Shown here: piece after piece, positions 1 through 64,000 of the stretch
Numbering within the stretch: the first letter of the stretch is position 1
How the letters are laid out: each line of letters starts with the position of its first letter
From: Arthrobacter sp. HY1533
GTDB taxonomy: Bacteria; Actinomycetota; Actinomycetes; Actinomycetales; Micrococcaceae
Direction: 5' to 3'
DNA: 64,000 bases
Assembly (NCBI RefSeq): GCF_027568515.1
Contig: NZ_JANKZF010000013.1
Span: 124,001-188,000, forward strand
Made by a program: the position numbers and the translations under genes
The notes under the pieces: model-generated
Seen by the model: only the letters and a program-made list of their open reading frames with translations
Told to the model about the DNA's origin: nothing
Database searches by the model: none

Positions 1-597
1 CAGACCCTTGCGCGCACCGAGCGCGATGAGCAGGAACGGCAAGCCCAGGCCCAGGCAGTAAATAAACGTCAGGAAGGCGCCCTTGGCCGCGTTGGGCCCG
101 TCCGAGAACGCCAGCATCTGCACGGCACTGAAAGTGGGGCCGATGCACGGCGCCCAGCCCAGTCCAAAGGTTACGCCCAGGATGGGGGCACCCCACAGCC
201 CGGCCGGAGGCTTGGCGTGGATCTTGGCTTCGCCCTGGAACCAGCTCAAGCCACCCAGGAACACCACACCCATCAGGACCACCACGATGCCGAGCACCTG
301 GGTGACCCAGGCGGCGTCGGGCCCCATGAGCCATGCGCCGAGCTGGCCGAACACGGCGCCAATGAGCATGAAGACCACGGAGAAGCCCAGGACAAACAGG
401 CCAATGCCGGCAAACATGCGTCCGCGGCGCTGGTCCTGCAGGTCGGCGCCGCTGAGCCCGCTCACATAGCCCAGGTAGCCGGGGACCAGGGGCAGCACGC
501 ACGGGGAAAGGAAGGAGACCAGCCCGGCCAGCAGGGCAACGGGCATGGCCAGCAGCATGGAGCCGCTGAGCACTGTCTCGGCGAAGGGATTGTTCAT
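1..597 (-). CDS. ccdA: Cytochrome c biogenesis protein CcdA (partial, C-terminus beyond window)
   Basis: The frame is open from an ATG at 597 to the left edge (199 codons, no stop), so the C-terminus is missing. It encodes several hydrophobic segments and two conserved cysteine-proline helices, FLSPCVLPLVPG near residue 30 and LGWAPCIGP near residue 155. These are the hallmark of CcdA/DsbD-type membrane thiol carriers, which move electrons across the membrane to reduce extracytoplasmic thioredoxin-like proteins. It begins 16 bases after the TlpA-like gene, its natural partner. In related Gram-positive clusters ResB and CcsA follow, so they may lie just left of the window. Family assignment is firm. 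The start is plausible but lacks a strong ribosome binding site. Confidence 0.9.
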   Translation of the reverse strand, partial: MNNPFAETVLSGSMLLAMPVALLAGLVSFLSPCVLPLVPGYLGYVSGLSGADLQDQRRGRMFAGIGLFVLGFSVVFMLIGAVFGQLGAWLMGPDAAWVTQVLGIVVVLMGVVFLGGLSWFQGEAKIHAKPPAGLWGAPILGVTFGLGWAPCIGPTFSAVQMLAFSDGPNAAKGAFLTFIYCLGLGLPFLLIALGARKGL

Positions 598-613
598 GGA
601 GGTGGTGCGGCCG

Positions 614-1201
614 CTAGTTTTCCGCCAGGGCGGAGGTGATGAGGGCCTTCAGCGTGCCCTTTTCGGCGACGCCGAGGATGCGGGCGCTGACGCGACCCTT
701 CTTGTCCAGGACCAGCGTTGTGGGCACGGCCGCGGGCGGCACGTACTGGGTCATGGCCAGCAGCACGCCGCCGTCCTTGTCCACAATGCTGGGGTAGCCC
801 AGGCCGAAGTTGCGCTCGAAGGCCTCGGCCGTGGCTTTCTCGTCACGCACGTTCACACCCAGGAACTCCACGCCCTGCGGCTTGAAGTCGGTGAACAGGG
901 CCTGCATATCGGGGGCTTCCACGCGGCAGGGCGCGCAGGCGGCGTACCAGAAGTTCAGCACGGTGACCTGGCCGGCGAACTTGGTCGAGTCCACGGCCGA
1001 GCCGTCAAAGAGGGCCGCCTTGAACTGCACGGGGTCCTTGCGGTCCGCCACACCGTACTCCGTCACGGAGCCGTCGCCGGCAATGTAGTTCTTGTTGTCG
1101 CCCGCGCTGGCCTGCTTTGCGAGCGGGTCATTGCTGGTGCACGCGGCCAGGGCCACTGCCAGCACGGCGCCGCCGGCGGCAAGGAGCGATCTGCGGCTCA
1201 T
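614..1201 (-). CDS. TlpA/ResA-like thioredoxin lipoprotein
   Basis: The 195-residue product starts at MSRRSLLAAG and has a lipoprotein signal ending in LAAC (Cys21). A TlpA/AhpC-TSA fold follows, with the redox motif WYAACAPC (Cys89 and Cys92). It probably reduces apocytochrome c or other extracytoplasmic thiols, with electrons supplied by the CcdA gene immediately downstream. An in-frame start 14 codons upstream would put charged residues before the signal peptide, so the internal ATG is preferred. It lies in one strand-wise cluster with the phosphatase gene upstream and ccdA downstream, an order common to system II cytochrome c maturation loci in actinobacteria. The precise client protein is inferred from context. 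Confidence 0.88.
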   Translation of the reverse strand: MSRRSLLAAGGAVLAVALAACTSNDPLAKQASAGDNKNYIAGDGSVTEYGVADRKDPVQFKAALFDGSAVDSTKFAGQVTVLNFWYAACAPCRVEAPDMQALFTDFKPQGVEFLGVNVRDEKATAEAFERNFGLGYPSIVDKDGGVLLAMTQYVPPAAVPTTLVLDKKGRVSARILGVAEKGTLKALITSALAEN

Positions 1202-1317
1202 CGAGGAAGTCACGACGCAAGTCTTTCGTCTCATGGGGCCCACCCCGGCAATCGCAGGGATGGCATTTTGTTCTACGCTACGTCGAATAGCTGATTGTCA
1301 GCTGTGTGCCGCCGGTC

Positions 1318-1980
1318 TCAGGCGCCCGGCGTGGTTGCCGCTCCGGGCAGCAGCACGGCCGCCGGCTCGCTGTACGTCACGTCCACAATGTCATCGCCGT
1401 CGAACGTCAGGGACGTCAGGGAGGCGAGTGTACATTCTCGGTTGCGGGGGTCGTGCCACAGGCGCTTGCCCTCGGCACTGCGCCGGGTGGCCCAGATGGG
1501 CAACTGGTGGCTGACCATGATGGCCTGTGCGCCGTCGCCGCCAATCTCAAACGCACGACGGCGGGCATCGCGTGCCGCTTCCAGCATGCGTTCGGCCTGG
1601 GCCGCGTAGGCCTCACCCCAGGAGGGGCGGAAGGGGTTCACGAAGTAGGGCCAGTGCTTGGGCTTGCGCAGCTCTGCCTTGCTCATGACCAGACCCTCGA
1701 AGTGGTTCTCGGCCTCAATGATGCGCGGGTCGGTCACGATGTCCAGGCCCAACGCCTCGGCCGTGGGCTGCGCAGTTTCCTGGGCCCGCGTGAGCGGTGA
1801 GGCAACGAGGTAGACCGGTGCGCCGCCGTCGTTCTTCAGGGCGGCGAAGTGCTCGGCAACCATCACCGCCATGGCGCGGCCGCGCTCGGAAAGGTGGAAC
1901 TCGGGGAGCCGGCCGTAGAGCACGCCGTCGGGGTTGAAGACCTCGCCGTGGCGCAGAAGATGAACAGTTTCTCGGGACAT
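1318..1980 (-). CDS. Histidine phosphatase family protein (phosphoglycerate mutase-like)
   Basis: The 220-residue protein has the catalytic signature LLRHGE at residues 8-13, with His11 as the expected phospho-acceptor, and the second conserved region SHQLP with a histidine near residue 163. This places it in the broad histidine phosphatase/phosphoglycerate mutase-like superfamily; the substrate cannot be read from sequence. The start at 1980 was chosen because the signature normally lies close to the N-terminus. The open frame extends 35 codons further upstream but without family features. It leads the cytochrome c maturation genes, where a gene of this family is often found in actinobacteria, although its role there is not established. 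Confidence 0.85.
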   Translation of the reverse strand: MSRETVHLLRHGEVFNPDGVLYGRLPEFHLSERGRAMAVMVAEHFAALKNDGGAPVYLVASPLTRAQETAQPTAEALGLDIVTDPRIIEAENHFEGLVMSKAELRKPKHWPYFVNPFRPSWGEAYAAQAERMLEAARDARRRAFEIGGDGAQAIMVSHQLPIWATRRSAEGKRLWHDPRNRECTLASLTSLTFDGDDIVDVTYSEPAAVLLPGAATTPGA

Positions 1981-2144
1981 GCCTCCCAGTTTCTCAAACA
2001 AGGCGAACAAGGGGTTAATCCGGGCCCGGGAAAGTTTTTTGGAATCCCGGGAATAGATAGATGCAAACGCATGGTTATGCAGCATGAAGGATCGCCGACC
2101 GGCCGGTCCTCCCGCATTGCAAGATCATTTTCGAGGAGAACCAC

Positions 2145-2702
2145 ATGTCAGCAACAACCATTGAATCCACCGGCCTGGCCCAGGGCACCTGGAACCTTGA
2201 CGCATCACACAGCACCGTGGGCTTCACCGTCCGCCACGCAGGCATCTCCAAGGTCCGCGGCCAGTTCACCGCCATTGAGGGCACCCTGAACCTCGGCGAG
2301 ACCCTGGCCGATTCCTCCGTGACCGCCACCATCCAGGCCGCCAGCTTCAGCTCGGGCGACGAGAACCGCGACGGCCACGTCCGCAGCGCCGACTTCTTCG
2401 ACGTGGAAACCTTCCCCACCCTGACCTTCGCATCCTCCGCCGTCAGCGGCGACGAGGAAGACTTTGAACTGACTGGCGAGCTGACCATCCGCGGCATCTC
2501 CAAGACCGTCACCTTCAAGGGCGAATTCAACGGCGTGGCAGTCGATCCCTTCGGTGCGACCCGCGCAGGCTTCGAGGCCAAGACCGTGATCAGCCGCAAG
2601 GAGTTCGGCCTGACCTGGAACGCAGCCCTGGAAGCAGGCGGCGTGCTGGTGTCCGACAAGGTCACCATCACCTTGGATGTTGCCTTCGTCAAGGCCGCCT
2701 AA
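2145..2702 (+). CDS. YceI family protein
   Basis: The 185-residue protein matches the YceI lipocalin-like fold, recognised by WNLDASHSTVGFTVRH near the N-terminus, DVETFPTLTF in the middle and GELTIRGISKTVTF later. YceI barrels bind isoprenoid or other lipid-like ligands. No signal peptide is visible here, so this copy is probably cytoplasmic, as for many actinobacterial members. A clear GAGGAG ribosome binding site lies 6 to 11 bases before the ATG, and a strong hairpin terminator follows, so it is probably a single-gene unit. The ligand is unknown. Confidence 0.88.
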   Translation: MSATTIESTGLAQGTWNLDASHSTVGFTVRHAGISKVRGQFTAIEGTLNLGETLADSSVTATIQAASFSSGDENRDGHVRSADFFDVETFPTLTFASSAVSGDEEDFELTGELTIRGISKTVTFKGEFNGVAVDPFGATRAGFEAKTVISRKEFGLTWNAALEAGGVLVSDKVTITLDVAFVKAA

Positions 2703-2737
2703 CCTTCACCCCATGGCTGGCCCCCAGTGGCCCGCCG

Positions 2738-2781
2738 AAAAATGCCGGCCCGCGCTTAAATGCTGCGGGCCGGCATTTTTT
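2738..2781 (+). terminator. Rho-independent terminator after the YceI gene
   Basis: A 14 to 15 bp GC-rich inverted repeat (arms 2738-2752 and 2765-2780, core ATGCCGGCCCGC / GCGGGCCGGCAT) with a 12-base loop is followed by a T run. It lies 36 bases after the YceI stop codon. Confidence 0.85.
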
Positions 2782-2834
2782 GCGCGGTTGGACGGTTCTA
2801 TGCAAGCGTTCCCGGCACCGCTAGGGTTTTGACC

Positions 2835-3518
2835 ATGAGCAACCAGCAGCCGTACCCCGGGCCCGAACAGCCTGAGCAGCCCGCCGGAAACCAGCCACCG
2901 CCCGGCTACGGGGCACCGCCCCCGGCCGGACAGCCGGGAGCCGCCGCCCCTCCGCCCGGATATCAGGCGCCGCCGCCGGGATACCAGGCACCGCCGCAGT
3001 ACCAGGCTCCCGGCTATCAGGCACCGGGGCAGCAACCTCCTCCCCCGCCTGCCGGCGACTTCAAGTTTGAAATGCCCCAGGACATGCCCCGCTCCATGAA
3101 CGAGGTCATGCCCGTTGGCGGTTTCTCCGGAATCTTCAAGACCGCCGGACTGCCGCAGCTGCTGAAGATTTCCTACATCATCTGGCTGGTCACGGCCGCC
3201 CTTGGCATCCTGTTCAACATCCTTGGCCTACTGGGTTCCCTGGTGTTCCTGGGCCTGGGCTCCGGATCGGCCGCACGGGGCTTTGTCAGCTCGCTCATCA
3301 GCCTGGCCGTGATGGTGGCCGTTGTCATTTGCGCCATGAAGCTCAAGGAGGGCATGCAATGGGCCCGGCTGGCGTTGTCGGCCATGGTGGTGGTGAGCCT
3401 TGTCCTTGTCCCCCTCGGCGCCAGCGGCACCGGCCTGTTGGGCATTGTGGCGGCCGTGCTCATGTGGTTGCCGGAGTCCTCGGCCTGGCTCAAGTCGCGG
3501 GCCGTGGGCGGCCGCTAG
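2835..3518 (+). CDS. Proline-rich membrane protein, unknown function
   Basis: The 227-residue protein has a low-complexity N-terminus of about 75 residues rich in Pro, Gly, Gln and Tyr, with repeated GYQAPP-like units. About four predicted membrane segments follow between residues 110 and 220. This architecture is common in Micrococcaceae but no enzymatic motif is visible. The start at 2835 follows the previous terminator and precedes the proline-rich tail directly; 25 extra upstream codons are open but unconvincing. The next gene has the same architecture and a similar GxxWAR loop between membrane segments, suggesting a tandem duplication. The proline-rich tail could be a disordered cytoplasmic interaction segment, which is inference. 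Confidence 0.75.
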   Translation: MSNQQPYPGPEQPEQPAGNQPPPGYGAPPPAGQPGAAAPPPGYQAPPPGYQAPPQYQAPGYQAPGQQPPPPPAGDFKFEMPQDMPRSMNEVMPVGGFSGIFKTAGLPQLLKISYIIWLVTAALGILFNILGLLGSLVFLGLGSGSAARGFVSSLISLAVMVAVVICAMKLKEGMQWARLALSAMVVVSLVLVPLGASGTGLLGIVAAVLMWLPESSAWLKSRAVGGR

Positions 3519-3675
3519 TTCCCGCCACGGTGCACCCCCGCGGGGCGGGTGGTTGCAGCAGGGGAGGTCGCGTAGGGTTTAAGCAACACCCGGCGCGGCC
3601 ATTCCCATTCCCTGGCCACCTGAGCGCACCAGCCCGGTTCGCCGGGGACGCAACAGAAGTGAAAGAGCAGCTGCC

Positions 3676-4377
3676 ATGAGCACCCCCGGTGAAGAACCCC
3701 AAGAGCGTCCCACTCCCCTCCCGGGGAGCTACGGCGAGATTGCCCCAGGCGTCCCGCGGTACGGCCAGTACGCCCCTGCCGGATGGGAACCGCCTCAGGA
3801 CGTCAAGGACGCGCAGAACGCAAGCCGCCCGCCGCAGAACATTCCGCCGGCAGTCTCCTACCCGGGCTTTGGCGGCACACAGGCGGGGACACCATCCGGC
3901 CCGCTGCCGCACCTGGCCCCGCCCAGCCAGGTCAGCACGGCCGTCCGGCTGATCACTTTGGCCGGCATCATGCAGGCGTTGTCGGTGGTTGCCCTGATGG
4001 TGGTGCTGCTTGTGCCGGCGGCCAAGGCAGCCGTCCTTCAGGTGCTGTTGGATGCCATGGCCGGCACGCCCGGCGTGGAAGAGCTGTATTCGGACCCCAC
4101 AGTGGTCAACACGGTCTTGTTCCTTGCCTTGGTGCTCAGCCTTGCCATGGCCGTCACCTACTTTTGGCTGGCCCGGGAAATCCGCCGCGGAAGCGGCTGG
4201 GCAAGGACCACTGCCCTGGTGCTGGGCGGGCTGTCCCTGGTTTTCCTGGCGCAGGCAAACCCGCTTGTCATCGTGCAGGTGGCGCTGGGCCTGGTGGGCG
4301 TGTTCCTGCTCTACCGCACGCCCGCCAAGGAATTTTTCCTTGAGCACAAGGGCCGCAGGGAAGCACTCAAGCGCTGA
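3676..4377 (+). CDS. Proline-rich membrane protein, paralogue of the preceding gene
   Basis: The 233-residue product has a Pro/Gly-rich N-terminal tail of about 85 residues and then roughly four membrane segments. A short charged loop containing REIRRGSGWAR precedes the third segment and resembles the loop in the previous gene (KLKEGMQWAR). The two genes are 157 bases apart on the same strand. No catalytic residues are seen and the function is unknown. Its 3' end faces rex in convergent orientation with 21 bases between stop codons. It is probably an integral membrane protein of the cytoplasmic membrane. Confidence 0.75.
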   Translation: MSTPGEEPQERPTPLPGSYGEIAPGVPRYGQYAPAGWEPPQDVKDAQNASRPPQNIPPAVSYPGFGGTQAGTPSGPLPHLAPPSQVSTAVRLITLAGIMQALSVVALMVVLLVPAAKAAVLQVLLDAMAGTPGVEELYSDPTVVNTVLFLALVLSLAMAVTYFWLAREIRRGSGWARTTALVLGGLSLVFLAQANPLVIVQVALGLVGVFLLYRTPAKEFFLEHKGRREALKR

Positions 4378-4398
4378 CGCGTTCCCGCCCTGGGCAGC

Positions 4399-5112
4399 CT
4401 AGGCGCCGGGGCGGTCCGCATCCAGCCCCGGATCCTGCAGGCGCTGGGCGTGGTAGGCCAGGATCTGCAGTTCCGTGGCCATGTCCACCTTGCGCAGGTT
4501 CACATGTTCCGGGACGCTCAGGGCCACGGGGGCAAAGCTGAGGATGCTGTGCACGCCGGCAGCCACCACACGGTCGCAGATCCCCTGCGCCACGGCCGCC
4601 GGCAGTGCCAGCACCACCATGTTGGCGCGGGTCGATGCGAGCACGGGCTCCAGGTTCGCCACGTCGCTGACGCGCAGCCAGCCGATCTCCGTGCCAATGA
4701 CCATCTGGTCCGCGTCGAGCAGGGCCGCAACGTGGAAGCCGCGGGATTCAAAGCCGGCGTAGCGCGCCAGGGCGCGGCCCAGGTTTCCGGCGCCGACAAT
4801 GGCAACGCGCCATTCGTGTGTCAGGCCCAGTGCCTGGGCAATGCGGCTGCTGAGGTTGGCGACGTCGTAGCCCACCCCTCGGGTGCCATAGGAACCGAGG
4901 TGGGAGAGGTCCTTGCGGACGTTGGCGGACCCCACGCCGGCAGACTCGGCCAACGCCTCCGATGAGACGCTTTCGGCCCCTTCGGCAAGCAGGGTGTTCA
5001 AGGTTCGCAGGTACAGCGTCAGCCTGGACACCGTGGCAGGCGGGAGCTCACGGGCCGGTTCGGCCGGGCGCTCCTGCGGGTTCTGCGCTGGGATCAAGAC
5101 CACTCTCCACAT
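4399..5112 (-). CDS. rex: Redox-sensing transcriptional repressor Rex
   Basis: Rex senses the NADH/NAD+ ratio and represses respiratory and fermentative genes. The product (237 residues from the ATG at 5112) has an N-terminal winged helix (PPATVSRLTLYLRTL, then SSEALAESAGVGSANVRKDLSHLG) and a Rossmann domain with VAIVGAGNLGRAL. Both are characteristic and in the usual order. An in-frame ATG 14 codons upstream is open, but the shorter form is closer to the usual Rex length. In Streptomyces rex leads a heme biosynthesis operon; here it has a convergent membrane protein gene on one side and a glutaredoxin-like gene upstream. A Rex operator was not identified with certainty. Confidence 0.92.
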   Translation of the reverse strand: MWRVVLIPAQNPQERPAEPARELPPATVSRLTLYLRTLNTLLAEGAESVSSEALAESAGVGSANVRKDLSHLGSYGTRGVGYDVANLSSRIAQALGLTHEWRVAIVGAGNLGRALARYAGFESRGFHVAALLDADQMVIGTEIGWLRVSDVANLEPVLASTRANMVVLALPAAVAQGICDRVVAAGVHSILSFAPVALSVPEHVNLRKVDMATELQILAYHAQRLQDPGLDADRPGA

Positions 5113-5178
5113 TCTCAGGCGGGCCGGGCGCGGTTGCTGGACGGGTGCCTGCAACGCCTGCCGTGGCCTTCAACAACT

Positions 5179-5508
5179 CTAGGACGTGGCCCCGCCAGAG
5201 CCAAAAGCGGGAGGCTGGGTTGCGCCCGTGGCCCGGGCCAGGATGGTGTGCAGCCGCACGGGGTCGATCTGCCAGAAGTCCCGCGGCACGCCGTCGACCA
5301 GGACCACAGGGATTTCCTCCCCGTAGCGGGCCGTGAGGCCGGCGTCGGCCTCGATGTCCACCTCGCGCCAGGGCAGGCCCAGCCCGCCGGCCACCCCTGC
5401 CACCACGGTGCGTGCGTCCTCGCACAGGTGGCAGCCGGACCTCGTGAGCAATTCCACCAGCGGAACAGCGGAGGCGGGCGGGGCGGGGCTTGTTGCGGGA
5501 TTCTCCAT
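5179..5508 (-). CDS. Glutaredoxin family protein
   Basis: A short protein (109 residues from the ATG at 5508) with a thioredoxin fold signature: VELLTRSGCHLCEDA holds a CxxC active site (Cys-His-Leu-Cys), followed by the cis-proline region EIPVVLVDG. It matches the small DUF836/glutaredoxin-like family that sits beside rex and a HAD-IB phosphatase gene in many actinobacteria. It probably acts as a cytoplasmic thiol-disulfide oxidoreductase, substrate unknown. It is on the same strand as rex, 66 bases upstream, so the two may be cotranscribed. The HAD-IB gene diverges from it across 130 bases. Confidence 0.82.
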   Translation of the reverse strand: MENPATSPAPPASAVPLVELLTRSGCHLCEDARTVVAGVAGGLGLPWREVDIEADAGLTARYGEEIPVVLVDGVPRDFWQIDPVRLHTILARATGATQPPAFGSGGATS

Positions 5509-5638
5509 GCCAACAACGGTACCCAACCCCGGCGCAGCGGTCACAGCGCGGCGCCGGAAATGAAAGTTTCACCACAGTTAACCGAAACAGGCCGGTGGCG
5601 GTGGGGCCCACCGGGGCAGGATTGACTAGACTCGTTCC

Positions 5639-6451
5639 ATGCCCGACGTGACCCCCAACAGTGCCGAGGCCTCCTCGACTGCTGTGCAGCACCAGGGCGA
5701 GGCAGCCTTCTTCGACGTGGACAACACCATGATGCAGGGTGCCAGCCTGTTCCATGTTGCCCGCAAGATGTACCAAAAACGCGCCTTCACGCTCCGTGAC
5801 GCCGCCGGTTTCGCCTGGAAGCAGGCCAAGTTCATCATGCGCGGGGAGAACATGGACGACGTCCATTCCGTGCAGGACTCCGCACAGAAACTGGCCGCCG
5901 GCATCAGCTCCGACTTTGTCCGCCAGCTGGGCGAAGAGGTCTATGACGAGATGATCGTCTCGAAGATCTGGCCCGGCACCAAGGCCCTGGCGCAGGAACA
6001 CCTGAAGTCCGGCCGCCAGGTGTGGCTCGTGACGGCAACCCCCGTGGAGGTGGCCGGCGTCATTGCCGAACGGCTGAACCTCACGGGCGCGCTGGGCACC
6101 GTGGCGGAGGTTGAGGACGGCCTTTACACGGGCCGGATCGTCGGTGACATCCTGCACGGCCCGGCCAAGGGCCGCGCCGTCACCGCCCTGGCCGAGCGCG
6201 AGAGCCTGGACCTGGCCCGCTGCTGGGCCTACAGCGACTCCTTCAATGACATTCCCCTGCTGACCGCCGTGGGCAACCCCGTGGCCATCAACCCGGACGC
6301 CAAGCTGCGCCGGCACGCCCGGGAGAACAACTGGCCCATCTACGACTTCCGCTCCGGCCGCCGCGCCGCCACGCTGGGCCTGAAGGCAGCCACCGGCGTG
6401 GGCGTTGTCTACGGCCTGTGGAAGGGCATCTCGATGGTCCGCAAGCGCTGA
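5639..6451 (+). CDS. HAD-IB family hydrolase (SerB-like phosphatase)
   Basis: The 270-residue protein has HAD motif I FFDVDNT (nucleophile Asp26, acid/base Asp28), motif II around VWLVTATP and motif III/IV around YSDSFNDIPLL. This is the subfamily IB arrangement shared with phosphoserine phosphatase-like proteins. A C-terminal segment of about 25 residues after VGVVYG could contact the membrane. In mycobacteria a homologue lies in the same neighbourhood as a glutaredoxin-like gene and the BldC/bS22 pair. The substrate is not known; phosphoserine or lysophospholipid phosphate are both conceivable. The start at 5639 is the first ATG of the frame. Confidence 0.85.
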   Translation: MPDVTPNSAEASSTAVQHQGEAAFFDVDNTMMQGASLFHVARKMYQKRAFTLRDAAGFAWKQAKFIMRGENMDDVHSVQDSAQKLAAGISSDFVRQLGEEVYDEMIVSKIWPGTKALAQEHLKSGRQVWLVTATPVEVAGVIAERLNLTGALGTVAEVEDGLYTGRIVGDILHGPAKGRAVTALAERESLDLARCWAYSDSFNDIPLLTAVGNPVAINPDAKLRRHARENNWPIYDFRSGRRAATLGLKAATGVGVVYGLWKGISMVRKR

Positions 6452-6496
6452 GCTGCGCCGGGCACCCGAGACGGCAGCCGCCGTCGTGCCTGGAAT

Positions 6497-6539
6497 GCAA
6501 AAAACACCCGCCCACTGCAGGGGTGAACGAGTGTTTTGC
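6497..6539 (-). terminator. Probable terminator after the bS22 gene
   Basis: Arms AAAACAC and GTGTTTT flank a GC-rich centre (ACCCGCCC / GGGGTG). The hairpin lies between the convergent HAD-IB gene and the small ribosomal protein gene and could serve both. The stem is imperfect. Confidence 0.5.
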
Positions 6540-6554
6540 GCTATGAAAGAAGAT

Positions 6555-6653
6555 TTACTTCTTGTTGCGACGCTGGTGACGCGTCTTGCGCAGCTGCTTG
6601 CGGTGCTTCTTCTTGGACATCCGCTTGCGGCGCTTCTTAACTACTGAACCCAT
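6555..6653 (-). CDS. Ribosomal protein bS22-type, AURKAIP1/COX24 domain, 32 residues
   Basis: This 32-residue product begins MGSVVKKRRKRMSKKKHRKQ and ends RRNKK. It is almost entirely Lys, Arg and His, and carries the KKRRKRMSKKKHRK signature of the AURKAIP1/COX24 domain. In mycobacteria such a tiny protein has been found as an extra small-subunit ribosomal protein (bS22). A ribosome binding site GAGGAA lies 6 bases before the ATG. An excisionase-like HTH gene is immediately upstream on the same strand, the same pairing as mycobacterial Rv0500A/Rv0500B. It is easily missed because of its size. The identification rests on the sequence signature and neighbourhood, both strong. Confidence 0.9.
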   Translation of the reverse strand: MGSVVKKRRKRMSKKKHRKQLRKTRHQRRNKK

Positions 6654-6767
6654 GAAAGTTCCTCACAAACTGCATAGAACAACCTCGATTGAGGCCGTAA
6701 ACGATTAGGTCGACCGATCTCAGGAATCGGTCAAAGCCGAAAATGGATCTTTCCTAGGGTACCGCCT

Positions 6768-7004
6768 TTACCCTGTATGCGCCGAACCGGGGGTTCCATG
6801 CGTCCCTGTGCCATCCACCACTGCCGATTGCAGGTAGTGTTCGACGGCGTTGGCCGGGACCCGGTAGGAGCGCCCGAAGCGCACGGCGGGCAGCTCGCCG
6901 GCGTGCACCATGCGGTACACGGTCATTTTTGAGACGCGCATGAGGCCGGCCACCTCTTGAACCGTCAAGAAGTTCACATTGGAGAAATCCTGCTCCTGCG
7001 CCAT
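6768..7004 (-). CDS. Excisionase/BldC-like helix-turn-helix protein
   Basis: The 78-residue protein has one MerR-like/excisionase HTH: FLTVQEVAGLMRVSKMTVYR followed by the wing GRSYRVPANAVEHYL. It is a cytoplasmic DNA-binding protein of the small family that includes Rv0500A, which pairs with the bS22-type gene in many actinobacteria. The C-terminal 20 residues are Gly/Thr-rich and look disordered. The start is the ATG at 7004. The gene ends 114 bases upstream of the bS22 gene on the same strand, so cotranscription is possible, although a separate bS22 promoter could fit there. The target genes are unknown. Confidence 0.85.
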   Translation of the reverse strand: MAQEQDFSNVNFLTVQEVAGLMRVSKMTVYRMVHAGELPAVRFGRSYRVPANAVEHYLQSAVVDGTGTHGTPGSAHTG

Positions 7005-7150
7005 GGCTGCCCTCGGTATTCATTTTCGGTGGATCCAAATTCGGCTGGCGGATGCGGCCCCTTCCGCCCCTCGTGTCCAACTCTAGGGGCAGAAGGTGCC
7101 AGTGTGAAAGATGTTCTTTCAAATGGCCGCCAGCGGAACCGCTCGGCCGG

Positions 7151-8269
7151 CTAGGCTGCGGCGCCGCGGCGGGTGCGCGAGGCGCCGGCCAGCTGGGCCA
7201 GCACGTCCGCTGTGACATCCCAGTCCATGCAGGCGTCGGTGACGGACTGGCCGTAGACCAGGCTGGCCGTGCCGGCGGCGACTTCCTCGACGTTCAGGCT
7301 TTGGGCCCCGCCAACCAGGAAGCTTTCCAGCATGATGCCGGCGATGGTGTGTGCGGAATCGTCGCCGGTCTCCAACTGGGCGGCAATTTCCAGGGCCACC
7401 TCGGCCTGGCGGTGGTGGCTCTTGCCGGAGTTGGCGTGGCTGGCATCGACGATCAGGCGCGGGTTGACCCCTGCCGCGGCAGCCTTCGCAGAGGCATCCG
7501 CAACGTCGGCGGCCTTGTAGTTGGGGCCCTTGCGTCCGCCGCGCAGGATCACGTGAGTGTCCTGGTTGCCGGCCGTGCTGACCAGCGAGGCGCGGCCGCT
7601 GCCGTCGATCCCGAGGAAAGACTGCGCTGCACTGGCTGCGTTGCAGGCGTCGAGGGAAACCTGCAGGTCGCCGTCGGTGCCGTTCTTGAAGCCGACCGGC
7701 ATGGACAGGCCCGAGGTGAGCTGGCGGTGGATCTGGCTCTCGGTGGTGCGGGCCCCGATGGCGCCCCAGGAGATGAGGTCGGCCGTGTACTGGGGGCTGA
7801 TGGGTTCCAGGAACTCCGTGCCCGTGGGCAGCCCCAGCTTGGCCACCTCGAGCAGGAAGTCCCGTGCCATGCCCAGCCCTGTGGCGACGTCGTGGCTGCC
7901 GTCCAGGGCGGGATCGTTGATGAGGCCCTTCCAGCCCACTGTGGTGCGCGGCTTTTCGAAGTAGGCGCGCATCACGATCAGCAGGTCTTCCTCGTGCTCC
8001 TTGGCCGTGGCGGCCAGGCGGCGGGCGTATTCCAGGCCGGCCTTCGGGTCGTGGATGGAGCACGGGCCCACCACCACCAGGAGGCGGTCGTCCACGCCGT
8101 CCATGATGGCCCGGACCTGGTCGCGGCCGCGTTCGACGACGTTGCCCGTGTGCGCATCCAGCGGCAGCTTCTCTGCCAGTTGGGCCGGCGACGGCAGTTC
8201 GGTGAAGTGGCTGACGCGCAGGTTTGCGGTGGCGGGCTGGCCGGTTGTTTCTGCTGCTGTGATGCTCAT
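7151..8269 (-). CDS. aroG: 3-deoxy-7-phosphoheptulonate synthase, class I (DAHP synthase)
   Basis: Catalyses condensation of phosphoenolpyruvate and erythrose 4-phosphate, the first step of the shikimate pathway. The 372-residue protein has the class I signatures VVVGPCSIHDP near residue 70, MRAYFEKPRTTVGWKG near 105 and IVDASHANSGKSHHRQ near 270. Class I enzymes are usually feedback-inhibited by an aromatic amino acid; which one cannot be read here. The ATG at 8269 has AGGAA 8 bases upstream. Translation is preceded by a 190-base leader holding a short aromatic-rich peptide and hairpins (separate entries), so the gene is very likely controlled by attenuation. AroQ of the same pathway is at 63.2 kb, unlinked. 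Confidence 0.93.
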   Translation of the reverse strand: MSITAAETTGQPATANLRVSHFTELPSPAQLAEKLPLDAHTGNVVERGRDQVRAIMDGVDDRLLVVVGPCSIHDPKAGLEYARRLAATAKEHEEDLLIVMRAYFEKPRTTVGWKGLINDPALDGSHDVATGLGMARDFLLEVAKLGLPTGTEFLEPISPQYTADLISWGAIGARTTESQIHRQLTSGLSMPVGFKNGTDGDLQVSLDACNAASAAQSFLGIDGSGRASLVSTAGNQDTHVILRGGRKGPNYKAADVADASAKAAAAGVNPRLIVDASHANSGKSHHRQAEVALEIAAQLETGDDSAHTIAGIMLESFLVGGAQSLNVEEVAAGTASLVYGQSVTDACMDWDVTADVLAQLAGASRTRRGAAA

Positions 8270-8333
8270 GGGAAGAATTCCTAGGTTGGGCTGTCAGCGA
8301 GCCCCTTTTCAGATGCCCGCCGGAAATGGCGAA

Positions 8334-8418
8334 GGACAGAGAAAAGTTTTCTCTGTCCTGTTGGCTCTGAAGGAAGTTGGATGCGTGTCAGTTAGACGCG
8401 GGCCCCTCCAGAGCCAAC
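8334..8418 (-). promoter_or_regulatory. Attenuator hairpins in the DAHP synthase leader
   Basis: Read on the minus strand, segment 1 (8418-8405, GTTGGCTCTGGAGG) lies inside the leader peptide frame just after its Phe codon. It is complementary to segment 2 (8373-8360, CCTTCAGAGCCAAC). Directly after segment 2 comes a perfect 12 bp hairpin with a single-base loop (arms 8358-8347 and 8345-8334, GGACAGAGAAAA / TTTTCTCTGTCC). A ribosome stalled on the Trp/Tyr/Phe codons would cover segment 1 and release segment 2. The hairpin lacks a classic T tract after it, so whether it terminates transcription or masks the ribosome binding site is unresolved. Confidence 0.72.
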
Positions 8419-8447
8419 GAAAAATACGCATACCAACGGTTTGTCAT
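8388..8447 (-). CDS. Aromatic-rich leader peptide of the DAHP synthase gene
   Basis: A 19-residue frame reads MTNRWYAYFSLALEGPASN. Five residues (5-9) read Trp-Tyr-Ala-Tyr-Phe, so four of five are aromatic amino acids, the end products of the pathway encoded downstream. A GATAAT -10 box ends 21 bases before the ATG, giving a predicted 5' leader of only about 13 bases. The stop codon is 118 bases before the DAHP synthase start. The arrangement is that of ribosome-mediated attenuators such as trpL and pheL. An aromatic leader peptide upstream of a DAHP synthase gene has been described in Corynebacterium (aroR), to my knowledge, but this sequence was recognised here from the codons alone. Confidence 0.8.
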   Translation of the reverse strand: MTNRWYAYFSLALEGPASN

Positions 8448-8467
8448 GCCCACACCATACGCCGGAA

Positions 8468-8473
8468 ATTATC
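8468..8473 (-). promoter_or_regulatory. Predicted -10 box for the DAHP synthase leader transcript
   Basis: The minus strand reads GATAAT here, overlapping the stop codon of the upstream esterase gene. With 17 base spacing the -35 would be TTACGT, which is weak. The predicted start point, about 8461, puts the leader ATG 13 to 14 bases downstream, the geometry expected for an attenuator. Confidence 0.5.
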
Positions 8474-9479
8474 CCGCCAGCAAATCGGCCACGTAACGCA
8501 GCTGCGCAAGCCACTGGTGTTCCTGCCCGCCTTCGTGGTTGTTGAAGCGGTAGTAGACCATGTCCTTTGCGGGCTTTTGGGGCGTTTGAGTGCCGTAGCC
8601 GTTGAAGGATCCGTAGACGGTGGATGCGGGGCAGACATCGTCCTGGCCGGCCGCGGAGTACAGCGCCGGGGCGGTGCAGCGGCGGGCCAGGTGGACGCCG
8701 TCAAAGTAGTTCAATACCTCGAGGCAGTCCGCGTAAGAGGCGCGGTGGCGCTTGAGGAACGCGGCAATTTCCGGGTACGGCCCGCGGACGGCCAGGTCGA
8801 TGGAGCGCGGGAAGTCCTGCAGGAACGGGACGTCGGGCATGGTGGCGATAACGCCGTCGAGCCGGCCAGCTGCCAGGCCCGCGGCGGCAATGGCCAGCCC
8901 GCCGCCCTGGCTGATGCCGGTCAGGATCACCCTGGCCGCGTCGACGTCCGGGTGTGACTGCGCCGCTTCGATGGCACGGAAGGCGTCCACGTAGGTGCGG
9001 CGGTAGTAGTAGCTGTCGCGGCTGGCGATGCCGCGGGTCATGAGGCCCGGGTGGGCCACGTCGCCGGCGGAAACGTGGGGGTCGGGAGTGTCGCCGAGCA
9101 GCCCGCCGTAGCCCTGGCCGCGGGTGTCCATGATGAAGTGCGCGTAGCCGGCCTGCGCCCAGGCGGTGTCCTGCTGGACCATGCCACGGCCGCCGGAGTA
9201 GCCAATGTACTGGACCACGACGGGCAGTTTCTCGCCGGGGGTGCGGTTGGCCGGCAGGTGCAGCCAGCCCAAGACCCGGTCCCCGCCAAAGCCTGCAAAG
9301 CTCACGTCAAAGCTGTCAATGACAGTCAGCAGGTTGTCCACGGCGGTGAAGCTTGCGTCCAGCGGCAACCCGCGGGCCTCGGAGATCGTGGCATCCCAGA
9401 AGGCGTCAAAGTCGGCAGGCTCAACGGCCGCGGACTGGTATGCCTGAAGTTTTTCGAGGGGCAGGTCGAATTGGGGCAT
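8469..9479 (-). CDS. Acetyl xylan esterase / cephalosporin C deacetylase family (CE7)
   Basis: The 336-residue alpha/beta hydrolase has the CE7 signatures: DTRGQG at 118-123, the nucleophile elbow GISQGG (Ser190), the acid around GQDDVCP (Asp280) and NNHEGG (His315). CE7 enzymes remove acetyl groups from short xylo-oligosaccharides and other small esters. No signal peptide is present, so it acts in the cytoplasm, usually on imported sugars. It lies on the same strand as the rhamnose catabolic genes, separated from rhaB by 227 bases with a large palindrome. It could deacetylate imported plant oligosaccharides, but membership of the rhamnose regulon is not shown; no matching operator was seen upstream. 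Confidence 0.88.
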   Translation of the reverse strand: MPQFDLPLEKLQAYQSAAVEPADFDAFWDATISEARGLPLDASFTAVDNLLTVIDSFDVSFAGFGGDRVLGWLHLPANRTPGEKLPVVVQYIGYSGGRGMVQQDTAWAQAGYAHFIMDTRGQGYGGLLGDTPDPHVSAGDVAHPGLMTRGIASRDSYYYRRTYVDAFRAIEAAQSHPDVDAARVILTGISQGGGLAIAAAGLAAGRLDGVIATMPDVPFLQDFPRSIDLAVRGPYPEIAAFLKRHRASYADCLEVLNYFDGVHLARRCTAPALYSAAGQDDVCPASTVYGSFNGYGTQTPQKPAKDMVYYRFNNHEGGQEHQWLAQLRYVADLLAG

Positions 9480-9610
9480 GGTGCAGCTTCCGTTTCAGTC
9501 GGGCCCGGCTCCGGCGCCGGACAAACACTTACCTAGACATCCTACGTCCCAGCTCTTGTTTTGTGGCTGAAATGAGCGCGGAATTTCCCGCAGCTGCCCC
9601 CGGCCATGGC

Positions 9611-9700
9611 CGCACCTTTCGCGCCTGGCCGCACCTTTCCCGCTCATAGGCGGTCAGGACCCCACGTGTGAGCGGGAAAGGTGCGGTTGTGCGGCCAGGA
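9611..9700. repeat. Intergenic palindrome with repeated CCGCACCTTTC units
   Basis: An 18-base arm at 9629-9646 (CCGCACCTTTCCCGCTCA) is perfectly complementary to 9669-9686, with a 22-base loop. A further direct copy of the GGCCGCACCTTTC half lies at 9609-9621, and GCGGCCAGG at 9691-9699 extends the outer arm with interruptions. The hairpin begins 20 bases after rhaB ends and could stop rhaB transcription, although no T run follows. The rest of the 227-base gap shows no gene. Confidence 0.7.
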
Positions 9701-9706
9701 GGCCGG

Positions 9707-11167
9707 TCAACCGGAGAGTTCCCCGACGGCGAGCGGCTCGTAGTGGATGCCCGGATGGCTGGCCGCAACAAGGCCGCGCAGTCCCGCCAGCGTTTCGGGG
9801 GCCACTCCAGCCGCGCGGGCCTGGATGAGGACATTGCCCAGGGCAGTGGCTTCCACGGGCCCGGCGATGACGGGCAGGCCCGTGGCGTTGGCCGTGAGTT
9901 GGCATAGCAGCTCGTTTTGAGATCCGCCGCCCACAATGTGGACAACCTCCACGGGCTGCCCCGACAGCTGAACGGCGTCCCGGACGGTTGTTGCGTAGGC
10001 TGCGGCAAGACTGTCCAGGATGCACCGCACGACGGCGGCGGGCCGGGTTTCCAACGTCCCTCCCCTGGCGTGCACCGCGGCGTTGATGCGCCCGGGCATG
10101 CCGCCCGGGGCGATGAACTCTTGCGAATCCACGTCGATGAGCGGGCCGCCGGCGGGCTCCGCCGCCGCCCGCGCCAACAGCTCAAGGAGGCCGGGCGCCG
10201 ATGCCGGGGACCCGGCGTCGGCCGCCTCCTGCGCCCATTCGCGCATGGACTCGCTGAGCAGCCACAAGCCACCAACATTGCGCAGGTAGCGGATGGTTCC
10301 ATCCACCCCGCGTTCGTTGGTGAAGTTCGCCAGCCGGCTCGCTTCGGAGAGCACGGGTGAATCGAGTTCCACCCCTACCAGCGACCACGTTCCGGATGAG
10401 ATGTAGGCGAAATTCCTGCCGTTGGCGGGAACGGCTGCCACGGCTGAGGCGGTGTCATGGCTGCCCACGGCCACCACGGCCGTTGTTGCCGGCAGCCCCG
10501 TGCGTGCGGCAATGTCCGCACGGAGGGTGCCGATGGTCTCCCCTGGCTGGATCAACGGCGGGAACAAGTCCGCGGGCAGCTCCAGGGCGGCGAGGAACTC
10601 CGTGGCCCATTCCCCCGCCACGGCGTCAAAGAGCCCCGTGGCGGAGGCGTTGGTGGCCTCGCTGCGCCGGACACCTGTCAGCGTGAAGGCGATGAGGTCA
10701 GGGATCAGCAACGCCTGCCTACCAGCCAGGTCCTGTTCGGAGGCCAGCTGGTAGATGGTGTTGAAGGGCAGGTGCTGCAGGCCGGTGGTTTCATAGAGCC
10801 GTTCCGGGCTGATGCACGCATGAACACCGGCGACGTGCCTGGCGCCGCGCCCGTCGCGGTAGCTGAACGGAGGCCCTGCCAGTGCGCCGCGGGCATCGAC
10901 GAGCCCGTAGTCCACGGCCCAGGTGTCGATCCCAATGCTGGCGATCCTCCCACCCACGGCGGCGGCATGGTCCGCGGCCGCCGCAAGCCCCTCCAGGACC
11001 TGGGCCATGAGCCCGGCCAGGTCCCAGTGCAACCTTCCCGCAACCTCAATGACGCCGTTGGGGAAGCGGTGCACCACCTCCAGCTGCACCGCGCCGCCGC
11101 CGATGCTGCCGACAATGACGCGGCCGGAGGACGCCCCAATGTCGACGGCGGCGAACAACGCGATCAT
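9707..11167 (-). CDS. rhaB: Rhamnulokinase
   Basis: Phosphorylates L-rhamnulose to L-rhamnulose 1-phosphate with ATP, the second step of L-rhamnose catabolism. The 486-residue protein has the FGGY kinase N-terminal phosphate-binding motif AAVDIGASSGRV, the central ISSGTWSLVG motif typical of rhamnulokinases, and the C-terminal adenosine motif VEVVHIVGGGSQNELLCQLTA. Length matches the family. Its ATG overlaps the stop codon of the upstream aldolase/dehydrogenase gene (ATGA), indicating translational coupling. It is the last gene of the rhaI-rhaEW-rhaB operon. Probable cytoplasmic enzyme, induced by rhamnose through the LacI regulator at 24.4 kb. Confidence 0.95.
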   Translation of the reverse strand: MIALFAAVDIGASSGRVIVGSIGGGAVQLEVVHRFPNGVIEVAGRLHWDLAGLMAQVLEGLAAAADHAAAVGGRIASIGIDTWAVDYGLVDARGALAGPPFSYRDGRGARHVAGVHACISPERLYETTGLQHLPFNTIYQLASEQDLAGRQALLIPDLIAFTLTGVRRSEATNASATGLFDAVAGEWATEFLAALELPADLFPPLIQPGETIGTLRADIAARTGLPATTAVVAVGSHDTASAVAAVPANGRNFAYISSGTWSLVGVELDSPVLSEASRLANFTNERGVDGTIRYLRNVGGLWLLSESMREWAQEAADAGSPASAPGLLELLARAAAEPAGGPLIDVDSQEFIAPGGMPGRINAAVHARGGTLETRPAAVVRCILDSLAAAYATTVRDAVQLSGQPVEVVHIVGGGSQNELLCQLTANATGLPVIAGPVEATALGNVLIQARAAGVAPETLAGLRGLVAASHPGIHYEPLAVGELSG

Positions 11168-13299
11168 CGCAGGAAGGCTGCTGCCACGCCGGCGTCGACC
11201 GGGATGTGCAGGCCCGTGGTGTGGGAGAGCTCGGCACTGGTGAGCACGGCGGCCGCGTTGGCCACATTCTCCGGCAGAACCTCGCGCTTGAGCAGTGTCC
11301 GCTGGGCGTAGTATTCACCCAGTTTCTCCTCATCCACGCCATAGACGGCTGCGCGTTTGGCGCCCCAGCCGCCGGCAAAAATTCCGGAGCCGCGGACCAC
11401 ACCGTCGGGGTTGATGCCGTTGACGCGGATCCCGTATTCGCCCAGTTCGGCCGCGAGCAGGCGCACCTGGTGGGCCTGGTCGGCCTTGGTAGCGGAGTAG
11501 GCGATGTTGTTGGGTCCGGCAAACACGGAGTTTTTTGAGGAAATGTAGATGATGTCCCCACCCATGTCCTGCTCGATCAAGACCTTCGCAGCGGCCTTGG
11601 AGACCAGGAAGGAGCCCTTGGACATGACGTTGTGCTGCAGGTCCCAGTCCATTTCAGTGGTTTCCAGCAACGGCTTGGAGATGGACAGCCCGGCGTTGTT
11701 GACCACCAGGTCCAGCCCGCCGAACGCCAGCACCGCGGCGTCCACTGCCTGCTGCACGGCGGCGTCGTCGGTGACATCGGCACGGATGCCAATGGCCACG
11801 TCGGGGCCTCCGAGCTCCAGGGCCACTGCCTGCGCCGCTTCAAGGTCCAGGTCCGCGATGACAACGCAGGCTCCTTCCGCGGCGAGGCGGGTGGCGATGG
11901 CTTTTCCAATGCCCGACGCCGAACCCGTCACCAAGGCGATGCGGCTCGCGTGGGACTTCGGCTTGGGCAGGCGTGCCAGCTTGGCCTCTTCCAGGGACCA
12001 GTACTCGATCCGGAACTTCTCCGATTCGTCAATGGGCGCATAGCGCGAAAGTGCCTCGGCACCGCGCATGACGTTGATGGCGTTGAGATAGAACTCCCCG
12101 GCAACCCGGGCCGTTTGCTTGTTGGCCCCAAAGGAAAACATGCCCACGCCCGGCACCAAAACAATGGCCGGATCCGCGCCGCGCATGGCCGGCCACTGGG
12201 TGGTTGCGCTGGCCGAATCCTCGGATTGGATCTCGACAGGCTCGATCACCGGACCTGCCGCGTTGCGCTGGTAGTAGGCGGCATAGTCCGCACGGTACTC
12301 GGCGTGAAGCTCCTTCAGCCGGGCCAGGGAATCCTCCACTGACGCATCCGCCGGCAAATCCAGGATGAGCGGCTTGACCTTGGTGCGCAGGAAATGGTCG
12401 GGGCAGCTGGTGCCCAAGGCACCCAGGCGCGGGTGCTCTGACGAGGCCAGGAACTCCAGCACCGCCACGTCGTCGCTGAAGTGCCCCACGGCCGCCTTGT
12501 CCGTGGACGCCAAGCCGCGAATGGTCGGCGCCAGGGCGGCAGCCTTCGCTTTTCGCTCAGCCTCGGGCAAGGCACCGTAGCCGGGCAACGCCCCACCGAA
12601 CGGGTCCTTGCGGCCATTCGCATTGATGTACGCCTCGGCCGTCCCAATGATCCACAGGGAGTTGGCTTCGGCCTCACCGCTGGTGTTGCCCCAGGCTGTG
12701 ATGCCATGTCCGCCCAAAATCACTCCCACGGCCTCCGGATTGGCGGCCTTGATGGCGGCAATGTCCAGGCCCAGCTGGAAGCCGGGACGGCGCCACGGCA
12801 CCCACGCCACCTTGGGGCCAAAAATCTTCGCCGTCAGCTCCTCGCCGTCGGCCGCAGTGGCAATCGCAATGCCGGAATCCGGATGCAGGTGGTCAACGTG
12901 TGCGGCATCAACCAATCCGTGCATGGCCGTGTCGATCGACGGCGCAGCCCCGCCCTTGCCATGCAGGCAGTAGTCAAAGGCCGCGACCATTTCGTCCTCG
13001 CGGTCTTCCCCGGGGTACGTGTTGACCAGGGCGCGCAGGCGGTCAAGGCGCAGCACGGCCAAACCCGGCTCCGTCAGCGTGCCAAGATCCCCGCCGGAAC
13101 CCTTGACCCACAAAAGCTCCACCGGCTCGCCCGTGACGGGGTCAGTCGTTGTGCCCTTGGCGGAGGTGTTGCCGCCGGCGTAGTTGGTGTTTCGCTTGTC
13201 GGCGCCCAGGCGGTTGGAACGGGCAATCAAGGCGGCCACAGTGTCGGCGCCCTGCTCCGCGGCGGCCGGCGCCGGCGTCGTACTTGTTGCGTTGGTCAT
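11164..13299 (-). CDS. rhaEW: Bifunctional rhamnulose-1-phosphate aldolase / L-lactaldehyde dehydrogenase
   Basis: This 711-residue fusion splits rhamnulose 1-phosphate into DHAP and L-lactaldehyde and oxidises the latter to lactate. Residues 1 to about 340 form a class II (metal) aldolase with the AHVDHLHPD motif. The C-terminal 270 residues form a short-chain dehydrogenase with VTGSASGIG and YSATK. Between them, residues 351-356 read VIEPVEI. This is the translation of a dispersed 24-base repeat (12229-12252), so an intergenic-type repeat appears to have entered the interdomain linker in frame. The ATG at 13299 is 4 bases after the rhaI stop codon region, and the stop overlaps rhaB. Domain order matches Bacillus-type RhaEW fusions. 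Confidence 0.93.
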   Translation of the reverse strand: MTNATSTTPAPAAAEQGADTVAALIARSNRLGADKRNTNYAGGNTSAKGTTTDPVTGEPVELLWVKGSGGDLGTLTEPGLAVLRLDRLRALVNTYPGEDREDEMVAAFDYCLHGKGGAAPSIDTAMHGLVDAAHVDHLHPDSGIAIATAADGEELTAKIFGPKVAWVPWRRPGFQLGLDIAAIKAANPEAVGVILGGHGITAWGNTSGEAEANSLWIIGTAEAYINANGRKDPFGGALPGYGALPEAERKAKAAALAPTIRGLASTDKAAVGHFSDDVAVLEFLASSEHPRLGALGTSCPDHFLRTKVKPLILDLPADASVEDSLARLKELHAEYRADYAAYYQRNAAGPVIEPVEIQSEDSASATTQWPAMRGADPAIVLVPGVGMFSFGANKQTARVAGEFYLNAINVMRGAEALSRYAPIDESEKFRIEYWSLEEAKLARLPKPKSHASRIALVTGSASGIGKAIATRLAAEGACVVIADLDLEAAQAVALELGGPDVAIGIRADVTDDAAVQQAVDAAVLAFGGLDLVVNNAGLSISKPLLETTEMDWDLQHNVMSKGSFLVSKAAAKVLIEQDMGGDIIYISSKNSVFAGPNNIAYSATKADQAHQVRLLAAELGEYGIRVNGINPDGVVRGSGIFAGGWGAKRAAVYGVDEEKLGEYYAQRTLLKREVLPENVANAAAVLTSAELSHTTGLHIPVDAGVAAAFLR
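12229..12252. repeat. Dispersed repeat copy inside the rhaEW coding region
   Basis: The 24 bases beginning GATCTCGACAGGCTCGATCA are identical to an intergenic copy at 44740-44763. Close variants occur at 34281-34303, 34312-34334 and 63098-63120. Here the element is in frame and encodes part of the aldolase-dehydrogenase linker. Confidence 0.9.
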
Positions 13300-13302
13300 T
13301 TC

Positions 13303-14469
13303 TTAGGCACCCCATCCGGCCTGGGTGCCGCCCACGCGCTCGTCGTTGATTTTCTTTTGGTAGCCGCTGGCGGCAAAAGCGGCCATCGGGTCTGCGGGCA
13401 GTCCGCGGGATTCACGCCAGTCAGCCAGGAGAGGGCGGACATCGGTGTAGAAGGCGTCGGAGAAGATGGCATTGGCACCCAGCACGTCACCTGCGTTCTG
13501 CGCCTCGGCAAGGGCAACCCGATCCACGAGCAGGGCGCGGGCTGTCATTTCCTGGACGTTGAGCACCGAGCGGATCTGGCCGGGAATCTTTTCCTCCAGG
13601 TTGTGGCACTGGTCCAGCATGAGGGCCACCTCGGAGTCGCCGCCCAGTCCGTCCCCACGAATCACTTCATACATGACACGGAACAGCTGGTACGGGTCAG
13701 CCGCACCCACAATGAGATCGTCGTCGGCATAGAAGCGGGAATTGAAGTCAAAGGAGCCAAGCTTGCCCAGGCGCAACAACTGCGCCACGATGAACTCGAT
13801 GTTGGTGCCTGGGGCATGGTGGCCAGTGTCCAGGCAGACCTTCGCCTTCTCGCCCAAGGCCAAGGTATGCGCGTAGGACGTGCCCCAGTCCGGGACATCC
13901 GTGTGATAAAACGCCGGTTCAAAAAATTTGTATTCCAGCACCAAACGCTGGTCATCACCCAGGCGGGCATAGATCTGCTGCAGGGATTCAGCCAGCCGGT
14001 CCTGGCGGCCGCGCATGTCCCCCTGCCCGGGGTAGTTGGTGCCGTCGGCAAGCCAGATCTTCAGGTCCCGTGATCCCGTGGCATCCATGACATCGATGCA
14101 TTCAAAGTGGTGGTCAATGGCCTTGCGCCGGACTGCCGCGTCCACATGGGTGAGGGAACCGAACTTGTAGTCGTCGTCCTGGAACGTGTTGGAATTGATG
14201 GTGCCCAGGCCGATTCCCAGGTCCGCGGCATAGGCACTGAGGGCGTCGTAGTCCTCGACCTTGTCCCACGGGATGTGCAGGGCAACGCTGGGGGCAAGAC
14301 CCGTCAGCTTGTGGACTTGAGCCGCGTCAGCAATCTTTTCCTGCACGGTGCGGGGCGTGCCCGGCGTGCCGAACACCTTGAAACGCGTGCCGGAATTGCC
14401 GTATGCCCACGAAGGCACTTCAATGGCCAAGTCATCCAAGCGGCCCAATTCGGCCGTCAAATTAGTCAT
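13303..14469 (-). CDS. rhaI: L-rhamnose isomerase (RhaI type)
   Basis: Interconverts L-rhamnose and L-rhamnulose, the entry step of the pathway. The 388-residue TIM-barrel protein resembles the Pseudomonas stutzeri/RhaI subtype rather than E. coli RhaA. Visible segments include LHIPWDKVEDY, GTINSNTFQDDDYKFGS, LVLEYKFFEPAFYHTDVPDWG and LDTGHHAPGTN; the metal-binding Glu, Asp and His residues fall in the last two. The start at 14469 (MTNLTAELGR) was chosen over longer options because GGAAG lies just upstream and the length fits. It is first in the rhaI-rhaEW-rhaB operon, behind a strong promoter with an operator over its start point. Confidence 0.93.
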   Translation of the reverse strand: MTNLTAELGRLDDLAIEVPSWAYGNSGTRFKVFGTPGTPRTVQEKIADAAQVHKLTGLAPSVALHIPWDKVEDYDALSAYAADLGIGLGTINSNTFQDDDYKFGSLTHVDAAVRRKAIDHHFECIDVMDATGSRDLKIWLADGTNYPGQGDMRGRQDRLAESLQQIYARLGDDQRLVLEYKFFEPAFYHTDVPDWGTSYAHTLALGEKAKVCLDTGHHAPGTNIEFIVAQLLRLGKLGSFDFNSRFYADDDLIVGAADPYQLFRVMYEVIRGDGLGGDSEVALMLDQCHNLEEKIPGQIRSVLNVQEMTARALLVDRVALAEAQNAGDVLGANAIFSDAFYTDVRPLLADWRESRGLPADPMAAFAASGYQKKINDERVGGTQAGWGA

Positions 14470-14535
14470 GTTTTTCGCTTCCATACGTTTGGCTGCTGCC
14501 GCTGATGGTGTCGGTTCAATCTCCGGCCACCCTTC

Positions 14536-14583
14536 TTGAATCGTTTCATTGGAAATGTAGCCCGGCCTTCGCGACCCTGTCAA
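14536..14583 (-). promoter_or_regulatory. Promoter and LacI-type operator for the rhaI operon
   Basis: On the minus strand, TTGACA (14583-14578) is followed after 18 bases by TACATT (14559-14554), a near-consensus vegetative promoter. Three bases after the -10 box lies a palindrome-like site at 14536-14550, TTGAATCGTTTCATT on the plus strand. This matches the sites at 14679-14694 and 24333-24347. Position over the predicted start point suits repression. The rest of the 312-base divergent gap (14470-14781) shows no other gene. Confidence 0.72.
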
Positions 14584-14678
14584 GGTGTGGACAGGAAGCC
14601 AATGGGCCACCCTCCAAGGGCAGGCCTCCCATGTGAAATTTAGAGTTGACTTTGTGACAGGCATCATGTTTGCTTGAT

Positions 14679-14694
14679 TTTGCAACGTTTCAAA
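14679..14694 (+). promoter_or_regulatory. LacI-type operator upstream of the rhamnoside ABC importer genes
   Basis: The sequence TTTGCAACGTTTCAAA is a palindrome with a single mismatched pair, centred on ACGT as LacI-family operators usually are. It lies 88 bases before the solute-binding protein start. A possible -35 (TTGACT, 14646-14651) precedes it, but the matching -10 is weak. It is one of three similar sites in the locus. Confidence 0.68.
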
Positions 14695-14781
14695 CATTTC
14701 CCCCTCCCGAACCCTCGGGGGCCCACAATTTGACCTTCTCCCGGACAATGAAGTCCCCCGGGAACAGCCATAGGAGAGAAC

Positions 14782-16326
14782 ATGACCGAGCTAAGCCGGC
14801 GCAATTTTAGTAAGACGATCCTCTTCACGGGGCTGAGCGCTGTGATGCTGTCGGCGGCCGCGTGCTCGCCCAAGGACGCCTCCGGGGGTGCCAATGGTGG
14901 CGCCAGCAACAAGACCCTGACACTGGCCGTGGATGCCGACTACATCGGCTTCGATCCCGCAAAGCAGCAAAGTGGCGGCACAGTTGTCCAGATCTGGCAA
15001 GCAGTCTGGGACACCCTGTTGAAGTACAACCCGGACGGCGAAATCGTTCCCAACTTGGCGGAATCGTTCGAGATGAATGATGACAACACTGTCCTCACCA
15101 TGAAGCTGCGCGCCGGGGTCAAGTTCACGGACGGCACCGCCGTCGACGCCGCTGCGGCCAAGGCGTCCATCGAGCACATGAAGACCGGAGGCGGTTCCGA
15201 CGCCAGCCGCGTTGCCAAGTTGACCGTCGAGGCACCAGATGCCACAACATTGGTGCTGACTTCGCCCGAGCCAAACGGCCTGATGCCCACGTTCATGTGC
15301 CTGTCCACCGGCATCGTTGCCAGCACGGCGTCCTTGACTGCCGCCAACCGGGATCAAATGCCCGTCGGCTCCGGCCCGTACACACTGGATGCGGCGGCAA
15401 CCACAACTGGCGCAACATACTCGTTCGTGCGAAACCCCAACTATTGGAACAAGGACGCATTCCCGTTTGAGAAGGTTGCCTTCAAGATCCTCCTGGACAT
15501 CACAGCCCGTGTCAGTGCCCTGAAGTCTGGCCAGGTCAACGCCGCGCCGGCAACCTCGCAAACGTCGGCCGAGCTCAAGGGATCCGGACTAAACCTGGTG
15601 GAGAACAAGGTCAACTGGGCCGGTTTGTTCCTGGGCGACCGGAATGGCAAGACGATCCCCGCACTGGGCCAGGTGAAGGTTCGCCAGGCCATGAACATGG
15701 TCTTCGACCGGGCAGGGATCATCAAGGCCTTGTTCCAGGGGAACGGTTCAGTCACAAATCAAATCTTCAACGACAAAAGTGAGGCTTTCCTCCCGGACGC
15801 CATCAACCAATACCCGTTTGACGTTGAAAAGGCCAAGTCGCTCATGGCTGAGGCCGGCTTCGGTGACGGCTTCGACCTGACCATTCCTTCGCTCAACGGC
15901 TTGGACTACGCCAACCCGATCATCACCCAGCAGCTTGGCCTGCTCAACATCCGGGTGACAGAAAAGAAGCTGTCCGGGGGAACCGCAATCCTGGAAATTC
16001 TCAGTGGCAAGTACCCCGTTTTCTTCTTCACCCTGGAATCCCGAACGGCCCTGTGGGACATCGTCCAGGCCCTCGCCCCCGATGCAGTGTGGAACATCAC
16101 CAAGGACCAGGACCCGGCACTCACCCCGCTGATCAACAAGGCCCAGACGCTCAAGGGCGCAGAAGCCAAGGCCAACGCCCAGGCCATCAACAAGTTCTTG
16201 ATCGACAACGCATGGTTTTCACCGTGGGCCCTGCCGACAGCTTTCTACGCCACGGACAAGGCCACCGCCGCGAGCCCTGTTCTCGGCAGCGTGGTCCCGT
16301 ACCTCTTCACGTTCACCGCCAAGTAG
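14782..16326 (+). CDS. ABC transporter substrate-binding lipoprotein, family 5
   Basis: The 514-residue protein binds the transported solute outside the membrane. The N-terminus has a twin-arginine-like motif (SRRNFSK, residues 5-11), a hydrophobic stretch and a lipobox ending at Cys28 (SAAAC). Export may therefore be by Tat with lipid anchoring. The mature part shows family 5 features: LAESFEMNDDNTVLTMKLRAGVKFTDG and later FVRNPNYWN. Family 5 proteins bind peptides or oligosaccharides; the flanking rhamnosidase suggests a rhamnose-containing glycoside. AGGAGAG lies upstream of the ATG. First of six genes reading right, probably one operon through to the GH3 gene. Confidence 0.9.
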   Translation: MTELSRRNFSKTILFTGLSAVMLSAAACSPKDASGGANGGASNKTLTLAVDADYIGFDPAKQQSGGTVVQIWQAVWDTLLKYNPDGEIVPNLAESFEMNDDNTVLTMKLRAGVKFTDGTAVDAAAAKASIEHMKTGGGSDASRVAKLTVEAPDATTLVLTSPEPNGLMPTFMCLSTGIVASTASLTAANRDQMPVGSGPYTLDAAATTTGATYSFVRNPNYWNKDAFPFEKVAFKILLDITARVSALKSGQVNAAPATSQTSAELKGSGLNLVENKVNWAGLFLGDRNGKTIPALGQVKVRQAMNMVFDRAGIIKALFQGNGSVTNQIFNDKSEAFLPDAINQYPFDVEKAKSLMAEAGFGDGFDLTIPSLNGLDYANPIITQQLGLLNIRVTEKKLSGGTAILEILSGKYPVFFFTLESRTALWDIVQALAPDAVWNITKDQDPALTPLINKAQTLKGAEAKANAQAINKFLIDNAWFSPWALPTAFYATDKATAASPVLGSVVPYLFTFTAK

Positions 16327-16443
16327 GCAGCAACGGCACGGGGTCATCCCGGCCCGAATACGGTTTGGCCCGGCCCTGCGGCCGGGCCAAATAATCAACA
16401 ACTCCAGCTGCCCGGTAACACCCGGTGCGCCAAAGGAACACAC

Positions 16444-17385
16444 ATGCTGCAGTTTCTACTAAGAAAAATCCTCTCCGGCCTGGTGCTTACCATCGTCGTG
16501 ACGGCGGTGACCTTCATGCTGATTTTCAACAACGGGACAGCCATTGCCCGCCAGGTTCTTGGGCAGAACGCCACCGCAGAACAGGTGGCGGCAAAGGTCC
16601 AACAGCTGGGGCTGGACCAACCGGTGCTGCTTCAGTACTTCAAGTGGCTGGGCAATCTCCTTCAGGGCGATCTCGGGGTCAGTTACTTCACCAATGAAGC
16701 AGTGACAAGCGTGCTCGCCACCCGCATACCGGTGACGCTGTCCCTTGTTCTCGTTTCGCTGTTCTTCACCATGCTGATCAGCGTCATCGTCGGTGTTGCC
16801 GCAGCCGTGCGTGGCGGATGGCTGGACAGCACCTTGCAGTTTGTCTCCGTGGCTGGTGCCGCGATCCCCAACTTCGTCATTGCGATCGGCCTTGTTTTCA
16901 TGTTCGCACTGACCATCCCCCTGTTCCCGGCAACGGGATACGTGGCCTTTGACTATGACACTGCTGCTTGGGCGCGGTCCCTGGTTCTGCCCGTGCTTGC
17001 TGTCCTCATCGGGGCCGTGGCGAACTCCGCCCAGCAATTCCGCGGGGCCATGCTTGACGTTCTGGGCCAGGACTATATCCGCACCCTTCGCACGCGGGGC
17101 ATCCCCGACCGTCACATCATCTTCCGCCATGCGCTGCGAAACGCCGCCAGCCCCGGCCTGACCATCCTGTCGCTTCAGACCATCGCGCTGATGGGAGGCG
17201 TCATCGTGATTGAGCAGGTCTTTGCGCTGCCCGGCATGGGCGTACTCATTGGCAGCGCCGCCCTTCAGGGGGACATACCGGCCGTCATGGGGGACGTCCT
17301 GTTCATCGTCATTGTCGTTGTAGTAGTGAACATCATCGTTGACCTTGTCAATGGCTGGGTCAACCCGAAAGCGCGGATCTCATGA
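16444..17385 (+). CDS. ABC transporter permease (DppB-like)
   Basis: The 313-residue protein has the DppB/OppB layout: an N-terminal membrane helix, a periplasmic-type segment, then five helices. The ATPase-docking EAA-type loop is seen around GQDYIRTLRTRGIPDRHIIFRHALRNA (about residues 200-226). It forms the membrane channel with the permease half of the next gene. The stop codon overlaps the start of that gene (ATGA at 17382-17385), so synthesis is probably coupled. The gene is separated from the binding protein by 117 bases. Substrate is inferred from locus context to be a rhamnoside. Confidence 0.92.
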   Translation: MLQFLLRKILSGLVLTIVVTAVTFMLIFNNGTAIARQVLGQNATAEQVAAKVQQLGLDQPVLLQYFKWLGNLLQGDLGVSYFTNEAVTSVLATRIPVTLSLVLVSLFFTMLISVIVGVAAAVRGGWLDSTLQFVSVAGAAIPNFVIAIGLVFMFALTIPLFPATGYVAFDYDTAAWARSLVLPVLAVLIGAVANSAQQFRGAMLDVLGQDYIRTLRTRGIPDRHIIFRHALRNAASPGLTILSLQTIALMGGVIVIEQVFALPGMGVLIGSAALQGDIPAVMGDVLFIVIVVVVVNIIVDLVNGWVNPKARIS

Positions 17386-19211
17386 GCGTCGAAAATCTCA
17401 CCACACCCGCGGCCGCGGTGGCTGCCGAGGAAGCTTCAACCGACAAGAAGTCAGTGCTTCGCCTGATCCTGAAGACCCCTGTCGGATTGGCCAGCTCAAT
17501 CGTTCTGCTCGCCATCGTCATTTTCGGTGCCTCGGCGCCCTGGCTCGCACCCTTTGATCCGGGTTTCACTGATCTTGCCCAGACCAATGCGCCCCCGTTC
17601 AGCGGCAGCTTCCCCCTGGGTGGCGACGCATCCGGCCGGGACATTCTCTCCCGACTGATGTTCGCCACGGGAAGCACCTTGATCGCCGCTTGTGTTGTAC
17701 TGGTGGTCTCCCTGCTCCTTGGCGCATCCGCCGGGCTCGTCGCGGGATATTACGGCGGCTGGTTTGACTCAGTCGCCAGCTGGGTTGCCGATGTGATCCT
17801 GGCCTTGCCAGGATTCGCGCTGCTGATCGCCTTGTACGCCGTTATCGGCCCGAACATCCTTGTTGCCATGGCCGTTTTCGGCGTCTTGATTGCCCCCTCC
17901 TACTTCCGGCTGGTCCGTGCCCTGGTGGTGAATGTCCGCAACGAGCTTTACGTCGATGCTGCCAAAGTTTCGGGCTTGTCGGACTTTCGAATCATTTCCC
18001 GGCACGTGCTCCGGGCGGTGCGCGCACCGATCATCATTCAAAGCTCGTTTGTCCTTGGGGCTGGTATCGGCATTCAAGCCGGCCTGGAGTTCCTCGGGCT
18101 GGGCGATCCCACCAGGCCTTCGTGGGGCGGAATGCTGCGCGAAGCCTTCAACAACATCTACCTCGCCGGAATCAACGTCCTGTGGCCAGCCCTGCTGGTG
18201 ACGGTGACCATCCTCGTCTTTGCGCTGTTGGGGAACTCGATTCGAGACGGATTGCATGCGGCCGGGTCCCGCAGCCACACCCTTAAGGCGCAGGCGCTCC
18301 ACCAGATCCAAAGGGATTACACCTCTTCGACGCCGGCTCCGAGCCGGGACGCAGTCACCACGGCGGCACAGGGCGGTGGCGCAGATCCACACCTGTCCAT
18401 CACCGATCTGGTGATCGGCTACCCAAGTTCCGCGACGACCATCACGGAGGTGGTCCGCGGGGTCAACCTTGACGTTCAGAGGGGCGAAATTCACGGACTG
18501 GTGGGCGAATCCGGATCCGGAAAGTCACAAACCGCTTTTTCTGTGCTGGGCATCCTTCCGAAACAGGCCCTGGTCCTGCGCGGCCAGGTCCTGTACCACG
18601 GGAAAAACCTGCTCACCGATCCGGGCCTGCAGAAGAGCCTGCTGGGGAAAAAGATTGGCTACATCCCGCAGGAACCCATGTCGAACCTTGACCCGACGTT
18701 CACCATCGGCAAGCAGCTGGTTTACGGACTCCGGGCGGTCAAGGACATCAGCCGTCAGCAGGCCAAGGCAGATCTGCTCAAGCTCCTGGCGCGGGTGGGC
18801 ATCAACGATCCGGAGCGAACCTTTAATTCCTATCCACACCAGATTTCCGGGGGCATGGCGCAACGCGTACTCATTGCCGGCGCCATTGCAGGGGACCCGG
18901 AATTCATCATCGCCGACGAACCCACCACAGCCCTCGATGTGACTGTCCAGGCCGAGGTACTGGAGCTGTTGCGCGAGCTGCAGCGTGAACGGCAGATCGG
19001 CATGATCCTGGTAACCCACAACCTCGGCGTGGTCGCTGACATTTGCGATCGAGTCAGCGTCATGCAGCACGGCCGGATCGTGGAGTCCAACTCCGCGGCC
19101 GAACTGTTCGCCTCCCCACAGCACGAATACACGCGGATGCTTTTAGGTGCCACGCTCGACGGCTCCACATTGCGCGATCCCCTGACCTCTTCTCCAGCCC
19201 AAGGAGCCTGA
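17382..19211 (+). CDS. ABC transporter permease-ATPase fusion (DppC-DppD)
   Basis: This 609-residue protein joins two normally separate subunits. Residues 1 to about 300 are a DppC-type permease (GGDASGRDILSRLMFATGSTL, and the docking loop with YVDAAKVSGLSDFRIISRHVLR). After a linker of about 40 residues, 340 to 609 are an ATPase: Walker A GLVGESGSGKS at 372-382, signature ISGGMAQRV, and Walker B IIADEPTTALD. No stop or shift interrupts the junction, so the fusion is real in this sequence. It overlaps the upstream permease gene by 4 bases and is followed after 3 bases by a second ATPase gene. The fusion fixes the ratio of one permease to one ATPase. Confidence 0.92.
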   Translation: MSVENLTTPAAAVAAEEASTDKKSVLRLILKTPVGLASSIVLLAIVIFGASAPWLAPFDPGFTDLAQTNAPPFSGSFPLGGDASGRDILSRLMFATGSTLIAACVVLVVSLLLGASAGLVAGYYGGWFDSVASWVADVILALPGFALLIALYAVIGPNILVAMAVFGVLIAPSYFRLVRALVVNVRNELYVDAAKVSGLSDFRIISRHVLRAVRAPIIIQSSFVLGAGIGIQAGLEFLGLGDPTRPSWGGMLREAFNNIYLAGINVLWPALLVTVTILVFALLGNSIRDGLHAAGSRSHTLKAQALHQIQRDYTSSTPAPSRDAVTTAAQGGGADPHLSITDLVIGYPSSATTITEVVRGVNLDVQRGEIHGLVGESGSGKSQTAFSVLGILPKQALVLRGQVLYHGKNLLTDPGLQKSLLGKKIGYIPQEPMSNLDPTFTIGKQLVYGLRAVKDISRQQAKADLLKLLARVGINDPERTFNSYPHQISGGMAQRVLIAGAIAGDPEFIIADEPTTALDVTVQAEVLELLRELQRERQIGMILVTHNLGVVADICDRVSVMQHGRIVESNSAAELFASPQHEYTRMLLGATLDGSTLRDPLTSSPAQGA

Positions 19212-19214
19212 TCC

Positions 19215-20099
19215 ATGTCATCATCACCTAGTTCCGCCATCCTTCAGATCAGGGATCTACACGTCAGTTTTCCCGTTCGCGGCTTCCGAAAGGAGCCAAT
19301 TCGGGTCATCCGCGGTGTTTCCCTGGACATCGCCCCGGGAGAAACTGTCGGCTTGGTCGGAGAATCCGGATCGGGCAAAACCACAATAGGCCGCGCTGTC
19401 TTGGGGCTCGCACCTGTGACCTCGGGTTCGATCACCTTTCAGGGAAAGGATCTTGGCCAAATGTCGCCCAGGGAGCGGCGACGCTCCGCGAAGGACATTC
19501 AGGCCGTCTTCCAGGACCCTTACTCATCCTTGAATCCGGCCATGACGATCGAGGACATTTTGTCCGAGCCCCTGCAGGGGGTTGATCGGAGGCAGGGCCG
19601 CGAGAAAGTCCGCAGCCTCCTGGAGAGCGTGAACTTGCCAGGCAACGCGGGCCAGCGTTTGGCCAGGGAATTCTCTGGAGGTCAGCGCCAGCGCATCGCC
19701 ATTGCCCGCGCGTTGGCCCTGTCCCCGAAACTCATCATCTGCGATGAACCCACCAGCGCCCTGGACCTGTCCACACAGGCCCGTGTCCTGGATTTGTTCC
19801 TTGAAATCCAGGAGCGCACAGGCGTGGCCTATCTTTTCATCACCCACGACCTGGCCGTGGTGCGGCGCATGAGCCACCGCATTGCAGTGCTTTTCCACGG
19901 CGCGGTCGCCGAGATTGGCACCGCCCGCCAGATCTCCGAGCAGCCCGAGCACCCCTACACCCAGCGCCTGCTGATGGCCGCCCCTGTCGCCAATCCGCTC
20001 GAACAGGAACGCCGGCGCGCCGAACGCCGTCGTCTCCTGGACCTTCAGGATCAACAGATCGAACAAGGCGGCGGCAACAAGGACATGTGGGTCGCATGA
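19215..20099 (+). CDS. ABC transporter ATP-binding protein (DppF-like)
   Basis: The 294-residue ATPase has Walker A GLVGESGSGKTTIGR near residue 50, Q-loop AVFQDPYSSLNP, signature FSGGQRQRIAIARAL and Walker B LIICDEPTSALDLS. It ends with the HPYTQRLLMAAPV oligopeptide-transporter tail seen in DppF/OppF proteins. It should dimerise with the ATPase half of the preceding fusion to power import. The gene follows after 3 bases and its stop codon overlaps the start region of the rhamnosidase gene, consistent with a single operon. Confidence 0.93.
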   Translation: MSSSPSSAILQIRDLHVSFPVRGFRKEPIRVIRGVSLDIAPGETVGLVGESGSGKTTIGRAVLGLAPVTSGSITFQGKDLGQMSPRERRRSAKDIQAVFQDPYSSLNPAMTIEDILSEPLQGVDRRQGREKVRSLLESVNLPGNAGQRLAREFSGGQRQRIAIARALALSPKLIICDEPTSALDLSTQARVLDLFLEIQERTGVAYLFITHDLAVVRRMSHRIAVLFHGAVAEIGTARQISEQPEHPYTQRLLMAAPVANPLEQERRRAERRRLLDLQDQQIEQGGGNKDMWVA

Positions 20100-22468
20100 C
20101 GAACAACCAGACCATCCTCGATACAAAGGAAAAATTGCCCACCATGAGCCAAACCCCGTGGACCGCCACCATGATCGCCTCCGACGATGACTTCGCAGGC
20201 GCCCCGCTCCTGCGCAAGGACTTCAGCCTGCCGAAGGGCCATGGCGACATCGTGTCGGCAAAGCTTCGTGCCACCGCATTGGGCATTTTCGAGGCGTTTA
20301 TTAACGGCCAGCCAGTCACCGATGAGGTCTTGAGCCCGGGCTGGAGTTCCTACGAGTGGCGTCTGCGCTACGGCAGCTATGACGTCACGCCACTGCTGCA
20401 GGCGGAGAACACCTTGGGCGTGTCACTGGGCAATGGCTGGTACCGCGGTTTCCTCGGCTTCAACGGCGGCAGCCGCTTCTACGGGGAGGAATTGGGCTTC
20501 CTCGGCCAGCTGGACATCGAATTCGCCGATGGATTTGTCCACACGGTTGCCAGCGACTCCTCGTGGCGGGCCGGCCCGTCGGCGACCCTGGCCAACGATC
20601 TCTACAACGGGCAGACCATAGACGCCCGGTTGATCGACGACGACTGGGCCCGGCCTGGCTTTGCAGGTTCATCCTGGACAGGTACGCACGTTCTGGACTT
20701 TGATGTGAACCGCTTGGCAGATCCCGTTTCCCCTCCCGTCACCCGGCAGGAGGAACTCACGCCCGTCAACGTCTTCTCCTCCCCCACAGGCAAAACCCTG
20801 CTCGATTTCGGGCAGAACCTTGTGGGCTGGATCAAGCTCACCGTCCAGGGCCCAGCCGGCACCACCATCACCGTCAGGCACGCGGAGGTGCTCGAGGACA
20901 GTGAGCTGGGCACGCGCCTGCTGCGGACGGCCGAAGCCACCGACAGATTCATCCTGTCCGGCGGACGGGATGTTTTTGAACCGACCAAGACCTTCCACGG
21001 CTTCCGATACGCAGAAATCGATGGTTGGCCTGGCGAGCTGACCACCGACTCGGCCGCCGGCGCCGTTGACGCCGTTGTGGTCCACACCAAGCTGCAACGC
21101 ACAGGCCATTTCGAGAGCTCCAACGAATTGGTCAATCAGCTGCACCGCAACGTGGTGTGGGGACTTCGCGGAAACTTCCTCGATGTTCCCACTGACTGCC
21201 CCCAGCGCAACGAGCGCCTTGGCTGGACTGGCGACATCGCCGTCTTCGCCCCGACCGCCGCCTTCCTCTTCGACGTGAAGGACTTCCTGCAGGACTGGCT
21301 GCTGGACCTGGCCGCTGAACAGAAGGCACAGAACGGGCTGGTTCCCTTCACAGTCCCTGACATTCTCAAGTACGACGTCCACCCGGAACATTTCCCTGCC
21401 CCGGAATCCACCGCATTGTGGAGCGAGGCCGCAGTCTGGGTACCGTGGGCGCTCTGGGAAGCCTATGGAGATCCCTCGGTCCTGAAACTACAGTTCGATT
21501 CCATGGCGGCGCACACCCGTCGCGTCGAAGGGCTGCTGTCGGAGAGCGGCCTGTGGGACACTGGCTTCCAATTCGGAGACTGGCTCGATCCCGATGCCCC
21601 GCCGGAAAACCCCATAGCCGCCAAGGCCGACAAGGGTGTGGTGGCCACCGCATGCATGTATCACACCGCGATCCTGACCGCCAAGGCTGCGGCCATCGTG
21701 GGGCGCCCTGCCGATGCCGAACACTTTCAGGCACTGGCCGACCGGGTCAAGCAGGCATTCAACACCCACTATGTGGACGGGGACGGGATCATCCACAGCG
21801 ACAGCACCACTGTCTATGCTTTGGCCATCTCCTTTGACGTTCTGGACAGCCCCGAAAAGGTCGCCGCGGCAGGAACCCGGCTCTCCCAACTGGTTCGCGC
21901 CAACGGCTACCGTGTTTCCACGGGCTTCGCTGGAACTCCCTACATTACTGGCGCGTTGTCGGACACTGGCCACATCGAGGATGCCTACGGGCTCCTGCTG
22001 GAAGAGGAGTGCCCGTCCTGGCTCTACCCGGTGAAGATGGGGGCAACCACTGTCTGGGAGCGCTGGGATTCCATGCTGCCCGACGGCACCATCAATCCTG
22101 GCGAAATGACCAGCTTCAACCACTATGCGCTGGGCGCCGTCGCAGACTGGCTGCACAAGGTTGTGGGTGGGCTGAGCCCGCTGGAACCGGGCTACGCCAA
22201 AGTCCGTATTGCGCCGCGTCCCGGACCGGGCCTGACGTCAGCGAGTGTGTCGCTGCAGTCCCCGCACGGAGTTGTTGCTGTGGAATGGCACCTCGATGAA
22301 GACGGGAACCTCCAGGTCCAGGCGACAGTCCCCGACGGCGTCACGGCCGACGTTGATCTGCCCGGCTTGGACTCTGTCACAGTGGGATCCGGAACCCATG
22401 CCTTTACAGGTCCGGCTGCTGAGGCAGAGTTGCTCGAAGCCGCACCCAGCTCCAGGACAGAAGCGTGA
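20096..22468 (+). CDS. Alpha-L-rhamnosidase, GH78
   Basis: Releases terminal alpha-L-rhamnose from glycosides. The protein (790 residues from the ATG overlapping the upstream stop) shows the usual GH78 order. The N-terminal beta domain has YEWRLRYGSYDVTPLL and LGNGWYRGFLGFNGG. A second beta domain precedes the (alpha/alpha)6 catalytic barrel, with DVPTDCPQRNERLGWTGD at about residue 363, the region of the catalytic acids. Near the C-terminus is TTVWERWDSM and a beta-sandwich. No signal peptide is seen, so it acts on imported substrate. An internal ATG at 20144 (MSQTPW) with AAGGA 13 bases upstream is an alternative start. The stop overlaps the GH3 start (ATGA). Confidence 0.93.
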   Translation: MTNNQTILDTKEKLPTMSQTPWTATMIASDDDFAGAPLLRKDFSLPKGHGDIVSAKLRATALGIFEAFINGQPVTDEVLSPGWSSYEWRLRYGSYDVTPLLQAENTLGVSLGNGWYRGFLGFNGGSRFYGEELGFLGQLDIEFADGFVHTVASDSSWRAGPSATLANDLYNGQTIDARLIDDDWARPGFAGSSWTGTHVLDFDVNRLADPVSPPVTRQEELTPVNVFSSPTGKTLLDFGQNLVGWIKLTVQGPAGTTITVRHAEVLEDSELGTRLLRTAEATDRFILSGGRDVFEPTKTFHGFRYAEIDGWPGELTTDSAAGAVDAVVVHTKLQRTGHFESSNELVNQLHRNVVWGLRGNFLDVPTDCPQRNERLGWTGDIAVFAPTAAFLFDVKDFLQDWLLDLAAEQKAQNGLVPFTVPDILKYDVHPEHFPAPESTALWSEAAVWVPWALWEAYGDPSVLKLQFDSMAAHTRRVEGLLSESGLWDTGFQFGDWLDPDAPPENPIAAKADKGVVATACMYHTAILTAKAAAIVGRPADAEHFQALADRVKQAFNTHYVDGDGIIHSDSTTVYALAISFDVLDSPEKVAAAGTRLSQLVRANGYRVSTGFAGTPYITGALSDTGHIEDAYGLLLEEECPSWLYPVKMGATTVWERWDSMLPDGTINPGEMTSFNHYALGAVADWLHKVVGGLSPLEPGYAKVRIAPRPGPGLTSASVSLQSPHGVVAVEWHLDEDGNLQVQATVPDGVTADVDLPGLDSVTVGSGTHAFTGPAAEAELLEAAPSSRTEA

Positions 22469-24231
22469 AGGCAATCTATCTGAACCCGGACCGCCCGGTC
22501 CAGGAACGCGTGGCGGACCTGCTGGGCCGTATGACGCTGGCCGAAAAGGCCGGCCTGATGTTTCATTCCATCAGCATGGTTCAGCCCGGCGAGGAGTCCG
22601 CAGACCTCGTGGACCACGGGACGGAGGCGCTCATCACCCAAGGCTTCCTGAGCCATTTCAATGTGCACCAGCTGCCCTCAGCCCGGCTTGCTGCCCGCTG
22701 GCACAACCGCATGCAGGAGCTGGCGGCATCGACGCGGCTTGGCATTCCCGTCACAGTCTCCACCGATCCACGCCACGCCTCAGCGGAAAACATGGGCGCT
22801 TCCTTCGCGGCCGGCTTTTTCTCAGCCTGGCCCGAGGCCATTGGCTTTGCCGCCCTTGGCGACGAGGAGACAGTGCGCGGGTTCGCTGACATCGCCCGCC
22901 AGGAGTATCTGGCGGTTGGCATCCGTGCGGCCCTTCATCCCAGCATTGACCTGGCCACCGAGCCCCGGTGGGCGCGCCAGTACGGCGGCTTCGGGCAGGA
23001 CGCGGAAACGTCCGCCCGCTTGGCCGTGGCCTATTTGGAAGGATTCCAGGGCAAGACCGTGGGCCCGTCGAGCGTTGCCTGCATGACCAAGCATTTCCCC
23101 GGCGGGGGGCCGCAGCGCGACGGCGAGGATCCGCACTTTCCCTATGGCCGCGAACAGGTGTATCCGGGCGAGAACTTCGACTATCACCTGTATCCTTTCC
23201 GTGCCACGCTGGCAGCCGGAACAAGCGCCGTCATGCCCTACTACGGGATGCCTGTCGGGCTCAAGAGACGCGGCGAGGCCGTTGAAGAGGTGGGGTTCGG
23301 CTTCAACCGTCAAATAATTACCGGGCTCCTCCGCAAGGAGCTCGGCTACGACGGGGTCGTCTGCACAGATTGGGGCCTCCTGAACGACAGCACGATCTAT
23401 GGAAAATTCCTGCCTGCCCGCGCATGGGGTGTGGAACACCTCTCCATGGAAGACCGCATGATCAAGGTTGTTGACGCCGGATGCGACCAATTCGGCGGCG
23501 AAGAATGCCCGGAAGCATTGGTTCGGCTGGTGGCCGAGGGCAAAATCAGCGAAAGCCGGATCGACGAATCCGTCACTCGGCTGCTGCGGGTCAAGTTCGA
23601 GCTGGGACTGTTCGAGAACCCCTTCGTGGACGAGGACGCAGCCGTTTCCATCGCGGGGAATCCACTCTTCCAAGAGGCAGGACTGCAAGCACAAGCCCGC
23701 TCAGTGGTGGTGCTGAAGGCGCCCAGCCAAGACCTATTGCCCCTTGACCCGGACATGAGGGTGTTCGTTGAGAACATGGACGGCCAAAGCCTGGTTGGAT
23801 CGGCCCAGCTGGTATCCGAACCCTCGGCGGCAGATCTGGCAATCGTCAGGCTCAACGCACCGTTCACCCCACGCGATGAACTCTTCCTTGAAGCAGCCTT
23901 CCACGCGGGCAGCCTGGACTTTGCCGACGATGTGATTTCCAGAATCACGGAGCTGGCCTCCCAGACGAAGGTCGTGCTGGTGGTGAACCTGGACCGGCCT
24001 GCGGTGCTGACTCCCATCGAACCGCTCTGCGAAGCCATCCTGGGCGTCTTTGGTGTCTCCGACGCGGCACTTGCCCGAGTACTGTCAGGACACACCCGGC
24101 CGGAGGGCACGCTGCCCTTCGAACTGCCCAGCAGCATGGACGCCGTCCTCGCCTCACGGACGGACGTCCCATCTGACACGGCCAATCCACTCTATGCCTA
24201 TGGCCACTCCCAACCGCTCGGGAAAGGCTGA
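22465..24231 (+). CDS. Glycoside hydrolase family 3 protein
   Basis: The 588-residue protein has GH3 landmarks: IPVTVSTDPRH, the KHFPGGG loop at 209-215 and the nucleophile region GVVCTDWG (Asp302). A second alpha/beta domain follows from about residue 410. The usual C-terminal fibronectin-like domain is absent. GH3 enzymes are mostly beta-glucosidases, beta-xylosidases or N-acetylhexosaminidases; the exact specificity cannot be read. No signal peptide is present. Overlap with the rhamnosidase stop (ATGA) suggests that the two enzymes act in sequence, for example removing rhamnose and then glucose from a rutinoside or similar compound. That pairing is inference. Confidence 0.88.
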   Translation: MKAIYLNPDRPVQERVADLLGRMTLAEKAGLMFHSISMVQPGEESADLVDHGTEALITQGFLSHFNVHQLPSARLAARWHNRMQELAASTRLGIPVTVSTDPRHASAENMGASFAAGFFSAWPEAIGFAALGDEETVRGFADIARQEYLAVGIRAALHPSIDLATEPRWARQYGGFGQDAETSARLAVAYLEGFQGKTVGPSSVACMTKHFPGGGPQRDGEDPHFPYGREQVYPGENFDYHLYPFRATLAAGTSAVMPYYGMPVGLKRRGEAVEEVGFGFNRQIITGLLRKELGYDGVVCTDWGLLNDSTIYGKFLPARAWGVEHLSMEDRMIKVVDAGCDQFGGEECPEALVRLVAEGKISESRIDESVTRLLRVKFELGLFENPFVDEDAAVSIAGNPLFQEAGLQAQARSVVVLKAPSQDLLPLDPDMRVFVENMDGQSLVGSAQLVSEPSAADLAIVRLNAPFTPRDELFLEAAFHAGSLDFADDVISRITELASQTKVVLVVNLDRPAVLTPIEPLCEAILGVFGVSDAALARVLSGHTRPEGTLPFELPSSMDAVLASRTDVPSDTANPLYAYGHSQPLGKG

Positions 24232-24332
24232 TCCGGCGGGCAACGCACGGGCGGTCTCACCCGCTCGCGTAGCGTCACCTGTTGTGTCGTGGGGCCCGGA
24301 CATGGCCGGCCCCACGGCCCAGCGGACATGTT

Positions 24333-24347
24333 TTCGCACGTTTCAAA
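24333..24347 (+). promoter_or_regulatory. LacI-type operator upstream of the regulator gene
   Basis: The sequence TTCGCACGTTTCAAA lies 53 bases before the regulator start and just upstream of a TATGGT -10-like box (24349-24354). It shares the CGTTTCA half-site and spacing of the sites at 14536 and 14679, which suggests autoregulation. Confidence 0.58.
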
Positions 24348-24399
24348 GTATGGTGGGGTATTGAAGTCTTGCACTCCTACCCCTGGCGAGGAACGAACC

Positions 24400-25446
24400 A
24401 TGGCTCAACAGCATTCTCCCGTCGCGGCCCGTGCCGTCAGCATCACCGAAGTGGCCCGGCGTGCCGGAGTCGCAGTGGGAACCGTCTCCAATGTCCTGAA
24501 CCACCCGGAACGCGTGGCACCAGCCAAGCGGGAGATGGTCCTGAAGATTATTCGCGAGGTGGGCTTCGTTCGCAACGATGCTGCCCGTCAGTTGCGTGCC
24601 GGCCAGAGCAGGACGATCGGACAGATCGTCCTGGATGCCGGAAACCCCTTCTTCATGGACGTCGCCCGGGGCGCCGAGGACGAAGCCATGAAACGGGGCA
24701 ACCTGGTGCTCCTGGGCAACAGCGGGCACGACGCCGCCAGGGAAGCCCGGCACATCGATTCCTTTGAGCAGCAACGGGTCTTGGGACTGCTCATTTCCCC
24801 TGTCGATGCGAACCTTGACCGGCTGGACGCCCTCCGGAACAGAGGTGTGGTTCCCATCTTGGTGGATCGGAAGGAGGACCCGGAAAAGTACAGCTCTGTT
24901 GCTGTCGACGACGTGGCCGGAGGCTATCTGGCGGCACGGCATCTGATCGATCAGGGCCGACGGCGTCTGGCGTATGTGAGCGGCCCCGTGGGCATCCACC
25001 AGGTCGCTGACCGACTGGCAGGTGCCCAGGCAGCCGTCGCGGAATTCCCCGGAGTGACACTTGAAGTGTTGGAGCGTGACGCGCTGACGGTAATTCAGGG
25101 CCGGGCGGCTGGCGAACACCTTGTCGAACGAGGACGCGCCCAGATGCCCGACGGCATATTCTGTGCAAATGACCTGCTGGCGCTCGGCGTTCTGCAGGCA
25201 CTCACAATGCTTCGCACAATCCGGGTACCGGAAGACGTGGCCCTGGTCGGCTATGACGACATCGACTTCGCTTCATCCGCAGTAGTTCCCCTGACATCGG
25301 TGCGGCAGCCGACAGAACTCCTTGGCCGGACAGCCGTCGAACTGCTCTGCGAGGAAGTCGATACGCCTGGCGCGCACCGACAGGTGGTTTTCAAGCCGGA
25401 ACTGGTAGTTCGTGGCAGCTCTGTAGCCCAGACACCAACACATTAA
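24400..25446 (+). CDS. LacI family transcriptional regulator of the rhamnoside locus
   Basis: The 348-residue protein has a LacI-type HTH (SITEVARRAGVAVGTVSNVLNHPERV, starting near residue 13). A periplasmic-binding-like sensor domain follows, with VDDVAGGYLAARHLIDQGRRR and VALVGYDDIDFASSAVVPLTSVRQP. It most likely represses the rhaI and ABC importer operons and is released by rhamnose or a derivative. This is inferred from location and the three shared operators; the ligand is not proven. The start at 24400 has GAGGAA upstream and leaves the HTH at the usual distance. A 168-base gap with its own operator separates it from the GH3 gene. A strong terminator follows. Confidence 0.92.
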   Translation: MAQQHSPVAARAVSITEVARRAGVAVGTVSNVLNHPERVAPAKREMVLKIIREVGFVRNDAARQLRAGQSRTIGQIVLDAGNPFFMDVARGAEDEAMKRGNLVLLGNSGHDAAREARHIDSFEQQRVLGLLISPVDANLDRLDALRNRGVVPILVDRKEDPEKYSSVAVDDVAGGYLAARHLIDQGRRRLAYVSGPVGIHQVADRLAGAQAAVAEFPGVTLEVLERDALTVIQGRAAGEHLVERGRAQMPDGIFCANDLLALGVLQALTMLRTIRVPEDVALVGYDDIDFASSAVVPLTSVRQPTELLGRTAVELLCEEVDTPGAHRQVVFKPELVVRGSSVAQTPTH

Positions 25447-25453
25447 AAAACAA

Positions 25454-25513
25454 ACCCGCAGAAAACGGCGAAAATACACGATTTTACAGTGATTCTCGCC
25501 GTTTTCTGCGGGT
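25454..25513. terminator. Bidirectional terminator between the LacI gene and gdhA
   Basis: A perfect 17 bp stem (25454-25470, ACCCGCAGAAAACGGCG, with 25497-25513) has A-rich and T-rich flanks on both sides. It sits between convergent genes and can end transcription from either. Confidence 0.85.
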
Positions 25514-25544
25514 CAGTTTTTAGGCGGAGCCTAGATGGCTGAGC

Positions 25545-26933
<1,389 letters not shown>

Positions 26934-27046
26934 TCACCAACAATTTTCCAGTCACCGTGCCGCTTCAGCTAATTATTCTCACAAATCGAAACTATATGCA
27001 TGATCGTTCCGAATCATCCCGAGCAGGCCCCCAAGGGGAGTGATTT

Positions 27047-27853
27047 TCAGTCCTTTTTGCGCCTCAGCTTGGGCAGTGCGGGCAGGTTGGCCAGCAAATC
27101 CACTGCCTTGTTCGCCGCGCGGCCCACGCTGCGGCTGATCTGTCCCTGCATGCCACCGTCGACGTCGTTCGACTGCACAATGGCTGGAGCCAGACGCGTG
27201 ACAGTCCCGGTCGCCGTGCCGCCGGCGGAAGGCCCCACGGCAGCAGGCGCCACGGCAGCAGGGCGTGTGCCCGCGGCAGGGGCCGATGCTGCGGTTTGCA
27301 CTGCTCCCACACGGGGCAGTGCCGGGGTTGCGGTGGCGGCTGCGGGGCGGGATGCCTGCGTGGGAACGCCGGCCGTGGCGGGCCTGCTGGCCTGTGCGGC
27401 AGCTCCGGGCACTGCTGCGACGGTTGTTGCGACGCCAACGTGGGCGGCACCGGCGCGCTCATGGCCGTTCGACTGTGCGGGCGCACTGCCCTTGCCCGCT
27501 TCGGCTGCCTTGGCTGCGGGACGCACGGCCTGCGCCGCGGGTGCCTGGGCCGCGGGCGCCGCTACTGCGGGGGCTACGGCGGCAGGGACTGCGGCTGCCC
27601 CGAGTGAGTCAAGCCATGCCGAAACCAGTTCAAGGGGTTCGGTGTTGATGCCGTAGAAGCGCTTTTGGCCCTGGGCCCGCATGGTCACCACGCCGGCTTC
27701 ACGCAGCACGCGCAAATGCTTGGAAACTGTTGGCTGTGAAACCCCCAGTTCATCGACCAGCTGGCCCACAGCCTTGCTCTCCTGTGCCAGTGCTTCGAGG
27801 ATGTCCCGTCGGGTGCTTTCGGCAATAACCGCAAAGACTTTTTCTGCAACCAT
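27047..27853 (-). CDS. ArsR-type winged-helix regulator with long Ala/Pro-rich tail
   Basis: The first 90 residues are a compact ArsR/SmtB-like winged helix (ESTRRDILEALAQ, VGQLVDELGVSQPTVSKHLRVLREAGVV). The family's usual metal-binding cysteine motif is absent, so the signal is unlikely to be a metal at that site. Residues about 95 to 235 are Ala/Pro/Thr-rich low complexity. The end, about 30 residues, is basic (NKAVDLLANLPALPKLRRKKD) and could form a helix contacting DNA or membrane. Overall length, 268 residues, is more than twice the family norm. It follows the AcuC-type gene by 61 bases on the same strand and may be in its operon. Targets unknown. Confidence 0.8.
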   Translation of the reverse strand: MVAEKVFAVIAESTRRDILEALAQESKAVGQLVDELGVSQPTVSKHLRVLREAGVVTMRAQGQKRFYGINTEPLELVSAWLDSLGAAAVPAAVAPAVAAPAAQAPAAQAVRPAAKAAEAGKGSAPAQSNGHERAGAAHVGVATTVAAVPGAAAQASRPATAGVPTQASRPAAATATPALPRVGAVQTAASAPAAGTRPAAVAPAAVGPSAGGTATGTVTRLAPAIVQSNDVDGGMQGQISRSVGRAANKAVDLLANLPALPKLRRKKD

Positions 27854-27914
27854 CCCACTACCCTAGCGACATATGCCCGCCACGGCATCTTGAGGGCCGC
27901 GGCGCGCGGTCCTT

Positions 27915-29126
27915 TCAGTCAAACCACGGGTCGAGCCCGTACAGCGGGAACACCGACTTACGTGTGGCCATGACTGTCCGGTCCAGGGCATCGGAGGGGT
28001 TGTAGCCCACCTCCCAAGAGCGCCACCAGGTGTCGGCGTCCTCGCCCATGAGCAGCGGGGCCACCATTCCGTACTTCTCCGCCACGTAGCTGCGCCAGGT
28101 CTCCGGCACGGCGGTCCGCAGCGGAATCGGCCGCCCCGCCACAATCGCCATGAGGTGGCTCCAGACGCGTGGCACCACGCTGACAATGCTGTAGCCGCCA
28201 CCGCCCATGGCTATCCAGCGCCCGCCGCAGACCTTGTCGGCCAGCGCCGCGATGCTCAGGGCCGCCTCCCGCTGCCCGTCCACTGAGGTGTTCAGGTGTG
28301 TCAGCTCGTCGCTGCGGTGTGAGTCGCAGCCGTGCTGGCTCACAATGACCTCGGGCCCAAACGCCTCCACAAGTTGCGGAACCACCGCGTGGAAGGCCCG
28401 CAGCCAGCCTGCATCAGAGGTCCCGGCGGGGAGGGCAACGTTGACCGCCGAACCCTGTGCCTGCGGGCCGCCAATGTCGTTGGAAAATCCCGTTCCGGGG
28501 AACAACGTCACGCCGGATTCGTGCAGCGAAATGGTCAGCACGCGGGGATCATTCCAGAACATGCTCTCGGTGCCGTCGCCGTGGTGCGCGTCAATGTCTA
28601 TGTAGGCAACCTTGGAGGTACCCGAGTCCAGGAGCCGCTGCACGGCCATGGCGGCGTCGTTGTAGATGCAGAAGCCGGCCGCCCGCCCGGCGAAGGCGTG
28701 GTGCATCCCGCCGCCGAAGTTCACGGCCCGCGTCACGGCACCGCTGGCGACGGCGCTGGCGGCCACCAGCGATCCGCCGGCCAGGCGGGCGCTGGCCTCG
28801 TGCATCCCGGCAAAGGCGGGGTCGTCCTCGGTGCCGAGCCCACGGTCCGGATCGCTGCGTGTGGGGTCCTCCCCCACGCGGCGCACGGCGGCAATGTAGT
28901 CGCGGTCGTGCACGGCGGCCAGCTCGTCGTCGGAGGCCACATAGGCAGGCACAACGTCCACCTGGGGCAGGTCGAGGATTCCCAGCTCGCGCGCCAGCGT
29001 GGCCGTAAGGTCGAGGCGCTTTGGCGACATGGGGTGGTTGGGGCCAAAATTGTACGCAGACATGGCCGCATCGCAGACTATGCTGGTCGGGACGGCCGCT
29101 GGCCCTGAGCTGGCAATGGATGACAT
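27915..29126 (-). CDS. acuC: Acetoin utilization protein AcuC-type deacetylase
   Basis: The 403-residue protein has the class I histone deacetylase fold: NHPMSPKRL near the N-terminus, GGMHHAF with the active-site His pair, DIDAHHGDGTE (metal ligands), and the catalytic tyrosine loop GGGGYS. In Bacillus, AcuC deacetylates acetyl-CoA synthetase, and an acs gene is present at 61 kb in this window, though far away. The start at 29126 keeps the first beta strand (TSIVCDAAMSAYNFGP); the later ATG at the AMSAYN position would cut it. A divergent potassium transporter gene starts 82 bases away. Confidence 0.88.
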   Translation of the reverse strand: MSSIASSGPAAVPTSIVCDAAMSAYNFGPNHPMSPKRLDLTATLARELGILDLPQVDVVPAYVASDDELAAVHDRDYIAAVRRVGEDPTRSDPDRGLGTEDDPAFAGMHEASARLAGGSLVAASAVASGAVTRAVNFGGGMHHAFAGRAAGFCIYNDAAMAVQRLLDSGTSKVAYIDIDAHHGDGTESMFWNDPRVLTISLHESGVTLFPGTGFSNDIGGPQAQGSAVNVALPAGTSDAGWLRAFHAVVPQLVEAFGPEVIVSQHGCDSHRSDELTHLNTSVDGQREAALSIAALADKVCGGRWIAMGGGGYSIVSVVPRVWSHLMAIVAGRPIPLRTAVPETWRSYVAEKYGMVAPLLMGEDADTWWRSWEVGYNPSDALDRTVMATRKSVFPLYGLDPWFD

Positions 29127-29208
29127 CCACCACAGGCTATCGAAGTCCGGCCACGATTGCCGTATCCGCGGCATGGCAGCACTTTACGGCAGGAGGGGCA
29201 GGACAGCG

Positions 29209-30615
29209 GTGGCTTCCAATTCAACACTTACCACCGGGATGCCCCGCTGGCCGCTGAGGGTGGTGGTGGGCGTCCGCGACTTCGTGGACCGCGTCGCCAA
29301 CAGCTCCCCCGCACGCCTGGCCTTGATTGTCTTTGCGCTCGTCATCCTTGCCTTCACCTTGACGCTGTGCCTGCCTGTGGCCGCCCGCGACGGGCAGGCC
29401 ACGGAATTTCATGACGCCTTGTTTACGGCCGTCTCGGCCGTGTGCGTGACGGGCCTGACCACAGTTTCCACGGCCCTGCACTGGTCCTTCTTTGGCCAGC
29501 TGGTCATCCTGATCGGCATTTTTGTGGGCGGCCTGGGCATCCTGACCCTTGCCTCCCTCATGTCCCTCATGGTGAGCAAGCGCCTGGGCGTGCGCGGCAA
29601 GCTCATCGCGCAGGAGGCCATGAACGCCGGGCGCTTGGGCGAGGTGGGCACGCTGCTGCGCATTGTCATCAGCACCTCCGTGGCCGTCGAAATCATCCTG
29701 GCCCTGGCGCTGGCACCGCGCTTCCTGATCCTGGGCGAGTCCCTCCCCCAATCGATCTGGCATGCCACCTTCTACTCCATCTCCGCCTTCAACAACGCCG
29801 GCTTCACGCCCCATTCCGACGGCGTGGTGCCCTACGAGGCCGATCTGTGGATCCTTACCCCGCTGATGATCGGCGGCTTCATCGGCAGCCTGGGCTTCCC
29901 CGTCATGATGGTCCTGCTTGCCACGGGCTTCCGCTTCAAGAAGTGGACGCTCCACGCCAAGCTCACCGTCCAGGTGTCCATCATGCTGCTCGTGGCCGGT
30001 GCATTGCTCTGGGGCGCCATGGAATGGACCAACCCCGCCACGATTGGCAACATGAGCACCGGGGACAAGGTCACACACTCCATTTTCGCCTCGATCATGA
30101 CCCGGTCCCTGGGCTTCAACCTGGTGGACATGAACGCCATGAATTCCTCCACCATGCTGCTCACGGACGCGCTGATGTTTGTGGGCGGCGGCTCGGCCTC
30201 CACGGCAGGCGGCATCAAGGTCACCACGCTGGCCGTGATGTTCCTGGCCATCGTGGCCGAGGCCCGCGGCGACAACGACGTGAAGATCTACGGGCGCACC
30301 ATTCCCCAGGGCACCATGCGCGTGGCCATCTCGGTCATCATGATGGGCGCAACGTTTGTCATGATCGCCACCGGCCTGCTCCTGGCGATCAGCGGCGAAA
30401 GCCTGGACAGGGTGCTCTTTGAAACCATCTCGGCGTTCGCCACCGTGGGACTGAGCACGGGGCTCAGCGCCGAGCTCCCGCCGTCGGGCGCCTATATCTT
30501 GAGCGCCCTGATGTTCTTTGGCCGCGTTGGTTCCATCACGCTTGCAGCTGCCCTGGCCCTGCGCCAGCGACGCCAGCTGTTCCACTACCCGGAAGAGAGG
30601 CCCATCATTGGCTGA
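29209..30615 (+). CDS. Potassium uptake protein, TrkH/KtrB family
   Basis: The protein (468 residues from GTG 29209) has eight or more membrane segments in four pore units. The filter-like sequences are VCVTGLTTV, FNNAGFTP, MTRSLGFNL and AFATVGLSTG, each centred on the expected glycine. This is the KtrB-type potassium (or sodium-coupled potassium) channel subunit. GTG 29209 is chosen because AGGAGG ends 12 bases upstream; ATGs at 29173 and 29239 are alternatives. The stop overlaps the start of the regulatory subunit gene by 8 bases, so the two subunits are made together. Confidence 0.9.
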   Translation: MASNSTLTTGMPRWPLRVVVGVRDFVDRVANSSPARLALIVFALVILAFTLTLCLPVAARDGQATEFHDALFTAVSAVCVTGLTTVSTALHWSFFGQLVILIGIFVGGLGILTLASLMSLMVSKRLGVRGKLIAQEAMNAGRLGEVGTLLRIVISTSVAVEIILALALAPRFLILGESLPQSIWHATFYSISAFNNAGFTPHSDGVVPYEADLWILTPLMIGGFIGSLGFPVMMVLLATGFRFKKWTLHAKLTVQVSIMLLVAGALLWGAMEWTNPATIGNMSTGDKVTHSIFASIMTRSLGFNLVDMNAMNSSTMLLTDALMFVGGGSASTAGGIKVTTLAVMFLAIVAEARGDNDVKIYGRTIPQGTMRVAISVIMMGATFVMIATGLLLAISGESLDRVLFETISAFATVGLSTGLSAELPPSGAYILSALMFFGRVGSITLAAALALRQRRQLFHYPEERPIIG

Positions 30616-31294
30616 GAAAACAGACTCCAACAACCGCCCGCCGCACAATGCCCCCGTGCTGGTCATCGGCCTGGGCCGCTTTGGCGCCGCCACCGCGCAC
30701 CAGCTGGTCAAGCAGGGCCGCGAGGTGCTCGCGATTGAGCGCGACCCTGCCCTGGTGCAGAAGTGGGCCGGCGTGCTCACCCACGTGGTGGAGGCCGACG
30801 CCACCAACATTGACGCGCTGCGCCAGCTCGGGGCACAGGACTTCAGCTCCGCCGTCGTGGGTGTGGGAACGTCCATTGAATCCAGCGTGCTCATCACCGT
30901 GAACCTGGTGGATTTGGGGATCGACCACCTGTGGGTCAAGGCCATCACGCAGTCGCACGGCAAGATCCTCACCCGCATCGGCGCCAACCACGTCATCTAC
31001 CCCGAGGCCGACGCCGGCGTCCGCGCCGCACACCTGGTGGGCGGGCGCATGCTGGACTTCATCGAGTTCGACGACGACTTCGCCATCGTGAAAATGTACC
31101 CGCCAAAGGAGACCCAGGGCTTCACGCTGGAGGAGTCCAAGGTGCGTTCCAAGTACGGCGTGACGGTGGTTGGCGTGAAGTCGCCGGGCGAGGACTTCAC
31201 CTACGCCCAGCCGCACACCCGCGTCTCCAGCCGCGACATGCTCATTGTGTCCGGCTACGTCGACCTGCTGGAACGCTTCGCCGCGCGGCCCTGA
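30608..31294 (+). CDS. TrkA/KtrA-type potassium channel regulatory subunit
   Basis: The 228-residue cytoplasmic protein has a RCK/TrkA-N Rossmann domain (VLVIGLGRFGAATAHQLV, near residue 20) and a TrkA-C domain from about residue 150. It binds nucleotides and gates the KtrB-like pore encoded just upstream. The TTG start at 30608 has GAGAGG about 8 bases upstream and overlaps the pore gene stop by 8 bases. Longer in-frame starts would extend far back into the pore gene and look unlikely. Confidence 0.9.
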   Translation: MAEKTDSNNRPPHNAPVLVIGLGRFGAATAHQLVKQGREVLAIERDPALVQKWAGVLTHVVEADATNIDALRQLGAQDFSSAVVGVGTSIESSVLITVNLVDLGIDHLWVKAITQSHGKILTRIGANHVIYPEADAGVRAAHLVGGRMLDFIEFDDDFAIVKMYPPKETQGFTLEESKVRSKYGVTVVGVKSPGEDFTYAQPHTRVSSRDMLIVSGYVDLLERFAARP

Positions 31295-31345
31295 CCTCAC
31301 GTTTTTGGGCCGCGCTGCGTCTACCGGGCAGGAGGTGTTTTTTTG

Positions 31346-31849
31346 ATGATGCAACACATGGTTTTTGATTCCCCCTTGGGCCCGCTGACGGCGGTGGAGA
31401 ACGACGCCGGGCTGGCGGCTGTGTACATGGCGGTGCACAAGCGCCGCCCGGCTTTGGAGACGTTCGGTGAACGGGTTTCCGGTTCGCCCGTCCTGGACGC
31501 CGCAGCGGAACAGCTGGGCGAGTACTTTGCCGGGCAGCGCAGGGAATTTTCTGTTCCGTTGGCGCCTGCCGGCAGCGAGTTCCAGCACCGGGTCTGGGCC
31601 GCCCTGCGGGAGATCCCCTTCGGGGAGCTGCGCACGTACGGTGAACTGGCGGCGATGCTGGGCGATCCGTCCATGGCCCAGGCCGTGGGTTCGGCGAACG
31701 GCCGCAACCCCATCAGCATCATCGTGCCCTGCCACCGGGTGGTGGGCGCCGACGGATCGCTCGTGGGCTACGCCGGCGGCCTGGACAGCAAACAGTTCCT
31801 GCTGGAGCTGGAGAACCCCGCATGGACGCACACCGAGGCACTGTTCTAG
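31346..31849 (+). CDS. Methylated-DNA--protein-cysteine S-methyltransferase (first copy)
   Basis: The 167-residue protein removes alkyl groups from O6-alkylguanine in DNA by suicide transfer to its own cysteine. The active-site motif IIVPCHRV (Cys129) and preceding RVWAALREIPFGELRTYGELA are typical of the Ogt/AdaB family. A perfect AGGAGGTG lies 8 bases before the ATG at 31346. Its stop TAG shares a base with the GTG start of the ECF sigma gene, so the two are translationally linked. A second family member follows the sigma gene, which is unusual. Confidence 0.92.
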   Translation: MMQHMVFDSPLGPLTAVENDAGLAAVYMAVHKRRPALETFGERVSGSPVLDAAAEQLGEYFAGQRREFSVPLAPAGSEFQHRVWAALREIPFGELRTYGELAAMLGDPSMAQAVGSANGRNPISIIVPCHRVVGADGSLVGYAGGLDSKQFLLELENPAWTHTEALF

Positions 31850-32403
31850 TGGACTCCACCGCCGCCGATGCCGTGCATCCGGCGCCGCCCGGGTCGGCGT
31901 TGCCTCCTTTTGAGACGCTCGTGTCGCGGCACGGGGCGGCCGTGTTGCGGGTATGCCGGGCTCTGGTTGGCGCGGTCGACGCGGACGACGTCTGGCAGGA
32001 AACCTTCCTTGCGGCCCTTAGGGTGTATCCGTCATCAGGAGATGTCCGGAACCGCGAGGCGTGGATCGTCACGATCGCCCGCAACAAGGCCGTGGACCAC
32101 CACCGCCGCAACGCCCGTGTCCCGGAACCCGTGGACCGCATGGGTGACGAAGGGCCGGGAGACGGGGACGCCGTCGTGCGCTCCGTGGAGGCCGGCGAAA
32201 CCGCCGGCACCGTGTGGGCGGCCCTGGCCCGGCTGCCGCGGACGCAGCGCGAGGCTGTGGTCTACCACCACCTGGCCGGGCTGCGCCATGCGGACGTGGC
32301 GGGGCTGCTGGGAAATTCGGAGGTGGCCGCACGCCGGGCCGCGGCCGACGGAATGAAGGCGCTGCGCGTGTTGCTGGCGCATGAGGACAAGGACTGGACA
32401 TGA
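31849..32403 (+). CDS. ECF-type RNA polymerase sigma factor
   Basis: This short sigma-70 family protein (184 residues from GTG 31849) has a region 2 segment (LRVCRALVGAVDADDVWQETFLAAL) and a region 4 HTH (LPRTQREAVVYHHLAGLRHADVAGLLG). Linker and region 3 are missing, as in ECF sigma factors. An ATG at 31822 gives a 27-base longer alternative. It sits between two O6-alkylguanine transferase genes with overlapping starts and stops on both sides. No separate anti-sigma gene is seen. It may control an alkylation response, possibly through the downstream transferase; this is inference. Confidence 0.85.
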   Translation: MDSTAADAVHPAPPGSALPPFETLVSRHGAAVLRVCRALVGAVDADDVWQETFLAALRVYPSSGDVRNREAWIVTIARNKAVDHHRRNARVPEPVDRMGDEGPGDGDAVVRSVEAGETAGTVWAALARLPRTQREAVVYHHLAGLRHADVAGLLGNSEVAARRAAADGMKALRVLLAHEDKDWT

Positions 32404-33017
32404 TGCTGGAAAAGGAATTGCCGGCCGGGCTTGAGGGATTCGCCGCCGCCGAGGGTGCGGCACTTGAGCGCCTCGGTGCCGCGTTCCGGGAGGCCGCCAC
32501 TGCGGACGGGCTCGTGGACGTGGCGTACCGGACGGTCGATTCCCCTGTGGGGGAACTGCTGCTGGCCGGGACGCCGGAGGGACTGCTGCGCGTGGCGTTC
32601 GCCAGCGAGGGCCTGGATGCCGTGTTGGAACAGCTGGCCACCTCCGTCAGCCCCCGCGTTCTGCGGGCACCGGGCCGGCTGGATGCGGCGGCCCGGGAGC
32701 TCGAAGAGTACTTTGCCGGGCGGCGGCGGGTATTTGACCTGCCGCTGGACTTCCGGCTTGCCAAGGGCTTCCGGCGCGAGGTGCTGGCGCACCTGCCGGA
32801 GATTGGCTACGGGCACACGGCGAGCTACGCGGCGGTGGCGGCCATGACGTCCAGCCCGCGGGCCGTGCGGGCCGTGGGGACGGCGTGTGCGCGCAATCCG
32901 CTGCCGCTGGTGGTGCCGTGCCACCGCGTGGTTCGCTCCGACGGCAGCCAGGGCGCCTACCTGGGCGGCACGGAGGCAAAGGCGCTGCTGCTGGCCATGG
33001 AGGCAGCAGCAGCCTAG
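32400..33017 (+). CDS. Methylated-DNA--protein-cysteine S-methyltransferase (second copy, N-terminally extended)
   Basis: The 205-residue protein has the active-site motif LVVPCHRV (Cys174) and a typical C-terminal half. Its N-terminal 40 residues (from MLEKELPAGLEGF) form an extra acidic/alanine-rich helix not found in the first copy. The gene starts in the stop codon of the ECF sigma gene (ATGA). Because many ECF genes are followed by an anti-sigma gene in exactly this position, the extension may bind the sigma factor, making the transferase a damage-sensing partner; no direct evidence exists here. No zinc-binding anti-sigma motif is seen. Confidence 0.85.
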   Translation: MMLEKELPAGLEGFAAAEGAALERLGAAFREAATADGLVDVAYRTVDSPVGELLLAGTPEGLLRVAFASEGLDAVLEQLATSVSPRVLRAPGRLDAAARELEEYFAGRRRVFDLPLDFRLAKGFRREVLAHLPEIGYGHTASYAAVAAMTSSPRAVRAVGTACARNPLPLVVPCHRVVRSDGSQGAYLGGTEAKALLLAMEAAAA

Positions 33018-33030
33018 CCCCACCCCGCCA

Positions 33031-33162
33031 GGACGCTCCCTCAGAACATGGGGTGTTTTCAGGGACGCTCCCTCACTTCTTTTCGGGAAATGAGGGAGCG
33101 TCCGGCAGAACACGCCGGAAAGTGAGGGAGCGTCCGGGAAAACACGCCGGAAAGTGAGGGAG
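33031..33162. repeat. 32-base tandem and inverted repeat array between convergent genes
   Basis: GGACGCTCCCTCA occurs at 33031 and 33063, 32 bases apart. Its reverse complement TGAGGGAGCGTCC occurs at 33091 and 33123, with a truncated third copy at 33155, again 32 bases apart. The two full right-hand units (33091-33122 and 33123-33154) differ at only a few positions. Left and right copies pair to form nested hairpins. The array fills the gap between the second transferase gene and proC and can act as a bidirectional terminator. Confidence 0.85.
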
Positions 33163-33164
33163 GG

Positions 33165-34001
33165 TTACTTGGCGGCGAGCTCTTCGGTGATTGCTGCCGC
33201 CCGGGCGGCTGCGGCCTGCGCGCCGGTGCTGATGATGGCAGGCAGCCCGTCGCGGTCGAAGCTGGCGATGGCCTGCTCCGTGGTGCCATTGGGGCTGGTC
33301 ACGGCTCGGCGCAGGGCGGTGGCGTTGGCGCCGGGCTCGGCCAGCATGATGCCGGCACCGGCCACGGTTTCGCGGGCAAGGATCTGGGCGATCTCCGGTG
33401 ACAGGCCGAATTCGGCTGCCGCCGCGGCCATGGCCTCGGCGAGGTAGAAAGCGTAGGCCGGGCCGGATCCGCTGATGGCAGAGACGGCGTTCTGCTGGTC
33501 TTCGGGGATGTCCAGGACCACGCCGGAACCGTCAAAAACGGAATGTGCGGCCGCGAGGTGGTGCTCGTCGGCGGAGGACCCGGCGGACAGTGCCACGACG
33601 CCGCGGCCCACCTGCAGGGGCGTGTTGGGCATGGAACGGACCACGGGCTGGCCGGGGTTCAGGGCGCCTTCCAGCTGGGCCAGCGACACGGCGGCAGCCA
33701 CACTGATGACCACGGCATTGGAGTCGAGCGCTCCGGCGATTTCACGGCAAAGATCCACGATCCCCACGGGTTTCACGCCCAGGATCACCACGTTGGCACC
33801 CACCACGGCTTCGGCGTTGGCCTCGGCTTCCTCGTTGGAGGCCAGGGCCGTGACACCGTGCCGGGTGGCCAGTTCGTGCGCCCGCTCGGGGCGCCGGACC
33901 GTCACCACCACGGACTGCGGGGAGGTCCCGGCCGCCAGCATTCCGGCCAGAATGGCCTCACCCATGGAACCGCAGCCAAGAAACACAATCTTTGTCATCA
34001 T
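33165..34001 (-). CDS. proC: Pyrroline-5-carboxylate reductase
   Basis: Last step of proline synthesis, reducing pyrroline-5-carboxylate with NAD(P)H. The 278-residue protein has the Rossmann motif FLGCGSMGEAILAGML, the VILGVKP segment, the VRSMPNTP motif and the signature ISGSGPAYAFYLAEAM, then an ETVAGA helix region. Length is normal. An ATG one codon inside is an alternative start. In mycobacteria proC neighbours the HTH/bS22 pair; here it is about 27 kb away from that pair, so the neighbourhood has been broken. A tandem-repeat element ends the gene. Confidence 0.95.
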   Translation of the reverse strand: MMTKIVFLGCGSMGEAILAGMLAAGTSPQSVVVTVRRPERAHELATRHGVTALASNEEAEANAEAVVGANVVILGVKPVGIVDLCREIAGALDSNAVVISVAAAVSLAQLEGALNPGQPVVRSMPNTPLQVGRGVVALSAGSSADEHHLAAAHSVFDGSGVVLDIPEDQQNAVSAISGSGPAYAFYLAEAMAAAAAEFGLSPEIAQILARETVAGAGIMLAEPGANATALRRAVTSPNGTTEQAIASFDRDGLPAIISTGAQAAAARAAAITEELAAK

Positions 34002-34181
34002 GCCTCCATCATTGTTTGCCGCGGCACCGCATGCAACCGGCCGGCAGCCTCGGACCGCACGCGCAACCCCCTGCCGCCACTCCCGTACGGCTTAATGGCA
34101 AACGCACAGCTGGCGCCCCGGCTATTCTCAATTGCCAACCGTAGTCTCTTAATTACCTCATAAGGGTGCGAGTGATGATCG

Positions 34182-34266
34182 GACTGGTCTTGTCCTGAAG
34201 ACCAGTCAAATCGCCGGAGAACTCGCCAGTGTTTCCCCCATCCACTGGCAGCATCTCCGGCGATTT
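34182..34266. other. Structured intergenic sequence, possible small RNA or terminator
   Basis: Two adjacent hairpins are seen. The first pairs 34182-34191 with 34198-34207 (GACTGGTCTT / AAGACCAGTC). The second has a perfect 13 bp stem (34208-34220, AAATCGCCGGAGA, with 34254-34266) containing an inner GCCAGTG/CACTGGC stem around a CCCCC loop. A 7-codon frame starts at ATG 34173. The segment lies in the 337-base gap between proC and the sugar isomerase gene, both on the minus strand. It could be the isomerase terminator or an independent RNA. The remaining gap has no recognisable gene. Confidence 0.5.
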
Positions 34267-34280
34267 CGCATTTAACGCGG

Positions 34281-34334
34281 GTCTCGACAGGCTCGACCAC
34301 CGGGCTCGCGGGTCTCGACAAGCTCGACCACCGG
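34281..34334. repeat. Two dispersed repeat copies in tandem
   Basis: Copies of GTCTCGACAGGCTCGACCAC (34281-34300) and GTCTCGACAAGCTCGACCAC (34312-34331), each followed by CGG, lie just before the end of the sugar isomerase gene. They belong to the family seen at 12229, 44740 and 63098. Confidence 0.9.
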
Positions 34335-34338
34335 CGCC

Positions 34339-35196
34339 CTACGGCGCGTTTTGCCCCAGGTGCACGCGGGCAAATTCCAGCGTCTCCGCCAGCCATTCCT
34401 CACGCTGCCCCGCCCCCTTGGCCTTGCGGGTGGAGATCTCTGCGACCACGGCGCCGTCGAACCCGTTGGCGGCAATGTGCTGGAGCACCTCAACGCACTG
34501 CTGCGTGCCGTGGCCGGGGATCAGGTGCTGGTCCTTGGTGGACGGCGAGATGCCGTCGGTTAGGTGAATGTGCCGCAGCCTGCTGCCCAGGGCGCGCACC
34601 GCATCCAGGCTCGAGGCACCGGCCGAGGCCGCGTGGGAGAAGTCCCAGGTGACATCCGCATAGTCCAGGGGAACGGGATCCCAGTGCGGCAGGTAGGCCA
34701 TGGCCTCGCGGCCGCGGACCCGCCACGGATACATGTTTTCCACGGCGATCCGGATGCCAAAGGCCTCGGCCACGTCCCGGACGCCGTGCGCAAATGTTTC
34801 GGCGTAGTCGTTCTGCCACCGGAACGGCGGGTGCACCACAACAACCTCGGCGCCGACATCGACAGCCATCTGCGCGGAACGCTGGATCTTGTTCCAGGCA
34901 CTCCCCCACACCTGCTGCGTGAGCAGCAGCGTGGGCGCATGGATCGCCAGGATGGGCTGGTCGTAGCGTTCGGCAAGCCGGTTCAGGGCCGACGCGTCCT
35001 GGCTGTCGCCGTTGTGCGTGACCAGGACCTCGACGCCGTCGTACCCGATGTCTGCGGCCACCGCAAAGCCGTCATGGACCGAGAGCGGGTACACGGAGGC
35101 TGTGGAGAGCGCCACGGGGATGGGCTTGCGCGCAGGCTCCGGCGCTGACGGATCCGGGGCAGCGCTGCTGGGCTGGTGATCGGGTGATTGGCTCAT
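34339..35196 (-). CDS. Sugar phosphate isomerase/epimerase-like TIM barrel protein
   Basis: The 285-residue protein belongs to the AP endonuclease 2/xylose isomerase-like TIM barrel family, recognised by YDGVEVLV, ILAIHAPTLL, VVVHPPFRWQNDY, IAVENMYPW and WDFSHAASAG. These carry the expected metal-binding Glu and His residues. Substrates of this family are diverse (sugars, inositol derivatives, hydroxypyruvate), so the function is unknown. It follows the Ppx/GppA gene on the same strand after 6 bases, as in other Micrococcaceae, and both may be cotranscribed. Confidence 0.85.
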   Translation of the reverse strand: MSQSPDHQPSSAAPDPSAPEPARKPIPVALSTASVYPLSVHDGFAVAADIGYDGVEVLVTHNGDSQDASALNRLAERYDQPILAIHAPTLLLTQQVWGSAWNKIQRSAQMAVDVGAEVVVVHPPFRWQNDYAETFAHGVRDVAEAFGIRIAVENMYPWRVRGREAMAYLPHWDPVPLDYADVTWDFSHAASAGASSLDAVRALGSRLRHIHLTDGISPSTKDQHLIPGHGTQQCVEVLQHIAANGFDGAVVAEISTRKAKGAGQREEWLAETLEFARVHLGQNAP

Positions 35197-35202
35197 GTCC
35201 GG

Positions 35203-36189
35203 CTACCTTGCTTCCGAGTTCCGCAGCTTGGCAACATGGGCCGGCGGCTCGAGCGGGCCATCCAGCACCAGCTGGTCCAGGCGCCGCAGGATCAGGCCCT
35301 CGCGCAGCGCCCAGGGGCTGATCTGCATGTGGGTGACGCCGAACAGCTCCAGGGCGCTCTGGGCCACCATGGCACCGGCGAGCACCTGCTGTGCGCGGGC
35401 CTCGGAAACGCCGGGCAGGTACATCCTGTCCGCCGAGGACATGGCCGACAACCGCTGGGACCACAGGCCAAGGTCACTCAGGTGCAGTTCGCGGCGCACA
35501 TAGGGCCCCATGGACGACGGCGCCGCCCCGGTGATGCGCGCCAGCGCCCGGAACGTCTTGGAGGAGCCCGTGACGATGTTGGGCGTGCCCAGTGCCTTCG
35601 TGGCCGCGATGGGCTCCTTCAAGGTTGCCTTGATGTACTTGCGCAGCGCCTTGATGCTCTTGGCCGTGGGCGGGTCTTCCGCCAGCCATTCGCGGGTGAG
35701 CCGCCCGGCCCCAAGCGGCACGGAGTGGGCCAGGTCGGGAAGTTCGTTGGATCCCTGGGAGATTTCAAAGGATCCGCCGCCAATGTCCAGGTTCAGGATG
35801 GTCCCGGCACCCCAGCCGTGCCAGCGGCGGACGGCGAAGAATGTCATGGCCGATTCTTCCTCGCCGGTGAGTTCGGTGAGGCGGATGGTGGTTTCGTGCT
35901 GCACGCGGGCCAGCACCTCGGCGCCGTTGGTGGATTCCCTGATGGCGGAGGTGCAAAAGGCCAGAAGGTCCTTAGCCTTGTGCTTGGCCGCGAATTCCCA
36001 GGCCTCGAGGATGAACTCGATGAGCTCGTGCTGGCCCTCGTCGGTGATGTTACCTTCGGCGTCCAGGTACTTCACCAGGCTCAGCGCCCGCTTGTGTGAG
36101 GCGAACGGCACCGGGTTGGCACCGGGGCGGGCATCAACAAGCAGCAGGTGGACGGTGTTGGAGCCAATGTCTAGCACGCCTAATCTCAT
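35203..36189 (-). CDS. Ppx/GppA family phosphatase
   Basis: The 328-residue protein has the ASKHA phosphatase motifs LDIGSNTVHLLLVDA at the N-terminus and LDIGGGSFEI near residue 145. It hydrolyses polyphosphate and/or pppGpp; which substrate dominates cannot be read from sequence. The start at 36189 puts the phosphate-binding loop at residue 6, as in the family; longer starts are not supported. Length fits the short actinobacterial form lacking the C-terminal HD domain of E. coli Ppx. It is upstream of the sugar isomerase gene with 6 bases between. Confidence 0.9.
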   Translation of the reverse strand: MRLGVLDIGSNTVHLLLVDARPGANPVPFASHKRALSLVKYLDAEGNITDEGQHELIEFILEAWEFAAKHKAKDLLAFCTSAIRESTNGAEVLARVQHETTIRLTELTGEEESAMTFFAVRRWHGWGAGTILNLDIGGGSFEISQGSNELPDLAHSVPLGAGRLTREWLAEDPPTAKSIKALRKYIKATLKEPIAATKALGTPNIVTGSSKTFRALARITGAAPSSMGPYVRRELHLSDLGLWSQRLSAMSSADRMYLPGVSEARAQQVLAGAMVAQSALELFGVTHMQISPWALREGLILRRLDQLVLDGPLEPPAHVAKLRNSEAR

Positions 36190-36227
36190 AGGGCCATTAT
36201 TCTCCCTCCGGCCCGTTCCATGGCAAA

Positions 36228-36278
36228 GGCCGCCCTGCGGTGAAGAAACAATTTTTGTGTCTTCACCGCAGGGCGGCC
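36228..36278 (-). terminator. Hairpin terminator after the GH20 gene
   Basis: An 18 bp perfect stem (36228-36245 with 36261-36278, core GGCCGCCCTGCGGTGAAG) encloses an AT-rich loop. It lies between the stop of the GH20 gene and the start of the phosphatase gene, both minus strand. Confidence 0.8.
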
Positions 36279-36301
36279 CCTGTTGCTGGTTGCCTGGCGG
36301 T

Positions 36302-39300
36302 CTACTTGTGCAGGCCTGCCCGGCGGCGGTTGCCCATGACAATTCCTGCTCCAAGCAGGGCCATCAGCAGGGCCGCGCCCCACAGTGCCGTGGTGGCAGA
36401 GCCCGTGCTGGCCAGCTCATCGCTGGTGGCCGGGCTGCTGGCAGGAATGCTGCCGGAAGCCACCACCGTGAAGCGTGCCTCAACGGTGCGCTTGGAGGTT
36501 TCCCCGGACAGGGTCACCGTGTGCGCACCGGCGGCAAAGTTGGCCGGAACCTTCCACGTGAAGGTCACATTGCCGTCCTTGTCAGCCAGGGCCACGCCCA
36601 GGTCCACGGGTTCGCTGTGCACGGTGCCGCGGACGTTCTCACCCGGCTGGAAGCCGGAACCGGTGAACGTCAGCACCTGGCCCTGCTGGATTTCCTTCGA
36701 CGACACCGAGGCGCCGGCCGTCTTGCTCGCGGTCGGTGACGTGGTGGCCGTGGTGGGCGCAACCGTCGGATCCACGGTCGGCTCCACCGTGGCCGTGGCA
36801 GTCGGCTCAACCGTCGGTTCCACAGTCGGGTCGACAGTCGGCTCAACCGTCGGCTCGACCGTCGGCTCAACCGTCGGTTCGACCGAAGGGGTGGCGGTGG
36901 CTGTCGCGGTGGGCTCAACCGTCGGAACAACGGTCGGCGTCGGGGTCGGTTCAACCTTGGCATCGGCGGCATCAACCGTGAGTTCGGCGATGGTGGTCCA
37001 GGGCTGGCCCGACTGCTCCGACAGGGCCTTCAGGGTGACATAGCGGCCTGCGACAGGAGCGGGCAGCACAACCGTCTGCAGGGCAGCGGCGTTCGGGAAG
37101 ACGCCTTCGGCGACCTTGGTGCCCTGTTCGCCCGCGGTCTTGCTGATGTAGATCTCATAGCCCTTGATGCGGCCGTTTGCGGCACCCGATGAGGTGCCTT
37201 GGCGGGGCAGCTCGTTGACGGCGCAAATGTTCGCTTCCTTGCCCAGGTCCACCGTGATGGTGTGCGGCAGGGGAACGTTGGACGGCGTCCATGGGGTTCC
37301 CCAGAAGGTGTTGGGGTTGCCGTCAATGGCGTTGGTGCCCGGGGTTACCTCGCCCCCGCCATTGTTGAAGCTGTCCACCACTGCAGCCACGGGGCGCAGG
37401 GGTGCAACAGAGCAGGACAGCAGTCCCGAGGCACTTGAGTTGCTGACCCTCACTTCGGCGCCAGCCATGTAGGCGGTGGCTGCGGTGACGGTGAAGGTTC
37501 CGTAGGCAGCGCTGTCTGACGGCGTCGCCGTGAATGTGGCCGTCTTGGCCGTGCCTGCGGCAACGTCGCCAACGGTGGCCGACGCCGGGGAAATGGTCCA
37601 ACCGGCAGGAGCTGCCGGGGTGACCACCGCTGCGGTAATGCCGGTGGACGTCCGGTTGTCCACGGCAACTGTGATGGTGGCGGGGGCGCCAGCCACCACA
37701 CGGGCGGGGGCCGTGACGCTTGTGGACACCTCGCCTGTCAGGGTGAAGACACTCGCCGGGACAATGTCGTGGGCTTGCTGGGTCAGGGCGCCGGCGGTGT
37801 TGACGCTGAGCGGGAGCTGGGTGATGGCGTTGCGGATCTTGAAGCCGTTGCCAACCTTGAGGATCTCCCACTTTTGCAGGTTGTTGACCTCGCGGTCGCT
37901 GGTGGTGCAATTGGACAGCGACGGGGCCAGGTCCTGCTGCATGGGGGCCTGCAGCCAGAGAACGCCGCCGGCCATCGCCAGGCATTTTCCATTGGCTGCG
38001 GTCAACTTGTAGTAGTGGTCGCTGGTGGCTGCCAGCGTCCAGGTTTCGTTGGCCGCGGCGGAAACCGAGACGCCCAAGCCGCTGCCATTGACGGACTTTC
38101 CGGCCGTGGAAATGGTGTAGCCGCCGTTGCCCACAGGGGTCCTGTTGTAGCTCTCGTAGCCGGGTACACGGCCCAAGGTGGTGCTCAGTGCGGTGAACTT
38201 GGCGAAATCGGCGGTGGGCTTGGGGCCGCCCCATGTTGCCTGCGCCAGGAACCGGGTGGTTGCGAAGATCTGCTCCTCCACCTGGGATTCGGTGGCTGCC
38301 GGAGTGTTGTCGGGCCACGCCGAGAGCTTGGCTCCGATGACCTTGCCTCCGCCGGCGACGTCGGTGACTGTAGTGCCGCCGTCGAAGGTGCGCGGCGTCC
38401 AGCCGGAGTTCCACAGGCCTGTCAGGTTCACCGTGTAGTTGCCGGGCCGGTTGAAGTACAGGGCCTGGGCGGAGTTCTGCACGTCATGGCCGGAGTTGAG
38501 CAGTGCCTGGGGCGTGGGGCCGGAGTTCAGCCAGTGCTCCACCACAATGTCCTTGTCGAGGGGAATGGTGCTGGTGGACGGCACGCCGTCGTTCCAGATG
38601 CGCAGCTTTTTGCCTGTGGCCTTGACGTGGGCGTTGACCTTGTTCATGAACCAGATGAAGACGTCGCCGGGGCCGGAGCCGGCCGGGAAGATGGCGGGGT
38701 TGGCAGCCACGAAGGCCGCGAACTGCGGGTAGTTGGCGTAACTGTCACCCATCATGTACTCGTCGCCGCCCATGTGCCAGTAGGGCTGGTCCGGGAAGGC
38801 TGCGGCATATTCGTCGGCGAGCTTGGTGACCATGGTGAAGGCCTCGGGCTTGCTGATGTCCAGCTGCTCGACCTTCTTGTTGCCGGCGTTGTTGACCAGC
38901 TGCAGTTCGGGGTAGTCGTAGAGCCAGGGGCGCATGTGCCCGGGTGAGTTCACTTCCAGGACCAGCTCAATGTGGTACTTCTTGGCCCACGCCGTGATCT
39001 GGGCGGCCTCGGCCTTGGTGTAGTAGGCCCAGAAGTTGGCCTTCGGGTACGCATCGGACTTGAGCTTGGTCTCCAGCCACAGCTGGTTGAGCTTGTTGTA
39101 CGCCATGTCCTTCATGGTGCGCTCCAGCGACTCCATGGAGATGGTGAGCTGGCAGGCACACAGGCCCACGCCGCGCTCGGCATATTGCGGAACGTCGATC
39201 GAGGTGCCCTTGTTGACCTTGTTGCCCTGGGCCAGCAGCTGCAGGATGGTCTGGGTGCCGTAGAAGGCTCCCGTGGCGGTGGCACCCGTGACCTTGATGG

Positions 39301-39736
39301 TGTCACCAACTACCAGTTCGTAGCCTTCCTTGCCCAGGGCTGCCGTGCGGGCCGGGTCAACGGCCACTTCCAGGTCACCTGCAATGGCGCCGGTGGCGGC
39401 CCTTGCGACCGTGCGGCCCAGGACGCTGGACAGGGCAGTGGCGAGATCGCCCGTCAGGGTGGCATCTGCCCCGATCACCTTGGCGCCCGCACCGAGGGTG
39501 AACTCACCTGCGGCCGCGGTCCATGAGGAGAGGCCGGGAATTGTCTGCGGAGCCCCCTGGGGCGTCAGCGGCACCGAACCGGACGGCGCGGCAACGGCCA
39601 GCACGGCCGGGGCCAGTGCCGGGGCGGGCGCTGCGTTGGCGGCTGGAAGGGCGACGGCGGTGGAGGCCAGGGCCAGGGCTGCAGCGGTCAGTGCCGCGAC
39701 AACCGCATGGCGGCCTCTTCGTTGGCGATTTTTCAT
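36302..39736 (-). CDS. Secreted, cell-wall-anchored GH20 beta-N-acetylhexosaminidase
   Basis: This 1144-residue protein hydrolyses terminal beta-GlcNAc or GalNAc. It has, in order: a signal peptide (cleavage near residue 35); a GH20b domain; a GH20 barrel with the catalytic pair HMGGDEY (Asp325-Glu326); and a ricin-like beta-trefoil region around residues 535-680. After those come a NEW3-type sandwich, a coagulation factor 5/8-like sugar-binding domain, a Pro-Thr-Val-Glu repeat linker, an Ig-like domain, and finally LASTG at 1108-1112 with a membrane helix and basic tail. The LAXTG motif points to a class E sortase. It probably acts at the cell surface on chitin oligomers or glycoprotein glycans. 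No operon partners are apparent. Confidence 0.9.
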   Translation of the reverse strand: MKNRQRRGRHAVVAALTAAALALASTAVALPAANAAPAPALAPAVLAVAAPSGSVPLTPQGAPQTIPGLSSWTAAAGEFTLGAGAKVIGADATLTGDLATALSSVLGRTVARAATGAIAGDLEVAVDPARTAALGKEGYELVVGDTIKVTGATATGAFYGTQTILQLLAQGNKVNKGTSIDVPQYAERGVGLCACQLTISMESLERTMKDMAYNKLNQLWLETKLKSDAYPKANFWAYYTKAEAAQITAWAKKYHIELVLEVNSPGHMRPWLYDYPELQLVNNAGNKKVEQLDISKPEAFTMVTKLADEYAAAFPDQPYWHMGGDEYMMGDSYANYPQFAAFVAANPAIFPAGSGPGDVFIWFMNKVNAHVKATGKKLRIWNDGVPSTSTIPLDKDIVVEHWLNSGPTPQALLNSGHDVQNSAQALYFNRPGNYTVNLTGLWNSGWTPRTFDGGTTVTDVAGGGKVIGAKLSAWPDNTPAATESQVEEQIFATTRFLAQATWGGPKPTADFAKFTALSTTLGRVPGYESYNRTPVGNGGYTISTAGKSVNGSGLGVSVSAAANETWTLAATSDHYYKLTAANGKCLAMAGGVLWLQAPMQQDLAPSLSNCTTSDREVNNLQKWEILKVGNGFKIRNAITQLPLSVNTAGALTQQAHDIVPASVFTLTGEVSTSVTAPARVVAGAPATITVAVDNRTSTGITAAVVTPAAPAGWTISPASATVGDVAAGTAKTATFTATPSDSAAYGTFTVTAATAYMAGAEVRVSNSSASGLLSCSVAPLRPVAAVVDSFNNGGGEVTPGTNAIDGNPNTFWGTPWTPSNVPLPHTITVDLGKEANICAVNELPRQGTSSGAANGRIKGYEIYISKTAGEQGTKVAEGVFPNAAALQTVVLPAPVAGRYVTLKALSEQSGQPWTTIAELTVDAADAKVEPTPTPTVVPTVEPTATATATPSVEPTVEPTVEPTVEPTVDPTVEPTVEPTATATVEPTVDPTVAPTTATTSPTASKTAGASVSSKEIQQGQVLTFTGSGFQPGENVRGTVHSEPVDLGVALADKDGNVTFTWKVPANFAAGAHTVTLSGETSKRTVEARFTVVASGSIPASSPATSDELASTGSATTALWGAALLMALLGAGIVMGNRRRAGLHK
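36766..36953 (-). repeat. Tandem VEPT-type repeat in the GH20 linker
   Basis: The coding strand repeats a 12-base unit encoding Val-Glu-Pro-Thr (with Val-Asp-Pro-Thr and Thr-Ala-Thr variants) about ten times. It gives a rigid Pro/Thr-rich spacer between the sugar-binding domain and the wall-proximal domain. Confidence 0.9.
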
Positions 39737-39997
39737 ATCTCCCCGTGAAAGCTGGATTTGTCGTTTGGACTTGAGTCCCCTTCAAACGGCCGAACACCCC
39801 AGGAGTGATGCGCACCACAGATCGAGACTTCGTGAGCTATGTTACGGGTATCATCGAATTTAATCCAGATGTTACCGATCTCATTTGCGGCAAACCGAAC
39901 ATCTTCAAACATTTTCTCACTTCGTCACTGCTTGCTTCCGCCCGGCCGGGGACGCCCCCGGGGACGGTGAAGGGCTTCGACGCGCCATCTCCGGGCA
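39737..39997. other. Intergenic region upstream of the GH20 gene
   Basis: This AT-rich gap must hold the GH20 promoter (minus strand). A small palindrome, GGACTTGAGTCC at 39767-39778, lies about 31 bases before the GH20 start and could be an operator. No gene is seen. The topA terminator follows at 40000. Confidence 0.45.
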
Positions 39998-39999
39998 CA

Positions 40000-40032
40000 A
40001 AAGAGCCCCGCACGTGGTGTGCGGGGCTCTTT
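40000..40032 (-). terminator. Terminator after topA
   Basis: A 14 bp stem (40000-40013, AAAGAGCCCCGCAC, with 40019-40032) with a 5-base loop lies 21 bases beyond the topA stop codon; A/T-rich ends on both sides suit termination of minus-strand transcripts. Confidence 0.88.
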
Positions 40033-40053
40033 GGGATGCTGGCGGAGCCGGAA

Positions 40054-42828
40054 CTACTTCTTGGCCGGTGCCTTCTTCTTTGCCGGTGCCTTGGCGGCCG
40101 GCTTCTTGGCGGGGGCCTTTGCCGTGCGCTTCACCGGTCCGCGGGCACGCTTGTCGGCGAGCAGCTCGATGGCGGTTTCCCGGGTCAGGTCCTCCACCTC
40201 GGTGCCGCGGGGAACGGTGATGTTGGTGACGCCGTCGGTGATGTAGGGTCCGAAGCGGCCCTCCTTCACAACGATCTTCTTCTCAGAAACCGGATCGTCG
40301 CCGAACTCGGCCAGAGGCGGGACAGCCGCACGGGTGCCGCGCTGCTTGGGCTGGGAGTAAATTTCCAGCGCCTGCTCCAGCGTGATGGTGAAGATCTCCT
40401 CCTCCGTGCCGATGGAGCGGGAATCCGAACCCTTCTTCAGGTACGGTCCGAAGCGCCCGTTCTGGACGGTGATCTCCTCACCCTCGGCATCGGCGCCCAG
40501 GACGCGCGGCAGGCTCATGATGGCCAGCGCCTCATCCAGGGTGACGGTGTCAACGCTCATCGCCTTGAACAGTGAGCCCGTGCGCGGCTTGGCCTTGACG
40601 GGCTTCTTCGGCGGCTTGGGCTTGCCGTTCTTGTAGTACTCAACGGGCTGGTTCGCAATGTCCTCGGCCGTCATCTCGGGGATGACCTCCGTGACGTACG
40701 GGCCGTAACGGCCATTCTTGGCCACAACGGTGTGCCCCGATTCGGGGTCGACGCCGAGCACACGCTCCTCCGGGGCAGCAGTGTCCATGAGTTCCTGCGC
40801 CTTGGCGGGCGTGAGCTCGTCCGGCGCCAGGTCCTCGGGAACATTGGCGCGGGCGGCCTCGATGATTTCACCCGTCTTGGGGTCCACGGTGGGAACCGTG
40901 CTTTCAAGGTACGGGCCAAACTTGCCCACGCGCAGCACCAGGGTGTCGGTGATGGGCATGGAGTTGATGTCGCGGGCATCGATCTCACCCAGGTTGTTCA
41001 CAATGCTCTGCAGGCCGGCATCGTGGTCGTCGCCGAAGTAGAAGCGCTTGAGCCAGTCCGAGCCCTTGTCTTGGCCATTGGCGATCTTGTCCAAACCGGT
41101 TTCCATGCCGGCCGTGAACTCGTAGTCCACATAGTCGGTGAAGTGCAGCTCGAGCAGGCGGACCACGGAGAACGCAATCCAGCTGGGCACCAGGGCGGAA
41201 CCCTGCTTGCGCACATAGCCGCGGTCCATGATGGTGGACAGCGTGGAGGCGTAGGTGGACGGGCGTCCGATGTCGCGCTCTTCCATTTCCTTGGTCAGCG
41301 ACGCTTCAGTGAAGCGCGGCGGAGGGGACGTCTCGTGGCCGTTGGCGTTGACGTCCGCGGCGGTCAGGGCGTCGTTTTCCTTGACGTTGGGCAGGCGGCG
41401 GTCCGAATCGTCGGAGTCGTTGCGGGACTCGTCGCGGCCTTCCTCATAGGCGGCCAGGAAGCCGCGGAAGGTGATGACGGTGCCGGAGGCCGAGAACTCG
41501 GCGTCCTGGCCGTCGGCGGTGCCGCCGGCGGCCGTGGCACCCAGCTTGATGGTGGCCGTGGAACCCTTGGCGTCAGCCATCTGGGAGGCGACGGTTCGCT
41601 TCCAGATGAGCTCGTAGAGCTTGAATTCGTCGCCGCGCAGGGCGCTGGCCACCTGGGCAGGGGTGCGGAAGGAGTCGCCGGCGGGGCGGATGGCCTCGTG
41701 GGCCTCCTGCGCGTTGGAGCTCTTGTTCGCGTAGACGCGCTTGGATGAAGGGATGAACTCCGGGCCGTACAGCTCGGATGCCTGCCTGCGGGCAGCGTTG
41801 ACGGCCTCGTCACTCAGTGAGGAGGAGTCGGTACGCATATACGTGATGTAACCGTTTTCGTACAGGCGCTGGGCGGTCGACATGGTCGACTTGGAGGAGA
41901 AGCGCAGCTTGCGGCCGGCCTCCTGCTGGAGGGTCGACGTCGTAAACGGCGGGGCCGGGCGGCGGGTGTACGGCTTGTGCTCAACCGAGCGGACGGAGAA
42001 TTCAACATCCTGCAGGGCGGAGGCGAGGGCGCGGGCGGCGACCTCATCAAGGTGCGCCACATTCTTGCCGGTGAGCTCACCCTTGTCATTGAAGTCACGG
42101 CCGGAGGCAACGCGCTTGCCGTCGACGGCGGCCAGCTTGGCGCCGAACGACTCGCCCGTTTCCGGGGTGAAGGTGCCGGCCAGGTCCCAGTAGCTGGCCG
42201 AGCGGAAGGCCATGCGCTCACGTTCGCGCTCAACCACCATGCGCGTCACCACGGACTGCACACGTCCGGCGGAAAGCTTGGGCGCCACCTTGCGCCACAG
42301 CACGGGAGAGAGCTCGTAGCCGAACAGGCGGTCCACCACGCGGCGGGTTTCCTGGGCGTCCACCAGGTCGGTGTCGAGCTCGCGCAGGTTGCCCATGGCA
42401 CGCTGAAGCGACTCCTTGGTGATTTCCGCAAATGTCATGCGGTGCACGGGCACCTTGGGCTTGAGCACCTCAAGCAGGTGCCACGCGATGGCCTCGCCCT
42501 CGCGATCCCCATCAGTTGCGAGGTAAAGTTCGTCGGCGTCCTTGAGCTGCGCCTTGAGCTCTGCCACCTTCTTCTTCTTGTCCGGGGAGACCACGTAGTA
42601 AGGCTTGAAGTTGTTTTCAAGGTCGACGGCGAACTTGCCGATCGAGGACTTCTTCAGTTCCGCAGGCAGCTCGGAAGGCTGTGGCAGGTCGCGGATGTGC
42701 CCAATGGAGGCTTCGACGACGAAACCCTCGCCCAGGTACTTGGCGATGGTCTTGCTCTTGGCAGGGGACTCTACAATTACGAGCTTTTTGCCGGTCTTGG
42801 GCTTGCTGGCTGCTGCCTTGCTGGGCAC
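40054..42828 (-). CDS. topA: DNA topoisomerase I
   Basis: Relaxes negative supercoils. The 924-residue protein has an N-terminal TOPRIM domain (KLVIVESPAKSKTIAKYLG, TDGDREGEAI), the catalytic tyrosine in GYITYMRTDS (Tyr330), and the DGR-type type IA barrel. The C-terminal part has no zinc fingers but four or more GRFGPY-type repeats, typical of actinobacterial TopA. It ends in a Lys/Ala-rich tail (AKKPAAKAPAKKK) that binds DNA in mycobacterial homologues. The GTG start has AGGAG upstream. Terminator at 40000. Confidence 0.97.
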   Translation of the reverse strand: MPSKAAASKPKTGKKLVIVESPAKSKTIAKYLGEGFVVEASIGHIRDLPQPSELPAELKKSSIGKFAVDLENNFKPYYVVSPDKKKKVAELKAQLKDADELYLATDGDREGEAIAWHLLEVLKPKVPVHRMTFAEITKESLQRAMGNLRELDTDLVDAQETRRVVDRLFGYELSPVLWRKVAPKLSAGRVQSVVTRMVVERERERMAFRSASYWDLAGTFTPETGESFGAKLAAVDGKRVASGRDFNDKGELTGKNVAHLDEVAARALASALQDVEFSVRSVEHKPYTRRPAPPFTTSTLQQEAGRKLRFSSKSTMSTAQRLYENGYITYMRTDSSSLSDEAVNAARRQASELYGPEFIPSSKRVYANKSSNAQEAHEAIRPAGDSFRTPAQVASALRGDEFKLYELIWKRTVASQMADAKGSTATIKLGATAAGGTADGQDAEFSASGTVITFRGFLAAYEEGRDESRNDSDDSDRRLPNVKENDALTAADVNANGHETSPPPRFTEASLTKEMEERDIGRPSTYASTLSTIMDRGYVRKQGSALVPSWIAFSVVRLLELHFTDYVDYEFTAGMETGLDKIANGQDKGSDWLKRFYFGDDHDAGLQSIVNNLGEIDARDINSMPITDTLVLRVGKFGPYLESTVPTVDPKTGEIIEAARANVPEDLAPDELTPAKAQELMDTAAPEERVLGVDPESGHTVVAKNGRYGPYVTEVIPEMTAEDIANQPVEYYKNGKPKPPKKPVKAKPRTGSLFKAMSVDTVTLDEALAIMSLPRVLGADAEGEEITVQNGRFGPYLKKGSDSRSIGTEEEIFTITLEQALEIYSQPKQRGTRAAVPPLAEFGDDPVSEKKIVVKEGRFGPYITDGVTNITVPRGTEVEDLTRETAIELLADKRARGPVKRTAKAPAKKPAAKAPAKKKAPAKK

Positions 42829-43026
42829 GGTACTCCTACAGGGAATGAAAGGTGGACGAACGGCGTCCCCAAGAGCTTAGTTCACCATATTTTTACCGCG
42901 AACGCGCATTGCTTGGGAAACCCGCAGAAAAAACCCACCAGCCACAGGCGGACTCCATGCGGCCATTCCACCGGCCGGCCACCCCTGGAAACGGCCCGGC
43001 GGGCCGGCGGATTCCGCCCCTGCGCG

Positions 43027-44694
43027 TCAGTTGGCGGGCAGCAGGAAACCGTCCCGCACCAGGTTGCGGACCTCGGCGGTGAGGTTGTCGGCAAACTCAC
43101 CGTCCGCACGTTCCAGCAGCACCGCGAGGGCGCCGATGATTTGCCCGGCGGTGAGCTCCCCGTCGCAGGCGGACACAAACCCGGCCAGCTCGGTGCTGAG
43201 CAGGTTGGTGCGGCGCAGCCCTGCACCTTGGCGCAGCAGAATCACCCCGGGGTGCTCTGCACCAGGTTTTTGGTGGCGTTCCTCTGTGACGTCGGGGGCC
43301 ACCAAAAGGTACTCGAAGGTCAGCTCGGGGTGGGCCTTGAGCCACTGCCCCCTTTCGAGGGCGTCGGCCAGGTGCGGTCCAACAGGCTGCTCAATCGGGT
43401 ACAGGATCTCTTCAAAGCGCGGCGCCCCGGCGGCCTCGCCGGCGGCCGGACGGCGCAGCAGGATGTAGCCGAATCCGATCCCGGAAACGTCCCGTGAGGC
43501 AAAATCGAGCAGGTAGTCCTCAAAGGCGTTGGCGTAGGCCACCGAGTCGCGGCCCTGTGACGCATCTTGCAGCCAGGTCTCGGCGTAGCCGCCGGGGGAA
43601 ACCTGCTCGCGCTGGATGAACCAGGCTTCCGTGCCCGGTGCCAGCCACTGCGAGGGGCGGCCGTGCCACTCAACGGGGGTGCCGCCGTCGTCCGCCGTGG
43701 CGCCGGAGATCTCCCAGTTGCCCAGCATCTGCGCCGTTCCGCCCGGGTTCAGGATGCCCGGAAGCCCACGCACCAGTGACTCCACAATGGCGTCTCCGGC
43801 CATGCCGCCGTCGCGGTAGGTGAACTGCTCCGAGCTCTGTTCGCCGCGGTGGCGGGGGGTGATGACGAACGGCGGGTTGGACACCACCAAGTCAAAGCGC
43901 TCCCCTTCAAGGGGTTCGAGCAGGCTGCCCAGGCGCAGGGAGACGCGGGCGTCGGGGTTGTCCGCGTCCAGGTCGGTTGCGTCCAGGCCCAGCGCCGGGG
44001 CGTTGAGCAGGAGGTTGAACCGGGTGAAAGCGAGTGCGCGTTCGGAAATGTCGGTGGCGACCACTGTACTGGCGTGGTGCAGCAGGTGGAACAGCTGGAT
44101 TCCGCAGCCCGTGCCGAGGTCAAGTGCGCGTTCCACATTGCGGCGCATGGTGCCCTGGGCCAAGGTGAGCGATGCCTGGCCAATGCCCAGGACGTGGTCC
44201 TTGCGCAGGACGCCGGGCCGTTGGTGGGCGCCGAGATCGCTGGCCACCCAGAGGTTGGTGTCGTTGCCGCCCTCCTCGCTGGCCGGCCAGCCGTAGGGCC
44301 GCAGGTCGACGGCGGCCCGCACCACAAGCGGGCGGCTCTCGTCGTGTGCGTCGCCCAGTTGGTCTGCCGCATCAAAATCGGCTTCGGCCAGGCCCAGCGA
44401 AATCAGCGCGGCCACGCCAGTGCCTGGAACGGCAAGTCCCAGGTCATTGGCGGAAACCGACTCCGCCAGCAGCCAAAACCGCACGGCCGTGGCCAAGGGG
44501 CTGGTGTTGCCGCGCAAGGCCAAGGCCGCGGGCACCGTTTGGTCCCGGCCCAGCGCCTGGTTCGCGTCCTCGCCAAGGAGCTGCGCCACGCCGTCGACCG
44601 TGTAGCTGATGGCGGCCAGGTCTGCGGCCAGGGCCTGCAGGACGGGAAGGTTGTCGCTGCGCGGGGCGTCGGGCACGGTGGCGAAGTCAGTCAT
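43027..44694 (-). CDS. Class I SAM-dependent methyltransferase (HemK/RsmC-like)
   Basis: The 555-residue protein has a methyltransferase domain with SAM motif DLGTGCGIQLFHLL and the N/D-PP-F/Y motif in FDLVVSNPPFVITP, as found in N-methyltransferases of glutamine or adenine/guanine. An N-terminal domain of about 150 residues and a C-terminal domain of about 200 residues flank it. This corresponds to the actinobacterial DUF7059-type proteins, whose target is unknown, perhaps rRNA or a release factor-like protein. Its ATG at 44694 is followed upstream by a dispersed repeat and then the trhO gene. It is adjacent to topA on the same strand, a common actinobacterial order. Confidence 0.85.
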   Translation of the reverse strand: MTDFATVPDAPRSDNLPVLQALAADLAAISYTVDGVAQLLGEDANQALGRDQTVPAALALRGNTSPLATAVRFWLLAESVSANDLGLAVPGTGVAALISLGLAEADFDAADQLGDAHDESRPLVVRAAVDLRPYGWPASEEGGNDTNLWVASDLGAHQRPGVLRKDHVLGIGQASLTLAQGTMRRNVERALDLGTGCGIQLFHLLHHASTVVATDISERALAFTRFNLLLNAPALGLDATDLDADNPDARVSLRLGSLLEPLEGERFDLVVSNPPFVITPRHRGEQSSEQFTYRDGGMAGDAIVESLVRGLPGILNPGGTAQMLGNWEISGATADDGGTPVEWHGRPSQWLAPGTEAWFIQREQVSPGGYAETWLQDASQGRDSVAYANAFEDYLLDFASRDVSGIGFGYILLRRPAAGEAAGAPRFEEILYPIEQPVGPHLADALERGQWLKAHPELTFEYLLVAPDVTEERHQKPGAEHPGVILLRQGAGLRRTNLLSTELAGFVSACDGELTAGQIIGALAVLLERADGEFADNLTAEVRNLVRDGFLLPAN

Positions 44695-44739
44695 GCATCC
44701 AGCCTAACGAGTTCCGGTGGCTGGGCTTGTCCAGACCCA

Positions 44740-44763
44740 GATCTCGACAGGCTCGATCACCGG
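44740..44763. repeat. Dispersed repeat copy between trhO and the methyltransferase gene
   Basis: Identical over 24 bases to the copy within rhaEW (12229-12252). It fills most of the 77-base gap between two minus-strand genes. Confidence 0.92.
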
Positions 44764-44771
44764 GGTGGGGA

Positions 44772-45665
44772 TCAGTCGGTGCAGCCCTGCGGGCAGAGCA
44801 GTGTTTCCGGGGCGCTGGCGCACTCCGCGCAGTACAGGTTCAAGTTGCGGCAGCTCGGGTTGGAGCAGTTCTCAAACTTGTTGCTGGGCTGCTCGCAGCG
44901 GATGCAGTGGCCAATCTCCTTGGCTTCGTCGCTGAATTCCATGTGCATGCGCTTGTCAAAGACGTAGAGGGAGCCTTCCCACAGGCCCTTGTCCTTGAAG
45001 GTTTCGCCGTACCGGACAATGCCGCCGTCCATCTGGTAGACCTCTTTGAAGCCGCGGTTGACCATGAGTGAGCTGAGGACCTCGCAGCGGATGCCTCCGG
45101 TGCAGTACGTGACAACGGGTTTGTCCTTGAGGTCGTCGTACTTGCCGGAGTCGAGTTCCTTGATGAAGTCATGGGTGGTGTCGACGTCGGGGACTATGGC
45201 GTTCTTGAATTTGCCGATCTGGGCCTCGAAGGCGTTGCGCCCGTCGAAGAAGACGACTTCCTCACCCTTGGATTCCTTCTCGGCAACCAGTTCGTGCAGT
45301 TCCTCCGGCTTGAGGTGGGTGCCACCGCCCACCACGCCGTTTTCATCAACCTTGAGTTCGCCGGGGGCGCCGAAGCTGACAATTTCATCGCGGGCCTTGA
45401 CACTCAGCCGGGGGAAGTCGTCACCGGTCCCGTCGGACCACTTGATGTCCATGTTCTTGAAGCCGGGGTATTCCCGCGTGGTCTTCAGGTACTGCTTGAG
45501 GTCATTGATGTCTCCGCCGACGGTTGCGTTGATGCCGTCCTTGGAGATGATGATGCGTCCCTTGAGCCGCAGTTTTTCGCACAGCGCGCGCTGCCACAGC
45601 CGGATCGCGTCCGGGTCTGAAAGGGGGGTAAAGCCGTAAAAGAGCACAATTTTGTTCAAAGCCAC
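44772..45665 (-). CDS. trhO: tRNA uridine(34) hydroxylase TrhO (rhodanese-like)
   Basis: Hydroxylates U34 of certain tRNAs. The 297-residue protein has the N-terminal fold with [14 protein letters not shown], a rhodanese domain with active-site loop CTGGIRCE (Cys188), and a Cys-rich C-terminus ([26 protein letters not shown]) that probably binds metal. This matches the YceA/UPF0176 family. GTG start at 45665. Divergent from the GNAT gene at 45742. Confidence 0.93.
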
Positions 45666-45741
45666 GTATTAAAGCCTACTTTGCGCGACCAAACGGGGGT
45701 CTTCGCACCGACCGTGGTCTCGGCGGGCATAGGCTTTAAAC

Positions 45742-46452
45742 ATGACGGTTGCTTCCACGGAGCTTGAGGACCATGCAGCAGCCTGGTTTGCCGGTTGGAG
45801 CGCGCTGCGGAGCTACCAAACCACAGCCGGCCCCGGATACTGGGCGGCCATGCGCCCGGACCGGGGCGGTGAGTGGGAGTACTTCAGTTGCGACCCCGCC
45901 CCGCTCGACTTCGCCACCCTGGCCGCCAAAGTGTCCGCACTGCCCAGGCGGACACTGTGCGTCATAGGCCCCAACGTCCATGCCTACGTGAAAATGGCAC
46001 ATGCGGCCGGGCTCGGCATGGTCTCCACCTCGGAAAAGCTCATGGCCTGTTCCATGGACACCCAGGACAACCAGGACCCCTTTCTTGGCGATCCGGAGCT
46101 GTCGCTGGTGGTCAAGAGGATCGGCGGGCGGCACAATGCCTCGGCGGCCCAGGTGAGGTTCTTCGCCGCCATCATGCGCGGGCCAACTGTGCTGGCCAGC
46201 GGAAGCGTCGGCATCTACGGCGACTTTGCCGTCTTTGACTCCCTTCAGACCCAGGCCCACCACCGCCGGCGCGGCTACGGCATGTTGATGATGAAGACCC
46301 TGGCCGCCCGGGCCAAGGCCCATCCGGTCACCACGGGAGTGGTGCTGGCCAGCACCGATGGCCAACGGTTGTACGGCAAGCTTGGCTGGCGCAGCCTGGG
46401 CACCATGACAGTCCTGGTTCCCCGCGAGCGGCTGGCGGAGATGGCGCCGTAA
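45742..46452 (+). CDS. GNAT family N-acetyltransferase
   Basis: The 236-residue protein has a C-terminal GNAT fold with the acetyl-CoA loop HHRRRGYGMLMMKTLAARA near residues 172-190 and the following ASTDGQRLYGKLGW segment. The N-terminal half is variable. The acceptor cannot be inferred. It is divergent from trhO and ends 78 bases before the helicase gene start on the same strand. Confidence 0.85.
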   Translation: MTVASTELEDHAAAWFAGWSALRSYQTTAGPGYWAAMRPDRGGEWEYFSCDPAPLDFATLAAKVSALPRRTLCVIGPNVHAYVKMAHAAGLGMVSTSEKLMACSMDTQDNQDPFLGDPELSLVVKRIGGRHNASAAQVRFFAAIMRGPTVLASGSVGIYGDFAVFDSLQTQAHHRRRGYGMLMMKTLAARAKAHPVTTGVVLASTDGQRLYGKLGWRSLGTMTVLVPRERLAEMAP

Positions 46453-46530
46453 CAGCTGTTGGGGGCCAGGCCGTCACGGCCACCGGGCCTCTCCGCCTGC
46501 ACACCCGGCCCCCGGTGGCACAATGAGGGG

Positions 46531-48861
46531 GTGTCCACGAATGATTCGCTGATCTCGCTGCTGGGCGGCGGCACAGCCCCTCCCCAGCTGCAGCATGTCC
46601 ACCGGATACCCGCGCGCCAGGCCGTGCACGTGCCCTGGCCCGGCTGGGTGCACCCGGACATCGTCGGCGCATACTCCTTTGTGGGCGTGGACCAGCCGTG
46701 GCAGCACCAGATCGAGGGTGCCGAGGCCGCGCACCGGGGCGAACACACAGTCATCGCCACCGGCACGGCGTCAGGAAAGTCCCTGGCCTACCAGCTGCCC
46801 GCGCTCGACGCCATCCACCGGGCGGCGCTGCGCCTGGCCGCCAACCCGGGTCTCTTGGAGGGCGAGGGGGCTGTGGCCCTGTACCTCTCCCCCACCAAGG
46901 CACTTGCCGCCGACCAGTTGTCCGCTTTGAATTCCCTGAAGCTGCCCACCCTGCGCGCAGCCACCTATGACGGGGACACCGCCCCGGCCGACCGGCGCTG
47001 GATCCGCGACCACAGCAACTTCATCCTGTGCAACCCCGACATGCTGCACTTTGGCGTCCTCCCCAACCACACCTGGTGGGCGCGCTTCTTCAAACGCCTG
47101 CAATTTGTCATCATCGACGAGGCCCACAGCTATCGCGGCGTGTTCGGCTCCCACGTGGCCGTGCTGCTGCGCCGGTTGCGCCGAATCTGCGCGCACTACG
47201 GGGCCAACCCTGTGTTCATTGGCGCCTCGGCCACCTCGGCCGATCCCGGGGCCTCCTTTTCCCGGCTCATCGGGGCGCCTGCCACCACCGTGGACCGCGA
47301 CTGTTCCCCGCACGGAGCCACGACCGTGGCCCTGTGGGAACCGGAGCTGACCGAGTTCAAGGGCGAAAACGGGGCCAAGTCCCGGCGCACAGCCATCGCC
47401 GAAACCTCTGACCTGCTGGCGAACCTTGTCTCCTCGCACGTGCGCACCATCGCGTTCATCAAGTCCCGGCGAGGTGCGGAAACCATTTCCTCCGTCACCA
47501 AGAGGCTCCTTGAGAACGTGGACGCCAGCCTGCCGCAACGGGTGGCCGCCTACCGATCCGGATACCTTCCGGAGGAGCGGCGGGAGCTTGAGAAGGCCCT
47601 CCGCGCCGGGGACCTGCTGGGTGTGTCCAGCACCTCCGCACTCGAATTGGGCATCGATATTTCAGGCCTCGACGCCGTTCTGGTGGCAGGCTGGCCGGGC
47701 ACCCGCGCGTCGTTCTTCCAGCAGATCGGCCGGGCCGGGCGGGCAGGCCAGGACGCGCTGGCGGCCTTCGTGGCCAGCGACGATCCGCTCGACACGTTCC
47801 TTGTCCACCACCCGGAAGCCATATTCGACCGCTCGGTCGAGGCCACCGTCTTCGACCCGGCCAACCCCTACGTGCTGGGCCCGCACCTGTGCGCGGCTGC
47901 CGCCGAAATGCCCATCACGCACCAGGACCTGGCCATCTTCGATGCCAGCACCCCGGCCCTGCTGGACAAGCTCGTGGCCCAGGGATACCTGCGGCGGCGC
48001 CCGGCCGGCTGGTTCTGGACGCATCCGCAAAGCGCCGCCGCCATGGTCAACCTGCGCGAGGACGGCGGCGGGCCGATCAACATCATTGAGGCCGACACCG
48101 GGGCCCTGCTGGGGACCATGGGGTCCCCCCAGTCGCACTACCAGGCCCACACGGGCGCCATTTATGTCCACCAGGGGACCAGCTATGTGGTGCTGGAGCT
48201 CAACGAGGCCGAGCACTGCGCCCTGGTGCGCCGGGGCACCCCGGATTTCTACACCACGGCCCGCGACGTCACCCAGATCGAGGTCGTGGAATCGGAACGG
48301 CACGAACTCTGGGGGCCCGTGGAGATGCATTTCGGGCAGGTCCAGGTGCGCACCCAGGTGGTGTCGTTCCAGCGCAAGGCCCTGATCTCCAACGAGGTCC
48401 TGGGTGAGGAGCCGCTGGAGCTGGAGGCCCGGGACCTGTTCACGAAGGCCGTTTGGTTCACCCTCGACAACGCCACCATGCTGGCCGGCGGCCTGGTGGA
48501 ACCGCAGTTCCCCGGAGCCCTGCATGCGGCCGAGCATGCGGCCATCGGGCTACTCCCACTCGTGGCCTCCAGCGACCGTTGGGACGTCGGCGGGGTGTCC
48601 ACGGCCATCCACGCGGACACCGGGCAGCCCACCGTGTTTGTCTACGACGGCCATCCGGGAGGTGCCGGATTCGCGGAGCGCGGATTCGAGATGGCCCGTG
48701 TCTGGCTGCGGGCGACGATGGAGGCAATCGAGGCCTGCGAATGCCCCTCCGGGTGCCCGTCGTGTGTGCAGTCGCCCAAGTGCGGCAACAAGAACAACCC
48801 CCTGGACAAAGCTGGCGCTGTGCTGCTGCTGAAGATCCTGCTCAACAACGCCCCCGCATAG
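46531..48861 (+). CDS. DEAD/DEAH-box helicase with DUF1998 domain (YprA/Hrq1-like)
   Basis: The 776-residue protein (GTG start) is a superfamily 2 helicase: Walker A GTASGKS at 78-84, DEAH in VIIDEAHSYRG, SAT-type motif GASATSADP, and motif VI QQIGRAGRAGQ. The C-terminus contains DUF1998 with four cysteines in CECPSGCPSCVQSPKCG, a likely zinc or metal cluster site. Relatives take part in DNA repair, including MrfA in Bacillus. It is convergent with the Tad-like genes; this helicase is a fixed neighbour of that secretion cluster in actinobacteria, although no mechanistic link is known. The GTG is preceded by GAGGGG at short spacing, so a slightly different start is possible. Confidence 0.9.
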   Translation: MSTNDSLISLLGGGTAPPQLQHVHRIPARQAVHVPWPGWVHPDIVGAYSFVGVDQPWQHQIEGAEAAHRGEHTVIATGTASGKSLAYQLPALDAIHRAALRLAANPGLLEGEGAVALYLSPTKALAADQLSALNSLKLPTLRAATYDGDTAPADRRWIRDHSNFILCNPDMLHFGVLPNHTWWARFFKRLQFVIIDEAHSYRGVFGSHVAVLLRRLRRICAHYGANPVFIGASATSADPGASFSRLIGAPATTVDRDCSPHGATTVALWEPELTEFKGENGAKSRRTAIAETSDLLANLVSSHVRTIAFIKSRRGAETISSVTKRLLENVDASLPQRVAAYRSGYLPEERRELEKALRAGDLLGVSSTSALELGIDISGLDAVLVAGWPGTRASFFQQIGRAGRAGQDALAAFVASDDPLDTFLVHHPEAIFDRSVEATVFDPANPYVLGPHLCAAAAEMPITHQDLAIFDASTPALLDKLVAQGYLRRRPAGWFWTHPQSAAAMVNLREDGGGPINIIEADTGALLGTMGSPQSHYQAHTGAIYVHQGTSYVVLELNEAEHCALVRRGTPDFYTTARDVTQIEVVESERHELWGPVEMHFGQVQVRTQVVSFQRKALISNEVLGEEPLELEARDLFTKAVWFTLDNATMLAGGLVEPQFPGALHAAEHAAIGLLPLVASSDRWDVGGVSTAIHADTGQPTVFVYDGHPGGAGFAERGFEMARVWLRATMEAIEACECPSGCPSCVQSPKCGNKNNPLDKAGAVLLLKILLNNAPA

Positions 48862-48880
48862 ACGGGCGGGGCGGAGCCCG

Positions 48881-49246
48881 TCAGTGGCTGCCCGGTTGGA
48901 CGGTGTCGGGTGGGGGGCCGGCCCTGGCCAGACCCGTCGCCGGCCACGGCAGGGGCGATCCCACAGACACTTCCACCAGGACGGAAAGGTCGCCGCCAAG
49001 GGAACAGGCCGTCAGCACCGCGCCGTTGCGCGCCGCGACATCGGCGGCGGCATCGCACGGGTCTCCGGGGGTCAGGCCCCGGTATGCATCGGCCGCCGAC
49101 AACGCGGCGAGATCGGCGGCCTTGGCTGCCTTGGCCGCGGCCACCGCGGCCTGCCCCAACCCCAGGACCACTGCCAGAAGCAGCAGCATGGCCAGTGCCA
49201 GTCCGGCCATGAGGACCGTGCCTGCCCCAGCTTCATCCCGGTTCAC
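48881..49246 (-). CDS. TadE-like pilus/secretion protein, Rv3654c type
   Basis: A short protein (121 residues from GTG 49246) with one N-terminal membrane helix (GTVLMAGLALAMLLLLAVVLGLG) followed by an Ala-rich segment with AAKAADLAALSAADAY. This matches the Rv3654c TadE-like family of the helicase/secretion neighbourhood. The GTG overlaps the preceding TadE gene by 14 bases. A longer start at 49318 is open but less likely. It is the last gene of the cluster and faces the helicase gene with 19 bases between stop codons. It is probably a minor pseudopilin or processed secreted protein. Confidence 0.78.
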   Translation of the reverse strand: MNRDEAGAGTVLMAGLALAMLLLLAVVLGLGQAAVAAAKAAKAADLAALSAADAYRGLTPGDPCDAAADVAARNGAVLTACSLGGDLSVLVEVSVGSPLPWPATGLARAGPPPDTVQPGSH

Positions 49247-49718
49247 GGAGGGTTCCTGCCGCTCCCCGGCCCGGCCGTTGGCCCGCTGCGGCATTGCTGC
49301 CGGGAAGAGTCCGCACACCCGGCTTAGGACTCGACGTCGGCTCCGAGCGCGTGCTGGCCCGGGCCTCCTGCTCCCAGGGGACCAGCCCCGACAACACGCC
49401 TCCGACCCGGCCCAGGACGATCACCGTGGCATAGCCGCCGTCGTTGCCGAGCGTGACGCTGGCCCCGTGCCCTGCTACCCGTGCAACAATTTCCACCACC
49501 TGCGCCGGGGCATCCCCCCTGGCCAGTGCCCGGGCCCCGGCACGGGCACCTTCCTCCAGGCGAAGCTGCAGCAGTCCGGCGGAAACACCCAGCAACAGCA
49601 GGGCCAGCAGCGCCGTGACGGCCGGCAGGGCGATGGCAAGCTCGGCGGTCGCCGAGCCGCGCTGGCCCGTCGCCGTCCTCCGCAGCCCGCTGCAGCACTT
49701 GGCCGCCATCGTTTTCAT
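49233..49718 (-). CDS. TadE-like pilus assembly protein
   Basis: The 161-residue protein has a type IV pilin-like hydrophobic segment (GSATAELAIALPAVTALLALLLLGVSAG, about residues 21-48) whose conserved Glu follows the helix start as in TadE pseudopilins. The remainder is Arg/Gly-rich without known motifs. It should be a membrane-anchored minor pilin processed by a prepilin peptidase that is not encoded here. It follows the pilin-like gene after 8 bases and overlaps the next TadE-like gene. Confidence 0.8.
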   Translation of the reverse strand: MKTMAAKCCSGLRRTATGQRGSATAELAIALPAVTALLALLLLGVSAGLLQLRLEEGARAGARALARGDAPAQVVEIVARVAGHGASVTLGNDGGYATVIVLGRVGGVLSGLVPWEQEARASTRSEPTSSPKPGVRTLPGSNAAAGQRPGRGAAGTLREPG

Positions 49719-49726
49719 GCCCGCAG

Positions 49727-50026
49727 CTACATGCTCAATGCGGTGCGGATGATGTTCATGAGAAAGCCGCGCACCTCATCGCTCTTGAGGATCACCACGA
49801 GCAGGCCCGCAAATCCCACGGCAGCCAATGTTGCGATGGCGTACTCGGCCGTGGCCATTCCCGCATCCAGGGTGCCCCCGAGCCGCCGGCTCCCTATCCG
49901 CGGCATGTGCCGTGGGTGGTTGGCCACCGGCCGGCTGCTGCTGGCGCCGGGAAAGATCTCCCTGACATTGTCCCCGGCGGCGGCGTTCGCAGGGACCGTT
50001 CCGTGCAAAGCTTCATTGCTGTTCAT
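49727..50026 (-). CDS. DUF4244 Flp-pilin-like protein
   Basis: The 99-residue protein has a 50-residue Pro/Arg-rich leader and then GMATAEYAIATLAAVGFAGL, the pilin-type helix with a conserved Glu 5 residues after the likely processing Gly, and a short tail. This matches the DUF4244 Flp-like pilins of actinobacteria. The leader is longer than usual. It lies between the TadC-like and TadE-like genes, the position of the major pilin in these clusters. Confidence 0.82.
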   Translation of the reverse strand: MNSNEALHGTVPANAAAGDNVREIFPGASSSRPVANHPRHMPRIGSRRLGGTLDAGMATAEYAIATLAAVGFAGLLVVILKSDEVRGFLMNIIRTALSM

Positions 50027-50192
50027 TTCAGCTCCTTGCTTCCAGTTGCCTCATTGGCGGAGCCGGCTCAATGGCCAGGTCTCCTGCAACAACTCTTGCG
50101 GGCTGGGGCCGGGCGCAAAAGGCACCTGCGGCAGATGGGGGATGAAACGGCAGCCAGCCCTGCCTGTGGATGAATCGCGGTTCGCCACGGTT

Positions 50193-50786
50193 TTAGAACG
50201 CAGGAACCATGGCCACCACGACGGGCACAATCCCCAGCGCAATGAAGGCCGGCAGGGAACAGAGCCCCAGGGGGAGGACCAGCTTGACCCCGAGTGCTGC
50301 GGCGCGCTTTTCCGCGAGACGGCCGGCAGCCGTCCGGTGCTGCTGGGCCTCGGCGTACAGGATCGGAGCGGCGGGGGCACCCGTCAAGGCGCCAAAACTC
50401 AGGGCCTCGTGGATGCGGGCAATGTCGCCGCGCCCCAGGCTTCCCTCCCACGAGCTCTGCCACGAGGCCCCGATCTCCAGCCCGGCCACGACCCGCAACA
50501 AGCCCTCCCGGATCCCTAGGTCCGCAACATTGGCAACAACGCGCAATGCCCCCTGGACAGTGAGTCCGGAGTCCAGCGCCGCGCCCAGGAGCTCCAACAG
50601 GAGCGGCACGGAGGCCACTCCCCCAACGCGGGTATTCCCCGCCCCGCCCGCTGCATCGTCGGACGAGGCCCTTCGCCGGCCACCCCCGGCGGGCCATGCC
50701 CTTGGCTTGTCGTGGCCGGCAGGTTCCGGTCCCCACAGCAGCACGCAGGCCAGCGCTGCGAGACCAAGGATGGCGGCGGGCCCCAT
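50193..50786 (-). CDS. Type II secretion system F family protein (TadC-like)
   Basis: The 197-residue protein has the T2SSF domain pattern: N-terminal helix (AAILGLAALACVLLWG), a cytoplasmic part with LLLELLGAALDSGLTVQGALRVVA and LSFGALTGAPAAPILY, and a C-terminal helix (LVLPLGLCSLPAFIALGIVPVV). It forms the inner membrane platform of the Tad-like pilus machine with TadB. The ATG at 50786 is chosen because longer versions lack family features. It begins 2 bases after the TadB stop codon; a 166-base gap precedes the pilin gene. Confidence 0.8.
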   Translation of the reverse strand: MGPAAILGLAALACVLLWGPEPAGHDKPRAWPAGGGRRRASSDDAAGGAGNTRVGGVASVPLLLELLGAALDSGLTVQGALRVVANVADLGIREGLLRVVAGLEIGASWQSSWEGSLGRGDIARIHEALSFGALTGAPAAPILYAEAQQHRTAAGRLAEKRAAALGVKLVLPLGLCSLPAFIALGIVPVVVAMVPAF

Positions 50787-50788
50787 GC

Positions 50789-51658
50789 TCAACGCCGCCG
50801 CCCGGAGGACGTCACCGCTGCGGTCCTGGCGTGGCTTTCCGCCGGCCGGGCTGCGGCCGCAATGAGGGCCGAGGACCACGCCTTTCCAGCGGCGGCAAGC
50901 CCCAGTCCTGCGGCAAGAAGCAACCAACCGGCAGGACTGCCAAGCAGCACGGCCACGGGGTCAACTCCCATCACCATGCCCAGTCCCAACCCCATGAACG
51001 GAAGCCAGTTCAGCAGGCGAACTGTGGCACGGGGGCCTGCGAGCGCCGTCTCACGCAACGCCGCGGCATCATGCTCGGCCTCGATCGTTGCGGCCAGCCT
51101 CCCCAGGACTTCGGCGACGGGTGCCCCGCTGGCCGCACAGACGTCAAAGCACGCAGCCACATCCAGCCACATCCGTTGCTGTTCCTGTGGCATCACCGGC
51201 CACGGTTGCGGTGCCCGCCCTGTGCTTGCCGCGGTGCAGGCATTGCGCAGGGCCGGCGCCACGGGAAGGCCCAGGCTGCACGCCCGTTCAACAGCCAGCA
51301 CCAGGGCCAGGGTCGCGTCCGGGCCCTGCTGTCCAGTGTCGAACCGTCCACGGGGAAACGCGTGACCGGCCATGCCCGGCGAACCGCGGGGTCCGGGATT
51401 GCGCACCCGGCCCTGCTCCACCATGAGGACTTGTGCGAGGTCGCTCCACAAGGCGGGGCCCGTGCGCCCTGCGGCAAGAAGCGAGGCAATTTGCCGCACC
51501 AGCCTCGGCAGCGACTCCGGCGCGGGCACCCCCGGCCTGGGCCACAGCCGTCGGCGGGAGCGGGGCGGGTGCCGCCGGTCCGAGTGCCAGCCCTGCCGCC
51601 GCACGACGGTGAGAGCGCAGGCTGCGCCCATCAGCACCAGGGCCAAGGAGACATTCAT
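50789..51658 (-). CDS. Type II secretion system F family protein (TadB-like)
   Basis: The 289-residue protein begins with a membrane helix (MNVSLALVLMGAACALTV) and has a T2SSF domain with SLPRLVRQIASLLAAGRTGPALW and AALRETALAGPRATVRLLNWLPFMGLGLGMVMG, ending with another helix pair. It is the TadB-type platform partner. Its ATG overlaps the TadA stop codon (ATGA), showing coupling. Confidence 0.82.
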   Translation of the reverse strand: MNVSLALVLMGAACALTVVRRQGWHSDRRHPPRSRRRLWPRPGVPAPESLPRLVRQIASLLAAGRTGPALWSDLAQVLMVEQGRVRNPGPRGSPGMAGHAFPRGRFDTGQQGPDATLALVLAVERACSLGLPVAPALRNACTAASTGRAPQPWPVMPQEQQRMWLDVAACFDVCAASGAPVAEVLGRLAATIEAEHDAAALRETALAGPRATVRLLNWLPFMGLGLGMVMGVDPVAVLLGSPAGWLLLAAGLGLAAAGKAWSSALIAAAARPAESHARTAAVTSSGRRR

Positions 51659-52977
51659 GACCCGCCGCCGGCGCGGTGTGCCACCCTGCCGGCCCTGGCG
51701 GCCACAGGGGATTCCGCGTCCAAGCCCAGCCGTTCCGCCAACGCCTTCCATCCGGGCCCCCGCAACATTGCCGGTGCCCCTTGGCCGTCCGCATCCCGCT
51801 GCGCGGCGCTCCCGTGTGCGGCATGTCCCCCGCTTCCAGGGATTCCGGGCAGGGAAAGCGCCGGCACCACCAACAGGCGTCCCTGGCTCAGCTCCACCAC
51901 GCCAACCTCGGCAACCGTCCGCATGCCTTCGACACGGGCCATGTGGATGACGACGTCCAGGGCGCTGGCCGCCTGCAGGAACACGGCCTCGGGTGCCATG
52001 CCGGCGAGCGCCCCCAGTGCAGCAAGCCGGGCGGGGACGTCTTCGGCACTGTTGGCGTGGATGGTTCCGCCGCCCCCGCTGTGCCCGGTGTTCATGGCCA
52101 TGAGCAGTTCCTGGACTTCCCGGCCCCGGCATTCGCCCACAATGAGCCGTCCGGGATTCATGCGCAACGCCTGGCGCACCAGTTCGGCAAGGTCCACGGC
52201 ACCCGCCCCTTCAGCATTGTCGTGCCGCGCCTCCATGGTCACGGCATGCGGATGGGCGGGTTCGAGTTCGGCTGCGTCCTCAATGAGAACCAGCCGCTCG
52301 TTGGCGGGGCAAAGCCCCAGCAGCGCAGAAAGCAGGGTGGTCTTGCCGGCACCTGTTGCGCCACTGATGAGAAAGTTCAGTCGCCCTCGCACCATGGCAT
52401 CCAGGACCCTCCCGGTCAGCCGGTCCACGCTCCCGGCGTCAACCATGCGCGCCAGCGACAGGTGCTTCCGGCGCTTGATCCGGATGGACAGCAGGGTGCC
52501 CGTGGCCGAGATGGGCGGCAGCACGGCATGGACGCGGTAGCCGGCCGCAAGGTTGACATCCACGCAAGGGCTGCCTTCGTCGAGCCTTCGCCCGCCGCTG
52601 GCCACCAGCCGGACGGCGAGCGCCCGAAGCTCTGCCTCGCCGGAAAAAACGGCTTCGACCCGTTCGGGCCCTGCGCCCCTGTCCCGCCACACCGAGTCAG
52701 GGGCATTGACAAAGATGTCCGTCACGGAAGGATCGTTGGCCAGTCCCTGCAACGGTCCCAGGCCATTGAGTTCCGCCGAGATGCGCTCCATGGCCACCAG
52801 CGACCCCGCAGCCCCGAGCAGTCGGCCGCTTTCCCTGACGGCAGCGGCAACCTGCAGCTCCGTCACGGGCCCGGCCTGGGCCAGGACCCGGCGGCGGACC
52901 ACCTCCAGCAGTTGCGCATCGATGCCACCGTCCCACGGGCCCTGCGCGGAAAGCTCCGGGTTGGGCTGCGCACTCAT
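51655..52977 (-). CDS. tadA: TadA-type secretion ATPase
   Basis: The 440-residue ATPase powers assembly of the Flp/Tad-like pilus. It has an N-terminal domain, the VTDIFVNAPDSVW segment, arginine-rich IRIKRRKHL, Walker A GATGAGKT at 206-213, Walker B LVLIEDAAELE, and the HANSAED histidine box. These are characteristic of type II/IV secretion ATPases of the TadA/CpaF group. The start at 52977 (MSAQPN) overlaps the end of the CpaE-like gene by 4 bases (ATGA). Confidence 0.93.
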   Translation of the reverse strand: MSAQPNPELSAQGPWDGGIDAQLLEVVRRRVLAQAGPVTELQVAAAVRESGRLLGAAGSLVAMERISAELNGLGPLQGLANDPSVTDIFVNAPDSVWRDRGAGPERVEAVFSGEAELRALAVRLVASGGRRLDEGSPCVDVNLAAGYRVHAVLPPISATGTLLSIRIKRRKHLSLARMVDAGSVDRLTGRVLDAMVRGRLNFLISGATGAGKTTLLSALLGLCPANERLVLIEDAAELEPAHPHAVTMEARHDNAEGAGAVDLAELVRQALRMNPGRLIVGECRGREVQELLMAMNTGHSGGGGTIHANSAEDVPARLAALGALAGMAPEAVFLQAASALDVVIHMARVEGMRTVAEVGVVELSQGRLLVVPALSLPGIPGSGGHAAHGSAAQRDADGQGAPAMLRGPGWKALAERLGLDAESPVAARAGRVAHRAGGGS

Positions 52978-54242
52978 GGTCCCGCGCCCCCTCGCAGGGG
53001 AGCCGGCCCGAGGGGTGCCAACCGTGGACCAGCGGACGGCCCGTGGACAACGGCGGAACGGTCCTTGCGGGGGTTGTTCAGACCGTCCCCGGACATCCAC
53101 CCGAGGATGCCGCCCAGCAGGGCACCCACCCGCCGGCGGCGCAGCAATTCGGGCAGGCGCCTGGCTTCCAGCGCCTCGGCAACGCCCCTGAGCCGGGGCA
53201 GCCTGCCCACGAGCGGAAGATCCACGGCCGCGGCAACCATGGCGGCGTCCAGCCCCTCACCGAGAGGATCGCGGACCACGGCCCCCAGCGGCATGGGCGG
53301 CAGCGAGTCCATCATCTGCAGTGCCGCCGAGGCGGCACGAAGCTGGGCCGGCACCACCACCAGCAATCCGCTGCATTGCCGCGCCATGGAGATGAGGGCC
53401 CCGGGGTTCCGCCCCACATCCACCACCACGAGCCCGTACGCCCCCCGTGCCGCGCGCATGACCTCCCCCTCGGCGGTCCGGCAGCCGGCTGGATCCGGCA
53501 CCGCATTGTCCTGAGGCTGCATGCCGGGAGCTGCCGCACGGGCCAGGGAATCCTGCCGGGGCCCACCCCACGACAGCAGGGACACCCCGGCAAGTTGCGG
53601 GAGCGAGGCTGCCAGCTGCTCCGGGTTGATCGATCCCGAGGCGTGCAGCAGTTCAGGCCAGCGCAAACCCGGCACGTCCCCGGCGGAAAGCGCCGTGCAC
53701 AGGCCGCCACCCCATGGGTCACCGTCCACCAGCAAGGTGCGGCTGCCGCGCCTGGCGGCCTCCGCCGCCACGAGGATGGCCAGGGTGGAGGCGCCTGCCC
53801 CTCCGCAGGCGCCCACCACGCCAACCACCCCGGCCCCCACGTCGGGGTTTCGCAGGCACCCCAGGAAATTGGCCAGCCACGGGGCAGAATCGGGCAGTAT
53901 CGCGACCCGGTCCGCCCCGAGCCGCTCGGCCTGCTGCCACACCCGTTGGGAGTCCCGGGCAAAACCAACCACGGCGGTGGGGCCGCGCCACGCAGCGAGT
54001 CCGGCTCCCACGGCCGCATCCACAGGCTCGTGTGCATCAACGAGCACTGCCGCGACGTCGGACCAGCGCCCCGCAGCGTGCTCCAGTCCGCCAACAATGA
54101 GTTCCACCGACGCCGCGGCACTCACCCGGCCCACCGCGCCCTGCAAATCGGCGGACGCCGACAACAAAAGGACAGTGGTGCCCCGCTGTGGCAGCCAGGG
54201 ATCCGAGGACCGGCTGCCGGGGGGCTTGTGGCGTTGTCTCAT
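52974..54242 (-). CDS. CpaE/Ssd-like MinD-type protein with degenerate Walker A
   Basis: The 422-residue protein has a receiver-like N-terminal half and a MinD/ParA-like half. It resembles the septum-site-determining/CpaE-like proteins that begin the Tad cluster in actinobacteria. The phosphate-binding loop reads GACGGAGAST (144-153). The lysine expected in the GK[ST] position is replaced by alanine and the upstream signature lysine is also absent, so ATP hydrolysis is doubtful. Motif FLVDGD-type (LLVDGDPWGGG) remains. It leads the six-gene operon; polymerase-like gene at 54362 diverges from it. Confidence 0.82.
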   Translation of the reverse strand: MRQRHKPPGSRSSDPWLPQRGTTVLLLSASADLQGAVGRVSAAASVELIVGGLEHAAGRWSDVAAVLVDAHEPVDAAVGAGLAAWRGPTAVVGFARDSQRVWQQAERLGADRVAILPDSAPWLANFLGCLRNPDVGAGVVGVVGACGGAGASTLAILVAAEAARRGSRTLLVDGDPWGGGLCTALSAGDVPGLRWPELLHASGSINPEQLAASLPQLAGVSLLSWGGPRQDSLARAAAPGMQPQDNAVPDPAGCRTAEGEVMRAARGAYGLVVVDVGRNPGALISMARQCSGLLVVVPAQLRAASAALQMMDSLPPMPLGAVVRDPLGEGLDAAMVAAAVDLPLVGRLPRLRGVAEALEARRLPELLRRRRVGALLGGILGWMSGDGLNNPRKDRSAVVHGPSAGPRLAPLGPAPLRGGAGP

Positions 54243-54361
54243 GGGCCAACCCTGCCTCCAACGGCGGAAACTGTCCGCCGTTCCGGCCGAAATGTGGATG
54301 AGTCGCCGCGCGCCTGCGCCTGTGGAGGAACAAAGGCGCCTTCCAGTGGAGAATAGAACTT

Positions 54362-56083
54362 ATGTACGCATTGCTGGCCACGGGCCCCGCCCCGTCCACT
54401 GCGGGGATCCAGCTCAGGAACGACGACGGGACGCCCGCCTCTGCCGCCCTGACCGTTGCGCGCCCCGGCCTGGCCGATGCCGTGCGGGACTTGGAAGCCG
54501 AGCACCATCCCCGCTGGGTGTGGGACCGGGCCGCCAACTGGTACCCCGAGCTGCTCGCAGCACAGGTCCGGGTGGAAAAATGCCTTGACCTTGCCCTGTG
54601 CCAGAACATCCTGCGCAACTCCGAATACGCCGCCACCACCGGCTACGCTGCCAACGCGCTCCCCGTGCCCCCTGAACTGGAGCCTCCCCGTGCCGGCCTG
54701 TTCGGGGGCGTGTCCGGCCAGGAAAGCCTGTTTGACGCGCCCGGAACGCAGGCCGGCCCGCGTGGTTGGGACCTGGACAATGTTGTGCAGGAACTCGGCA
54801 CCCAAAGGGGCGCCGTCAATTCCTCCACACACCCGGCCAGGCTCTCACTTTTGCTCAGTGCGGAATCCGCAGGTGCGCTGGTGGCCGCGGAGATGCAGTA
54901 TGAAGGCATCCCCTGGAGAGAAGACCTGCACAGGAGGCTGCTCGATGAACTGCTCGGCCCGGAACCTGCCGGCCACTCGCGCCCCGACAAGCTGGAGGAC
55001 CTGGCGGGGGTGCTGCGCACCGCCCTGAACGCCCCGTCGCTGAACCCGGATTCCCCCCAGGACCTCATCAAGGCCCTGCACCGCGCCGGAATCGACGCCA
55101 AGTCAACGCGCAGCTGGGAACTGCAGGAATTCACCCACCCGGCCATCGAACCGCTCCTGGCCTACCGAAAGCTCAGCCGGCTCTTCACCACCAACGGCTG
55201 GAACTGGCTGCGGCAATGGGTCCGCGACGGCCGCTTCCACTCCGAGTACGTGGTGGGCGGCGTGGTCTCCGGGCGGTGGGCCTCACGGGGCGGCGGCGCC
55301 ATGCAGATCCCTGCCCAAATCAGGGGCGCCGCGGTGGCAGATCCCGGATACACCTTCATTGTCGCCGACGCCGCCCAGCTGGAGCCCCGGGTCCTGGCCG
55401 CACTGGCACAAGACACCGCCATGGCTGCTGCAGGCAGTGACTCCGCGGGCCACAACAAGGACCTGTACGCGGGCATTGCCGCCCAGGGCTTCGGCGGCGA
55501 CCGCAGCATGGCCAAGATTGCCCTCCTGGGTGCCATCTACGGTTCCACCACGGGCGAGTCCGGGAGGCTGGTGCCCCAGCTGGCCCGCATGTACCCGCGC
55601 GCACTGGGCTTTGTGGAGCAGGCGGCCCGGGCCGGGGAGCGCGGGGCCAGCGTCTCAACACACCTGGGCCGCAGCACCCCTGCCGTCACCCAGGAGTGGT
55701 GGGACGGGCAGCGCAGCGAATCCGCCCAGGAAGAGCGCCGCGCCGAGTCCATCGCGCGCAGCAGGGGCCGCTTCACCCGAAATTTTGTGGTTCAGGGGAC
55801 GGCCGCCGAATGGGCCTGCTGCTGGCTCGCCGAACTGCGGCGGCGGCTGCGTGCCCTGCCGGGCGCAGAACCCGCCGCAAGCACGCCCGGTGGCGGAACG
55901 CCGCAACTGGTGGCGTTCCTGCACGACGAAGTGGTGGTGCACTGCCCCCTGGGCATGGTGGAGGAAGTGACCCGGATTCTCCACGAATCCTCCCGGGCCG
56001 CCACCGACCTCATTTTCGGGAAGATCCCCCTGGAGTTTCCCGTCAACGTCACAGTGGTGCAGTGCTACGCTGACGCCAAGTAG
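54362..56083 (+). CDS. Bifunctional 3'-5' exonuclease/DNA polymerase family A-like protein
   Basis: The 573-residue protein is a small family A polymerase relative. Motif A reads DAAQLEPRVLAAL (Asp336) instead of the canonical DYSQIELR. Motif B is RSMAKIALLGAIYG (Arg381, Lys385). Motif C is HDE (521-523). The metal-binding acids and motif B lysine are present, so activity is possible. The first 300 residues correspond to an exonuclease-like domain but no clear DxE motif is visible, so proofreading is doubtful. A separate full-length polA is expected elsewhere in the genome. It is divergent from the Tad-like operon. Confidence 0.85.
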   Translation: MYALLATGPAPSTAGIQLRNDDGTPASAALTVARPGLADAVRDLEAEHHPRWVWDRAANWYPELLAAQVRVEKCLDLALCQNILRNSEYAATTGYAANALPVPPELEPPRAGLFGGVSGQESLFDAPGTQAGPRGWDLDNVVQELGTQRGAVNSSTHPARLSLLLSAESAGALVAAEMQYEGIPWREDLHRRLLDELLGPEPAGHSRPDKLEDLAGVLRTALNAPSLNPDSPQDLIKALHRAGIDAKSTRSWELQEFTHPAIEPLLAYRKLSRLFTTNGWNWLRQWVRDGRFHSEYVVGGVVSGRWASRGGGAMQIPAQIRGAAVADPGYTFIVADAAQLEPRVLAALAQDTAMAAAGSDSAGHNKDLYAGIAAQGFGGDRSMAKIALLGAIYGSTTGESGRLVPQLARMYPRALGFVEQAARAGERGASVSTHLGRSTPAVTQEWWDGQRSESAQEERRAESIARSRGRFTRNFVVQGTAAEWACCWLAELRRRLRALPGAEPAASTPGGGTPQLVAFLHDEVVVHCPLGMVEEVTRILHESSRAATDLIFGKIPLEFPVNVTVVQCYADAK

Positions 56084-56142
56084 GGCGCGCCTGATCCGGC
56101 CGGCGCCCGGGTCCCGTGGAAATCAACGAAAGGCTCCCCTGC

Positions 56143-57839
56143 ATGACGACGCCCAACCCTGGCCTTGCCGCAGTCAACCTGGAAGTGAAAGCTGCCAGGG
56201 GGCCGCGCGGCGTCCATCCGGAGCAGCTGTTTTTCAATGGCAGCATCCTGACCATGGACGGTCCTGAGCCCAGCTATGTGGAGTGCGTCGTCACGAGCTC
56301 CGGCAGGATTGCCTTCACGGGAGGCGTCGAGGAGGCCCGGCGGCTGTTCCCTTCGGCCGAGGTCCGCGACCTCGCGGGGGCAGCCCTGCTGCCGGGTTTC
56401 GTTGACGCCCACAGCCACCTGTCCGCCGCGTTCGACCTTGCGGACCGGGTCAATGTGGGCCCGCCACCCCTGGGCGGATGCTCCGACATTGAATCGGTCC
56501 TTGACACCCTGGAGGCGTTCGGCAAAACCCAGGGAACGGCACCGGGCGGGTGGATCGTCGGCTACGGCTACGACCAGGAGGCCCTGGCCGAGAACCGGCA
56601 CATCACGGCGGCCGACCTCGACGCCCGATTCCCGGACCACCGGCTCATGCTGGTCCACGTCTCCAGCCACGGGATCGTGCTGAATTCCGCGGCGCTGGCC
56701 TGGGTCGGCATCGATCAGAACACGCCCACACCTGCCGGCGGCGTCATTGCCCGGGTGCCCGGAACGCAACGCCCGGCCGGGCTGCTCATGGAGACGGCCT
56801 ACCTGGAACTCGTGGCCCCCAAGCTCCCCGTCCTGGGCGCACAGGACAAGTTGGCCCTGCTGGATGCCGTGCAGCAGGACTACGCCTCCCACGGCTACAC
56901 CCACGCCCAGGAGGGCTTTTCCGGCGTCGCCGACTTGGACCTCTTCCAGGAAGCCGCAGATGCGGGGCTCCTCTACCTTGACATTGCGGCACTGGGCTCG
57001 TTCGTCGAAGCCCCGCAATGGCTGGGCAATCCGGCCTACCCCACGGGCAGCTACCGCAACGGCTTCAAGATCGCCGGGCTGAAGGTGCTGCAGGACGGCT
57101 CGCCGCAGGGCCGCACTGCGTTCATGGGCGAGCCCTACCTGACCGGCGGCCTGGTGGGAACCCCGACTGGCGCGGCGAACCCACCATGCCCTTTGAGGTT
57201 TTCGCGCAGATTGTCGCCACCACCCTGGCGCACGGCGTCCAGCTGTATGCCCACGTCAACGGCGACGCCGCAATTGACCAGCTCATCGACGCCGTCGAAC
57301 GGGCCGGGGCCACGGCGGCCGGCGACGCCCGCACCGTCGCAATCCACTCCCAGTTCCAGCGCCCGGACCACCTGCCGGCCTACCTGCGCCTGGGCATCAC
57401 GCCCAGCTACTTCACCAACCACACGTATTTTTGGGGCGACGTCCACCGGGCCAATGTGGGCGAGGAGAAGGCGGCCTTCATCAGCCCCATGAAGTCAGCA
57501 CTGGAGGCCGGCCTCCGGGTGTCCAACCACAGCGACTTCCCCGTGACGGCGCTGGACCCGCTGTTCATGGCGTCAACGGCCATGAACCGCACCACCCGGA
57601 CCGGCCACACCCTGGGTCCCGGTGAACGCGTCGGCGCCTACCAGGCCCTGCAGGCACTGACCACGGGCCCGGCCCACCAGCTGTTTGAGGAGGACCGCAA
57701 GGGCATGATCAAGGTTGGCTTGCTGGCGGACCTTGTGGTGCTCGACGCCGATCCCCTCACGGCGGCCCCGGGCACGGTCCAGGACATCAAGGTCCTGGAA
57801 ACCATCAAGGAAGGTGTCACGGTCTACCGCCGGCCTTGA
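56143..57839 (+). pseudogene. YtcJ-like amidohydrolase interrupted by a frameshift
   Basis: The reading frame from ATG 56143 (MTTPNPGLAAVN) encodes an amidohydrolase with GFVDAHSHL and metal-binding His residues. It continues correctly to about residue 340 (GGLVGTP), then shifts. The rest of the family sequence (DWRGEPTMPFEVF, LYAHVNGDAAIDQL, SNHSDFPVT) is in another frame up to the stop at 57839. The switch falls at CCCC 57161-57164; one added C would restore Gly-Thr-Pro-Asp-Trp. Without the shift the product would be about 565 residues. It may be a real pseudogene, a sequencing error in a C run or, less likely, programmed frameshifting. Downstream genes face left. Confidence 0.85.
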
Positions 57840-57873
57840 GCCCGGCTGAAGCGGAACCAGGCCAGCCGGATGC

Positions 57874-58569
57874 TCAGATGGGGGCGGGGATCTCGCGGCC
57901 TTCGTCCCAGGGCACGGCCCAGCCCAATTCCTGGAAAACGTAGTTCAGGATCCCCGCCGTGAACCCCCACACCACCACACCTTTGACGGTGAAGGCGGGG
58001 CCACGGTACGTGTACCCGCCGCGCGACAGCACTGTCATGACGCGGTTTGCGGGGTCCAGCAGGTCATGGACGGGGACCCTGAACACCTGGGCGGATTCGC
58101 CGTAGTCCACAACGTCCACGGGAGTCTGCCGCGCCCACCAGCCGAGCACGGGGGTCACCATGAAGTTGCTGACGGGCAGCGGCAGCGCCGGCAGGGTTCC
58201 CAGCACGTCGACGCCGAGCGGGTCCAGCCCCGTCTCCTCCCGGGCCTCCCGCAGCGCGGCGGCCACCTCGGATTCATCCCCGGGGTCCACTCCCCCGCCG
58301 GGGAAGGCCACCTGGCCGGGGTGGTTGCTCAGGGTCGCGGCCCGCTCAATGAGCAGGATGTCCAGGTCTGCCGGGGCAAGCGGCCGGTCCGAGGCGGCCA
58401 GCACCCCGTCGAGCACGCCAAACAGCATCAGCACGGCGGCGGCCCGGCTCCTGGCGGGGTCCATCGGCACCTGCCACGGCCCCGGCCGGCCCCGCCCCAG
58501 GCTGTCAAGGAGGGCCGTGGCCGTTGCTGCCTTCCCCACCAGGGCCGCCAGGTCCGCACGCGCGTCCAT
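57874..58569 (-). CDS. NUDIX hydrolase, probable CoA pyrophosphatase
   Basis: The 231-residue protein has the NUDIX box from Gly93 to Leu115 (GVDPGDESEVAAALREAREETG). The upstream signature HPGQVAFPGG, with Arg/Leu-rich LLIERAATL before it, is typical of the CoA pyrophosphatase (NudL) subfamily, which cleaves CoA to 3',5'-ADP and phosphopantetheine. The start at 58569 is an ATG 2 bases after the nth stop, so the two are probably cotranscribed. Confidence 0.87.
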   Translation of the reverse strand: MDARADLAALVGKAATATALLDSLGRGRPGPWQVPMDPARSRAAAVLMLFGVLDGVLAASDRPLAPADLDILLIERAATLSNHPGQVAFPGGGVDPGDESEVAAALREAREETGLDPLGVDVLGTLPALPLPVSNFMVTPVLGWWARQTPVDVVDYGESAQVFRVPVHDLLDPANRVMTVLSRGGYTYRGPAFTVKGVVVWGFTAGILNYVFQELGWAVPWDEGREIPAPI

Positions 58570-58571
58570 GG

Positions 58572-59378
58572 CTAGGATTCCGGGTTCCGGGCGGCGCGCT
58601 GGGACTCTTGCCGGTACTCGGCGGCCCTGTCCACGTCGGCCAGCATCCGGGCAAGCAGCTCCTCCTGGCCGGGCGCCAGCTCGTACTTGAGCAGCTTGGT
58701 GGCCTTCGCGGGGTCCACCTCGCCCTCCCCGTACGCGGGGCACAGGTGCGCGATGGGGCAGGCGCCGCAGGCCGGCTTGCGGGCGTGGCAGATGCGCCTT
58801 CCGTGGAACACCACCCGGTGCGAGAGCATGGTCCAGTCGCGGCGCTCAAACAGGGCGGCAACGTCGGCCTCGATGCGCACGGGGTCAGTGGATTCAGTCC
58901 AGCCAAAGCGCCGGGCCAGGCGCATGAAATGCGTGTCCACGGTGATGCCGGGGACCCCGAAGGCATTGCCCAGCACCACATTGGCCGTTTTCCGCCCCAC
59001 TCCCGGGAGCGTGACGAGTGCTTCGAGGGAACCGGGGACCACGCCGTCGTACTCATCGACAATCCGGTTGGCCAGGGCCAGCAAGTTCGCGGCCTTGGCC
59101 CGGAAGAACCCGGTGGGCCGGATCAGCTCCTCAAGCTCCATGACGGGTGCCTGGGCCATGGCCAGCGGGGTGGGGAAGCGCGCAAACAGCGCAGGGGTCA
59201 CCGCATTGACGCGGATGTCGGTGGTCTGCGCCGACAGCACTGTGGCCACGAGCAGCTCAAAGGGGTTCCGGAAATCCAGTTCCGCGTGCGCGTACGGGTA
59301 CAGCTCCGCCAGCTCGCGGTTGATCTTCCGGGCCCTGCGCTTGAGTGCCAGGACCGATTCGTCGGCCGGGACGGGCAT
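58572..59378 (-). CDS. nth: Endonuclease III
   Basis: A base excision repair DNA glycosylase/AP lyase for oxidised pyrimidines. The 268-residue protein has the helix-hairpin-helix motif LPGVGRKTA with catalytic Lys130, catalytic Asp148 in GITVDTH, and the 4Fe-4S ligands Cys197, Cys204, Cys207 and Cys213 (CX6CX2CX5C). It has an N-terminal extension of about 20 residues compared with the E. coli enzyme and a 45-residue C-terminal extension. It is upstream of the NUDIX gene. Confidence 0.95.
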
Positions 59379-59381
59379 GGC

Positions 59382-60734
59382 CTACTGGCTGTCCGAGGCC
59401 CGCTCGATCCCCACCAGGTCCAGCAGCAGGCCTGTCTTGCCATGGCTGTCCTGGACCAGGAAGCTGTTGCCGCGGTCCTCCAGCGCCAGGATCCATGCGC
59501 CGGGCATGAGCTTGAACGCGAACTGGCGCGTCTTTTCATCAATCGTGTTCTGCGGGCGGTCCACGGCGAACCAGAACGGTTCGGCCACGACGGCCGGCGC
59601 AGGGTCCACGGTGGCGGCGATGCTCTCGCGGGCCGGGGCCGGGGCCGGGGCGGGCTCGGCCACCTGCGGGTTCAGCGTGGTCGCCATGCTCTCGGCAACG
59701 GCGCCTTCCTGGGGACGGGCGACGGCGGCCGGCACAGCTGCCGCGGAGGCGTTGGCGCCTGCGTTCACGGCCGACGGGGCGGGCGCGGTTTGGCTGGCTG
59801 CCGGCGCGGTGTTGATGGCGCTCGTGGCGGCAATGTTGCCTGCTGCCGCGGCCGGCTGCTGTTCCGCCGGTGCGGACGCGGTTGCCGCGGGGCCGGCAGC
59901 CGTTGCCGCCTGGGTGGCGGACTGCTGGGCGGCAGAGGCGGCGGGAGCCGAGTTTGCACCGGCTGCGGCAACTCCGGCGGCGGCCGCGAGGGCTGCTGCC
60001 GTGCCCTGGGTGCCCACAACGGGGGCATTCTCCCGAGCCGGGGTGAAGATCTGGCCGGCCGCCGTGTGGCTGGTGTTGGCCTGCGGGGTGGCCCAATGGG
60101 CCTGCGCGCCCTGGGCCGCCGGAACGCCGGCTCCGTTGGGTGCGCCGGGAACCGCCGGCACACCCAATGCACCGGGCGCACCCGGGGCGGGCACGGGCTT
60201 GGCTGCTGCGGGGCGCTTGAGCGCAGGAACGGCGTCGCGCGCCACCACATGGGCGGGGATTTCGGCGCGGCCGGCAAAGTCGGAGGCCAGGGACGGAATC
60301 CAGCGCGCGCACACGGTGGAGGCGAGCAGCAGCAACGAGCCCACCAGGCCCACCAGGTAGGCAACACCGAAGCTGCTCACGGTGCCGGTGAAGAAGAAGA
60401 ACGTGGCGATGGAGGCAACCACGGAGGCAAACTGGTCAATCGAGAGCGAGCCGATGCGCACCTTGACCTCGGGGCTGAGCCGGCGGGCCAGGAACAAGCC
60501 GCCCACGGACAGCGGCAGGATGACGCCGATGCCGATGTAGAACAGGCTGGCCAGGTTCCACAGGTTCAGGCTGCCGACAAGCGTCACAACCATCGGCACC
60601 AGCGAGGCGACGAAGATGATGGCAACGGAGCCAAGGACGGCCAAGTCCCGGATGGTCAGGGGGCCAACAGCAGCGTTGCTGACTGCCACAGGGCCAGTGG
60701 CGGCCTGGGTAGAAGGCGTGTGTTGCTCTGTCAT
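59382..60734 (-). CDS. Membrane protein with long Ala/Pro-rich linker and C-terminal conserved domain
   Basis: The 450-residue protein starts with four or five predicted membrane helices (residues 25-165). A 220-residue Ala/Pro/Gly-rich low-complexity segment follows. The last 65 residues form a compact domain (FWFAVDRPQNTIDEKTRQFAFKLMPGAWILALEDRGNSFLVQDSHGKTGLLLDL) that resembles a small beta-rich fold. Function unknown. It is followed after 3 bases by nth on the same strand. It might link membrane to cytoplasmic partners through the disordered tether. No enzymatic motif is visible. Confidence 0.7.
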   Translation of the reverse strand: MTEQHTPSTQAATGPVAVSNAAVGPLTIRDLAVLGSVAIIFVASLVPMVVTLVGSLNLWNLASLFYIGIGVILPLSVGGLFLARRLSPEVKVRIGSLSIDQFASVVASIATFFFFTGTVSSFGVAYLVGLVGSLLLLASTVCARWIPSLASDFAGRAEIPAHVVARDAVPALKRPAAAKPVPAPGAPGALGVPAVPGAPNGAGVPAAQGAQAHWATPQANTSHTAAGQIFTPARENAPVVGTQGTAAALAAAAGVAAAGANSAPAASAAQQSATQAATAAGPAATASAPAEQQPAAAAGNIAATSAINTAPAASQTAPAPSAVNAGANASAAAVPAAVARPQEGAVAESMATTLNPQVAEPAPAPAPARESIAATVDPAPAVVAEPFWFAVDRPQNTIDEKTRQFAFKLMPGAWILALEDRGNSFLVQDSHGKTGLLLDLVGIERASDSQ

Positions 60735-61084
60735 GGTCTTACTCCTCAGTTGTCACGATTGCTTCCCAGCCTAGTTACCGCAGGCAGGCAACACTAGCGA
60801 GCCACAGCCATTTGGGGGCAAAATGACGGCAATGGGCAGAACTGCCCATCGCCTCCCCGAACCCAAAATTGGCGTTTGGGCGCAGATTCGCAACCACTGG
60901 CCCCGCCGCCTGTGACGGCGGACACGCCGCAGTGTGGGACGCGCTACAGTTAAAGCTGGAACAGACGTTGTCCCCGGCAACCATTCCGCGCAGTGCCACC
61001 CCTTCTACGAAAAGATGAAGTGAAGTGTGCCGCGCGGATGCGCAACGGGTGGGACCAGCCAAGATGGAATTGAAGGGATAGTAG
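60735..61084. other. Intergenic region upstream of acs
   Basis: A 350-base divergent gap. On the plus strand TACAGT (60945-60950) is a possible -10 for acs, but the -35 is weak. TGTGACGGCGGACACG at 60911-60926 is loosely CRP/GlxR-like (good left half only). GAAGGGA precedes the acs ATG. No gene or strong RNA structure seen. Confidence 0.4.
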
Positions 61085-63061
<1,977 letters not shown>

Positions 63062-63071
63062 TTCAACGAAG

Positions 63072-63130
63072 CGCTGCCCGGGTCCCGGGCTCGACCACCG
63101 GTGGTCGAGCCCGTCGAGACCCGGGCAGCG
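63072..63130. repeat. Large hairpin with a dispersed repeat copy between acs and aroQ
   Basis: Outer arms 63072-63084 (CGCTGCCCGGGTC) and 63118-63130 are complementary, and inner arms 63086-63099 (CGGGCTCGACCACC) and 63100-63113 form a perfect palindrome. The right half, 63098-63120, is a reverse-oriented copy of the dispersed repeat. It may terminate acs transcription. Confidence 0.85.
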
Positions 63131-63153
63131 TGGTTTAAGGGCATTATTAAGCC

Positions 63154-63612
63154 ATGACCTCAACCACCAGCGCGGGCCGCGGCGCCCTGCTCATCCTCAA
63201 CGGCCCCAACCTGAACCTCCTGGGCACGCGCGAACCTGCCATTTACGGCTCGGCCAGCCTGTCCGACGTCGAACGCCTCACCACCGCAGCTGCCGAGGCT
63301 GCCGGCTTCAGTGCCAGCTGCCTGCAGTCAAACCATGAGGGCGCCCTGCTGGACGCAATCCACGCCGCGCGCGGCACGGCAGTGGGGATCATCATCAACG
63401 CCGGAGCCTACACGCACACCTCGGTGGCGCTGCGCGACGCTCTGGTGGCCGCGGAGCTGCCGGCCGTGGAGGTCCACATTTCCAATGTGCACCAGCGTGA
63501 GGAATTCCGGCACCACTCGTACCTGTCGGCCGTCTGCAACGCGGTCATTGTTGGCGCGGGCATTCACGGCTACGAACTTGCCGTGAACTACCTGGACAAG
63601 GTGCTGCCCTAG
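63154..63612 (+). CDS. aroQ: Type II 3-dehydroquinate dehydratase
   Basis: Third step of the shikimate pathway, dehydrating 3-dehydroquinate. The 152-residue protein has the type II signature [17 protein letters not shown] (catalytic Tyr31 in its end), [13 protein letters not shown] and [17 protein letters not shown]. Length fits. It overlaps the end of the protease gene on the other strand by 4 bases. It is not linked to the DAHP synthase gene. Confidence 0.95.
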
Positions 63613-64000
63613 CCCACCTTGCAGGTGCCCGAACCGACCGCGCTGTTGAGCATGGGCGCGGCGGAAATGACGGGCCCAGCCTCCTCCATGGTCAGCGCGA
63701 AGCCAACGTTGTCGGTGGAGGTTGCCTTGGCAAAGACGACGCCCACGACACGCCCTGCGGCATCCAACAGCGGGCCACCCGAGTTGCCGGACTGCACATT
63801 GCCGGCCAGCTGGTAAACCTGCAGCAGCGACTTGTTGCCGCCGGTGATGTCCGGGACCATCATGGGCCCGGAAGACAGCACCGTTGCCGGCCGCAGCTGC
63901 AGCGGGCCGCCAAGCGGGTACCCGGCAAAGGCCGTGGCGGTGTTGGCCGGAACCGTCCCGGAGGTGGGCAGCGGCGCGGCATTGAGCGCGTCCACGGCCA
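63609..64000 (-). CDS. Trypsin-like serine protease (MarP-like), partial
   Basis: The window contains the C-terminal 129 residues or so; the frame is open to the right edge and the true start lies outside. Visible are the serine motif [17 protein letters not shown] and the following VVGVVFAKA strand, typical of trypsin-like and MarP/DegP-type proteases. In mycobacteria MarP is an integral membrane protease with four membrane helices at the N-terminus, which would be located beyond the window. Two cysteines near the end, one in GTCKVG, suggest an extracytoplasmic disulfide. The catalytic His and Asp are outside the window. Confidence 0.85.

Follow-up and report, generated by a model that had tools for sequence, protein, structure and literature searches.

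An aroR-type aromatic leader and alternative RNA pairings upstream of the class I DAHP synthase gene in Arthrobacter and its relatives

DAHP synthase sets the carbon flow into all aromatic amino acids. In the 64,000-nucleotide stretch of Arthrobacter sp. HY1533 DNA analysed here (the window), a class I DAHP synthase (DAHPS) gene (7151..8269, minus strand; taken from the ORF list, with homologues found in relatives) is preceded on the same strand, across a gap of 118 nt, by the short ORF MTNRWYAYFSLALEGPASN (8447-8388, minus; ATG...TGA, 20 codons including the stop). This arrangement raises the question of whether the short ORF belongs to an attenuator that reads the supply of aromatic amino acids and, if so, through which device it acts on DAHPS. 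The leader frame upstream of DAHPS with aromatic residues at positions 5-9, as claimed by the earlier note on this DNA, was confirmed: W5, Y6, A7, Y8 and F9 are encoded by TGG TAT GCG TAT TTT (8421..8435, minus), control codons that are near-invariant at the nucleotide level.

Our search of the Micrococcaceae (f1) found class I DAHPS in 59 of 149 genomes of the family, and an RWYAYF-type leader stands at each of these 59 loci. In this comparison of upstream regions, which the earlier note had suggested, the lack of conservation that it named as refuting was strongly contradicted. The core codons are conserved as nucleotides (n = 59: CGT 58, TGG 59, TAT 59, GCG 59, TAT 58, TTT 58). Since all 59 loci have the leader and its six core codons are nearly invariant, the leader is not a product of chance. 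The leader Tyr sites carry TAT in 117 of 118 cases (the remaining one being AAT), and in the DAHPS stretch of the same 59 loci (a maximum of 900 nt per DAHPS match) TAT makes up 1 of 252 Tyr codons and TTT 6 of 355 Phe codons; the leaders retain Tyr and Phe codons which the DAHPS genes shun. A scan of named contigs with the leader pattern yielded at least 118 stretches (80 of them given as L179-L258), the genera among the matches listed being Arthrobacter, Pseudarthrobacter, Paenarthrobacter, Sinomonas, Paeniglutamicibacter, Kocuria, Zhihengliuella, Microbacterium and Humibacter. L192 (titled Sporosarcina) and L252 (a Nocardioides MAG) show a leader pattern of the Micrococcaceae/Microbacterium type, and contamination or misbinning is possible for both.

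A -35-like TTGCTG (8478..8483, minus) and a -10 box TATGGT (8454..8459, minus) give the window the promoter layout TTG-N18-TATGGT. Counted from the leader ATG, the TTG begins at -37..-35 in 48 of the 59 relatives and TAnnnT at -14..-12 in 58 of them; in the 59th, L027, TAnnnT lies at -15 from a second ATG, that is, at -12 from the first. None of five SD-like strings was found before the leader ATG in any of the 59 Micrococcaceae leaders. The GATAAT box with a 13-base untranslated leader, which the earlier note had predicted, was not borne out; considered as a promoter, GATAAT was found in the window alone (1/59), and it is the TAnnnT and TTG positions that are conserved instead. It follows from the TTG-N18-TATGGT promoter that the leader mRNA is probably leaderless, its predicted start being at or beside the leader ATG. 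aroR and other attenuators of Corynebacterium glutamicum were reportedly described as leaderless by Neshat et al. in 2014. Leaderless leaders are likewise reported for Streptomyces lividans in the accessible part of PMC8079986. The mycobacterial cysteine-responsive short ORFs (Canestrari et al. 2020; PMC9031893, in the parts available) resemble the window in being leaderless small ORFs whose codons sense an amino acid, with attenuation of the genes behind, and differ from it in their cysteine codons and in the genes concerned.

The surroundings of the locus may be described briefly. The -35 element of the leader promoter (8478-8483) falls within the final codons of the upstream ORF (8469-9479), which by eye looks like an esterase, and sugar-kinase-like and dehydrogenase-like ORFs stand farther upstream. 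Just downstream of DAHPS (6768-7004) there is a small helix-turn-helix ORF (MAQEQDFSNVNFLTVQEVAGLMRVSKMTVYRMVHAGELPAVRFGRSYRVP...), which we take to resemble a BldC-type regulator.

Segment 1 (UUGGCUCUGGAGG; 8417-8405, minus) pairs with segment 2 (CCUUCAGAGCCAA; 8373-8361, minus) over 13 bp including one G-U, extended to 14 if another G-U is counted, and the 12-bp hairpin 3:4 follows segment 2 (8359-8333, minus), both in agreement with what had been noted before. Next comes the P3 hairpin, CGCC (8331-8328) with GGCG (8321-8318) (8318..8331, minus). Segment 5 and the helices 5':6 and 6:7 lie outside the coordinates of the earlier note and were missed there: segment 5, AUCUGAA (8308..8314, minus), is the second partner of segment 2; segment 6 (GGGGCUCGC with the following CAGCCC; 8288..8305, minus) pairs with GCGGG (5':6) or forms a local hairpin; and the DAHPS Shine-Dalgarno (SD) sequence AGGAA (8278..8282, minus) is where 6:7 pairing is species-matched in relatives and weak in the window. 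Helices 2:5, 3:4 and P3 together make a three-way junction with a short linker, and the GGCG(GG) strand can alternatively close over segment 5 by pairing with segment 6 (5':6).

Two alignments were made. The first (A1) comprised 46 of 62 leader references and omitted 15 of the 59 Micrococcaceae loci, whose 3' parts are long or built differently; for the second (A2), 101 leaders were entered, 97 parsed and 66 kept, after the removal of 22 without a rule-found P3, six judged misparsed or atypical by hand and three duplicates. The leaders were aligned with MAFFT without knowledge of the structure. Over the 66 leaders, 1:2 with 3:4 is 96.5% paired, with 13 pairs altered in both partners (0/500 shuffles), and 2:5 with 3:4 and P3 is 96.3% paired, with 12 two-sided pairs (0-1/500 shuffles), percentages which lean towards the structure, most of all for P3, the parser having sought these structural parts; slid versions of the helices reach a pairing of only 36-58%. 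Two-sided changes occur in 8 of 10 pairs of 3:4 and in 2 of 4 pairs of P3, which is 100% paired because the leaders were selected for a complementary P3; P3 is truly absent from some leaders, such as L044, L051 and L056-L058. Column 66, in segment 2, covaries with both partners of this segment (UA43/CG17 with segment 1, AU42/GC17 with segment 5), its change from A to G being accompanied by U to C in segment 1 and by U to C in segment 5. Judged on aligned sequences, this comparison shows the predicted helices 1:2, 3:4, 2:5 and P3 together with the aromatic-codon leader, and shows 1:2 and 2:5 to be predicted pairings that exclude one another. The Rfam 15 covariance models gave no match at gathering score in the window and none at E up to 5 in 8200-8560.

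The conservation of the peptide itself, which is high among the 59 Micrococcaceae leaders, would suit an arrest mechanism in which the RWYAYFxxALE peptide, conserved as it is, acts within the ribosome as the sensor of an aromatic compound. The peptides vary widely between families (RWYWRF, RRWRYF, RWFTYA, RFYF), and the ALE part is explained by the RNA segments. At locus L010 (leader 2826-2644, minus) a one-base insertion after codon 11 shifts the frame (MTNRWYAYFSLCSGGARV) and alters the C-terminal half of the peptide, with segments 1 and 2 intact; L010 is a natural separation of the peptide from the RNA. Nascent-peptide arrest was considered and dropped as very improbable.

Beyond the Micrococcaceae, leaders stand before DAHPS in six further families (f8, f11, f13, f19, f22 and f38), seven with f1. 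The leader was found at 3/3 loci in f19 (two of them from the pattern search), 7/7 in f11, 17/17 in f13, 15/15 in f8 plus 0/2 extra copies, 31/31 in f22 (three via the RNA model) and 19/19 in f38 (all via the RNA model), counts that are not independent of the expected structure because candidate starts having a TAnnnT box and a segment-1 complement were preferred. In genus g230 of f22, the genus of C. glutamicum, the leader was found at 15 of 16 loci (14 new loci, L305 and L316). The order holds DAHPS in 74 of 297 genomes, at 93 places; 60 loci of the order were read, including some repeats from f1, and these cover all places outside f1 and f4 and 13 of the 36 in f4. At those 13 f4 loci no leader was judged real, L143, without Tyr and without a -10 box, being the sole f4 locus that passed the leader rule; no leader was judged real at the extra DAHPS copies L133 and L134 either. 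Most f4 genomes have two class I DAHPS places each (L135, L137-L148).

A covariance model built from the 66 leaders matched in 33 of 296 genomes of the class, at one place each. Of 26 further loci (L153-L178, L172 being an f8 place already found), 24 are next to class I DAHPS, and L177 and L178 are not. Searching with the DAHPS protein gave matches in 65 of 81 genomes of the family of G557, where all 30 loci read have a candidate leader, and in 15 of 61 genomes of g230. In many of the f38 and f22 leaders (L153-L176) the ORF also contains a local GGCUCC-GGGN-GGAGCC hairpin, which would be in competition with 1:2. Other aromatic runs (RWYWRF, RWYWF, RRWRYF, RWFTYA, RWQVYA, QYWF) occur in f8, f11, f13 and f19; the combination of Trp, Tyr and Phe codons, for which the earlier note had recommended comparison, is common in relatives and not peculiar to the window genome.

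The C. glutamicum aroR leader was recovered among these relatives. A 19-mer from a published primer beside aroR (PMC7356990, in its accessible text) matches 2 of 242 g230 genomes. At L341 the aroF start is as given in the available part of that paper, and the leader MFAARFYFMSGSGASPRQLAISCAT contains the F-Y-F run with which AroR is described in the accessible portions of PMC11802643 and PMC4046766. Segment 1 of L341 (CGGCUCCGG) pairs with CCGGAGUCG, and the 3:4 hairpin and a T6 run follow. The segment-1 core of L341 lies in a different reading frame of the ORF (SGSG versus APG), which points to the RNA, and not the peptide, as what is conserved. Judged by gene, position, promoter layout and predicted RNA core, the window leader is an aroR homologue; as its relatives precede DAHPS in six further families including that of C. 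glutamicum aroR, it belongs to the aroR kind, and the proposal of an aromatic leader-peptide attenuator of this kind before class I DAHPS is thus supported. Common to both are class I DAHPS downstream, a short aromatic ORF, a -10 box at leaderless distance, a segment 1/2 helix with the same core and the 3:4 hairpin. They differ in that aroR carries an F-Y-F run, lacks Trp and has T6 behind 3:4, whereas the window has W-Y-A-Y-F and no T tract; moreover, the C. glutamicum genus is without matched SD pairing, while the window has the additional P3 and segments 5 and 6. An RFYF run occurs within g230, and F-Y-F versus W-Y-A-Y-F is a motif difference inside one homologous series, not a difference of kind.

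As to the output, the control of C. glutamicum aroF is called translational in the accessible text of PMC7356990, whereas the available part of a review (PMC11802643) names transcription and states that Phe limitation induces and that Tyr availability is without effect. Attenuation of transcription at 3:4 (or by Rho), as described for C. glutamicum aroR, would accord with the presence of 3:4 throughout the aligned leaders, with the T run that follows it both in C. glutamicum and elsewhere in its genus (4-6 T in 14 of 15 g230 leaders) and with runs of 5-6 T downstream of the leader stop codon in the Micrococcaceae loci L044 and L051 and in 8 of 31 f22 leaders. In the window itself 3:4 was rejected as a T-tract terminator: there is no terminator-like site at 8250-8560, and so the remark of the earlier note that a T tract is missing holds. 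T runs are of 3 or 4 in 50 of the 59 Micrococcaceae leaders and of at most 4 in 57; furthermore, no conserved helix that would break 3:4 was found, and segment 5 is transcribed only after 3:4. By eye, no antiterminator was found in the C. glutamicum leader L341. The trpL-type attenuators of Corynebacterium and Streptomyces (PMC1262725) share with the window the control codons in a leader and the alternative helices, and have a terminator and an antiterminator with poly-U, neither of which is found in the window. A 2:3 antiterminator against a U-tract terminator, the classical trp/phe arrangement, was not found either, segments 2 and 3 lying a few nt apart, being non-complementary by reading and having no T tract behind them. 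Taken together, we regard transcription attenuation as unlikely here; the output is most likely the initiation of DAHPS translation and not a U-tract terminator. The Micrococcaceae loci L044, L051 and L056-L058 have no P3 and carry a run of 4-6 T behind 3:4, and by eye their segment 5 can pair directly with segment 6; they are perhaps intermediate between relay and terminator forms.

We hold it slightly more probable than an even chance that the leader is a ribosome-mediated attenuator of class I DAHPS, namely the version that Micrococcaceae have of the actinobacterial aroR type, in which an RNA relay gates translation. The position of the ribosome on the leaderless leader mRNA would decide the state. 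If the ribosome waits at the Trp/Tyr codons upstream, segment 1 would stay free and 1:2 would form; segment 5 would then be free, 5':6 would hold segment 6 and the SD would be open (ON). A ribosome reaching the stop codon would sit between segments 1 and 2, upon which 2:5 and P3 would form and segment 6 would be released onto the SD (6:7), turning expression OFF. This assignment of ON and OFF is inferred from the geometry of codons and stop, from the masking results and from the parity of the relay. In 153 of 167 leaders the stop codon is separated from the segment-2 core by 12-26 nt, and a terminating ribosome would therefore sit in the 1:2 loop with segment 2 uncovered; the leaders outside this range are three from f1, three from f13 and 8 of 16 from g230, some of them perhaps misparsed. 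Across families the aromatic codons mostly precede the segment-1 core by 8, 11, 14, 17 or 20 nt, Tyr/Trp mostly by 11-20 nt, Trp mostly by 14-20 nt and Phe mostly by 8 nt.

Masked-ribosome RNA folding was performed on 61 of 62 leaders (58 from f1 and three f19 rows, one place, L071/L091, being present twice), and dependence on the footprint edge was computed for 53 of the 62; the footprint values are those of E. coli. Without a ribosome 1:2 is already dominant (0.70, 61 leaders), and with a stall at Trp5 or Tyr6 it stays formed (0.95 and 0.97; Trp5 59/61). With Phe9 in the A site and the widest footprint (mask to +15), the mean p(2:5) is 0.68 and 2:5 exceeds 1:2 in 58 of 61 leaders. For Phe9, 2:5 prevails with the wider of the assumed footprints, and a Tyr8 stall is intermediate, its outcome depending on the assumed footprint edge. 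The claim of the earlier note that a stall covers segment 1 and frees segment 2 is thus predicted to hold for Phe9 at the widest footprint and partly for Tyr8, and not for Trp5 and Tyr6, where the model keeps 1:2. The Phe9 result tells against the relay, in that a stall there masks half of segment 1 and favours 2:5, the OFF state, opposite to Trp5; the response of C. glutamicum to Phe and not Tyr supply, reported in the review, likewise counts against the relay.

These observations speak for the classical direction. Here a stall at Tyr8/Phe9 would let the ribosome cover segment 1 and so set segment 2 free, 2:5 would be the ON state, and segment 5 or another element would otherwise block the SD. 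Besides the Phe9 masking and the response of C. glutamicum aroR to Phe limitation reported in the accessible part of PMC11802643, genus g10 speaks for it: in L009, L011 and L013-L015 segment 5 complements the SD in state A (p 0.67-0.87), and the SD is less paired in state B (0.53-0.66) than in state A (0.77-0.79), a pattern absent from the g10 member L027. A ribosome at the Trp codons, which for the most part lie 14-20 nt ahead of segment 1, would leave that segment unmasked, however, and as a general rule a pairing of segment 5 with the SD was rejected, as it is not species-matched (578/2000 permutations overall, 75/2000 in f1); moreover, the predicted 6:7 pairing goes up in state B. We consider the classical direction doubtful, if a somewhat better candidate than a terminator at 3:4.

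For the relay, the duplex energies of 2:5, 5':6 and 6:7 are species-matched over 62 leaders (each 0/2000 permutations, which do not keep relatedness; control pairs 962/2000 and 1402/2000). In f1 alone 6:7 gave 23/2000, with one control reaching 9/2000, and in f13 alone 5':6 (1522/2000) and 2:5 (116/2000) were not significant. With a wider definition, SD pairing is matched in f22 (0/2000), f38 (7/2000), f13 (0/2000) and f1 (1/2000), and is not matched in g230 (1961/2000) or f11 (1829/2000), f8 being borderline and not passing (110/2000). From these pairings it is supported that 2:5 (with P3) would exclude 5':6 and that a segment 6 outside 5':6 may pair with the SD region (6:7). From state A to state B the predicted 6:7 pairing rises from 0.29 to 0.51 in f1 and from 0.41 to 0.67 in f13; the L019 and L029 types are examples with strong predicted SD pairing. 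In the window p(5':6) is 0.74 in state A, the state-B fold has a local segment-6 hairpin and 6:7 is weak (0.01-0.02 predicted); throughout the window's genus there is hardly any pairing of segment 6 with the SD, its partner being a CAGCCC just upstream of the SD. Comparing the two states in 71 leaders, the SD was more open in B, opposite to the relay, in 12, all from f1, and less open in B in 12 (5/40 f1, 1/2 f19, 0/6 f11, 5/16 f13, 1/7 f8); for the window SD the values are 0.36 and 0.39. Equilibrium folding gave no consistent change in SD accessibility, the mean SD pairing being 0.66 without a ribosome and 0.61 with a Phe9 stall.

In the open literature a wider leader family was not found in the texts available, the pertinent ones among the matches listed being papers on C. 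glutamicum aroR and a 2005 survey. That survey gives no conserved structures for phenylalanine and tyrosine operons (PMC1262725). The accessible parts of PMC10272879, PMC8079986 and PMC5784534 name other leaders and not a DAHPS leader, and a term search of the available text of PMC4833913 was negative. Among actinobacterial DAHPS leaders C. glutamicum aroR is the studied one that was found in print, and reviews take it for a transcription attenuator.

Tentatively, and with somewhat less than an even chance of being right, we propose a class-wide actinobacterial aromatic sensor with a multi-strand relay (1-2-5-6-SD), whose logic would be inverted with respect to E. coli trp (a stalled ribosome would lead to 1:2 and ON, and absence of leader translation to expression), and in which the C. 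glutamicum genus would have replaced the SD relay by a terminator and retained the sensing half. That half is found in seven families, and in most of them the output looks translation-level, with a three-way RNA junction; one sensor would thus be joined to two different output devices. The leader may offer a direct test case of how an RNA reads the exact position of the ribosome on a leaderless ORF.
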